DNA of 38,341 nucleotides from Eubacteriales bacterium. GTDB taxonomy: Bacteria; Bacillota; Clostridia; Lachnospirales; Lachnospiraceae. Positions 1 through 38,341 of this stretch are shown here, in pieces (position 1 is the first letter of the stretch; each line of letters starts with the position of its first letter). Under the pieces are notes generated by a model. The model ran no database searches. It worked only from the letters and a program-made list of their open reading frames with translations, and was not told where the DNA came from. Where the stretch lies: assembly GCA_030524585.1 (NCBI GenBank), contig JAUNGJ010000029.1, positions 1,325-39,665 of the forward strand, in the 5' to 3' direction. Both the position numbers and the translations under genes were made by a program.

Positions 1-98
1 CTTCTCCTTTATAAAGTTATTTTACACTAACTGCTGAAGTTTTTCAAAATATAGTCATGGAAGTCTTCTCAAAAACGGTCAATAGATTATAATTAGAA

Positions 99-115
99 TT
101 AACCGTTCCGGTCAA
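99..115 (+). promoter_or_regulatory. Candidate TetR operator just after a TATAAT box
   Basis: A near-perfect palindrome (arms TTAACCG and CGGTCAA around TTC, one mismatched pair) lies a few bases downstream of a TATAAT at 88-93 and about 15 bases before the start codon of the TetR-family gene. A further half-site CGGTCAA occurs at 76-82, upstream of the -10. This layout fits autorepression by the adjacent regulator. No good -35 hexamer was found. Operator assignment is inferred from position and symmetry only. Confidence 0.4.
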
Positions 116-129
116 TGAGGTGATGCCAT

Positions 130-747
130 ATGAATGAAAAGTTTTATAATCTGCCGCCGGAAAAGCAGCAGAAAATCATAAACGCCGGATTCCGGGTATT
201 CTCCCGAAATTCCTACAAGAAAAGTCCCATGCAGGAGATTGCGGATGCTGCCGGAATCAGCAAGTCTCTTCTCTTCCACTATTTCCGCAACAAAAAGGAA
301 CTGTACCTGTTCCTGTGGAATCGGGCCGCCGATATTACCGTCGAATATCTGACCCAGAATCATTGTTATGAGCCTGCCGACCTGTTTGAAATGATGGAGC
401 GGGGTATGCGGGCAAAGATTCGGATGATGCGGGACTATCCTGATATGTCGGCCTTTGCCATAAAAGCCTTTTATGAGAAGGATTCTTCGATCTTAGAAGG
501 TATACAGAAAAGCTATCACTACCACTTCGGATTGAAGGCCGCCGACGCTTTATCCCGGCTGAACCCGGAGGATTTTATTCCCGGCCTGGATCTCTCGATG
601 ATGTACCGGGAAATGTATCTGGCGTCGCTGGGATACCTGTGGGAGATTGCCCAGTGGGACGGTACGTTCGATGCAAAGACACTGGAAAAGGACTTTCAGA
701 AAATGCTGACGTTCTGGAAGACGGTTTATCTGAGAAAGGAGCCATAG
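130..747 (+). CDS. TetR/AcrR-family transcriptional regulator
   Basis: A 205-residue protein with a TetR-type N-terminal helix-turn-helix at about residues 10-55 (the stretch MQEIADAAGISKSLLFHYF is typical, followed by the usual NKKELY). The remaining helical domain is the ligand and dimer part, which varies too much to name a ligand. Length is normal for the family. The start is set by a GAGGTGA ribosome site. The gene lies 6 bases before an ABC ATPase gene whose permease gene follows, so it probably controls this exporter and itself through the palindrome at 99-115. The inducer is unknown. Confidence 0.9.
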   Translation: MNEKFYNLPPEKQQKIINAGFRVFSRNSYKKSPMQEIADAAGISKSLLFHYFRNKKELYLFLWNRAADITVEYLTQNHCYEPADLFEMMERGMRAKIRMMRDYPDMSAFAIKAFYEKDSSILEGIQKSYHYHFGLKAADALSRLNPEDFIPGLDLSMMYREMYLASLGYLWEIAQWDGTFDAKTLEKDFQKMLTFWKTVYLRKEP

Positions 748-753
748 CCCGCG

Positions 754-1650
754 ATGAAAGCGATAGAAACGATTGCTCTTACAAAATATTACGGAAAATC
801 CAGAGGCGTCGCCGATATCAGCCTTTCGGTAGAGGAAGGGGATTTCTTCGGCTTCATCGGCCCTAACGGCGCCGGAAAGAGCACGACGATCCGCACGCTT
901 TTGGGACTGATCTCCCCCACCGGCGGAAATGCCCGGATATTCGGTACGGATATCACCGGAAACCGGGAACAGATTCTCGGCCAGATTGGATACATGCCAT
1001 CAGAAGCGAATTTTTACCGCACGATGCGGGTAAAGGACGTCATAAAGCTGTCCGCCAGATTCCGCAAAAAGGATTGCAGCGCCGAAGCCGGAAGCTTATG
1101 TGACAGACTGGCGCTGGATACGGAAAAAAGAATTGACCAGCTGTCCCTCGGCAACCGAAAGAAGGTTTCCATCGTCTGCGCCCTGCAGCATAATCCCAGA
1201 CTCTGCATACTGGATGAGCCTACCAGCGGTCTTGATCCACTGATGCAGCGGGAGTTCTACAGTATTTTGCAGGAGCACAATGCCCGGGGAACCACCATTT
1301 TCCTGTCCTCCCATGTTCTGTCGGAGGTCCAGCGGTATTGCAGACATGCCGCCGTTATCCGAGAAGGAAGGCTGCTGCTCTCAGACAGCATCGAAAAGCT
1401 CAGCCACACGGAGACCAAACGGGTGACCCTGCGGGGCATACATACGCCTCCTGCCCTGGATCATATGAAGGACATCCGGATAACTGACGATACGGTTCGT
1501 TTTCTGTATGGAGGCAAGCCCGAGATTCTGCTTAAGACACTTGCCCCGCTTCCACTGACCGACATAACAATTACCGAGCCGGATCTGGAAGAAATTTTTA
1601 TGCATTATTATCAGGAGGAGGAAACCAGCCATGACACTGTTGAAGCATGA
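754..1650 (+). CDS. ABC transporter ATP-binding protein, ABC-2 exporter type
   Basis: A 298-residue cytoplasmic ATPase that would power export with the membrane protein encoded next. Visible motifs are Walker A GPNGAGKST near residues 37-45, a signature of the variant form LSLGNRKK near residue 129 instead of LSGGQ, Walker B CILDEPTSGLDP near residue 153, and the switch histidine in LSSHVLSE. The LSLGN variant is common in bacitracin and Nat-type exporters. The C-terminal 80 residues are the extension usual in this subgroup. The gene follows the TetR gene by 6 bases and overlaps the permease gene by 20 bases, so the three are one operon. The substrate cannot be told. Confidence 0.9.
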   Translation: MKAIETIALTKYYGKSRGVADISLSVEEGDFFGFIGPNGAGKSTTIRTLLGLISPTGGNARIFGTDITGNREQILGQIGYMPSEANFYRTMRVKDVIKLSARFRKKDCSAEAGSLCDRLALDTEKRIDQLSLGNRKKVSIVCALQHNPRLCILDEPTSGLDPLMQREFYSILQEHNARGTTIFLSSHVLSEVQRYCRHAAVIREGRLLLSDSIEKLSHTETKRVTLRGIHTPPALDHMKDIRITDDTVRFLYGGKPEILLKTLAPLPLTDITITEPDLEEIFMHYYQEEETSHDTVEA

Positions 1651-2416
1651 ATTAAAGCAGGGAAGAACCGCCCTGATCCTGTGGACGACCGTCATCGCCC
1701 TTATGCTTACCATTTGTATTCTGATCTATCCGGAAATGGCCGGCCAGATGAGCGATGTAAGCGGCATGTTTGCTGAAATGGGAAGTTTTTCTGCTGCCTT
1801 TGGGATGGACAGACTTGATTTTGGAGAATTTATGGGCTTCTTCGGCGTTGAATGCGGCAATGTTCTTGGCCTTGGAGGCGCATTTTTTGCCGCCCTGTCA
1901 GGAATTTCCCTTCTTGCAAAGGAGGAAAAAGAGCAGACCGCAGAATTTTTGCTTACCCATCCGATCAGCCGCGGGAAAATCGTCGCCGGAAAGCTCAGCG
2001 CTCTGCTGCTTCAGGTCATTATCCTCAATATCTTCGTAACCGCCGTTTCCGCCCTGTCCATATGGGGCATCGGAGAATCACCGGACAGAAGGACTCTTGC
2101 TCTTTTGTTTCTCGCCTACTTTATTCTCCAGATCGAAATTGCCGCCATCTGCTTCGGAATATCCGCATGTATCAGCCGCGGAGGTCCGGGCATTGGTCTT
2201 GGTATGGCCGCTCTGTTTTATTTCCTGAACATCATCGCAAATCTGACGGAACATGCGGAATTTCTGAAATATATTACCCCCTTCGGCTACACGGAAAGCG
2301 CTGACATCATCACCGGGGGATGCCTGAAGATGGAGTATGTGTCTGTTGGCCTGCTACTTACGATTGCCGGAATTTTAACTGCTTTTTTCCAATACTGCAG
2401 GAAGGATATCCATTAA
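1631..2416 (+). CDS. ABC-2 type permease subunit
   Basis: A 261-residue integral membrane protein with about six hydrophobic segments, the first near residues 15-35 and the last near the C-terminus. Between segments 2 and 3 it carries KEEKEQTAEFLLTHPISR, a typical cytoplasmic loop of ABC-2 exporter permeases of the ABC-2_3 or BcrB-like kind. It overlaps the ATPase gene by 20 bases, which implies translational coupling and an obligate partnership. It ends 14 bases from the convergent permease gene on the other strand, and no terminator is visible between them. Confidence 0.85.
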   Translation: MTLLKHELKQGRTALILWTTVIALMLTICILIYPEMAGQMSDVSGMFAEMGSFSAAFGMDRLDFGEFMGFFGVECGNVLGLGGAFFAALSGISLLAKEEKEQTAEFLLTHPISRGKIVAGKLSALLLQVIILNIFVTAVSALSIWGIGESPDRRTLALLFLAYFILQIEIAAICFGISACISRGGPGIGLGMAALFYFLNIIANLTEHAEFLKYITPFGYTESADIITGGCLKMEYVSVGLLLTIAGILTAFFQYCRKDIH

Positions 2417-2429
2417 ATCTCCCTTTAAG

Positions 2430-3239
2430 TCAATAGAATTGCAGCGCTCCCGTTTTCCGGTTGTGTCCCTCTGCCTTACGGGTAATGAAAACGGTTATGG
2501 CAATCATCACGATCAGACAGACGCCAAGGGCTGCCAGATTACCGGCCCACCCACCGTCCGCTTCCTGAATCTCCAGGACAAACCGGATGATGTTTAGACA
2601 GTAGGTCAGCGGAAAGATCAGGGAAACTAACTTCGCCCAGCCCGGAAAACAACTGCTTGGTATTCTGGTTCCGGAAAACAGCGTCATCGGCGTATCCAGC
2701 AGATTCATAACAATTTCCGCATCCCGGGAAAACAGGAACACCGCATTCAGCATACCGCCCCACACAGTAGATGACAGAATGAGAAGCAGGAAAATGAACG
2801 GAAGCAGAAGCAGGTTCTGCAGCCGGACTGCTCCCGTATAAACCAGAACGCACGCGCAGAAACAGCAGAACATCCATACTTCCTGGACCAGCGCTCCCAG
2901 GGCTCTTCCATAGTTCATGGCAAGACGGTTTGCCGGGGAGAGAAAGGCAATTTCCAGTGTTCCTCCTTTCCGCTCCTGGCCTGCCATCGACCAGGCATTC
3001 TGTACCATCGACCAGAAACAGGTATATGCCATAAATCCCGTCCCCAGAAATGCCAGTAATTCTCTGCTGTCAGAAATCCCCATATATCCGGTCAGCGAAA
3101 AGGGCTTATAGGTATAATAAACCTCAAGGAATCCGAAAATTGGCCAGATCAAAAGTGAAAAATATACAAAAGCCGAATGATATTCATGCTGCTGTTGTTT
3201 CATGATCTCCGCTCTAATTACTAACAGAATCTTCTTCAT
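2430..3239 (-). CDS. ABC-2 type permease, second exporter (distal)
   Basis: A hydrophobic protein of 269 residues with about six membrane segments, resembling ABC-2 permeases. The motif QERKGGTLEIAFLSPANR in the first cytoplasmic loop is characteristic of the family (R.GTLE..L.sP). The ATG at 3239 is preferred over a GTG 9 bases upstream because the AGGAG site is then 8 bases away; the GTG would sit on the ribosome site. It overlaps the ATPase gene by 26 bases. With the gene at 4068-4877 it makes a two-permease exporter, probably a heterodimer, as seen in NodJ/DrrB-like systems. The exported compound is unknown. Confidence 0.85.
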   Translation of the reverse strand: MKKILLVIRAEIMKQQQHEYHSAFVYFSLLIWPIFGFLEVYYTYKPFSLTGYMGISDSRELLAFLGTGFMAYTCFWSMVQNAWSMAGQERKGGTLEIAFLSPANRLAMNYGRALGALVQEVWMFCCFCACVLVYTGAVRLQNLLLLPFIFLLLILSSTVWGGMLNAVFLFSRDAEIVMNLLDTPMTLFSGTRIPSSCFPGWAKLVSLIFPLTYCLNIIRFVLEIQEADGGWAGNLAALGVCLIVMIAITVFITRKAEGHNRKTGALQFY

Positions 3240-4056
3240 GGCTTCCACTCCTCGACCGATTGATAATCTTCATCATAATTTCTTCCAATCCCGGTTCCTG
3301 CATGACCATCTTAGGCTTACACGCAAATAATTCCTTCAGCTCTTCCTTTGTCCCTTTCGCGATCAGTTCTCCCTTGTCCAGAACATAAATATAATCACAA
3401 AGTTCTTCTGCCTCGCTGATATAATGAGTAGTCAACAGGATTCCTTTCTTCTCCTTTTTTGCCAGCTCCTCCACGACTCTTCTGATTTCCCTTGCGATGA
3501 CAATATCTAGTCCCAGGGTAGGCTCATCCAGAAAAAGATATTCCGGGTCATTGATCAATCCCCGGGCAATCTGCAGCCTCTGTTTCATTCCTTTCGAGTA
3601 CCTCTCAACCGGCGTATCCGCCGCCTCTTCCAGGCCGACCATTTTCAGAAGACTCTCGATCCGTTCCTGTAAACATGTCCCGCTTAACCCATACAGGCTT
3701 CCAAAATATCTCAGATTCTCCTTCGCCGTCAGCCGCCAGTACAAATTCCGTTCTCCGCCCGAGATAATATTAATCCGTTCCTTCACCCACAGATGATTCT
3801 TCACTGCGTCCACGCCGTTCATGGTAAGCTCACCTGCTGTGGGCGCAATGACAGAAGCCAGCATACGGATGGTAGTCGTCTTTCCTGCTCCGTTAATGCC
3901 TAATACCCCTATGATCTTCCCCTGAGGTATCTCCAGGGATATGTCGTTCACCGCATGGACGATCCGTACCCGCTTCGGCCGGAACAGACCATTTTTTTCT
4001 TTTAAAACATAGTCCTTTACCAAGTGATTCGCTACAATCTTCTTCTCATTTCCCAT
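3214..4056 (-). CDS. ABC transporter ATP-binding protein, second exporter
   Basis: A 280-residue ATPase. Walker A is GINGAGKTTT near residue 53, the signature is YSKGMKQRLQIA near residue 158, Walker B is YLFLDEPTLGLD near residue 180, and the switch histidine is in LLTTHYISEAEELCD. The N-terminal stretch KDYVLKEKNGLFRPKR is longer than in minimal ATPases and is typical of exporters of the YhaQ/NatA and DrrA sort. It lies between two ABC-2 permease genes with which it must assemble, within the operon headed by the ArsR-type regulator at 4891-5847. Confidence 0.9.
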   Translation of the reverse strand: MGNEKKIVANHLVKDYVLKEKNGLFRPKRVRIVHAVNDISLEIPQGKIIGVLGINGAGKTTTIRMLASVIAPTAGELTMNGVDAVKNHLWVKERINIISGGERNLYWRLTAKENLRYFGSLYGLSGTCLQERIESLLKMVGLEEAADTPVERYSKGMKQRLQIARGLINDPEYLFLDEPTLGLDIVIAREIRRVVEELAKKEKKGILLTTHYISEAEELCDYIYVLDKGELIAKGTKEELKELFACKPKMVMQEPGLEEIMMKIINRSRSGSHEEDSVSN

Positions 4057-4067
4057 GACCGTCCTCC

Positions 4068-4877
4068 TTATCCAAATACACTTTCAATCAGCTTACGCTC
4101 CATCGACAGATACCAGACAGAGCCGATCAGCAGATAAATTCCCGACAGTATCACAACCTGCAGTATCAGCAGGCCGTTCTCTGTCATGGTCTGATGACTG
4201 ATCACCACATTTCGGAACAGGGAAACCGCCGGCGTCAGCGGAAACAGTTGTGCCAGCCTCTGAATCCACTCCGGCAGATACTGAATCGGATAGGTGATCC
4301 CGCACACCAGGCTCATCGTCACAAACAATGTATTCTGTGTCAAATAGGTATCTCTTGTATACAGCATCACCGAGGACAAGGTAATTCCCATACAGAAAAA
4401 TCCCAGTATCGCCAGCAGCAGAACCGCCAGAGTCCGTATTGACAGAAAATATCTCAGATCCGCTCCCAACAGTGCCCCTGCGATCATAACCGTCCCAAAT
4501 TCCAGCAGCGCCCTCATGGTCTGTTCCAATAAGCAGCCGAGAAAATAGTTGATCCTTGGCATTGGAGACAAAAGCAATGTTTCCAGCGTCCCCTCTCTCA
4601 ATTCGGTAATCAACGCCCGTCCGATATTCATCAGTGTGGAAACCGCAAGAACATTCAGGGCAGAACCAAGCACAATGTAGGTCATGTAATCTGCTCCGCC
4701 TGCATACTCACAAAATGCACGGTTTAGGTTTCCCTGCATAAAGTAATGATAGATAAAATACGGAAATACAATCTGTGTAATACCGGTCACGATTCGGGAC
4801 ACCATGAAGGACAAAGGAACTGCCCTCAAAATCCCAATTCTGTTTTTCCGATAAGTAGAAAAAATTACCCGCCACAT
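4068..4877 (-). CDS. ABC-2 type permease, second exporter (proximal)
   Basis: A 269-residue membrane protein with about six hydrophobic segments and the family loop ELREGTLETLLLSPMPR near residue 90. Its pattern matches the paralogous permease at 2430-3239, which suggests a heterodimeric channel. It lies 11 bases upstream of the ATPase gene and 13 bases downstream of the ArsR-type gene, so the order regulator-permease-ATPase-permease reads as a single transcript from the promoter at 5915-5943. Its substrate is not evident from sequence. Confidence 0.85.
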   Translation of the reverse strand: MWRVIFSTYRKNRIGILRAVPLSFMVSRIVTGITQIVFPYFIYHYFMQGNLNRAFCEYAGGADYMTYIVLGSALNVLAVSTLMNIGRALITELREGTLETLLLSPMPRINYFLGCLLEQTMRALLEFGTVMIAGALLGADLRYFLSIRTLAVLLLAILGFFCMGITLSSVMLYTRDTYLTQNTLFVTMSLVCGITYPIQYLPEWIQRLAQLFPLTPAVSLFRNVVISHQTMTENGLLILQVVILSGIYLLIGSVWYLSMERKLIESVFG

Positions 4878-4890
4878 GGATTCTCCCCCT

Positions 4891-5847
4891 CTACCGCATC
4901 ATCGTTTCATAAAAGGTATACGGAATATAATCAATAACCTCCTGCCGAAACTCATATTCTGTATAAAGCCCTTTTCTTCTCTTCCCTACCAATCCCGCTT
5001 CACTCATAATTTTCAAATGTCTGGAAACTGCCGCCTCACTGATTCCCATTTCCCGCGCCAGAGCCTGCGGCGTGCAGACACCCTGCAGCAGATGTTTAAT
5101 AATCTGCAGTCTTGCCTGATTTCCCAGAGCCTTCCATATCCGCACAAAATCCGTCGGGATCCCGCCTTTCGTCTGTTCCGTCAGTACCCCCTTCACAACT
5201 TCCAGGCCGTCGTCGTTTTTATAGAGCCACAGATGCGGATCTACAAAAGAGCTTACCGTGGCAAAAATCGTCCTTATCTCTTTCTTTTCAAACCGATATT
5301 CCCGGTTCTTCAAATAGATAACCGCAGTTTCTTCCACCAGCAGCCGGTTGTGGATCCTTTTGCACCAGTTCCAGATGCCTTCCTGTCGGCACTGTTCCTT
5401 CTCACTCCGGAGAATCCGCAGCAGATAAGGACGAAGAAGCCCTTCCTCCTTCCGGAATACCATATCATAATACTGCTTAGTTACCTCCAGGATCCGGTCT
5501 CTCTCGTCTATGTTCATCACTTTTCCTGCCGGACATTTTACCCACCCATTCCACTGATAAATATTCATCTTCCTGAAAAAAGAAAGCATCTCGTCAATCT
5601 CCATCTGACGGATCTCGCTCCATCTGGCGGAATCAATAATCAGAATCCAGGAATCCGTCAGCTCTCCCAACCTGCGGATCTCTTTTACCAGTTCCGGAAA
5701 AGATTTCTCCTTTGACTCGGTCCACTTTCTTCTGGATGTGTGGTGCTCCGGGTTTGCCAGCACATGCATAGAAAAGAACATCTCCCATACCGGGAGATAA
5801 GAAAAAATAACCTCTGTATCCCCCTCGCAAAACTGATCTACTATCAT
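4891..5847 (-). CDS. ArsR-family regulator with large N-terminal domain
   Basis: A 318-residue protein: about 220 N-terminal residues of the kind seen in DUF5937-like regulators, then a winged helix at about residues 228-300 (LGNQARLQIIKHLL, then EMGISEAAVSRHLKIMSEAGLV), typical of ArsR proteins. It is about three times the size of simple metal-sensing ArsR proteins, has no CxC metal site in the helix, and probably senses an organic ligand. The ATG at 5847 is chosen because it has AGGAGGG 7 bases upstream; an upstream ATG at 5943 would lie inside the -35 box. It heads the exporter operon and likely represses it through the palindrome in its leader. Confidence 0.85.
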   Translation of the reverse strand: MIVDQFCEGDTEVIFSYLPVWEMFFSMHVLANPEHHTSRRKWTESKEKSFPELVKEIRRLGELTDSWILIIDSARWSEIRQMEIDEMLSFFRKMNIYQWNGWVKCPAGKVMNIDERDRILEVTKQYYDMVFRKEEGLLRPYLLRILRSEKEQCRQEGIWNWCKRIHNRLLVEETAVIYLKNREYRFEKKEIRTIFATVSSFVDPHLWLYKNDDGLEVVKGVLTEQTKGGIPTDFVRIWKALGNQARLQIIKHLLQGVCTPQALAREMGISEAAVSRHLKIMSEAGLVGKRRKGLYTEYEFRQEVIDYIPYTFYETMMR

Positions 5848-5868
5848 CTTTTCCCTCCTGTTCTTCTG

Positions 5869-5886
5869 ATTAACAAACCGGTTAAT
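5869..5886 (-). promoter_or_regulatory. Candidate operator of the ArsR-type regulator
   Basis: A perfect inverted repeat, ATTAAC and GTTAAT separated by 6 bases. It lies between the predicted transcription start near 5908 and the ribosome site at 5854-5859. A repressor bound here would block elongation or open-complex clearance. It is assigned to the adjacent ArsR-type gene by position; binding is inferred. Confidence 0.45.
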
Positions 5887-5914
5887 TACTTCTGTTTTCT
5901 CTTTAGGCGCGTGT

Positions 5915-5943
5915 ATTATAGAGAAGCCGGACCGCTTTGTCAA
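5915..5943 (-). promoter_or_regulatory. Sigma-A promoter of the ArsR/ABC operon
   Basis: On the minus strand, TTGACA (5938-5943) and TATAAT (5915-5920) are separated by exactly 17 bases. Both hexamers match the housekeeping consensus perfectly, which implies a strong promoter that needs repression. It faces the ArsR-type gene with a leader of about 60 bases holding the operator candidate. Confidence 0.85.
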
Positions 5944-5979
5944 GGCATTTTTACCAATACGGAATTTCCCCGCAAGCGC

Positions 5980-6008
5980 AAAAAAAGAACTGGCTTCATG
6001 CCAGTTCC
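5980..6008 (-). terminator. Intrinsic terminator after dtd
   Basis: On the minus strand an 8-bp stem (GAACTGGC with GCCAGTTC) is followed by seven T residues. It lies about 15 bases after the dtd stop codon and separates the carD-dtd unit from the ArsR operon promoter. Confidence 0.9.
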
Positions 6009-6021
6009 CTACCGCACATTT

Positions 6022-6468
6022 TTATAATGTATCCGAATCCAGAATAATGGTAAAGGGCCCGTCATTGGTCAGGCTTACCTTCATGTCCGCGCCGAAGCTT
6101 CCCCGTTCCACCACTGGAACGGTTTCCTTACATCTGGCAATGATGTATTCGTACATCTCCTCCGCCATCTCCGGCTTCCCAGCCTCAATAAAACTGGGCC
6201 GGTTGCCCTTCCTGCAGTTCGCATACAAGGTAAACTGGGAAATCAGCAAAAGGCTTCCTCCCACAGAATCCAACGACAGATTGGTCTTTCCCTGCTCGTC
6301 CTCAAAAATGCGGAGACCAATCATCTTCTTTACCATCTTGTCCGCAATCTCCTTCGTATCGGAATCGGCCACTCCAATCAGCACCATGAAGCCCTTGCCG
6401 ATCGCTCCGATCGTCTCTCCTTCTACCTTTACATCTGCACTTGTCACACGCTGTATTACAAATCTCAT
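6022..6468 (-). CDS. dtd: D-aminoacyl-tRNA deacylase
   Basis: A 148-residue cytoplasmic protein that would remove D-amino acids (and glycine mischarged on tRNA-Ala) from tRNA. The two family signatures are present: SQFTLYA near residue 77 and the C-terminal NDGPFT near residue 136, which form the active site across the dimer. The N-terminus [17 protein letters not shown] is typical and the length matches the family. It starts 2 bases after the carD stop codon, so it is the distal gene of a carD-dtd transcript, and a strong terminator follows it. Identification is secure from motifs. Confidence 0.95.
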
Positions 6469-6470
6469 AT

Positions 6471-6974
6471 CTATTCTCCGTCAATTTTTTCAATAATGTA
6501 TTTCTCTACGTCGCGCTTGTTCATATTCAGAGAAATCGCAAGCTCGCCGTACAGATTCTCCTCCGCTGAGCGGAGGAACCGCTCATCACTTGCCGTAACC
6601 TTCTTCCCCTTAGAAAGCCGCATCTGCTTTCTGGCATACAGGGTCTTGATAATCCGTACCCACTCCCGGTTATCACAGGTTCGGAATGACTGCTTAAGTA
6701 TCTCTTCCTTACGCTTCTCATTGTCGATCTTGATCGTATCAATCTCTTTCATATGTTCAATCAACTCTTCTGCTTCTTCCTTTGAAATCACCGGCCGCAT
6801 GACGATCTTCTCACTGTCCGCCGGAACATAGATCACACCACCCTGGGAATATACCTTTGATAACGTATAATAGTCTCTATCCTTAGAAGCCTCTGTCAGT
6901 TTCAATTTCCCAATACCTTCTACCCTGCACACTCCGTGCTGACCACACACAATATACGTTCCTGTCTCAAACAT
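6471..6974 (-). CDS. CarD/CdnL-family RNA polymerase-binding regulator
   Basis: A 167-residue protein. Residues 1-60 look like the CarD/CdnL/TRCF RNA polymerase interaction domain ([20 protein letters not shown], then a YVPAD segment near residue 52), followed by a helical C-terminal domain with many charged residues that in CarD contacts promoter DNA upstream of the -10. Proteins of this family stabilise open complexes and tune rRNA and housekeeping promoters. The ribosome site AGGAG lies 7 bases before the ATG. It is transcribed with dtd from the promoter at 7091-7119, whose leader carries a terminator-like hairpin. Confidence 0.88.
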
Positions 6975-7037
6975 TCCCTTTCTCCTTTCTTCTACAACTC
7001 ACACAAAGTTCTTCTTCTAAAATATACAATAAGATAT

Positions 7038-7076
7038 GAAAAATCCGCTCGGCTTACAGGTCAGCGATGCGGATTC
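7038..7076 (-). terminator. Terminator-like hairpin in the carD leader
   Basis: On the minus strand AATCCGC pairs with GCGGATT, extended by three inner pairs with a one-base bulge, followed by TTTTTC. It lies about 95 bases downstream of the EamA stop codon and also just after the predicted carD promoter. It may end EamA transcripts, attenuate carD, or both. Confidence 0.6.
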
Positions 7077-7090
7077 TCGATGCTATATTT

Positions 7091-7119
7091 ATTGTAACAG
7101 AATTTTCGGCTCATTGTAA
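7091..7119 (-). promoter_or_regulatory. Predicted sigma-A promoter for carD-dtd
   Basis: On the minus strand TTACAA (7114-7119) and TACAAT (7091-7096) are 17 bases apart, each one or two bases from consensus. The predicted start near 7084 places the hairpin at 7038-7076 within the first 50 bases of the transcript. Confidence 0.6.
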
Positions 7120-7170
7120 GATATTTTTTAAATTTTTATACAAATCTCCCCTCCAGTTAACAATTGTCAA

Positions 7171-8070
7171 TTAGTTCGCCAACTGCTTTTTATCCGGAAT
7201 CTGCGCCAGAATGATCGCCGCAAACATCATCACACAGCCCATGCCTTCTCTCGCTGACAGATGCTGCCCCAGAATCGCCCATCCGGCGAGGACGGAAATA
7301 CTGGATTCCAGGCTTAAGATCAAAGATGCCACAGCCGGATTCATATTCTTCTGCCCGATAATCTGCAGGGTATAGGCCACGCCGCTTGACATCACACCGG
7401 CATAGAGGATCGGAAATACGCTCTTTAACACCGCCTCCACCGTCGTTGTCTCAAGCACAAGCATAAAAGGCACTGATAAAATTCCCACAACCAGGAACTG
7501 AATACAGGACATCTTAACGCCGTCTGTTTTCGGTGCAAAATAATCAATGACCAGAATGTGCAGCGAAAAAATCAGCGCGCACAGAAATACGTAAATATCT
7601 CCTTTTCCTATGGAAAATCCATCGGTGATACAAAGAAAATAAAGTCCTGCCAGCGCAAGCACAACTGCCGCCCAGACCTTCCAGCCAATCTTTTTCTTCA
7701 GAAAAATTCCCAGTACCGGAACCAGCACGATGTAAAACGCTGTAATAAATCCGGCTTTCCCAACGGAGGTATACTGAATCCCGATCTGCTGCAGGCTGCT
7801 GGCCGCAAACAGGCAGAGACCGCAGCAGATTCCTCCGGTAATCAGCGTCTTTGTATCCTCCGCTTTTCTCTTTTCTGATGCATGGCCGGATTTCCGGTTC
7901 ATCCTGTTTAGCAATACAATACACGGAAGCAGAGTTAAAAAACCAACAAAGCTTCTGATTCCGTTAAATGCAAATGGTCCCAGATAGTCCATTCCCATAC
8001 TCTGGGCCACAAAAGCGGTTCCCCAGATAAATGCTGCCATAAATAATATTAATGCATTCTTCGTCTTCAT
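7171..8070 (-). CDS. EamA/DMT-family permease
   Basis: A 299-residue integral membrane protein with about ten hydrophobic helices in two homologous halves, the pattern of the drug/metabolite transporter superfamily. Family features include the N-terminal WGTAFVAQSMGMDYLGPFAFNGIRSF and the paired repeat with SSGVAYTLQIIGQKNMNPAVASLILSLES near residue 230, a classic signature at the end of the second EamA repeat. It exports or imports a small metabolite that cannot be named from sequence. It is monocistronic and divergent from the GH36 gene. Confidence 0.9.
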   Translation of the reverse strand: MKTKNALILFMAAFIWGTAFVAQSMGMDYLGPFAFNGIRSFVGFLTLLPCIVLLNRMNRKSGHASEKRKAEDTKTLITGGICCGLCLFAASSLQQIGIQYTSVGKAGFITAFYIVLVPVLGIFLKKKIGWKVWAAVVLALAGLYFLCITDGFSIGKGDIYVFLCALIFSLHILVIDYFAPKTDGVKMSCIQFLVVGILSVPFMLVLETTTVEAVLKSVFPILYAGVMSSGVAYTLQIIGQKNMNPAVASLILSLESSISVLAGWAILGQHLSAREGMGCVMMFAAIILAQIPDKKQLAN

Positions 8071-8142
8071 AATCCCATTCCTCTTCTTTCGTACCCGTCT
8101 ATCTTATCACATTTGTCCTAAAATACAAATATTTTTCTTTCA

Positions 8143-8180
8143 TGTCATTCATTGACAGTATCTCCCATGATTTCTATAAT
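8143..8180 (+). promoter_or_regulatory. Consensus promoter of GH36 with overlapping palindrome
   Basis: TTGACA (8152-8157) and TATAAT (8175-8180), 17 bases apart, match consensus exactly. A palindrome (TGTCA and TGACA with 5 bases between, 8143-8157) covers the -35 box. A perfect promoter with a palindrome across its -35 suggests repression by an unidentified regulator, probably encoded elsewhere. The divergent EamA gene starts 73 bases to the left. Confidence 0.75.
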
Positions 8181-8214
8181 AAAGATACATTTACATATTG
8201 CGGAGGAAATTGGT

Positions 8215-10434
8215 ATGAATATTATATTCCACGAACAAACTCGAACCTTTCATCTTTACAATGATGAGATCAGCTATATCATGACCGTGCTTCCCAGCGG
8301 ACATATGGGACAGCTTTACTTTGGAAAAGCTATCCGGGACCGGGAAGATTTTTCCCATTTGCTGGAGGACACCTTCCGAATCACGGCCTCCTATCTGTCT
8401 GAGGAACAGAATACCATGTCCCTGGAGCATTTGAAGCAGGAATATCCGGTATACGGAACCACCGATTACCGGGAGCCGGCAGTTGAAGTCATCCAGGCAA
8501 ACGGAAGTCATTTATCGAATCTGCAGTACAGCGGCTACCGGATTACAGATGGCAAGCCAAAGCTTTCCGGTCTTCCGGCAACCTACACGGAGGATGACAG
8601 CGAAGCGAAAACTCTTACGATTACGCTGAAGGATCCTCTGACCGGCCTTGCCGCCGAGCTTCTTTATACCATATTTGCAGGGGGCGGCGCCCTGGCGCGA
8701 AGTGTACATTTTATCAATCAGGGCACAGAGATTCTTCATCTTGGAAGAGCCATGAGTCTTGCACTGGATCTGCCGGACTGCAATTACGAATGGCTGCAGT
8801 TTTCCGGCGTATGGGCAAGAGAACGCCACCTAAAGACCCGCAGTCTGGAACCGGGTATTGTATCCGTGGGAAGCCTCAGAGGCGCTTCCTCCCATGAGCA
8901 CAACCCGTTTATCATCTTAAAGCGTCCTCATACTGATGAAAATCAGGGCGAGGCTATCGGATTCAGCCTGATCTACAGCGGCAACTTTCTGGCCCAGGCG
9001 GAAGTGGACAATCAGGACGTCACCCGGATTCTTCTCGGAATCCACCCGGACACCTTCGATTGGAAGCTGGAACCGGGCGCCGATTTCCAGACTCCCGAGG
9101 CAGTAATGGTATACAGCAGTCTGGGGCTGAACCATCTGAGCCAGACCTTCCACCGGCTTTATCAGAAGCGCCTGGCAAGAGGCTACTGGCGCGACCGTCC
9201 CCGTCCGATTCTGATCAACAACTGGGAAGCCACTTATTTTGACTTCACAGAGGACCGCTTAGTAACCATTGCCGGAAAGGCAAAGGAATGCGGCGTGGAG
9301 CTGTTTGTATTGGATGACGGGTGGTTTGGCGCCAGAAGAAACGACTCTGCCGGACTTGGGGATTGGTATGCCAACAAAGAATTACTTCCAAACGGAATTT
9401 CCGGGCTCTCCAGGCGAATCGAGGCCCTTGGCATGAAATTCGGGCTCTGGTTTGAACCGGAGATGGTCAACGAAGATTCCGACCTGTACCGGGCGCATCC
9501 GGATTGGATTCTTCGGACACCGGGCCGGAGTGCTTCTCTGGGACGGCACCAGCACGTACTGGACTACTCCCGAAAGGAAGTGGTTGACTATATCTACGAA
9601 ATGATGGCAAAGCTTCTTCGGGAAGCCAGAATTTCCTACATCAAATGGGATATGAACCGCTATATTACGGAATGCTACTCCGCTGCTCTTCCTTCCGACA
9701 GACAGGGCGAAGTATTCCACCGGTACATCCTTGGTGTATATGATCTGTATGACCGTCTGACCCGTGAATTTCCTCATGTGCTGTTCGAATCCTGCGCCAG
9801 CGGCGGCGCCCGCTTCGACCCGGGACTTCTCTACTATGCGCCCCAGGGCTGGACCAGCGATGACTCAGACGCCATTGAACGGCTTAAGATACAATACGGC
9901 ACTTCCTACTGCTATCCGATCAGCTGTATGGGAAGCCATGTATCCGCGGTTCCGAACCATCAGGTATTCCGCAGCACACCGCTGTATACCCGCGCCAATG
10001 TGGCGTATTTCGGAACCTTTGGCTATGAGCTGGATCTGAATAAACTGACCGCAGACGAGCAGGAAGAAGTGAAACAGCAGATCGCATTTATGAAGGAATA
10101 CCGCGAGTTATTCCAGTTCGGTGTCTTTTACCGTCTCCGCAGTCCTTTTGAGGATAATTATACCTCCTGGATGGTGGTAAGCCCGGACCAGAAAACGGCC
10201 ATCGTAGGCTGGTATAAGACCTTAAACCATGTCAACGTGCCTTTCACACGCGTCCGGCTTCAGGGCCTTGCCCCGGACCTCTGTTATCACCTGGAAGACA
10301 GCAGCCTCTCTTTCTATGGTGATGAGCTGATGAATGCCGGACTAATCACCTCCGACTCCATGTGCGGAGAACTGACCGGAAAACGGCCAAGCTGTGATTT
10401 TGACTCCCGGCTGTTTATACTAAAAGCATATTAA
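8215..10434 (+). CDS. Alpha-galactosidase, glycoside hydrolase family 36
   Basis: A 739-residue cytoplasmic enzyme that hydrolyses terminal alpha-1,6-galactose from melibiose and raffinose-type sugars. The retaining GH36 catalytic residues are visible: nucleophile Asp479 in YIKWDMNR and acid/base Asp549 in GWTSDDSDAIERL. WFGARRNDSAGLGDWYANKELLPNG and LWFEPEMVNEDSDLY are further family landmarks. Length fits the bacterial tetrameric subgroup (about 730-745). No signal peptide is present. The ATG at 8215 has GGAGG 8 bases upstream; a TTG codon at 8152 is in frame but is the promoter -35 box. A strong terminator follows, so it is a single-gene unit. No transporter adjoins it. Confidence 0.95.
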   Translation: MNIIFHEQTRTFHLYNDEISYIMTVLPSGHMGQLYFGKAIRDREDFSHLLEDTFRITASYLSEEQNTMSLEHLKQEYPVYGTTDYREPAVEVIQANGSHLSNLQYSGYRITDGKPKLSGLPATYTEDDSEAKTLTITLKDPLTGLAAELLYTIFAGGGALARSVHFINQGTEILHLGRAMSLALDLPDCNYEWLQFSGVWARERHLKTRSLEPGIVSVGSLRGASSHEHNPFIILKRPHTDENQGEAIGFSLIYSGNFLAQAEVDNQDVTRILLGIHPDTFDWKLEPGADFQTPEAVMVYSSLGLNHLSQTFHRLYQKRLARGYWRDRPRPILINNWEATYFDFTEDRLVTIAGKAKECGVELFVLDDGWFGARRNDSAGLGDWYANKELLPNGISGLSRRIEALGMKFGLWFEPEMVNEDSDLYRAHPDWILRTPGRSASLGRHQHVLDYSRKEVVDYIYEMMAKLLREARISYIKWDMNRYITECYSAALPSDRQGEVFHRYILGVYDLYDRLTREFPHVLFESCASGGARFDPGLLYYAPQGWTSDDSDAIERLKIQYGTSYCYPISCMGSHVSAVPNHQVFRSTPLYTRANVAYFGTFGYELDLNKLTADEQEEVKQQIAFMKEYRELFQFGVFYRLRSPFEDNYTSWMVVSPDQKTAIVGWYKTLNHVNVPFTRVRLQGLAPDLCYHLEDSSLSFYGDELMNAGLITSDSMCGELTGKRPSCDFDSRLFILKAY

Positions 10435-10451
10435 TCGTTTTCAATAAAAGC

Positions 10452-10510
10452 ATCCCCGAATGCCGTTACGAACTGTCTTTGTTCATCCGGCATCCGGGGA
10501 TTCTTCTTAC
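10452..10510. terminator. Bidirectional terminator between GH36 and PNPOx-like gene
   Basis: ATCCCCG-A-ATGCCG pairs with CGGCAT-C-CGGGGAT, thirteen base pairs with one mismatch and a loop of about 22 bases. T-rich sequence follows on both strands (TTCTTCTT on plus, CTTTTATT on minus). It serves the convergent GH36 and PNPOx-like genes. Confidence 0.85.
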
Positions 10511-10525
10511 TGATTTCTTACTGAT

Positions 10526-11011
10526 TTATTTCTGATCGTACTGCTTTACCTCTACGGTCTTTGCATCAAAATCCAGAAACAGCTGAAAGGCATAGCCTTC
10601 CTCACTGGTATCCCAGATTTCCACATATTTGGGAGACACCTCTACCAGAATCTCCGTATCCTCATGACTGTATTTGTTGTAGCTCTGCCACAGGTATTTC
10701 TTATATCCTTTCTCAAATCTTTGCCCCGGTTCATCCACAACCAGGCCTTTGTTCTCGGCAAGCCCCTCCACCTGGATGCCGCTCCAGCACATTGCCACAT
10801 GGGGATTCTCCAGCAGCTGCTTCGTCTTGCGGAAATTCCTGTCCGTCTTAAAGTAGATCTTCTCGTCATAAAACAGACAGCTTACGTTGCGCACCATAAC
10901 ATAGTCATCCTTGCTGGAAGCCAGCGCCATAATCTTATCGGTTCCCAGCATCTCAAACATCCGCTCTACCGCGGCCTCATAAGTAATTGCCTTGTCCAGT
11001 GTAAATTTCAT
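10526..11011 (-). CDS. Pyridoxamine 5'-phosphate oxidase-like FMN-binding protein
   Basis: A 161-residue protein with the look of a split beta-barrel flavoprotein of the PNPOx-like superfamily: helix then strands with IMALASSKDDYVMVRNVSCLFYDEKIYFKT and a conserved basic segment NFRKTKQLLENPHVAMC. The family binds FMN or a deazaflavin and most members are uncharacterised; true PNPOx activity is not implied. It lies 20 bases downstream of ribU and would share the FMN riboswitch-controlled transcript, which supports FMN as its cofactor. A bidirectional terminator follows. Confidence 0.75.
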   Translation of the reverse strand: MKFTLDKAITYEAAVERMFEMLGTDKIMALASSKDDYVMVRNVSCLFYDEKIYFKTDRNFRKTKQLLENPHVAMCWSGIQVEGLAENKGLVVDEPGQRFEKGYKKYLWQSYNKYSHEDTEILVEVSPKYVEIWDTSEEGYAFQLFLDFDAKTVEVKQYDQK

Positions 11012-11031
11012 CTTCTTATCTCCTCCATATT

Positions 11032-11682
11032 TTATCGTTCAATAATTCCCCTGATAAATTTGCTAAGTCTCTTGTACAGCAGGAATGTAAGGATCGACGT
11101 TGCGCCGTATTTGATCAGGTTAAATGGCAGGATCCCCAGAACCGCCATTGACACGGCGTCCTTCATCGCCGGATTCACCGCCGTGCACATAGAAATAATA
11201 TCATCCATTGTCATTCCGAACAGATTCACATAAAACGGAATAATCATATACAGATTTGTAAATACCGCCACAACCGATACCAGTACGGTACTTACCGCCA
11301 TCCCCGCTGCCGCCGTCTTCTTCGTCTTTTTCCAGTGATAGATCAATAATGCCGGCATCACATAACAGCTGCTGAGAATCAGGTTCTGAAGCTCTCCGGT
11401 TCCCAGAGAATAGGTTCCCTGTATCACAAGCTGCAGCAGAATCTTCACGATAATAATGCAAAATGCCGCTGCCGGTCCAAACATATACCCTCCCAGCATC
11501 TCCATCACACCGGAAAGATCAAAAGAAAGAAAGGGCGGCATAAACGGAATCGGGAATCGAAGAAGCATCAGCACTGCGCTTACCGCTCCCATAAGGCCCA
11601 CGAAGGCGATCGTCTTTACGCGGATACCCGCCTTGTTACCTGTTGCTGTGTTCTGTTTTACTGTCTCATTTGTCTGGCTCAT
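11032..11682 (-). CDS. ribU: Riboflavin ECF transporter, substrate-binding S component
   Basis: A 216-residue membrane protein with about six hydrophobic helices. It captures riboflavin and works with a shared ECF module (EcfA, EcfA', EcfT) encoded elsewhere. GLMGAVSAVLMLLRFPIPFMPPFLSFDLS near residue 30 and the following GGYMFGPAAAF are typical of RibU; the N-terminal A-x3-A-like packing helix is present. The start at 11682 is fixed by AGGAGG 9 bases upstream; a longer reading frame starting at 11805 would begin inside the riboswitch and is rejected. The FMN riboswitch at 11794-11915 precedes it, which independently supports a flavin role. PNPOx-like gene follows in the same transcript. Confidence 0.93.
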   Translation of the reverse strand: MSQTNETVKQNTATGNKAGIRVKTIAFVGLMGAVSAVLMLLRFPIPFMPPFLSFDLSGVMEMLGGYMFGPAAAFCIIIVKILLQLVIQGTYSLGTGELQNLILSSCYVMPALLIYHWKKTKKTAAAGMAVSTVLVSVVAVFTNLYMIIPFYVNLFGMTMDDIISMCTAVNPAMKDAVSMAVLGILPFNLIKYGATSILTFLLYKRLSKFIRGIIER

Positions 11683-11749
11683 CTCACCAATCCTCCTATC
11701 AAATAGTCTGTGCATCCTGTCAGGCAATTCCCTTCGAATGCAAAGCAAC

Positions 11750-11775
11750 AAAAAACCCGCGACATATGTCCCGGG
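11750..11775 (-). terminator. Terminator of the FMN riboswitch expression platform
   Basis: On the minus strand CCCG pairs with CGGG around the palindrome GACATATGTC, followed by TTTTTT. It lies about 20 bases after the aptamer and before the ribU ribosome site, as expected for a terminator that forms when FMN is bound. A self-complementary 12-mer just upstream (11775-11786) could take part in the alternative fold. Confidence 0.8.
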
Positions 11776-11793
11776 CAAATATTTGCAGAAAAT

Positions 11794-11915
11794 GTCTTTT
11801 CTCATCCGGACTATACCGTCGGTTCTGGAATTCCTCAGCTGAGGTCACCAGATCAGCCGCTTACGCGGGTCATGGACTATACCATCGGTAGGGACTTGCA
11901 CCCTGCCACAAAGAC
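11794..11915 (-). promoter_or_regulatory. FMN riboswitch (RFN element)
   Basis: Read on the minus strand the conserved RFN blocks occur in order: GGCAGGGTG, CCCTACCGATGGTATAGTCC, CCCGCG with GCGG, CTGATCTGGTG, TTCCAG, AACCGACGGTATAGTCCGGATG, and GAGAAAAGAC. The closing helix pairs GTCTTT with AAAGAC. This is an FMN-binding aptamer that switches off ribU (and the downstream PNPOx-like gene) when FMN is plentiful, through the terminator at 11750-11775. Confidence 0.97.
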
Positions 11916-11972
11916 TTCCATATTCTATTTTCAGAATTCGGTGGTTGCAGTAACATCATCTGCTAATTCCCA

Positions 11973-12001
11973 TTATATTCCTCTGTTCTGTATTTGTAAA
12001 T
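11973..12001 (-). promoter_or_regulatory. Sigma-A promoter of the riboswitch-ribU transcript
   Basis: On the minus strand TTTACA (11996-12001) and TATAAT (11973-11978) are 17 bases apart. The predicted start near 11966 gives a leader of about 280 bases holding the FMN riboswitch. The promoter sits just past the nrdG stop codon, and the stretch 11916-11965 between promoter and aptamer shows nothing else recognisable. Confidence 0.75.
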
Positions 12002-12008
12002 AGGGAAT

Positions 12009-12521
12009 TTACTCTCCGTACCTTCCCACGTCTTTCCCCTTCTCAAGTCTGATCAGCCGCTGGTTTCTGCTGCCCCGGAACAAAAGCGTAATATCCTTTA
12101 ATTCCTCCACAAATTCCCCGTCCACCAGCACATCGATATAAGACAGCATCTCTTCCGTTACGTCGGTGTATACGCTGCCGCCTTTCTGCATATCCACATC
12201 ATAGAGATAACCGGAATAGCACCAGATATCCTTCTCAGGATAAGTTTCCTTTACTCTTCGGAGAAGCTCTGTCACCTGCGGCTGGTTCTCCGGCTCAAAG
12301 GGCTCACCCCCCAACACGGTAAGGCCCTGAATATATGCAGGCTCCAGCATACGGATAATCTCATCTTCCGTTTCTTTGGTATAGGGCTGCCCGTATTCAA
12401 AATTCCAGGTCTCCGCATTAAAGCATCCCTTACAGTGATGCCTGCAGCCGGACACGAACAGGCTCACCCGCACTCCGGGACCGTCTGCAATATCATAGCT
12501 TTTTATATTTCCGTAATACAT
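12009..12521 (-). CDS. nrdG: Anaerobic ribonucleotide reductase activating protein
   Basis: A 170-residue radical SAM enzyme that generates the glycyl radical on NrdD. The [4Fe-4S] motif CRHHCKGC (CxxxCxxC, residues about 26-33) is intact, followed by FNAETWNF and the glycine-rich VLGGEPFEPEN that binds S-adenosylmethionine. The N-terminal NIKSYDIADGPGVRVSLFVSGC is standard. Length is normal. It is encoded 14 kb from nrdD (26329-28518), not next to it as is usual. The ribosome site AGGGG lies 7 bases before the ATG. It is divergent from tdk. Confidence 0.95.
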   Translation of the reverse strand: MYYGNIKSYDIADGPGVRVSLFVSGCRHHCKGCFNAETWNFEYGQPYTKETEDEIIRMLEPAYIQGLTVLGGEPFEPENQPQVTELLRRVKETYPEKDIWCYSGYLYDVDMQKGGSVYTDVTEEMLSYIDVLVDGEFVEELKDITLLFRGSRNQRLIRLEKGKDVGRYGE

Positions 12522-12609
12522 ATTCTTACCCCTTTATTCTCAATTTGCTCATTTTCTTTCTTCCCTTTCTATGATAAACTAAAAAGAAAACTTTTAAAAG
12601 GACAAGATT

Positions 12610-13188
12610 ATGGCTAAGTTATATTTTCGACACGGAGCAATGGGCAGCTCCAAGACAGCAAATGCCCTGATGGTTGCATACAATTATTATGAACGCGGCA
12701 AGGAGGCCCTTCTTGCAAAGCCGAAGCTGGACACCCGGGATGAAGGCGTGGTATGGAGCCGTATTGGCCTGGAACGGGAGTGTATCTATGTAGAGGACGT
12801 AGTCGCAATGAGCGATGAAGAGCTTCGCCGATACGATTGCGTAATCATCGACGAAGCCCAGTTCTGCAAAAAATCCGACATTGAATTTTTTGAACACATT
12901 GTGGACGATCTGGAAATCCCGGTCATCTGCTACGGCCTTCGGACGGATTTCCGCCGGGAACTGTTTGAGGGAAGCCTCTGGCTTCTGGCCTGGGCAGACG
13001 TCATCGAAGAGCTGAAGACTGTCTGCTGGTGCGGGAACGGCGCCCGCTGCAACGCACGGTTCACAGAAGATGGCAAGATGATCCGCGTAGGCTCTCAGGT
13101 AGTCATGGGCGGCAACGACAATTATACCTCCCTGTGCCGGAAGCACTACAAGGAGGGAAATCTCGGCCCCAGAAAACTGTCTGAATAA
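12610..13188 (+). CDS. tdk: Thymidine kinase (type II)
   Basis: A 192-residue cytosolic enzyme that phosphorylates thymidine in nucleotide salvage. Visible features: P-loop GAMGSSKTA at residues 9-17, the second nucleotide motif CVIIDEAQF with the catalytic acid near residue 83, YGLRTDFRRELFEGS, the zinc-binding cysteines in CWCGNGARC, and a C-terminal CRKHY. These are the landmarks of the tetrameric bacterial and human TK1-like class. The ATG has AAGGA 8 bases upstream. It is monocistronic, divergent from nrdG and convergent with an aldo/keto reductase; proximity of nrdG and tdk is thematically consistent with dNTP supply. Confidence 0.96.
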   Translation: MAKLYFRHGAMGSSKTANALMVAYNYYERGKEALLAKPKLDTRDEGVVWSRIGLERECIYVEDVVAMSDEELRRYDCVIIDEAQFCKKSDIEFFEHIVDDLEIPVICYGLRTDFRRELFEGSLWLLAWADVIEELKTVCWCGNGARCNARFTEDGKMIRVGSQVVMGGNDNYTSLCRKHYKEGNLGPRKLSE

Positions 13189-13194
13189 TCTTAC

Positions 13195-13231
13195 GGCAGC
13201 CAATATTTACGGAAGAATATTGCCCGCTGCC
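13195..13231. other. Hairpin spanning the convergent tdk and reductase ends
   Basis: GGCAGC-CAATATT pairs with AATATTG-CCC-GCTGCC, thirteen base pairs with a three-base bulge and an 8-base loop. It covers the stop codon of the aldo/keto reductase gene and begins 7 bases after the tdk stop. No T-run follows on either strand, so it is not a classic intrinsic terminator, but it may separate the convergent transcripts. Confidence 0.4.
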
Positions 13232-14127
13232 ATATAAATCTCATACCACTCCTGTCTGGTAAGCCTGATTTCTGCTCCGCGGCAGACCTCTTCAAACCGC
13301 GACAGATTCATGGTGCCGGAAAGCATCTGCATATTCGCCGGATGTCTCAGGATCCATGCCACGGCGATCGCCGTTTCGGTGACGCCGTAGGCTGTTGCAA
13401 GCTCCTTTAATTTCCGGTTCAGTTCAGGGAACTTCTCATTTCCTAAGAATACCCCTTCAAACATTCCATACTGGAAGGGCGACCAGGCCTGAATGGTAAT
13501 GTCATGGAGTCTGCAGTAATCCAGCACGCTTCCGTCCCGGTTTACAGCCCCGTCGGTCAGCATATTCGTCTCAATTCCCGCCTTCACCATAGACGCATGT
13601 GCAATGCCGAACTGCAGCTGGTTGGCTGCCAGAGGCTGTCTCACATATTTCTTCAGCAGTTCCATCTGCATGGGATTTTCATTGGACACTCCAAAGTATC
13701 TCACCTTCCCAGAGGCCTCCAGCTCATCGAAGGCTTCCGCCACTTCCTCCGGTTCCATCAGAGCGTCCGGCCTGTGCAGCAGAAGCGCATCCAGATACTC
13801 CGTTCCCAGCCGTTTCAGGGAGCCTTCCACAGACGCTATAATATGCTCCTTGGAGAAATCAAACATTACGCCCGGCACGATTCCACATTTGGACTGCACG
13901 AAGATATCCTCTCTCCTTACCCCCGTCATGGACAGTGCTTTGGCAAAGATTTCTTCACATTCACCTCCGCCATAAATATCCGCATGGTCAAAAAAATTCA
14001 CTTCCAGCTCCACAGCCTTCTCAATCAGCTTCGCCGCCTTCTCCAGGGACACACTGTTGATTCTCATACATCCTACGGCGATCGCCGGCACCTGAAGTCC
14101 CGTCCCGCCAAACTTAATCTTTTTCAT
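13207..14127 (-). CDS. Aldo/keto reductase
   Basis: A protein of 306 residues with the TIM-barrel aldo/keto reductase pattern. It would reduce carbonyl compounds with NAD(P)H. The catalytic tetrad is visible: Asp and Tyr in NFFDHADIYGGG (about residues 45-56), Lys in VQSKCGI near residue 80, and His in LLLHRPD near residue 118. The C-terminal cofactor part has AVAWILRHPANMQ. The length is typical of the YcsN/YdhF-like subgroup. Two ATG codons are adjacent; the second (14127) is better spaced from GAGG. Substrate cannot be predicted. It is a single gene between tdk and the sugar locus. Confidence 0.92.
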   Translation of the reverse strand: MKKIKFGGTGLQVPAIAVGCMRINSVSLEKAAKLIEKAVELEVNFFDHADIYGGGECEEIFAKALSMTGVRREDIFVQSKCGIVPGVMFDFSKEHIIASVEGSLKRLGTEYLDALLLHRPDALMEPEEVAEAFDELEASGKVRYFGVSNENPMQMELLKKYVRQPLAANQLQFGIAHASMVKAGIETNMLTDGAVNRDGSVLDYCRLHDITIQAWSPFQYGMFEGVFLGNEKFPELNRKLKELATAYGVTETAIAVAWILRHPANMQMLSGTMNLSRFEEVCRGAEIRLTRQEWYEIYMAAGNILP

Positions 14128-14191
14128 CATTCACCTCTTCCGGTTTCCCATACTCAAACTATATTCTGCCATAAAGAATTTCCTATGACCT

Positions 14192-14223
14192 AAAAGAAGG
14201 AGGACTCCGAAGAGCCCTCTCCT
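14192..14223 (-). terminator. Intrinsic terminator ending the sugar-utilisation operon
   Basis: On the minus strand a GC-rich stem of about eight pairs closed by a TTCG tetraloop (AGGGCTC with GAGTCCT) is followed by TTCTTTT. It begins immediately after the GH35 stop codon and marks the 3' end of the 12-kb operon. Confidence 0.85.
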
Positions 14224-14224
14224 A

Positions 14225-17035
14225 CTATTTTTTCAGCACAATTTCTGCCTCTCTGGACACATAGGAAGGCCTCACAATCGGATGATACATATATCCTCTC
14301 CGGTAACCGCTCATAATTTCCTCAAAGAATCCCGGGCACTCCAGAATCATGGAGATCACATTATCTCCATCCCGGTTCAGATAACTGTCCGGAATATAAA
14401 ACTCTTCCTGGGGACCGATGATATCGTACTGGGCCACCGGTTTTCCATTCACATAGATCAATAACCTCTCGTCGGCTCTGATCGGCACGATCTGCAGCGG
14501 GGCAGAGTAACATTCTGCCGGATGATACCGGAAATGGCGCCGGAACCACACGACGTGTCCCATCTCTCTTCCGACTACCAGCTTCTCCACATCCGGCGCC
14601 TCCTGCCATGCATCGTCGCCGTATTCCAGCCTGTGGTATCCGTCGTTATATCCTGTAAGATGAGCTTTCACCCGGAAAGATTCCACCTTCACATCCACTT
14701 TGCCGCCATCTGTATACACGCCATCGATGATCATAGGGTGCAGGATACCGCTGTACTTGACCAGCGCTCCCTCATGTGGATGGGACTTATTGTGAAACTC
14801 ATTGGCATACAGGACTGCAATCGTATTGACTCCCTTCTTCAGGGCTGCGGTGATGTTATGACGGTCGATGGATTTGCTGCGTCCGCGGAACACCAGCGTC
14901 CCGTTAATATAAAGCAGAAAACGGTCCGTCTCGTTGCTCTTATAATACAAATGAGCTTCTTTTACATCCTCTCCCAGTTCAAATGTACCTCTGTACCAGT
15001 AATAGCCATGCTGGAACAGACCTGCCTCTTCCAGCGAAACCGGTTTCTCCAGATACTTCCAATCACGGTCGTCGTAGTCCTCCCGAATCTCCGGACTATC
15101 TGCCCGGTATTTCCAGGCTGAGGTCCATTCCACCTGCGGACGGTCCGTAAAACGGGCAATCTCGAAGTCAACTTCCTGCATAGCAGAGCTCTCCTTTTTT
15201 ACCGCCAGAGGATTTCCGTCGAGAACTGCTTCCCGGATTCCCATGCCCTCTCTCATCGGGTAGAAGAAAAACCGATTATTCGTATACTCCTTAACCTGTG
15301 CTTTCAAACGGATGCATTCCGCATTTTCTTCTATCTCTTCCAGATAGTAGCCATTATGGAACAGGATTCCGTCCGCAAGCGCCTCTACCCGGCCAATACT
15401 CTGTTCATCCAGAATAAAGAAGGTTGCTTCCGGCGTTTTGATAATAATCGTCTCCCCGTGGGTATAGCTTACCAGGCTCTGTCCGCCGCCGAGATTATAT
15501 TTCTTCACTTTTCCTGCTTCTATGGTTACCTGTCCCGCCGGCACATTCAGACACAGCTCGCCTTCGGTTTCTGCCGTTCCATACATGATTACAGCCGTCT
15601 CATTCCCGTACCGCTCCGTCTGCCAGATCTCGGAAATGGAATAGTTCAGCTTCACGCCGGTTCCCGGAATCTTGAAGGCAACCGGGAACATACGTGTCTG
15701 GCTGGCTTTGATGGTGGTAGTAAAAATATATTCTCTGCCGTTCACTTCCTCCGGCACCTGGATGGTTACCGGCTTATCTGCTTCTTCCACATTGCGGACA
15801 AAGAAGAACCGTCCGTCCTCATTTCCTTCCTGATAAGTCGTAAAATTCTCGTAAGCCCTGTCAATCGAAACATCCAGAAATGCCCCGTCCTCATTCAACA
15901 CCGCAATATTCTCACCGCCGGATATGATCTTCATATATTTTTTCCCGTCGCTTGCGGCGATCAGGTGGTTAAATTCCTTTGCAAAGCGGATAAATCCTTT
16001 GATCCAGTAATATTTCTCCCTGTTCAGTTCTCCGGTCTCGCCCACCGGCGCTCCGCCGAAATCATAGCTGGTAATATTACCGTAACCTCCTAAAGCCACA
16101 TCTCCCCGTCCCCCGATAAACGGGAAGGTGGTTCCGCCCACCATCATATAATAGTTGACGATGGAGGCTCCGGTAATAAATACACTCTTGGAAACGCCTT
16201 CGACAACATCCGCCCCCGGCACGTAGGTCGGCTCCCCAATCTGAGAGAACCATCCGGCCTGCAGCTCCAGAATCATGACCGGAGCATCCGGCTGCGTCAC
16301 CTTGGAGCTCAAAAGCTTCTCTTCAAAACGCTCGTATTCCGACATCCACAGGCCCGGGATATTCGGATAGTAGGTACGGGTATCAATAATGCCCTTTCCC
16401 CGAAGGAACTCCGCCTCATTGGCAAATTTGGGGACATTGATGCCATACTCCTCCATTGCGTCCTTCAAAAACATAAAATACTTGACCGCATCCTCCACAG
16501 AAATCGGTTCTTCCCCGTATTCCATCAGATGGTCATACTCATTCTCCACCTGTGCGGCAATGATGGTTCCTCCGTTGGTAATCAGATGCTTATTAATCTG
16601 CTTCGCACAGGATCTGTACCAGTATTTGCACAGCTCCAGATATTTTTCATCCAGCATACGAATCCGGAATTCCCCATTTGCGACCTTCTGGATCAGCCAA
16701 TCCGGATGTCCGCCAAAATCCAGCTCCGCACAGATATATGGGCCAGGCTTGATCAGCACGTAGAATCCGTATTTCTCACACAGGGTCAGAAACCGGTCCA
16801 GATCATAGTCTCCGTCCCATCTCTGATGCCCTTCTTCCGGTTCGTGCAGATTCCAGGCAATGTACACAGAAATCAGGTTCGCCCCTGTAGCTTTCATCTT
16901 CCGAAGCCGGTCCTCCCACAGGGCTGCCGGCACCCGGAAATAGTGAAACTCTCCGCCAATCAGAAACTCCTGCTTCCCATTAATAATAAATCCATTTCTG
17001 TCATAATCGATTATTTGTTTCAGATTATTACTCAT
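14225..17035 (-). CDS. Beta-galactosidase, glycoside hydrolase family 35
   Basis: A 936-residue enzyme without a signal peptide, so it acts in the cytoplasm on terminal beta-galactose. The GH35 barrel fills the first ~350 residues: GGEFHYFRVP near residue 27, WNLHEPEEG near 61, acid/base Glu166 in QVENEYDH, and nucleophile Glu257 in VMILELQAGWF. The remainder is a set of beta-sandwich domains, including a jelly-roll carbohydrate-binding-like segment near residue 720-770 (LYYKSNETDRFLLYINGTLVFRG). It is longer than the ~600-residue short bacterial forms and resembles the multidomain fungal and plant type. It is the last gene of the operon, 22 bases after the phosphorylase-like gene, so it probably trims the same imported oligosaccharide. 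Confidence 0.93.
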   Translation of the reverse strand: MSNNLKQIIDYDRNGFIINGKQEFLIGGEFHYFRVPAALWEDRLRKMKATGANLISVYIAWNLHEPEEGHQRWDGDYDLDRFLTLCEKYGFYVLIKPGPYICAELDFGGHPDWLIQKVANGEFRIRMLDEKYLELCKYWYRSCAKQINKHLITNGGTIIAAQVENEYDHLMEYGEEPISVEDAVKYFMFLKDAMEEYGINVPKFANEAEFLRGKGIIDTRTYYPNIPGLWMSEYERFEEKLLSSKVTQPDAPVMILELQAGWFSQIGEPTYVPGADVVEGVSKSVFITGASIVNYYMMVGGTTFPFIGGRGDVALGGYGNITSYDFGGAPVGETGELNREKYYWIKGFIRFAKEFNHLIAASDGKKYMKIISGGENIAVLNEDGAFLDVSIDRAYENFTTYQEGNEDGRFFFVRNVEEADKPVTIQVPEEVNGREYIFTTTIKASQTRMFPVAFKIPGTGVKLNYSISEIWQTERYGNETAVIMYGTAETEGELCLNVPAGQVTIEAGKVKKYNLGGGQSLVSYTHGETIIIKTPEATFFILDEQSIGRVEALADGILFHNGYYLEEIEENAECIRLKAQVKEYTNNRFFFYPMREGMGIREAVLDGNPLAVKKESSAMQEVDFEIARFTDRPQVEWTSAWKYRADSPEIREDYDDRDWKYLEKPVSLEEAGLFQHGYYWYRGTFELGEDVKEAHLYYKSNETDRFLLYINGTLVFRGRSKSIDRHNITAALKKGVNTIAVLYANEFHNKSHPHEGALVKYSGILHPMIIDGVYTDGGKVDVKVESFRVKAHLTGYNDGYHRLEYGDDAWQEAPDVEKLVVGREMGHVVWFRRHFRYHPAECYSAPLQIVPIRADERLLIYVNGKPVAQYDIIGPQEEFYIPDSYLNRDGDNVISMILECPGFFEEIMSGYRRGYMYHPIVRPSYVSREAEIVLKK

Positions 17036-17057
17036 GGCATATCTCCTTCACTTTCAT

Positions 17058-20000
17058 TTATTTCGTAATTCTGGCCTCTATGCGGTCAAACTCTCCATTC
17101 CGCACCTGTTCTGCATATGGCGCCGGAACCGTATCGCCATCGAAACTCCGTATAAGTTCTCCATTTTTATATAAATCTATCTTTGTGATGCTTACGCCCG
17201 CACCATAGGTATCTGCTCTCTCTTCATTACGGTAAATGGTCAAAATACTGCCAAGCAGCGCAAAAGCAAAGGAACCCTTCGGCTGCACAAAGCTCTGTTC
17301 GCCTGCTTCCGTGTAGATATGCCTCTCTCTGTCTTCCTCCGTAAATAACCATCCCGGCAGCTTCGGCGCCAGCTTCAGACAGAGCTCCCTCTTCTCATTC
17401 AACACAAAAGGAGCCATTCCGGCCGTCATCATCCGCCACATGGTCAGCATCTCGGCAGACGCCCCCGTCAGACGGGATACATATCCGCCTCCGTGGATTC
17501 TCTCATCCGGATGTGCGGAGCTTGCAATAAAAGAGGAATTTTCCAGAATACTTCTTCCATATACGGACGCGTCAAGGGCAGGTATAAAGGAGGTCTTCAG
17601 GTAATGTGCAAATTCCTCACAGAGCCCGCTTCTTAACAGTTCCAGGAAATATTTATATTCCATGTGCAAAAAGACTGCTTCATTTTCCAGCCATCCCCGG
17701 GGGAACACATTTTGACGTCCGATTTCTTTTGTCTCTTCCATAATATCGGCATTTACCTTGAACATATCCAGCTTGTCATCATACATACCGCTCTTCTTTA
17801 CAGCCTCATGAAGCCTTTCGGAAATCAGCGGATTTGCACGCATCATATGCACCTGTCCCTCCAAAAACGGCGGGATTGCTCTGGTTCTGAACCGGGTCAC
17901 GCGAACCAGAGGAAGCCCTGTCTCACTGACAAGCTCTTCTCCGTTCCCGTCCTTCAGAACCTCATACTGAACGGCCTCATTGATAAAATATGTATCATAG
18001 ACTCCGGTTTCCTCGTTATATGCCCGGGCGAGCCCTTCACCCGTTCTGGCTGCAACAGCCTCCATAAATTCTTTTGCCTGCCCTGCTGTCACCGGCTTCT
18101 CTTCGCCGTCAATACCAAAGGTAATCGACGCGCGGTAGGCTTCTTTCGCATCATTGCTGGCATTCCAGTAATCCATGCCGGACACCTGGTCTTTTAAAAG
18201 GTTCCAGATGATGTCAAAGAATTCTTTTCCTTCCACCGGAAGTAAAATCTCGGTATCTTCCTCCACTCCGTCAAGGATGCCTTTCATCAGCACCGCCAGC
18301 CGGCGCACCTCTGCACTTTCATTGATGGAAGAGCCAATGATTCCCGGAAGTCCGTTCAGGGCGTCGCACCAGCCCGGCTTTCCTCCTTCCATCTCAAGAC
18401 CCATTCCCATCGGGTCCAGAGAGGCAATTTTATTGACCAGAAGCAGAAGAATCTTTGCAGCAAGTGTACAGTAATAAATCTCTCCGGTTCCCTTCTTCGT
18501 CCGCACCTGATTGGGGCGGAAGGTCCTCTCCTCCATCATCCTGGTCTTTTCCGGCACCTTCTGTACCGCGCCATACTGGCGTACCCCCAGCTTGGTGAGC
18601 ACGTAACGCTCCGCTCTCGGCACAACGAAAGCATCATTATCATAGTAAGTATAGTCTGCTTCTCCAAAAATCAGCTGTTCTGCTCTGTCAGGATAAATCT
18701 CTATAAACTGCTCCAGAAGATCTATATTATAGGTCCAATGGTCCACCCAGTAGCCCTCCTGGAAGGTTGCATAGTCTTCTTTGACACACTGTTCCAGCAG
18801 GTCATTCAGGAAGGCGTCCATGGTCCCCTGCTTCACTCTTGCGGGAATCTGCTCCATTCCCAGCAGAAGCTGTCCCGGCGTAAAGGCCCCGGCAAGCATT
18901 TCCTCGATCTTTGCCCCGGTCTCTTCCTCAAAATAGTTCTCCAGAATTTTCCGAACAGCTTCCCCGTCTTCCACCTCGAAACGGGAACCGTTCAGCACCA
19001 GCGGATTGAACCCGTCCAGCTGCAGCAGATTGAAAAAGGTTCGGATACCGGACTCTTCTGTAAATGGGAAGAAATAGACGTCATTTCTCCGATTCTGATT
19101 CACATCCCGGAAATTAGCGTTTCCCTGGGAATAATTGGTTGCGTCCACCTGGAAGAAATTATATTCTCTCTCCAAATCCCCGTGCTTGCGGGAATACACA
19201 TACATAATATGCTTTCCGTTCCCGACTTTCACCGGATACCCGCCCCGCAGATAGTTATCCATAAATGTCTGTCCCATGTACAGATCAAACGCTCTGGAAT
19301 TGCTGGCGGTAAAGGCATGCCGCTTGGTACGCTCAATCAGCTCTCTGTTTTCCTTAATCTTCTCTTCTATGTATCCCGGCTTCAGCTTCTCCTTCAGGAA
19401 TTCCTGATAGCGCCCAAAGCTTGGCGCGCTTCCAATCAGCGTATCACACGTATCCGTCTCGCCCGGCCTTAACGTTATCGTCCTGCATCCGAATCCACAG
19501 GGGGTGTAGCCTACGTTCACCTGCTCCTTGGGAACCTGAAAATCCTCCTCCGCAAATGCTGCCGGGTAGGTGAAGTCCGTTACATGACCAAAAATCAGGG
19601 ATGGATCTACAATGGTCTTCGATACATGCAATGTTTCATCCTCAAAGTGAAAATTCAGGTAGAAATTACCTCCCTCTAACAGAACCGTCTCTGCCGTGTC
19701 ATAAGGCAATGCCTTGATACGGTAAAAAGGAAGTCCTTCATCCATATCGGCACTCATCCATGCCTGGCGCAGATTGCTTTCATTTTTCATATCCTGATTG
19801 ATCAAATAGTAGGGAATGATGACCGCAAGTCCGTCGGCCACTTCCACAGACACCTGCTCTTTTCCGATGTTCTCAATTTTAACCTGGCGGATCAGCCCTG
19901 GTATGTTCTCTCCCGGCAGAGTACAGAACAGAACTTCCGTCCGTATTCCCAGGTCCTCATTGACGTCCTCCAGTTTAAAATCGGCGGAGGTAATCCGCAT

Positions 20001-20342
20001 GCGCTGGCTGATCTTCCGGGATCCGCCGGTCTGTATATCCCGAAAAGGTTCGTAGAGCACGGTGCTCCCATCCGGCTTTTTCACCTTCAGAAAGGTGCGG
20101 AACCCCTGGATCGCCGTCTGGCGGTAGGCTTTGTTGGCCGGAAGAAATTCCATGATCGAATAGTCTTTATTATTCACTCCAAAGGTCGCCATGCACTGGC
20201 CTCTATTTACATAATATGCCCACATTGGCTTCCCGTATAGTCCGGACACCGCCGGCAGAAAACTGGAAAAGGGCTTTTTCCTGTTATAATCCTCGATGAT
20301 AAATTCATCATTCTCATTGATATAATAACCACTCTTTGTCAT
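17058..20342 (-). CDS. Large cellobiose phosphorylase-like enzyme (clan GH-Q type)
   Basis: A 1094-residue protein without a signal peptide or membrane segments. It resembles glycoside phosphorylases of the GH94 type and larger relatives (GH149 and GH161), which split beta-linked glucosides with phosphate to give a sugar 1-phosphate. Landmarks: an N-terminal beta domain with FSSFLPAVSGLYGKPMWAYY; a (alpha/alpha)6 barrel segment with FFQVDATNYSQGNANFRDVNQNRR near residue 400; and GGKPGWCDALNGLPGIIGSS near residue 654, where the Asp of WCDALNG matches the general acid of W-N-D-A-x-N-G in relatives. At 1094 residues it exceeds typical GH94 (about 800). Exact family and substrate are not assignable by eye. 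It overlaps the response regulator gene by 4 bases (ATGA) and precedes GH35. Confidence 0.75.
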   Translation of the reverse strand: MTKSGYYINENDEFIIEDYNRKKPFSSFLPAVSGLYGKPMWAYYVNRGQCMATFGVNNKDYSIMEFLPANKAYRQTAIQGFRTFLKVKKPDGSTVLYEPFRDIQTGGSRKISQRMRITSADFKLEDVNEDLGIRTEVLFCTLPGENIPGLIRQVKIENIGKEQVSVEVADGLAVIIPYYLINQDMKNESNLRQAWMSADMDEGLPFYRIKALPYDTAETVLLEGGNFYLNFHFEDETLHVSKTIVDPSLIFGHVTDFTYPAAFAEEDFQVPKEQVNVGYTPCGFGCRTITLRPGETDTCDTLIGSAPSFGRYQEFLKEKLKPGYIEEKIKENRELIERTKRHAFTASNSRAFDLYMGQTFMDNYLRGGYPVKVGNGKHIMYVYSRKHGDLEREYNFFQVDATNYSQGNANFRDVNQNRRNDVYFFPFTEESGIRTFFNLLQLDGFNPLVLNGSRFEVEDGEAVRKILENYFEEETGAKIEEMLAGAFTPGQLLLGMEQIPARVKQGTMDAFLNDLLEQCVKEDYATFQEGYWVDHWTYNIDLLEQFIEIYPDRAEQLIFGEADYTYYDNDAFVVPRAERYVLTKLGVRQYGAVQKVPEKTRMMEERTFRPNQVRTKKGTGEIYYCTLAAKILLLLVNKIASLDPMGMGLEMEGGKPGWCDALNGLPGIIGSSINESAEVRRLAVLMKGILDGVEEDTEILLPVEGKEFFDIIWNLLKDQVSGMDYWNASNDAKEAYRASITFGIDGEEKPVTAGQAKEFMEAVAARTGEGLARAYNEETGVYDTYFINEAVQYEVLKDGNGEELVSETGLPLVRVTRFRTRAIPPFLEGQVHMMRANPLISERLHEAVKKSGMYDDKLDMFKVNADIMEETKEIGRQNVFPRGWLENEAVFLHMEYKYFLELLRSGLCEEFAHYLKTSFIPALDASVYGRSILENSSFIASSAHPDERIHGGGYVSRLTGASAEMLTMWRMMTAGMAPFVLNEKRELCLKLAPKLPGWLFTEEDRERHIYTEAGEQSFVQPKGSFAFALLGSILTIYRNEERADTYGAGVSITKIDLYKNGELIRSFDGDTVPAPYAEQVRNGEFDRIEARITK

Positions 20343-21097
20343 ATCTCGTCCATCCTCCGTTGTTTGTGCGCTGCCCGGTATGCTTTGGGGGACATTCCCT
20401 TGACCTTCTTAAAGACCTTGGAAAAATACTTCTCATCGTTGAACCCTACTTTGTAAGCCACTTCGTAGGTCTTTAAATAATTCTGCTCCATATAGGTACA
20501 TGCCCGCTCAATACGCACCTGATTCAGATAATCGACAAATCCACATTTTAGATTCTGGGTAAACATGGTAGACAGATATCCGCCGGATATTCCCACCTTC
20601 TCCGCCACTTCCGTCAGAGACAGATTTTCCGCGTAATGCTCAGCTATGTAGTCCTGGGCCGCCCTTACAAAACGATTGGTCTCCGGTTCTTCTTCCAAGA
20701 TCTCAACCATTTTTTCTTTCCCAAATTCAGTGTCTGCAATCCGGTTCAGTGTATTCAGAATCTCCGAAGCCCGCACCGGCTTCAGCAGATACTCCTTCGC
20801 TCCATATCTCAGGGCCTGCTGCGCATACTTAAATTCATCATAGCCGCTGAGGATAATGGTAAGCGGCAGCACCCCGGCTTTTTCTGCCTCCTGCATCACT
20901 TCAATCCCACTTTTCAGCGGCATCTGTACATCCAGAAGCATAATGTCCGGCCGGTATTTTAGGATAAGCTCAATGGCCTGCTGTCCATTTTCCGCTTCAT
21001 AAATTTTCTGAAAGCGATCCGTATGAAGTTGTACATATTTTGCCACACCCCTGCGGATCGTATCTTCATCATCCGCGATCAACAGCTTTAACGGCAC
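20339..21097 (-). CDS. Response regulator, YesN/AraC type
   Basis: A 252-residue transcription factor. Residues 3-120 are a receiver domain with the acidic pocket ADDED (9-12), phospho-acceptor Asp56 in IMLLDVQMP, Ser in ILSGYDEFKYA and Lys in LLKPV. Residues about 150-250 are an AraC-type double helix-turn-helix (GISGGYLSTMFTQN and YKVGFNDEKYFSKVFKKVKGMSPKAYR). It overlaps the kinase gene by 10 bases. It is expected to activate this same sugar operon in response to the sugar sensed by the kinase. Binding sites could not be identified in the region upstream of the binding-protein gene. Confidence 0.95.
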   Translation of the reverse strand: MPLKLLIADDEDTIRRGVAKYVQLHTDRFQKIYEAENGQQAIELILKYRPDIMLLDVQMPLKSGIEVMQEAEKAGVLPLTIILSGYDEFKYAQQALRYGAKEYLLKPVRASEILNTLNRIADTEFGKEKMVEILEEEPETNRFVRAAQDYIAEHYAENLSLTEVAEKVGISGGYLSTMFTQNLKCGFVDYLNQVRIERACTYMEQNYLKTYEVAYKVGFNDEKYFSKVFKKVKGMSPKAYRAAHKQRRMDEI

Positions 21098-22905
21098 TCC
21101 TTCTCCTCCTCCTTCAGCGGAATCATCAAAACGACGGTCGTTCCTTTTCCCACATCACTTTGAATCTCCAGTTTAAAATCTTCCCGATATCTTAACTCTA
21201 ATCTTTCTTTAATATTTTTAATCGCATATCTTCCGATACGCTGTTTCCGGTAACGGTCCGGCTCTTCCTTCCAGATTGCGTCGATCTGCTCCCTGCGCAT
21301 TCCCACGCCCGTATCCCGGATCTCAAAACGGATATAGCTTCCATCCTTCTTTGCCGCCACCCACAGATAACAGGGGGTGGTCACATTTTCAAATCCATGC
21401 ACGATCGCATTCTCCACAAAAGGCTGCAGGATCAGCTTCGGCATCTGCGCCTGTCTGACTTCCTCATCCATTTCCACCTGATATTCCAGCCTCTTGGTGA
21501 ACCGCATCTTCTGAATCTGTAAATAGCAGGACACCAGCTCGATCTCCTGACCGACGGTGACCTCCTTCTGTCCCTGATTCAGCACCAGACGGAACAGCTG
21601 GGACAGGGCGATAATGCTTTCGGCAACCTCTTCATTTCCCGCCTCCGTGGCCTGCCAGTACAGGGAATCCAGCGTATTATACAGGAAGTGAGGATTAATC
21701 TGCGCCTGCAGAGCCGCCATCTCACTTTCCCTCTCCTTAATCGTTATAATATAATTCTTCTCAATCAAATCCTTGATATCGCTGACCATTCGGTTAAAGC
21801 ATTCTGCCACCTCTCCGACCTCATCGCCCGTAGTGACCTCCACCTGCTGCTCGAAATCACCCTTCGAGAAAAGGCGGATTGCGTCACTGAGCTCACTCAG
21901 CGGCTTGGTATAGATGTTAGAAATAATCAGCAGCAGCGGCATCAGACCGATGAGAATACTGAAAAGCAGCGCAACCGGCATATATGCCACCTCTTTTAGC
22001 TGCGTCATCACACTGTATCTCGGTCCGATCTTGCAGACGATGCTGGCATTTCCATCAATCTGGCTGCACACAACATCGTAATCTCCCCAGGTAAAATGTG
22101 TCGATCTGACACGGTAATCCTGACTCACAAATTCCCGGCTCTTCAGATACTGCTCTACCTGGGGATCCAGATCTCCCACCTGAAACAGTTCGGTTCCGCA
22201 TTTATCCAGCACCAGAACGCTCTCTCCCTCCTCCTGCACTACATTCTCGCAGAGACTCTGAAAACGCTCCTGCTGCACACCGATGACGATATAGCCAAGA
22301 ATCTTTTTCTGCGCCGCGTCAAAAATCTCCCGGTACAGCACCACCTTGTCCGTACGGTTGGTAAGATACGTATCGCTGCTTCCTTTTGGCACGCGCTTCC
22401 AGACCATACCATTCTCACTGGTGATCGTTTCCCGGTAATGCTCCGTCTCCCGGATTTCCTCTATGGAAGGCAGGTAGACGCTGCCGTCCATTCCCCTGAG
22501 ATACGGACGGATCCCGTTCTCCGGATAGATCGCCAGCGTCTGGATGTGTCCCTTTAAGGATACCATATCCTGAACGATCGGAATCGGCGCCTCCTCCTTC
22601 CAGAGATTGGCGTTGGCGTTCTTTTCTTCCACATCTGCTGTCGTTAAAAGCTTCTTCACATCGTTGTTGATGCACAGATACGTGGAAATATCTTTAATGT
22701 CTGATTGAAGCACATAGATACTGTCCGCCAGCGTATTGACGCTGGCAAGATTACTTTCCTGCTTCTTCTCCAGACCTTTGTGATAGCTGGTAACAAGAAG
22801 AACCAGGCATACGATAATAAGCACAGGGGTAAAGGTCAGATATCCATAAAATACCAGCTTCTTTTTTACACTTAATTGATTGACCCACGCTCTTATTTTC
22901 TTCAT
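21088..22905 (-). CDS. Sensor histidine kinase, YesM type
   Basis: A 605-residue membrane kinase: cytoplasmic N-terminus, first membrane helix at about residues 17-40, a ~260-residue extracellular sensory domain, second helix near 305-330, a HAMP linker, then a His_kinase domain with the histidine in QINPHFLYNTLDSL (about residue 405), and an HATPase with N-box NAIVHGF near residue 497 and DTGVGMRREQ. The LytS/YesM class pairs with AraC-type regulators, as here. It lies 26 bases downstream of the second permease gene. The sensory domain probably detects an oligosaccharide or the loaded binding protein. Confidence 0.95.
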   Translation of the reverse strand: MKKIRAWVNQLSVKKKLVFYGYLTFTPVLIIVCLVLLVTSYHKGLEKKQESNLASVNTLADSIYVLQSDIKDISTYLCINNDVKKLLTTADVEEKNANANLWKEEAPIPIVQDMVSLKGHIQTLAIYPENGIRPYLRGMDGSVYLPSIEEIRETEHYRETITSENGMVWKRVPKGSSDTYLTNRTDKVVLYREIFDAAQKKILGYIVIGVQQERFQSLCENVVQEEGESVLVLDKCGTELFQVGDLDPQVEQYLKSREFVSQDYRVRSTHFTWGDYDVVCSQIDGNASIVCKIGPRYSVMTQLKEVAYMPVALLFSILIGLMPLLLIISNIYTKPLSELSDAIRLFSKGDFEQQVEVTTGDEVGEVAECFNRMVSDIKDLIEKNYIITIKERESEMAALQAQINPHFLYNTLDSLYWQATEAGNEEVAESIIALSQLFRLVLNQGQKEVTVGQEIELVSCYLQIQKMRFTKRLEYQVEMDEEVRQAQMPKLILQPFVENAIVHGFENVTTPCYLWVAAKKDGSYIRFEIRDTGVGMRREQIDAIWKEEPDRYRKQRIGRYAIKNIKERLELRYREDFKLEIQSDVGKGTTVVLMIPLKEEEKECR

Positions 22906-22931
22906 ATGCCCATTCTTCCTTACTTTTCTTA

Positions 22932-23777
22932 TTAACCCTTAACAGCTCCCATCGCAACGCCCTTGGTGATGTGCTTATTCAGGATAATATACACAATAAC
23001 TGCAGGGGCCGCGGTCAGCGCCATTACCGCAAACTGTACCGCATAGTTGGAAGAATATTCTCCGGTAAATTCCAGTACAGAGAACGGAAGGGTTTTCCAT
23101 TTCGGTGAGCTTAAATATGTACTTGCCATCATGAACTCATTCCAGTTATTCAGGAAGGTCATAATCGCCACAGTTGCAATGGACGACTTCAGCATCGGGG
23201 TAATGATCTGGAAAATAATGCGGTAAATCCCGCATCCATCCATGACCGCCGCCTCCTCAAGCTCCACCGGAATTGATGACATGAAGCTGGTCATCAAAAA
23301 CAGCGCCTGGGGAAGTGAGAATGCGACATACGGAATCAAAAGCGCCCAGATGGTATCGGTAAGTCCCAGCATACTGTAAATCTTGTAGTTTGGAAGAAGC
23401 GTCGCATGAATTGGGATCATAAGACCCATTGCAAGCAGCATAGACACCAGACCGCTCAGCTTCCATTTCATTCTATGGCATGCAAATGCAGCCATAATAG
23501 ATACAACAACTACTAAAACTACCGCAAGAACATTGATCAGCACACTATTCTTTAAGTATAACAAAAAGTTACCGTCTACAAAAGCCTTTGCGTAGTTATC
23601 CCACCGGATCTTCTCAGGAATAATCAGAAGTCCGTTGGTGAACATTTCATTACTGCTTGCCAGAGAGAAATCGATCAGCCATACCAGCGGGAATATCTGG
23701 ATCACAGCTACGAGAATCAGGACGATCCATAAAACCGGTTTTTTTGTTTTCTTTTGTTTTTTTCCAACACGAGCCAT
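22932..23777 (-). CDS. Carbohydrate ABC transporter permease, MalG/LacG type
   Basis: A 281-residue permease with six membrane helices. The EAA loop that docks with the ATPase is EEAAVMDGCGIYRIIFQIITPM near residue 183, characteristic of CUT1 sugar importers, and the N-terminal helix with IFPLVWLIDFSLASSNEMFTNGL is typical of the MalG partner. The start codon shares one base with the stop codon of the upstream permease gene. The ATPase for this importer is not in the window; Lachnospiraceae and other Firmicutes commonly share one MsmK-like ATPase among such systems. Confidence 0.95.
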   Translation of the reverse strand: MARVGKKQKKTKKPVLWIVLILVAVIQIFPLVWLIDFSLASSNEMFTNGLLIIPEKIRWDNYAKAFVDGNFLLYLKNSVLINVLAVVLVVVVSIMAAFACHRMKWKLSGLVSMLLAMGLMIPIHATLLPNYKIYSMLGLTDTIWALLIPYVAFSLPQALFLMTSFMSSIPVELEEAAVMDGCGIYRIIFQIITPMLKSSIATVAIMTFLNNWNEFMMASTYLSSPKWKTLPFSVLEFTGEYSSNYAVQFAVMALTAAPAVIVYIILNKHITKGVAMGAVKG

Positions 23778-24697
23778 TATGCCACCGCTCCTTTCCTTCT
23801 TGCCTTTTCCAGTTTCTTAATTGCCTTCTCATCACGATCCTCAAATATCTTATTCAGAACAACCGTCGCAATCAGACAGATGATGATGAATACTACGCCG
23901 ATGGCATTACCATATCCATACTTAAATGCCTTGAAGGCCTGCTGGTACAGATAGTTGGCAGTAAACTGGGTACTGTTTCCAGGACCGCCGTTGGTCAGCA
24001 GGTATACCGTCTCCATCTGCTTCAGGGCAGAGATAACCGCCATTGTCACATTCACCTGGATAACTGGCTTCATAAGCGGCAGCGTAATTCTCAGGAAGAT
24101 TGTTTTCTGGTTTGCTCCGTCGATGGCAGCCGCTTCATAAAGTACCGGATCGATATTCTTGATACCGGTATAGTAGATCAGCATGCCCCAGCCAAAGCCA
24201 TGCCAGATCAGTACGATCAGTACGGCCCAAATCGCGGTGTTACTGTCAAACCAGTTGATATCTCCTTTGCCGCCGAACATCTTAATAAGGTTGTTCAAAA
24301 GGCCAAAATCCGGATTGTAAATGAATTTCCACAGATAAGCAATAACCGCTACGGAAATAACATTTGGAATGAAGTATACGCAGCGGAAGAAATTCTCTCC
24401 TCTTCCGCCCAGCTTATCCAGTACTGCTGCCGTAATGAGCGCCAGCGGATGCTGGATAAAGACAAAGCCGATTGCCAGATACAATGAGTTTCTGAGGGCA
24501 ATTCTGAAGGTTGCATCATGCAGTAAGGTCTTATAGTTTTCAAATCCGATCATGTTATATGTACCCATACCGGAATAATCGGTAAAACCATAGTAAACAC
24601 TCAGACAGATGGGAGCCAGAATTGCAAACAGGAATAATAAAAGTCCCGGCAGTACCAAACTTAAAATTACAAGCTTATTACTGTATAGTTTTTTCAT
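23777..24697 (-). CDS. Carbohydrate ABC transporter permease, MalF/UgpA type
   Basis: A 306-residue permease with six membrane helices and the CUT1 EAA loop EAAAIDGANQKTIFLRITLPLM near residue 208. The first helix and the segment YYGFTDYSGMGTYNMIGFENYKTLL are typical of the MalF-like partner. The start at 24697 has AAGGAG 8 bases upstream; an in-frame start at 24781 is rejected because it would lie in the intergenic hairpin region. It lies downstream of the binding-protein gene, after two hairpins (24716-24781), and upstream of its partner permease. Confidence 0.95.
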   Translation of the reverse strand: MKKLYSNKLVILSLVLPGLLLFLFAILAPICLSVYYGFTDYSGMGTYNMIGFENYKTLLHDATFRIALRNSLYLAIGFVFIQHPLALITAAVLDKLGGRGENFFRCVYFIPNVISVAVIAYLWKFIYNPDFGLLNNLIKMFGGKGDINWFDSNTAIWAVLIVLIWHGFGWGMLIYYTGIKNIDPVLYEAAAIDGANQKTIFLRITLPLMKPVIQVNVTMAVISALKQMETVYLLTNGGPGNSTQFTANYLYQQAFKAFKYGYGNAIGVVFIIICLIATVVLNKIFEDRDEKAIKKLEKARRKGAVA

Positions 24698-24715
24698 GTG
24701 ACTGCTCCTTTCATG

Positions 24716-24734
24716 TACAGACGAACCGTCTGTA
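24716..24734 (-). other. Stable small hairpin just before the permease ribosome site
   Basis: An 8-bp perfect stem (TACAGACG and CGTCTGTA) with a 3-base loop ends 7 bases before the AGGAG of the permease gene at 23777-24697. It could shield the 5' end of processed downstream mRNA or modulate translation initiation. Function is inferred. Confidence 0.5.
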
Positions 24735-24744
24735 TGGCAGATAC

Positions 24745-24781
24745 AAAAGGTGACCGTCAGGGAAGGTTCTCTGGCGGTCAC
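24745..24781 (-). terminator. Attenuating hairpin between binding protein and permeases
   Basis: On the minus strand GTGACCG pairs with CGGTCAC, extended by three further pairs, and is followed by CTTTTG. It starts about 27 bases after the binding-protein stop codon. Such intercistronic hairpins usually protect the 3' end of, or partially end, the binding-protein message so that it exceeds permease message. Confidence 0.6.
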
Positions 24782-24808
24782 ACAAATCTGTATTATTCTT
24801 CGTTAGCT

Positions 24809-26116
24809 TTATTTACATGATGCGCCAATCGTTGAAAGGAAATCTTCGATAGAAGTGGTTCCGTTGGATACACTCTGAATTTCGCTCTCAATACTTGTCT
24901 TGAATGCAGATGGTCCGCAGTCATTGATTGGTGTTCCGGAAAGACTTGTAGAATTATTTACAAGATCTACGATCTGCATCTGAAGTTCTGTTTCTTCGCC
25001 TGTCATGTAATCGGTCTGATCCTGTGCTGACATACCAACTCCGTTTTCCCATCCATACTTAGAAAGTTTGTCTGGCTGATACATGTAGTTCAGGAACTTG
25101 ATTGCTTCGTCTTTTACCTCAGAGTTAGCAGAAACTGCATATCCGCCGCCGTTCCAAGCTGCGATATCTGTTGCTGTTCCTTTTCCGTCTTTTACTACCG
25201 GCATGGTAAATACGCGGATATTTGTACGGATGTCCTCTGGAATATCCTCATTCAGAGCCATGGATGCATCCCAGCTTCCCATGTAGTACATTGCTGCCTG
25301 TCCGTTGGTAAACAGGTTCTGGGCTGTTCCGTAATCCTGTGAGTCATAACCGTTCTGGAAAAGTCCTGCATCTACAGCATCCTTCAGAAGCTGTGTAGCC
25401 TCTTCAAGCTCTGGAGCAGAGAAGTCGCCAGTTTCGATTGCGTTAGAGATAATATCTGCATAGCCGTCGCCTGCAACCTTGTAAAGCAGGTCGGAAAGAT
25501 AAACAGCCATCGGCCATCCATCGCCGCCGTCCATTGCTACCGGAGTAACTCCTGCATCGTTAATCTTGCCTGCAAGTGCAAGAAGGTCATCATAGGTCTC
25601 CGGAACTTCCCATCCGTTTTCTTCGAACATCTTCTGGTTGTAGTAGAATACTGCAACGTCTGTGTTTCTCGGAAGTCCGTACAGCTTGCCGTCATATGTA
25701 TATCCGTTCAGTGAACCTTCCACGAAGGTGTAATCTGCGTAATCATCCTGATTCAGCTCTGCAAGAACACCTGCGTCTACTACTTCATCAAGGAATGCCG
25801 GCTGTCCCCAGATGCTTACTACATCCGGCATACCTTCCATAGAGTATGCTTTGAATTTTGTCTTGTATGCTTCCTCATCGAGAGCCTCAACCTTAATATC
25901 TACGTCCGGGTTCTCTTTCATATACTCGTCGATGATTGTCTGCTCTACCAGTCCCTGTCCATTCTTTCTGTCTGGCAGATTGGAGAATACCTTCAACGTA
26001 ACCTTACCGTCTTCCGATGCTCCCCCGTCTGAGGAACTTTCTTTGCTTCCACAGCCTGCTGCCATGGTTGCTACCATAGCTACCGCCAGCATGATTGATA
26101 CTATTTTTTTCTTCAC
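24809..26116 (-). CDS. Sugar-binding lipoprotein of a CUT1 ABC importer
   Basis: A 435-residue extracellular solute-binding protein of family 1. The first 22 residues are a lipoprotein signal with lipobox AAGC (Cys22). The mature part has the alternating fold; AAMYYMGSWDASMA near residue 280 is a family signature. It starts with GTG, preceded by GGGAGG 7 bases upstream; the in-frame ATG alternatives would cut the signal peptide. It is the first gene of the sugar operon. The locus content (phosphorylase-like enzyme and beta-galactosidase) suggests a beta-linked galacto- or gluco-oligosaccharide ligand, an inference from context. The 212 bases upstream hold the nrdD terminator; no convincing promoter hexamers could be fixed. 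Confidence 0.95.
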   Translation of the reverse strand: MKKKIVSIMLAVAMVATMAAGCGSKESSSDGGASEDGKVTLKVFSNLPDRKNGQGLVEQTIIDEYMKENPDVDIKVEALDEEAYKTKFKAYSMEGMPDVVSIWGQPAFLDEVVDAGVLAELNQDDYADYTFVEGSLNGYTYDGKLYGLPRNTDVAVFYYNQKMFEENGWEVPETYDDLLALAGKINDAGVTPVAMDGGDGWPMAVYLSDLLYKVAGDGYADIISNAIETGDFSAPELEEATQLLKDAVDAGLFQNGYDSQDYGTAQNLFTNGQAAMYYMGSWDASMALNEDIPEDIRTNIRVFTMPVVKDGKGTATDIAAWNGGGYAVSANSEVKDEAIKFLNYMYQPDKLSKYGWENGVGMSAQDQTDYMTGEETELQMQIVDLVNNSTSLSGTPINDCGPSAFKTSIESEIQSVSNGTTSIEDFLSTIGASCK

Positions 26117-26251
26117 GTTTTTACCTCCCTTTATTTATGGTCTCCTGCGCAAGAGGTTTTTTGTTATGATAAAATTCTAACATCGAATATAGGAAAAGAA
26201 TAGGCATCAAATTTTCAAAAAGGTGTAATATTTTCATATCCATACAGGAAG

Positions 26252-26281
26252 AAAAAGCGCACCGCCTTAAGCGATGCGCTT
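26252..26281 (-). terminator. Intrinsic terminator after nrdD
   Basis: On the minus strand AAGCGCA-T-CGC pairs with GCG-G-TGCGCTT around a short loop and is followed by TTTTTC. It lies about 50 bases after the nrdD stop codon and insulates the sugar operon from nrdD transcription. Confidence 0.9.
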
Positions 26282-26328
26282 CTCCCTCTCATTCCAAAAA
26301 CGTAATACTCTTACTCCATGTTATCTTC

Positions 26329-28518
26329 TTATAAATGCAGCACTCTGTCCTTAATCTCCTGGGTTCTTCCCTGGTTCCAGAACTGGGTTCCAATGTAGCC
26401 GCAGGTCCTTCTTGCCACAGCCATCTTGTTCTGATCCCGGTTACCACAGTTCGGGCATTCCCAGATCAGCTTGCCGCAGTCATCCTCCTGAATTAGAATC
26501 TCTCCGCTGTACCCGCAGCACTCACAGTAATCGCTCTTGGTATTGAGCTCTGCATACATGATGTTCTCATAAATAAACTTCATAACGGAAAGTACCGCCG
26601 GAATATTCTGCTGCATATCCGGAACCTCAATGTAGCTGATCGCTCCGCCCGGGGACAGCTTCTGGAAATCCGCTTCGAATTTCAGCTTGTCAAAGGCGCT
26701 GATCTTCTCCGTTACATGCACATGGTAGCTGTTGGTAATATAGTTCTTATCGGTAACTCCCGGAATAATTCCAAAACGCTTCTGCAGACATTTTGCAAAC
26801 TTATAGGTGGTAGATTCCATCGGTGTTCCATATACGGAATAGCTGATGTTCTCCGCGTCCTTCCACTCCTTGCACTTGTCATTCAGACGCTGCATTACGG
26901 ACACTGCAAATTCCCTGCCCTCCAGAGTGGTGTGGGACTTGCCGATCATTCTCATACACATCTCATAGAGTCCGGCATATCCCAGAGAGATCGTTGAATA
27001 TCCATTGTACAGCAGCTTGTCGATGGTCTCGCCCTTCTTCAGCCTTGCAAGAGCTCCATACTGCCACAGAATCGGAGCCACATCGGAAATGGTTCCCAGC
27101 AGTCTCTCATGGCGGCAGCGGAGAGCGCGGTGGCACAGCTCCAGTCTCTCATCCAGAATCTCCCAGAACTTATCCATATCTCCCTGGGAGGTGCAGGCCA
27201 CGTCTACCAGATTAATGGTGACAACTCCCTGGTTGAACCGTCCGTAGAACTTATAGCTTCCATCCTCATTTCGCTGGGAATCCTCAACCGTCAGGAACGA
27301 ACGGCATCCCATGCAGGTGTACACATTGCCCTGCTTCAGCTCCTTCATCATCTTGGCAGAGATATAGTCAGGAACCAGACGCTTTGCCGTACACTGTGCC
27401 GCAAGCTCCGTCAATCTCCAGTATTTGGAATCCTCGGTGATATTATCCTCGTCCAGCACATAGATGAGCTTCGGAAACGCCGGTGTGATCCACACGCCCT
27501 TTTCATTCTTAACGCCCTGCATTCTCTGCTTCATGACTTCCTCAATGATCATTGCAAGGTCGTCTCTGGTCTTCCCCTCCGGAACCTCATCCAGATACAT
27601 GAACATGGTTACAAATGGCGCCTGTCCGTTACAGGTCATCAGTGTGATCAGCTGGTACTGAATCGTCTGAATACCGCTCTTGACCTCTTCTCTCAGACGT
27701 CTCTCCGTAATCTTGCTGATGATCTCCTCGTCCATGCTCTCGCCGCATTCCCTGCGCTCCTGAATCACGCTCTTCTTGATCTTCTGTCTGCTGATATCCA
27801 CAAACGGAGCAAGATGGGCAAGGGTAAAGGACTGTCCGCCGTACTGGTTACTTGCAACCTGGGCCACGATCTGTGTGGTTACATTACATGCGGTAAAAAA
27901 GCTGTGAGGCTTCTCAATCAGGGTCTCGCTGATCACCGTACCATTCTGAAGCATATCCTCCAGATTAATCAGGTCACAGTTGTGCTCCTTCTGAGCAAAA
28001 TAATCGGAATCATGGAAATGAATGATTCCCTCCTCATGCGCCTTCACAATCTCCTCCGGGAGCAGTACACGTTTGGTCAGATCCTTACTTACCTCTCCTG
28101 CCATGTAATCCCGCTGTGTGGAGTTGATGACCGGATTCTTATTTGAATTCTCCTGGTTGACCTCCTCATTCAGATGCTCGATCAGCGCAAGGATTCCGTT
28201 ATCCGTCGTGTTCGACTTCCGGGCAAGCTCCCTCTTATAACGGTAGCGCACATACTTCTGTGCAACCTCATATCCGCGCATCCCCATGATGCTGGTCTCT
28301 ACCATATCCTGAATATCCTCTACGTGTACAGCATGGGTCATACGCTGCACCTGCTGTGCAATATCATCCGCAATTGCTCGTATCTGATACTCATTCATCT
28401 TATAAATATTCTCTACTTCATTGTTCGCCGCATTAATCGCATTCTCGATTTTTGTCAGGTCAAACGTGACTTCTTCGCCATTTCTCTTGATTACCTTATT
28501 CTTAACCACAGTATTCAT
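26329..28518 (-). CDS. nrdD: Anaerobic ribonucleoside-triphosphate reductase
   Basis: A 729-residue oxygen-sensitive glycyl radical enzyme that makes dNTPs from NTPs. An N-terminal ATP-cone allosteric domain (residues about 5-95, starting VIKRNGEEVTFDLTKI) is followed by the 10-stranded barrel, a zinc-ribbon with CECCGYSGE and ECPNCGNRD near residues 665-695, and the glycyl radical site RRTCGYIG with Gly707. Length is standard. Its activase gene nrdG is 14 kb away in the window. The ATG follows a GAGGAG-containing leader. A terminator lies after it, so it is a single-gene unit. A candidate NrdR box is upstream at 28594-28609. Confidence 0.97.
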   Translation of the reverse strand: MNTVVKNKVIKRNGEEVTFDLTKIENAINAANNEVENIYKMNEYQIRAIADDIAQQVQRMTHAVHVEDIQDMVETSIMGMRGYEVAQKYVRYRYKRELARKSNTTDNGILALIEHLNEEVNQENSNKNPVINSTQRDYMAGEVSKDLTKRVLLPEEIVKAHEEGIIHFHDSDYFAQKEHNCDLINLEDMLQNGTVISETLIEKPHSFFTACNVTTQIVAQVASNQYGGQSFTLAHLAPFVDISRQKIKKSVIQERRECGESMDEEIISKITERRLREEVKSGIQTIQYQLITLMTCNGQAPFVTMFMYLDEVPEGKTRDDLAMIIEEVMKQRMQGVKNEKGVWITPAFPKLIYVLDEDNITEDSKYWRLTELAAQCTAKRLVPDYISAKMMKELKQGNVYTCMGCRSFLTVEDSQRNEDGSYKFYGRFNQGVVTINLVDVACTSQGDMDKFWEILDERLELCHRALRCRHERLLGTISDVAPILWQYGALARLKKGETIDKLLYNGYSTISLGYAGLYEMCMRMIGKSHTTLEGREFAVSVMQRLNDKCKEWKDAENISYSVYGTPMESTTYKFAKCLQKRFGIIPGVTDKNYITNSYHVHVTEKISAFDKLKFEADFQKLSPGGAISYIEVPDMQQNIPAVLSVMKFIYENIMYAELNTKSDYCECCGYSGEILIQEDDCGKLIWECPNCGNRDQNKMAVARRTCGYIGTQFWNQGRTQEIKDRVLHL

Positions 28519-28593
28519 CCTTATACTCTCCTCTCAGGTCTATAATGTATTATGTCGATCATCCACCAAATATTGGTCACTCCTCTTTTATCA

Positions 28594-28609
28594 CCACAAC
28601 ATCTTGTGT
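28594..28609 (-). promoter_or_regulatory. Candidate NrdR box upstream of nrdD
   Basis: An imperfect palindrome with CACAA and TTGTG arms around 4 bases lies 76 bases upstream of the nrdD start. It resembles the NrdR consensus (roughly ACAC..AT..GTGT). A weaker related site with the same CCACAA start occurs at 28627-28642. NrdR normally binds two boxes about 31 bases apart; the spacing here is about 33, so the second site is doubtful. The rest of the 260-base gap before the next gene holds only divergent promoter-like A/T-rich sequence. Confidence 0.35.
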
Positions 28610-28781
28610 GTGCATAGAAAATGTTACCACAAAATGCACTAAATGAAAAGTGGTATTTTTATGATTTGTGAAAAAAGTTATTTTTATCAGTATTTATGCC
28701 ACCGTAATTGTCCAAAATATGGTATTGTTATGAATAAAAGAGGTTATAATAGTTCAAGATTGATTCACAAGGAGGTTATCC

Positions 28782-29120
28782 ATGTTAGAACAGCTACTTT
28801 CATTACCAGGTTTTGTCTATGATCTCGGCGGCAAATATTTTTTTCTCGGCAAATGGATCTGCAAAGAATGCACAGACGTTGACGCCACAGACTGCGCCTA
28901 TATGTATGCAATGTCCCGGGAAGCACAGGAAGAAAAGGAAAGCAGTTATTATTTTCAAAAATTGCGAGCCTACAGTGATTTCGCACTGGAAGTACCTTAC
29001 GATCCGGTACGGATTCGCAAAAATATGGAAGCGCTTTTGGAAACCTTGCCCGAAGCGGTTTCCCGAAAACTGGAATCACAGATTTCTGCGTTTTCCAAGG
29101 ATCTTAGTAAATACGCCTAA
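28782..29120 (+). CDS. Hypothetical protein with N-terminal Cys cluster
   Basis: A 112-residue protein of unrecognised family. It has a hydrophobic aromatic N-terminus (VYDLGGKYFFLGKW) followed by a small cysteine cluster C27xxC30 and C38, then a charged, apparently helical C-terminal half. No signal peptide or clear membrane span is present; the N-terminal stretch is too polar. An excellent AGGAGG lies 6 bases before the ATG and a TATAAT lies at 28745-28750, so it is surely translated. It may share a transcript with the YwaF-like gene 80 bases downstream. The Cys cluster could bind metal, but only three cysteines are present. Confidence 0.75.
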   Translation: MLEQLLSLPGFVYDLGGKYFFLGKWICKECTDVDATDCAYMYAMSREAQEEKESSYYFQKLRAYSDFALEVPYDPVRIRKNMEALLETLPEAVSRKLESQISAFSKDLSKYA

Positions 29121-29132
29121 GCTGCCGTCTTA

Positions 29133-29164
29133 ATTTAGGAAATATTTAGGAAATAAAATTCCTA
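29133..29164 (+). repeat. Tandem 11-base repeat with overlapping palindrome
   Basis: ATTTAGGAAAT occurs twice in tandem (29133-29154), and the second copy overlaps a perfect palindrome TAGGAA and TTCCTA with 6 bases between (29147-29164). It lies between the hypothetical gene and the YwaF-like gene. It could be a regulator site, but no promoter hexamers were recognised around it. Confidence 0.4.
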
Positions 29165-29199
29165 CAATGCTACATACACAGGATATGGAGGGATACTGC

Positions 29200-29889
29200 A
29201 TGAAGTTATCCAACCGCTTCTATTCTTTTTGCGGTATACTGATGCTGGTCAGCGAGATTTGGAAGCAATGGACTCTCACTTTTATTTTAAATCATGGTTC
29301 TTACAGTTGGTGGCATTTCCCATTTCAACTGTGCAGTATCCCTATGTATGTCTGCCTGGCAATCGGAGTGTTAAACTCCCCCAGAATCAGAAAGCATTCC
29401 CCATTCCTTGATGTCCACGCAGACCGTATCTGCAGTCTGCTCATGGCTTTTCTGATGGATTTTGGAATGCTTGGCGGTATCTTCACGTTTTTTGATACCA
29501 GTGGAATGCACTATGACTATCTGCCGCTGACCATCCATTCCTTCGCCTGGCACATTCTGCTTATTTTTATCGGCTGCTTCACCGGCCTGAATCCCAAAGC
29601 AGACCACACATGGCGGGGATTTTGCTTCAGTACCGCTTTATATCTCATATGCTGTCTGGCTGCCACAATTTTCAACTTGTTATTTTACCAATTTGGTGTT
29701 ATTAATATGTTCTACATCAGCCCCCACTATTATATGCATCAGAAGGTATTCCATTATATCACAGACACCTTTGGCAATGGGTACGGAATCGCTGCTTATA
29801 TTACCGCGTCTGTCATCGGCGGGGGCCTGTTTCACCTGATGTGGAAGCGAATATCAGATTCTTTGTCTATAAAGAGGATAATAAGTTGA
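29200..29889 (+). CDS. YwaF/TMEM164-like membrane protein
   Basis: A 229-residue integral membrane protein with about six helices. It resembles the YwaF family (DUF, also TIGR02206): the conserved WHFPFQLCSIPMYVCL near residue 35, a following helix with FGMLGGIFTFFDTSGM, HSFAWHILLIFIGCF, and a late FYISPHYYMHQ. The motif LPLHLC/FPFQLCSIP with a histidine is diagnostic. Biochemical role is unknown for the bacterial family. The ATG at 29200 is chosen because GGAGGG lies 8 bases upstream; an ATG at 29167 is in frame but has no ribosome site. The next promoter (29886) overlaps its stop codon. Confidence 0.8.
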   Translation: MKLSNRFYSFCGILMLVSEIWKQWTLTFILNHGSYSWWHFPFQLCSIPMYVCLAIGVLNSPRIRKHSPFLDVHADRICSLLMAFLMDFGMLGGIFTFFDTSGMHYDYLPLTIHSFAWHILLIFIGCFTGLNPKADHTWRGFCFSTALYLICCLAATIFNLLFYQFGVINMFYISPHYYMHQKVFHYITDTFGNGYGIAAYITASVIGGGLFHLMWKRISDSLSIKRIIS

Positions 29890-29914
29890 AATCCAAATAT
29901 TGAAAGAGTATAAT
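29886..29914 (+). promoter_or_regulatory. Sigma-A promoter of the ferritin-BFD operon
   Basis: TTGAAA (29886-29891) and TATAAT (29909-29914) are 17 bases apart. A short leader then carries AGGAGG 8 bases before the ferritin ATG. No Fur or PerR palindrome could be recognised by eye. Confidence 0.75.
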
Positions 29915-29946
29915 AGTAAAAGACAAAAAAACAGGAGGTTTTAACT

Positions 29947-30459
29947 ATGTTAGATACAAAAGTTGTAGAACTGTTAAATCAGCAAATAAATAAGGAGTTT
30001 TATTCCGCATATTTATACCTGGATTTCTCCAATTATTATTATGATCAGGGTTTAGATGGGTTTGGAAACTGGTATAAGATTCAGGCTCAGGAAGAGCGTG
30101 ACCATGCAATGCTGTTTGTTCAGTATTTACAGAATAACGGCGAACAGATCGTTCTGGAGGCAATTGAAAAACCGGCAATTAAGCTGGAAAGCGCAAAGGC
30201 GGTACTGGCAGAAGGCCTGAAGCATGAGCAGTATGTGACTAGCTTAATACATACCATTTATGATGCTGCATATTCCGTAAAGGATTTCCGCACCATGCAG
30301 TTTTTGGATTGGTTTGTAAAAGAACAGGGCGAGGAGGAGACGAATGCAGATAATCTGGTAAAGAAATTTGAGTTATTCGGCGATGATCCGAAGAGTTTAT
30401 ATATGCTGGACAGTGAACTCGGTGGGCGAGTATATTCTGCACCGTCATTAGTTTTATAA
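29947..30459 (+). CDS. ftnA: Ferritin, FtnA type
   Basis: A 170-residue four-helix iron-storage protein that assembles a 24-subunit shell and oxidises Fe2+. The ferroxidase ligands align one-for-one with E. coli FtnA numbering: Glu17, Glu50, His53, Glu94, Gln127 and Glu130. There is no haem-binding methionine pattern, so it is a non-haem ferritin, not bacterioferritin. The C-terminus carries LGGRVYSAPSLVL. It has a strong promoter and ribosome site and is followed after 3 bases by a BFD-type [2Fe-2S] gene, which points to a storage and release pair. Confidence 0.96.
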   Translation: MLDTKVVELLNQQINKEFYSAYLYLDFSNYYYDQGLDGFGNWYKIQAQEERDHAMLFVQYLQNNGEQIVLEAIEKPAIKLESAKAVLAEGLKHEQYVTSLIHTIYDAAYSVKDFRTMQFLDWFVKEQGEEETNADNLVKKFELFGDDPKSLYMLDSELGGRVYSAPSLVL

Positions 30460-30462
30460 GAT

Positions 30463-30654
30463 ATGAATAGAAAAAAAGTAGTCTGTCCATGTTATCATGT
30501 CACAAAGGGCGACATCGCTGATGCCCTGGATAACGGCGCAAAGAACTATAAAGATGTAAAAAAGATGACAAAAGCCGGAAAAGGCTGCGGCAAATGTAAG
30601 AAAAAGGTCAAAAAACTGACCAAAAAGCTGCTGAAAAAGAAATCCGCAGACTAA
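30463..30654 (+). CDS. BFD-like [2Fe-2S] protein, likely ferritin-associated
   Basis: A 63-residue protein with a C8-x-C10 and C42-x2-C45 pattern; the 31 residues between the pairs equal the spacing in bacterioferritin-associated ferredoxin (C4, C6, C38, C41 in P. aeruginosa Bfd). CPCYHVTKGDI at the N-terminus and KGCGKC are typical BFD-domain motifs. The C-terminus is extremely lysine-rich. In known systems Bfd reduces the stored iron core for release. It begins 3 bases after the ferritin stop codon and lacks its own clear ribosome site, so translation is probably coupled to ferritin. Confidence 0.88.
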   Translation: MNRKKVVCPCYHVTKGDIADALDNGAKNYKDVKKMTKAGKGCGKCKKKVKKLTKKLLKKKSAD

Positions 30655-30689
30655 ATATAACAATTTGCCGAATAAATTTCATTTTAGAA

Positions 30690-30736
30690 TTGACAAAAGG
30701 CGGTCACTCATGGTATAAATATCTAGTGACCGCTTT
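30690..30736 (+). promoter_or_regulatory. Promoter of tRNA-Trp embedded in an inverted repeat
   Basis: TTGACA (30690-30695) and TATAAA (30714-30719) are 18 bases apart. An inverted repeat (AAAGGCGGTCACT at 30696-30708 with AGTGACCGCTTT at 30725-30736) brackets the -10 box. The same repeat read as RNA is a hairpin followed by TTTT, so it can also end the ferritin-BFD transcript. Promoter and terminator or operator thus occupy the same bases. Confidence 0.65.
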
Positions 30737-30752
30737 TGGTTGCAAAATTTAT

Positions 30753-30823
30753 AGGGGATTGGTCAAATGGTATGACAGGAGTCTCCAAAACTCTTAGCGG
30801 GAGTTCGATTCTCTCATCCCCTG
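30753..30823 (+). tRNA. tRNA-Trp (CCA anticodon)
   Basis: A complete cloverleaf of 71 bases. Acceptor stem AGGGGAT with ATCCCCT (seven pairs), D-arm GTCA and TGAC with a 7-base loop holding GG, anticodon stem GGAGT and ACTCT with loop CTCCAAA (anticodon CCA), a 4-base variable loop, T-stem GGGAG and CTCTC with loop TTCGATT, and discriminator G73. TrpRS identity features (A1-U72, G73, CCA) are kept and parts match the E. coli tRNA-Trp. The 3' CCA is not encoded (GTT follows). It stands alone and has its own promoter and terminator. It is compact and has three G-U pairs or so, hence perhaps an extra copy. Confidence 0.93.
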
Positions 30824-30826
30824 GTT

Positions 30827-30859
30827 AACCCGTAGTTGTTGAAACTACGGGTTTTCTTT
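30827..30859 (+). terminator. Intrinsic terminator after tRNA-Trp
   Basis: A perfect 11-bp stem (AACCCGTAGTT and AACTACGGGTT) with a 5-base loop, followed by TTCTTT. It begins 4 bases after the tRNA. A truncated look-alike lacking the 3' arm occurs at 31165-31186. Confidence 0.92.
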
Positions 30860-30895
30860 ATCTTCCGCACAGCGGCTTTTTGTTTAGAGAACTAT

Positions 30896-30937
30896 TTGAC
30901 AGCGCCGCACATTAGGACATATCCTGCATATCCTAAT
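30896..30937 (+). promoter_or_regulatory. Promoter with inverted repeat before the R/D/N/H/C protein
   Basis: TTGACA (30896-30901) is followed after 18 bases by TATCCT (30920-30925). An inverted repeat ATTAGGA (30911-30917) and TCCTAAT (30931-30937) overlaps the -10, and CATATCCT is repeated directly within it. This suggests a regulated promoter. The -10 match is moderate. A ribosome site AAGGAG follows at about 30943. Confidence 0.5.
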
Positions 30938-30956
30938 AAAAAAAGGAGAATTTTCC

Positions 30957-31148
30957 ATGTCGAATCTTTTCGGATGTTTTTCTTCAGACAGCCGGTGCAG
31001 ACGCAATGATCACGATCGCAGAGACCACCGATGCGACGACCGCCGCGATAATCGCCATAATGACCGCCGTGATGATTGCAGAGACAATCGTCATGATGAT
31101 CGGTGCGATGACCACTGTGACAGAAACGACCATGACTGCCGGCGTTAA
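30957..31148 (+). CDS. Low-complexity Arg/Asp/His/Asn/Cys small protein
   Basis: A 63-residue protein. Residues 1-12 (MSNLFGCFSSDS) look ordinary; residues 13-63 contain only five amino acids, R, D, N, H and C. In total there are 18 Asp, 17 Arg, 6 His, 7 Cys and 6 Asn. A 12-residue unit repeats at residues 30-41 and 42-53. Nearly equal Arg and Asp make it near neutral but highly charged, and its His and Cys could bind metal. It has a good ribosome site (AAGGAG, 9-base spacing) and a plausible promoter, so translation on this strand is likely. No known family is recognised. It stands between tRNA-Trp with iron-storage genes and a gene remnant. The opposite strand also has a 49-codon frame. Confidence 0.6.
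   Translation: MSNLFGCFSSDSRCRRNDHDRRDHRCDDRRDNRHNDRRDDCRDNRHDDRCDDHCDRNDHDCRR
31044..31115 (+). repeat. Two tandem 36-base units inside the small ORF
   Basis: Two 12-codon units (31044-31079 and 31080-31115) encode RDNRHNDRRDDC and RDNRHDDRCDDH. They differ mainly at third positions and a few substitutions, which suggests an older duplication that has been kept in frame. Confidence 0.6.
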
Positions 31149-31164
31149 TAATAGAGACTTAAAA

Positions 31165-31186
31165 AACCCGTAGTTTCTTTATCTTC
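31165..31186 (+). repeat. Truncated copy of the tRNA-Trp terminator
   Basis: AACCCGTAGTT runs straight into TCTTTATCTTC. The functional terminator at 30827-30865 has the same two blocks, with the loop and 3' arm between them. This copy cannot form the hairpin. It may be the scar of a duplication that includes the small ORF, or chance. Confidence 0.4.
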
Positions 31187-31195
31187 TTTAGAATT

Positions 31196-31411
31196 TTAGA
31201 TTTCGAAGCTAAGCTCAAAAGCCTGGCGATTTGCATTCATGACGTTCCCGACTTTTTCAGCATCGCCTATAACGTAGGTCTCCAAAACCAGTGTCCTTAA
31301 TGATTCCGCCATTTCTCTTCTGGGCCTCATTTCAAAAGCGCTGACAATGGTAATCCCTATTATAAATTTCTCAACAAATCCTATGCTTACCCGTTGTATC
31401 CGGCCGCTCTC
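31196..31411 (-). pseudogene. Remnant: C-terminus of an FAD/NADH:flavin oxidoreductase
   Basis: The minus strand has an open frame of about 71 codons with no start codon backed by a ribosome site. Its final 50 residues match the end of old yellow enzyme-like two-domain oxidoreductases (BaiCD/FadH type): SAFEMRPRREMAESLRTL, then TYVIGDAEKVGNVMNANRQ, the FAD-binding GD motif that closes the protein, and a natural stop at 31196-31198. The upstream ~600 residues expected for the family are missing; the region before is replaced by the GH13 gene promoter and start. It is a decayed gene tail. Confidence 0.75.
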
Positions 31412-31460
31412 CTATGGTAAACTGGTAAAGGCTAAATTTGCAAAAAGAGAGGTAACGATT

Positions 31461-32768
31461 ATGTGGGCTTATAATAGCGTATTTTATCAAATATATCCGA
31501 TTGGATTCTGCGGCGCCCCCTATGCAAACGATGGGGTTTATGCTCCGCGCATTAAAAAACTGATGGAATGGAGTCCCTATTTGAAGGATCTGGGTGTAGA
31601 CTCCATCATTCTGAATCCGATTTTTGAATCAGATAATCACGGTTACGATACCAGAGATTTCCGTTCCATTGACTGCCGCCTTGGCAGCAACGAAGATTTT
31701 GCAGAAGTCTGCAAAGACCTCCATGAGCATGGTGTAAAGATTGTGCTGGACGGCGTATTTAACCATGTAGGACGCGGCTTCTGGGCCTTTCAGGATGTTC
31801 AGGAAAAGAAATGGGATTCCCCGTACAGAGATTGGTTTCATATCAGCTTTGAGGGCAACAGCTGCTATGACGACGGTTTCTGGTACGAAGGCTGGGAAGG
31901 ACATTTTGAATTGGTAAAGTTAAACCTTCGCAATCCTGCTGTTGTAGAGTATCTCCTGGATTGTATCCGATTCTGGGTAGAGGAATTTGATATTGACGGA
32001 CTCCGCCTTGATGTAGCATATAGTCTGGACCGGGATTTTGTGAAGACTCTCCGCTGGTTTACCGGCAGTCTGAAGCCGGATTTTGTCCTGATTGGAGAGG
32101 TATTATTCGGGGATTATAATTTGATCGTAAATGACGAGATGCTTCACAGCTGCACCAACTATGAGTGCTACAAGGGAATCTTCTCAAGCTTTAACTCTAT
32201 GAATATGTTCGAGATTGCCCATTCCCTGCATCGCCAGTATGGTCCGGACCCCTGGTGCATTTACCGCGGCAGGCATCTGGTGAACTTTGTGGACAATCAC
32301 GATGTGACCAGATTGGCAAGCATTTTGACCAACAAAGAGCATATCCGCCCTGCGTACGGCCTGCTTCTTGGTATGCCGGGTATTCCATGCATTTACTATG
32401 GAAGTGAGTGGGGCGCAGAGGGACAGAAAGCGCCGGATAACGACTATGCGCTTCGCCCGTGCTTTAAGGCCCCCGAGCCGAACGATCTGACCAAATATAT
32501 CAGGAAACTGATTGCAATCCGCCAGAACAGCCACGGACTCTGCAATGGAAGCTACCGCAATATTGTTCTGACCAACCATCAGCTTATTTTTGAACGGGCT
32601 TCCGAAAAAGAACGGGTACTGGTAGCAATCAATGCTTCTGGGGACGCGTACACCGCCTGCCATGGGGATTTGAATGGCCTGGTTACCGAACTGCTGAGTG
32701 AGGAAACTGTTCAGCTTAACGGACAGTTAGCAATGGCGCCTTACAGCGTACAGTATCTAAAATTCTAA
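31461..32768 (+). CDS. Alpha-amylase family protein, GH13 (cyclomaltodextrinase-like)
   Basis: A 435-residue intracellular enzyme (no signal peptide) for alpha-1,4-glucans or maltodextrins. Conserved regions: DGVFNHVG near residue 94, GLRLDVA with nucleophile Asp184, IGEV with acid/base Glu213, and NFVDNHD with Asp281. It lacks the N-terminal domain of typical neopullulanases, so it is a compact form. GMPGIPCIYYGSEWG is the usual late motif. The start at 31461 has GAGAGG 8 bases upstream; the in-frame codon at 31347 lies in the oxidoreductase remnant and has no ribosome site. A strong bidirectional terminator follows. Exact specificity cannot be told. Confidence 0.9.
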   Translation: MWAYNSVFYQIYPIGFCGAPYANDGVYAPRIKKLMEWSPYLKDLGVDSIILNPIFESDNHGYDTRDFRSIDCRLGSNEDFAEVCKDLHEHGVKIVLDGVFNHVGRGFWAFQDVQEKKWDSPYRDWFHISFEGNSCYDDGFWYEGWEGHFELVKLNLRNPAVVEYLLDCIRFWVEEFDIDGLRLDVAYSLDRDFVKTLRWFTGSLKPDFVLIGEVLFGDYNLIVNDEMLHSCTNYECYKGIFSSFNSMNMFEIAHSLHRQYGPDPWCIYRGRHLVNFVDNHDVTRLASILTNKEHIRPAYGLLLGMPGIPCIYYGSEWGAEGQKAPDNDYALRPCFKAPEPNDLTKYIRKLIAIRQNSHGLCNGSYRNIVLTNHQLIFERASEKERVLVAINASGDAYTACHGDLNGLVTELLSEETVQLNGQLAMAPYSVQYLKF

Positions 32769-32783
32769 TATCAATTATATTTC

Positions 32784-32822
32784 AAGAAAAGAGGATCGCA
32801 CCGCATGCAATCCTCTTTTCTT
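32784..32822. terminator. Bidirectional terminator between GH13 and the tyrS operon
   Basis: A perfect 13-bp stem (AAGAAAAGAGGAT and ATCCTCTTTTCTT) with a 13-base loop; the stem itself provides T-rich ends on both strands. It serves convergent GH13 and flavin reductase-like genes. Confidence 0.9.
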
Positions 32823-32827
32823 ATTCT

Positions 32828-33337
32828 CTATTCTCTTACCAGAACTTTCTCAATCTCTGCAATATACATGGTATGATAATCCTTATCCGGATACCATTTA
32901 TCAGAATTTTCCGTTCCTACAAAGCACTCCGGCAGCATCGCCTGGGAATACATTTTCCGGCATACCAGAATCATCTCTGCTTCCTCTACTCCCACGGTCC
33001 CGTCTGTCACATATGGCGTAAGTCCTGCAAACTGCCACTTGTCCTCCACCTCACGGCCGGAGATACTTCCACAGATATTCAGCGCTTTTCTCTGTTCTTC
33101 CGGCAGGAACGAAAGTGTAAATTTCATCTCCCGGTCTACAAATTCCTTGGTATATCTCTGCGGACGGATATAGGCCGTTGCAACCCTTTTCCCCCACATA
33201 ATACCCAGGCCGCCCCAGCTTGCGGTCATGGTATTGGATTTGCTCTCATCACCTGCTGTAATCAGCATCCACTGTTTACCGATCTTCTCAAATGGATTAA
33301 AAGACAGTTCTTCAATCTTAATCTCACGAAATCCCAT
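32828..33337 (-). CDS. Flavin reductase-like FMN-binding protein
   Basis: A 169-residue protein of the flavin reductase-like split-barrel family. FEKIGKQWMLITAGDESKSNTMTASWGGLG near residue 16 and the following AYIRPQRYTKEFVDREMKFTLSFL are typical of the FMN-binding domain (IlvC-like name aside, Pfam Flavin_Reduct). It would bind FMN and reduce a flavin or another small molecule. The second of two adjacent ATG codons (33337) is preferred from AGGAGG spacing. Its ribosome site overlaps the tyrS stop codon, so it is translationally coupled to tyrS and is the last gene of the T-box operon. Confidence 0.85.
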   Translation of the reverse strand: MGFREIKIEELSFNPFEKIGKQWMLITAGDESKSNTMTASWGGLGIMWGKRVATAYIRPQRYTKEFVDREMKFTLSFLPEEQRKALNICGSISGREVEDKWQFAGLTPYVTDGTVGVEEAEMILVCRKMYSQAMLPECFVGTENSDKWYPDKDYHTMYIAEIEKVLVRE

Positions 33338-33347
33338 CATATCCCTC

Positions 33348-34571
33348 CTATTTCATCATTACCTTGCGAAAGTTCTTTTTACCTTTTTTTACCACCATTC
33401 CTTCTCCGGCAAATGCATCTGCACCGTATGCGGTCTTAATATCAGAAACCTTCTCGCCATCTACCATAACGCCGCCCTGCTGTACTGCACGTCTTGCCTC
33501 TGCCCTTGAGGGCACCAGACCGCTCTTTACCAGCACACTCAGAATATCAATGCTGCCATCTGTCAGGTCATCCGCTGTCAGCTCTGCAGTCGGCATATCT
33601 GCTGCCGCGCCCTGACTAAACAGTGCCTTCGCTGCCGTCTGCGCCTTCTCAGCCTCTTCCTCGCCATGCACCAGCTTGGTCAGCTCATAAGCCAGAATCT
33701 CTTTTGCAGTATTTAACTGCGCTCCTTCCCATGCATCCATCCTGTCAATTTCCTCCAGCGGCAGGAAGGTCAGCATGCGGATACATTTAAGAACATCTGC
33801 ATCTGCCACATTTCTCCAATACTGATAGAAATCAAACGGAGATGTCTTCTCTGGATCAAGCCATACGGCGCCACTCTGCGTCTTGCCCATCTTCTTACCC
33901 TCCGAGTTCAGAAGCAGTGTAATTGTCATTGCGCTTGCATCCTCACCCAGCTTACGGCGAATCAGCTCGGTTCCGCCCAGCATGTTGCTCCACTGATCAT
34001 CTCCGCCAAACTGAAGATTACAGCCGTATTTCTGGAACAGCATATAGAAATCATAGCTTTGCATAATCATGTAATTGAATTCCAGGAAGCTAAGTCCTTT
34101 TTCCATTCTCTGCTTATAGCATTCTGCTGTCAGCATGCGGTTGACAGAGAAATGTGCGCCTACCTCGCGGAGCACTTCGACATAATTCAGATCCAGAAGC
34201 CAATCTGCATTATTTACCATCAGCGCTTTGCCCTCTGAGAAATCAATGAACCGGCTCATCTGTCTCTTAAAGCAATCACAGTTGTGCTGAATCGTCTCCG
34301 GTGTCATCATCTGGCGCATATCACTTCTGCCAGACGGGTCACCGATCATGGCTGTTCCTCCGCCGATCAGCGCGATCGGCTTATTGCCTGCCTCCTGCAG
34401 ACGTTTCATCAGACACAGTGCCATAAAATGTCCCACGTGAAGGCTGTCCGCGGTAGGGTCAAATCCAATATAGAAGGTCGCTTTTCCATTGTTGACCAGA
34501 TCTCTGATCCTTTCCTCATCCGTTACCTGCGCAATCAATCCGCGCGCCTGAAGTTCTTCATAAATTCCCAT
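33348..34571 (-). CDS. tyrS: Tyrosyl-tRNA synthetase
   Basis: A 407-residue enzyme that charges tRNA-Tyr. Class I signatures are visible: HVGH in DSLHVGHFMALC near residue 45 (HIGH motif) and KMGKT near residue 230 (KMSKS motif), with the tyrosine-binding pocket YMIMQSYDFYML and GGDDQWSNM. A C-terminal S4 RNA-binding domain (SRAEARRAVQQGGVMVDGEKV) is present. The ATG at 34571 has AAGGAG 8 bases upstream; an ATG 6 bases earlier is too close to it. It follows a membrane zincin gene by 28 bases, both under a Tyr T-box. Confidence 0.97.
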   Translation of the reverse strand: MGIYEELQARGLIAQVTDEERIRDLVNNGKATFYIGFDPTADSLHVGHFMALCLMKRLQEAGNKPIALIGGGTAMIGDPSGRSDMRQMMTPETIQHNCDCFKRQMSRFIDFSEGKALMVNNADWLLDLNYVEVLREVGAHFSVNRMLTAECYKQRMEKGLSFLEFNYMIMQSYDFYMLFQKYGCNLQFGGDDQWSNMLGGTELIRRKLGEDASAMTITLLLNSEGKKMGKTQSGAVWLDPEKTSPFDFYQYWRNVADADVLKCIRMLTFLPLEEIDRMDAWEGAQLNTAKEILAYELTKLVHGEEEAEKAQTAAKALFSQGAAADMPTAELTADDLTDGSIDILSVLVKSGLVPSRAEARRAVQQGGVMVDGEKVSDIKTAYGADAFAGEGMVVKKGKKNFRKVMMK

Positions 34572-34599
34572 CTTCATTTCTCCTTTTTACAATTCCTTT

Positions 34600-35229
34600 T
34601 TATTTTTTAATAAACACCACAAACCCACAATCTGTAGGGTGATCTAAAATATAGCAGCTTTCATGCCCTTTCAGATATTTGAGAAGCATACACACAAGGG
34701 TGGTATCTCCCCCGGCACACAGGATATTCACAAAGCCAAGCCAGAAAAGAATCCCACTTCCTGTAATCAGCGCCACAAGAAACACTCCCACGCCAAGAAC
34801 CGCAAAGGGCATTATAGCACCAACCAGATACTCTGTCGGCTTCAGAGGCTCTTTACAGTGACAGTATGGGGTCAGAACTTCCCACATCATTCCAATATGG
34901 ATGCTCTGCCATTTCCCTTTCGTAAACATTGACCAGCCCACGCCATGCAGCAGCTCATGGATGAAAATTGTCCCGATAAACAGGATCCAAAACAGCTCCA
35001 GTTTTCCCCCGCCAAAGCTTCCTTCCCCGAATCTTCTGACCAGTATCCAGATGACAAGCTCCAAAACTGCAAAAGGTCCTGCCGTAACAAATGCCATAAG
35101 ATTCGCCTTCAGGATGGATATCACCTCTTGTTTTTCTTCATAACCTTCCGAAAGAAACTGACGCTTTTGTTCCTCATAATTTGCTATGATCTTCTGCTTT
35201 GCCGGACTTATCTTCTTCGTCTTCGCCAT
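34600..35229 (-). CDS. DUF3267-like membrane zincin
   Basis: A 209-residue membrane protein with about four helices and a zinc-protease motif HELLHG (HExxH) near residue 91 in FIHELLHGVGWSMF, set at the end of a membrane helix as in DUF3267 proteins. A second region CAGGDTTLVCMLLKYL may supply the third ligand. Family role is unknown; by topology it could be an intramembrane or membrane-bound metallopeptidase. It is the first gene after the tyrosine T-box and precedes tyrS by 28 bases, an unusual position. Its ribosome site (AGG-rich, weak) may lower expression. The N-terminal MAKTKKISPAKQKII is basic and cytoplasmic. Confidence 0.78.
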   Translation of the reverse strand: MAKTKKISPAKQKIIANYEEQKRQFLSEGYEEKQEVISILKANLMAFVTAGPFAVLELVIWILVRRFGEGSFGGGKLELFWILFIGTIFIHELLHGVGWSMFTKGKWQSIHIGMMWEVLTPYCHCKEPLKPTEYLVGAIMPFAVLGVGVFLVALITGSGILFWLGFVNILCAGGDTTLVCMLLKYLKGHESCYILDHPTDCGFVVFIKK

Positions 35230-35281
35230 GATGCACCTGCCTTTCCGTCTTATACTATCCTGACGTCTGTCCCATTGTCCA

Positions 35282-35566
35282 CAAAAAAATCGTCCTTATC
35301 TTAACAGATAAGGACGAAATATATTCCGCGGTACCACCTTGTTTTGCGGGCAGCTCACACTGCCAGCCTCAATAACTGCATCTACAGCCCTACGCATAAC
35401 GCGCGCCCACGTCACAGCCTACTTGCACTCTCATACGCGCTTTGGGTGTGCAGCTCCGAGATGTATTCACATTTCCCACTTTCATGCGCCTCTCACCCGC
35501 CGGCAGCTCTCTGTACGGGTTAAGAAATGCTACTTCTTCTCTTCCAAGCCTTTATTTATTTTACTC
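35282..35566 (-). promoter_or_regulatory. T-box riboswitch, tyrosine specifier
   Basis: Minus-strand leader of about 285 bases. The conserved T-box AAGGTGGTACCGCGG lies at 35326-35340, followed by a terminator with a perfect CGTCCTTATC stem and T7 (35284-35316). Stem I features include AGAAGTAGC, an AGAGAG block, and a GTGAATACATCTC segment whose UAC (35463-35465) is a Tyr codon in the expected specifier position. Uncharged tRNA-Tyr would stabilise the antiterminator and allow transcription of the zincin, tyrS and flavin reductase-like genes. Confidence 0.92.
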
Positions 35567-35572
35567 TCTGAG

Positions 35573-35601
35573 AGTTTAACCGATTTCCGGTTCTTTGTCA
35601 A
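35573..35601 (-). promoter_or_regulatory. Sigma-A promoter of the T-box operon
   Basis: On the minus strand TTGACA (35596-35601) and TAAACT (35573-35578) are 17 bases apart, immediately upstream of the T-box leader and 20 bases after the oppA stop codon. No terminator separates it from oppA. Confidence 0.75.
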
Positions 35602-35620
35602 GCAGTTATATCTGAATACT

Positions 35621-37261
35621 CTATTCTGTTGTATCCCCATAAATCCAGTTGACATTATATCCACAGAAATAGAACTGGACTCCCTTCACGTCACTGTCTA
35701 ACATGTACCATTCGTTGGCCTGCTCCAGCGGAACAGAAACTGCATCCTCAATCAGCAGCTTCTCTGCTTCATTGAGCAGATCCATACGTGCTCTTTCATC
35801 CACTTCGCTCTGTGCAGCCTCAAGAAGGGCATCAAATTCTTCGTTGGAATAACCGCTGTAATTATAGCTGTTATCACTCCGGTACAGCTCCATATAAGTA
35901 TAAGGATCATCATAGTCCGGTCCCCAGCTTCCCGTACCAATCTCAAATTCTCCATTCGGATATGCAGTAGAGTAGAGGTTCGCCCAGGTTGTCTGCTCGA
36001 TCTCTACATTGATTCCCAGCGCATTCTGCCACATTTCCTGAAGAATTTCTGCCTTTTTCTTGTCCGAATCTGCATCAGACGTCATGAGCTTAACCGTAAT
36101 CTCAGAAGCTTCGGAATAACCCAGCTCTTCCATTGCATCGGCCAGATATTTCTCTGCCAGCTCCTGATCCCCCTCCAGCGGATAATAAAAATCCTGATCA
36201 TAAGCTTCGCTGTAGAGCTTTCCTTCCCCGCCTGAGATTCCTGAGAACACAATACCGCCATACGCATCGTTGACGTCATCTGTCGCCAGTGCAACATAGG
36301 TTTTACGATCCAGACTATAGTTCAGCGCCTTCCGGAAATTCTTATTGCCAATCGCTTTATTATCACTGTTCAGATTCAGGTAACAGTATACGGTACCTCC
36401 GCTCTGGTAAACCTCTGCCTCGTCCTCATACTCTGCTACATAGGAAGATGAGATTTTCGCATAATCGAGCTCTCCGTCCTCATACATTGCAATCTGGGTA
36501 TCTTTGTTCTCGATATAGCTTATCTCTGCTCTGTCCCAGTGAATGGAATCTGCATCCCAGTAATACTCATTAGGCTCAAAAATCCACTCTCTGTTTTCTG
36601 CGCTTGTAAGCTTAAACGGACCTGAATATACATTCTGATCTGCCTTACCGGCAAAATCACTTCCATATTCTTCCACAACATCTTCTCTCAGAGGGGCAAA
36701 CTGTCCGCAGGAACCAATCAGACTCAGGAAATAAGACGTCGGTTTTTCCAGCTTCACTACCACCGTCTGGTCATCCGGCGCTTCGATTCCCAGCTCCTCC
36801 GGCTTCATATCGCCTGTCTCAACGCTCTTGCCGTTCAAAACATATTCGCCGATAAATGCATATGGACTTGCAGTCTCCGGATTCATCAATCTTCTCCAGC
36901 TGTAAACAAAATCATCTGCTGTGATTGTTTCTCCGTCACTCCAGCATGCATCCTCTCTCAGATGGAACGTATAGGTTAATCCGTCGTCAGAGATTTCCCA
37001 GGTTTCCGCAACGCCCGGGTTAATCTCGCCGCTTGAATTGCGCACAAGACCTTCTGTAAGCGCATGTTGAATTTCATTGTCTGTAGTACTATTTCCCTTT
37101 GTCGGATCCAGCGTCGTCGGTTCCGTACTAATAGCATAACGAAATACTTTTTCCGAATCACTTCCGGAATCTGGCTCTGAACCGGACGGTGTGCTGCAGC
37201 CTGACAGCATAGCAATTACCATAACAGCAGACAGCATGGTTGCAATTAATTTCTTCTTCAT
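35621..37261 (-). CDS. OppA-type oligopeptide-binding lipoprotein (orphan)
   Basis: A 546-residue extracellular solute-binding protein of family 5. A lipoprotein signal ends in LSGC (Cys22), followed by a Ser/Gly/Asp-rich linker. EPTTLDPTKGNSTTDNEIQHALTEGLVR near residue 50 and the later LNSDNKAIGNKNFRKALNYSLDR are family signatures. It binds peptides, or in some cases other ligands, for an Opp/Dpp ABC importer. No permease or ATPase genes adjoin, so it is an orphan receptor. The AGGAGG site precedes the ATG. It is divergent from an AraC-type regulator gene, and repeated TTTG/CAAA sites lie between them. Confidence 0.94.
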   Translation of the reverse strand: MKKKLIATMLSAVMVIAMLSGCSTPSGSEPDSGSDSEKVFRYAISTEPTTLDPTKGNSTTDNEIQHALTEGLVRNSSGEINPGVAETWEISDDGLTYTFHLREDACWSDGETITADDFVYSWRRLMNPETASPYAFIGEYVLNGKSVETGDMKPEELGIEAPDDQTVVVKLEKPTSYFLSLIGSCGQFAPLREDVVEEYGSDFAGKADQNVYSGPFKLTSAENREWIFEPNEYYWDADSIHWDRAEISYIENKDTQIAMYEDGELDYAKISSSYVAEYEDEAEVYQSGGTVYCYLNLNSDNKAIGNKNFRKALNYSLDRKTYVALATDDVNDAYGGIVFSGISGGEGKLYSEAYDQDFYYPLEGDQELAEKYLADAMEELGYSEASEITVKLMTSDADSDKKKAEILQEMWQNALGINVEIEQTTWANLYSTAYPNGEFEIGTGSWGPDYDDPYTYMELYRSDNSYNYSGYSNEEFDALLEAAQSEVDERARMDLLNEAEKLLIEDAVSVPLEQANEWYMLDSDVKGVQFYFCGYNVNWIYGDTTE

Positions 37262-37286
37262 ATTTTTCTCCTCCTATCTCATGTAG

Positions 37287-37301
37287 TTTTGTGCCACAAA
37301 A
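37287..37301. promoter_or_regulatory. Palindrome in the oppA leader, candidate AraC site
   Basis: A perfect palindrome TTTTGTG-C-CACAAAA lies 26 bases upstream of the oppA start. It shares the TTTG and CAAA halves with the two sites at 37357-37388. Confidence 0.45.
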
Positions 37302-37356
37302 CAGTAAATACCATATAATATATTATAGATAACAATCTCCCTCAGTGGCATATAGA

Positions 37357-37388
37357 TTTGGCACAAATACATGGACATTTGTTGCAAA
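37357..37388. promoter_or_regulatory. Two 11-base TTTG-N3-CAAA sites, 21 bases apart
   Basis: TTTGGCACAAA (37357-37367) and TTTGTTGCAAA (37378-37388) are centred 21 bases apart, two helical turns. The second lies in the spacer of the araC-type gene promoter. The arrangement fits binding by a dimeric AraC protein, which usually contacts direct repeats at this spacing. Confidence 0.45.
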
Positions 37389-37401
37389 ATGATGTTATAA
37401 T
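37372..37401 (+). promoter_or_regulatory. Sigma-A promoter of the AraC-type gene
   Basis: TGGACA (37372-37377) and TATAAT (37396-37401) are 18 bases apart; the start codon at 37433 follows after a short leader. A candidate regulator site (37378-37388) occupies the spacer, suggesting autoregulation. Confidence 0.65.
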
Positions 37402-37432
37402 ATCTTCACACGATTTTTTCGCAGGAGGCATT

Positions 37433-38275
37433 ATGAATCTTTATACCAAAGACACGATTCAATTAACCAATTACGATAGGCAGGATTGTAAAGATCTCCA
37501 TTCCTGGGGTCCTGGTGCAAGAACCTGTTATATCATCCACTATGTTATCAGGGGCAGCGGCTACCTAGAATGCGACAGCCACTGTTATCATATCTCGGCC
37601 GGTGAAAGTTTTTTGATCTGTCCGTATGTAATGATACATTATTATCCTGATCCCGAAGATCCCTGGGAATATACCTGGATAGATTTCATTGGAAAAGAAG
37701 CGGACAGCTACCTGAGCGACTGTGTAATGAGCCGTTTCCAGCCCGTCGCCCCCGCACTCCCTGCCTCCCGTATCCTGCCCCTCTACGAAAGGCTTCGGGG
37801 ATTAGATATATTTTCTGCCGACAGCTTAGAAGCCAATGGCATCCTGTTAGCAATCCTGGGACTATATGCCGACAGCTTTCCGTCTTCGCAAAAAGCTGTT
37901 CTTTCAACGGAGAATAACCGTCTGGCTACCGCTGTTTCCCTGATTCAAAGCAGTTATCATGATCCCGCATTCCAGATTAATACATTATGTCAGACGCTGC
38001 ATTGGAACCGTTCATCTCTGCATCGCCTGTTTCGACGCTGTCTTCACACCTCGCCAGGCAAATATCTGACCGATTACCGGCTTCGGCAGGCCTGTCTCCT
38101 TCTCCAAATAGGAATGTCTGTAAAGTCAACCACCTTTTCCTGCGGCTTTACTGACCAGTTTTACTTCTCCAGAGTATTCAAAAAACGGATGGGTGTACCT
38201 CCCTCCGAGTATAGGAAAATGTGCAGCACATCATCTAATTACATAGATTTGCAGTCTGACCCAATACATAATTAA
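37433..38275 (+). CDS. AraC-family regulator with cupin sensor domain
   Basis: A 280-residue transcription factor. The N-terminal cupin-like domain (IIHYVIRGSGYLECDSHCYHISAGESFLICPY near residue 34) is the AraC sensory barrel, and the C-terminal double helix-turn-helix occupies about residues 175-270 (INTLCQTLHWNRSSLHRLFRRCL, then TFSCGFTDQFYFSRVFKKRMGVPPSEYRK). Family members mostly respond to sugars. The start at 37433 has GGAGG 5 bases upstream; a longer in-frame start at 37358 lies upstream of the promoter -10 and is rejected. It is divergent from the orphan oppA gene and may control it through the sites between them. Confidence 0.94.
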   Translation: MNLYTKDTIQLTNYDRQDCKDLHSWGPGARTCYIIHYVIRGSGYLECDSHCYHISAGESFLICPYVMIHYYPDPEDPWEYTWIDFIGKEADSYLSDCVMSRFQPVAPALPASRILPLYERLRGLDIFSADSLEANGILLAILGLYADSFPSSQKAVLSTENNRLATAVSLIQSSYHDPAFQINTLCQTLHWNRSSLHRLFRRCLHTSPGKYLTDYRLRQACLLLQIGMSVKSTTFSCGFTDQFYFSRVFKKRMGVPPSEYRKMCSTSSNYIDLQSDPIHN

Positions 38276-38296
38276 AGGAGCCAAATTGATATGCTC

Positions 38297-38313
38297 CCTG
38301 TCAAGTAGACAGG
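38297..38313. other. Small palindrome near the window edge
   Basis: CCTGTC and GACAGG with a 5-base loop, 22 bases after the AraC-type stop codon. It is followed by an A/T-rich stretch to the window end. It may be the outer end of a mobile element or a weak terminator; without the next kilobase it cannot be classified. Confidence 0.3.
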
Positions 38314-38341
38314 TCAAATATCTAAAATAAGATGCTCTAAA

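Follow-up and report, generated by a model that had tools for sequence, protein, structure and literature searches.

CotC is a small, charged, low-complexity protein of the spore coat, and CotC and CotU are placed here beside CotB and CotG. In published accounts, CotC dimerises and pairs with CotU (PMC2841587), CotB and CotG of the Bacillus spore coat present few-residue, probably disordered repeats at the spore surface (PMC7821199), and Cys-rich proteins self-assemble at spore surfaces (PMC7677010), including the exosporium proteins CdeC, CdeM and CsxA, whose Cys lie in partly disordered, repetitive sequence, with NPC repeats in CdeC. Two other kinds of protein bear on the comparison, the low-complexity R/D mixed-charge domains, in which Arg and Asp dominate and charge is balanced (PMC9324279), and the His-/Asp-rich low-complexity regions of bacterial cobalt and nickel proteins, with a mean of 53% His in the cobalamin-synthesis set (PMC6821194).

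A small open reading frame (ORF) in a genome of the Lachnospiraceae can be set against each of these. Like CotB and CotG, its product is made of few-residue repeats and is probably disordered, whereas the repeats of CotB and CotG are Ser/Lys/Arg and its own tail contains no Ser, Lys or Tyr and has no sequence match to them. With the Cys-rich exosporium proteins it shares Cys in a repetitive, partly disordered setting; those proteins are longer, of other composition and known to self-assemble, a behaviour that is no more than a possibility for the ORF product. Its tail is low in complexity, dominated by Arg and Asp and balanced in charge, as an R/D mixed-charge domain is, but it belongs to a bacterial protein that stands alone at 63 residues, in which a four-residue repeat also includes Cys, His and Asn and for which no relative was found. 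His and Asp are present as in the bacterial metal-binding regions, but His accounts for 6 of 51 tail residues (12%), and Arg equals Asp. By analogy, the preferred though unproven reading is that the protein may work as the CotB/CotG-type and Cys-rich exosporium proteins do, with membership in neither claimed.

Results

Composition and repeat structure

The window, the whole stretch of 38,341 nucleotides that was analysed, contains the ORF at 30957–31148 on the + strand, 63 codons and a stop, with its coordinates, frame, start, stop and composition all as the original prediction gave them. A head of 12 residues (MSNLFGCFSSDS) is followed by a 51-residue tail (residues 13–63) limited to R17, D17, C6, H6 and N5, and the predicted mass is 7.9 kDa. 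The seven Cys that had been described belong to the whole 63-residue protein; six are in the tail, Cys7 being in the head. The reported near-equality of Arg and Asp is exact in the tail, where 17 of each give a net charge of 0, and with Arg or Asp at 34 of the 51 residues the tail has both the R/D dominance and the near-zero net charge of an R/D mixed-charge domain. A Shine-Dalgarno sequence, GGAG, read by eye at 30945–30948 (+), lies 8 nt ahead of the ATG, in agreement with the ribosome site already proposed.

Judged by composition, the protein is probably disordered. Phase separation, which had also been suggested, is possible and is not favoured; the charges in the tail are well mixed (5.3% of shuffles were equal or better), and of the R/D peptides described in PMC9324279 a blocky one phase-separated and an alternating one did not, which argues against strong phase separation here.

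Taken as such, the two 12-residue repeats noted earlier are weak: their best pair without overlap is identical at 9 of 12 residues, a level reached in 4.8% of 5,000 shuffles. They are better read as a four-residue repeat, the stronger periodicity. Eight consecutive tetrads of the form [RCH][RHC][DN][DNH], each a 12-nt unit in the DNA, make up the core at residues 21–52 (31017–31112, +): RRDH RCDD RRDN RHND RRDD CRDN RHDD RCDD. The repeat can be summarised as a degenerate tetrapeptide, R-[R/H/C]-D-[D/N]; residues 13–20 and 53–63 are out of phase with it. Self-matches in the protein are high at lags 4, 8, 12, 16, 20 and 24 and low at 2, 6, 10 and 14. Among 20,000 shuffles the longest run of tetrads was five, reached three times. 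The period of four has p 0.0006, or p 0.005 when the best of periods 2–8 is taken, values that are flattering because both the limits of the tail and the form of the tetrads were picked after the sequence had been viewed. In the DNA, TRF reported a 12-nt period at 31038–31075 with 65% matches. The best 12-residue pair is identical at 24 of 36 nucleotides, the level given by random synonymous codons (mean, 24.5), so no recent duplication is visible; only two of its nine shared residues use an identical codon.

A tail of five amino acids is not readily produced from the base composition of the ORF. When bases were shuffled within each codon position, a five-letter tail arose in 0 of 20,000 trials (mean of 18.7 residues other than R, D, N, H and C; minimum, 8), and shuffling of third positions only likewise gave 0 of 20,000 (minimum, 2 other residues). 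Among 11,247 distinct open frames of at least 30 residues, from 133 records (702,834 bases), the next-best 30-residue window held 23 RDNHC residues versus 30 in the ORF, and in the window together with 41 stretches of the host genome (662,761 bases) the runner-up held 22.

Coding potential

Mutual information within frame-1 codons was significant (positions 1–2, p 0.0001; 2–3, p 0.0006; 1–3, p 0.005), whereas covariation across neighbouring codons reached significance in none of six measures (p 0.08 to 0.89). Successive 12-nt units share 14 of 28 bases at codon position 1, 24 of 28 at position 2 and 12 of 28 at position 3, with position 2 standing apart from position 3 (Fisher, p 0.0018) and from position 1 (p 0.009), in pairs that are not independent. 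Only A or G occurs at second positions and mainly C or T at third positions, so the comparison between positions is a fair one. Arg is encoded by 13 CGN and four AGA codons, never swapped for the AGY codons of Ser, in proportions that by simple inspection of the counts are roughly those of 12 genes of the window.

These patterns bear on the reading that there is no gene, only a 12-nt minisatellite in decay, or some other periodic DNA, left open by chance, possibly as a small unit carried between inverted repeats. The TRF period fits that reading, as do the absence of a homolog and the repeats around the unit, where the promoter and the ORF are bracketed by a 15-nt perfect inverted repeat unique in the genome and pieces of a terminator are duplicated at both ends. 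Unconstrained decay would be expected to fall equally on all codon positions, contrary to the 14, 24 and 12 of 28 observed; the covariation keeps to codon borders, the ATG is preceded by a ribosome site, neither strand stands out in RNA folding (z −1.39 and −0.55), and Rfam matches at the ORF are sub-threshold only. We consider the reading improbable.

The opposite strand offers a second alternative, in which the true product would come from a hydrophobic frame at 30984–31133 (−), for example as a small membrane peptide. It has 49 open codons with an ATG, its residues being V, I, A, M, S, T and P, and its codon register is that of frame 1, so conservation of position 2 alone does not settle the strand. 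The + strand is favoured by the Arg codons (AGA or CGN, never AGY, as fits Arg on this strand) together with the ribosome site. The antisense frame has no Shine-Dalgarno sequence by eye ahead of its ATG and no Pfam match, and the closest upstream promoter-like match on the minus strand is at 31374–31347; a product from this frame is scarcely credible. The ORF very probably codes for protein, a judgement in which translation itself is predicted from codon patterns, and it looks like a genuine protein gene known from one genome only.

Genomic context

Upstream of the ORF, on the same strand, lie a ferritin gene (29947–30459, +; Pfam) and a gene for a BFD-like [2Fe-2S] protein (30463–30654, +; Pfam), followed by tRNA-Trp (cca) at 30752–30824 (+) and its intrinsic terminator at 30827–30853 (+), which lies between the BFD and ferritin genes and the ORF and insulates it from them. 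Downstream is a gene of the alpha-amylase family (Pfam), whose frame runs from 31347, with a possible start at 31461, to 32768. A neighbouring frame at 31196–31411 (−) has no Pfam match. Elsewhere in the window, a T-box leader (35307–35555, −) and an FMN riboswitch (11790–11919, −) score above their Rfam thresholds, and a 240-residue frame at 29167–29889 (+) matches Pfam TMEM164, a name taken from eukaryotic proteins, at 31.2 bits versus a cut-off of 25.

The proximity of ferritin and BFD underlay the original prediction of metal handling, in which a peptide tied to these genes would chelate Fe, Zn, Ni or Cu through His, Cys and Asp. Metal binding by the protein is chemically possible on its composition, with six His, six or seven Cys and 17 Asp in 63 residues, and His-/Asp-rich low-complexity regions do occur in bacterial cobalt and nickel proteins (PMC6821194). 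The association with ferritin and BFD gained no support. The link is weak because both genes are cut off from the ORF by tRNA-Trp and the terminator that follows it, and it was not seen in the congener loci that were read: ferritin is present in 8 of 11 genomes of the genus, a tRNA occurs within 1.5-kb flanks at one of seven congener ferritin loci, and at the two closest congener loci, and at the one with the tRNA, both BFD and the ORF are absent by eye after ferritin. No conserved Cys/His ligand motif was found in the protein, where Cys and His alternate with Arg in shared repeat slots and no Pfam match occurs, and the 12% His of the tail is far from the mean of 53% in the published cobalamin-synthesis set (PMC6821194). 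A metal-handling peptide of this kind is unlikely.

The ORF sits within a set of repeats. The left arm of the 15-nt perfect inverted repeat (GAAACTACGGGTTTT; 30841–30855, +) doubles as the 3' arm of the tRNA terminator, and the right arm (GAAACTACGGGTTTT; 31163–31177, −) lies a short way past the ORF, so that the two bracket the promoter and the ORF; the host genome contains no further copy, even with one mismatch allowed. The unit is also flanked by the direct repeats TTTCTTTATCTTC and AACCCGTAGTT, and direct and inverted copies of terminator pieces are present at 30827–30865 and 31163–31186, which suggests a duplication of the terminator region on either side of the unit.

The 3' side of tRNA-Trp differs among ten congeners. 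An integrase (Pfam Phage_integrase) is found there in two of them (loci L058 and L063), the first 330 residues of the L063 protein recur in the same position in a third (L062), and a recombinase-like fragment in a fourth (L059) is unmatched in Pfam. In this genus tRNA-Trp appears to serve as an integration site.

Search for relatives

The protein was unmatched in Pfam (E up to 1), NCBIfam, PHROGs and PDB sequences (E up to 10), in keeping with the earlier statement that no described family resembles it, and titles and abstract openings in the literature searched yielded no description of a protein of this kind. Known coat families likewise gave no sequence match in Pfam, NCBIfam or PHROGs, searches that serve low-complexity queries poorly. 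At E 0.001 the host alone matched (1 of 11 genomes of the genus and 1 of 397 of the family), a result of limited sensitivity, and in the host genome the gene itself was the only good match.

At looser limits, with the host included, matches extended to 4 of 11 genomes of the genus (E 1; five rows), 49 of 397 of the family (E 0.5; 52 rows) and 28 of 391 of the class (E 0.3; 29 rows). The loci behind these weak matches (5, 29 and 29 taken, one of them shared, with 23 of the 52 family rows left out) numbered 62, and a run of three tetrads was found in none, part of the loci being scanned on the plus strand and part on both; the best RDNHC fraction among them was 0.77, in a His/Arg-rich frame. Pattern searches returned 265 stretches in GTDB contigs and 17 in IMG/VR, with 0 confirmed as relatives in either, and plasmids and phages gave no match to the protein with the low-complexity filter on. 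The head motif M-x-N-[L/F]-F-G-C-F occurs in 57 contigs, and 0 of the 57 translations has an R/D/N/H/C tail. At the DNA level, the interval 30826–31346 had matches at E 1 in 52 of 61 genomes; outside the host these were no longer than 48 bases among the matches listed, the host having two more beyond those listed. None of the close relatives carries the ORF interval.

The reach of such searches was gauged with controls, which assume a single database size; the genome searches may differ from them in settings. With phmmer under its default correction, proteins with a shuffled tail and the head kept were found in 10 of 200 cases at E 0.001 and 78 of 200 at E 1, compared with 0/200 for a random head and 0/200 when diluted. 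Invented tetrad arrays of 8 to 30 units were found in 6–27% of cases at E 0.001 and 61–87% at E 1, and arrays of six units in 6% and 43%; at the limits used here the longer arrays would be detected less often than at E 1. With blastp, 0 of 500 were recovered with either the low-complexity filter or composition correction on, and 436 of 500 with both off. The plasmid and phage negatives, obtained with the filter on, therefore say little, and those from GTDB and IMG/VR possibly little as well; since composition-corrected searches miss most such relatives, 'orphan' here means not findable in this way. The original prediction had held that the absence of a homolog anywhere would refute it; none was found within these limits, and the patterns seen at the codon level speak against discarding the ORF for want of one. 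Within reach of the searches the gene is an orphan, and it may belong to a class that changes fast.

On a rival account this is an orphan gene, young or quick to change, that is translated with no role in sporulation; its product would be a vegetative polyampholyte whose function is unsettled or of another kind (such as binding of nucleic acid or of a surface), or would have no selected function yet. This account is in line with the lack of a relative at E 0.001 in ten congeners or 396 other family genomes, with the variable spot 3' of tRNA-Trp, alongside an integrase in at least two of ten congeners, and with a sigma-70-like promoter ahead of the ORF. The retention of position 2 while position 3 drifted between units points instead to age and selection, as does the host-like codon use, rather than to recent birth. 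We hold this account to be possible, well short of probable.

Promoters and sporulation genes

Two promoter-like sites overlap upstream of the ORF. A sigma-70-like site, TTGACA-N18-TATCCT, at 30896–30925 (+) has 10 of 12 matches; there are five sigma-70-like sites in the 1.1-kb region versus 2.9 in shuffles, which makes this weak evidence for a promoter. A sigma-K-like site, AC-N16-CATATCCTA, at 30909–30935 (+) ends 21 nt before the ATG. In C. difficile, sigma-K promoters have AC with a CATA-type −10, and CATATAAT at sigK P2 (PMC3789822). In the window the pattern AC-N16-CATANNNTA has four matches versus 0.76 expected, with as many in 1 of 100 shuffles, and the three remaining matches lie inside long ORFs; N17 spacing gives a single match, which overlaps the FMN riboswitch, versus 0.81 expected. 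For any one ORF, the chance of a sigma-K-like match in the 80 nt upstream is near 0.002, a figure that leaves uncounted the several other sigma consensuses that were weighed, the match having been sought after the idea of a spore protein had arisen.

Two sporulation genes were sought in the host genome, and on spo0A (three Spo0A_C matches above cut-off) and the SigK-like halves the host has a sporulation programme. Two separate frames, about 8 kb apart, have the halves of SigK as their best NCBIfam models, each below the curated SigK cut-off, as halves would be; a B. subtilis control was below it too. The sigK gene appears, from these matches, to be split in the host by a skin-like element. 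The host stretch concerned (L133; G000:C4:9900-19300) holds the sigK halves and recombinase frames at 249–641, 7015–8709 and 8615–9058. The element carries a 564-residue serine-recombinase-like gene whose best NCBIfam matches, CcrB and XisF, fall short of the cut-off; judged by eye, it also contains genes for ABC transporters and two-component systems, a content unlike that of a phage. We take SigK-like halves with a serine-recombinase-like gene between them to be the known skin arrangement.

Discussion

The sigma-K-like box, spo0A and the split sigK lead us to prefer, as an unproven and tentative reading, that the ORF encodes a late-sporulation, disordered and cross-linkable protein of the spore surface, in place of the metal handling first suggested. 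If coding is granted, a role at the spore surface becomes a serious possibility, still short of even. RNA polymerase with sigma-K would transcribe the ORF in the mother cell at a late stage of sporulation, and the translated protein would become part of the spore coat or exosporium; there its alternating ++/−− charges may give multivalent binding and its seven Cys, with six His, may cross-link it or bind metal. Dependence on sigma-K, location at the spore and cross-linking are, like translation and disorder, predictions from the locus.

Several observations count against the spore-surface reading. The sigma-70-like site overlaps the sigma-K-like one, the SigK matches are all below the curated cut-off, no sporulation gene was seen among the annotated neighbours of the ORF, and no relative was found in any spore former among the genomes of the genus, family and class or the GTDB contigs. 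The head is a putative coat-targeting signal at most, and is counted here on the same side.

A more far-reaching version, which we regard as rather unlikely, is that the protein represents a new kind of structural protein, a Cys/His mixed-charge R-[R/H/C]-D-[D/N] repeat made late in sporulation, in which ++/−− association would be followed by locking through disulfides or metal, and which would diverge quickly enough for each species possibly to carry a version of its own that homology search does not see.

The ORF exposes a blind spot, in that composition-corrected searches miss most relatives of such proteins. If it is a spore-surface protein, it would show that such a component can be built from a four-residue repeat written in five letters, and as a compact peptide it would allow charge patterning, Cys cross-linking and metal binding to be separated for testing.
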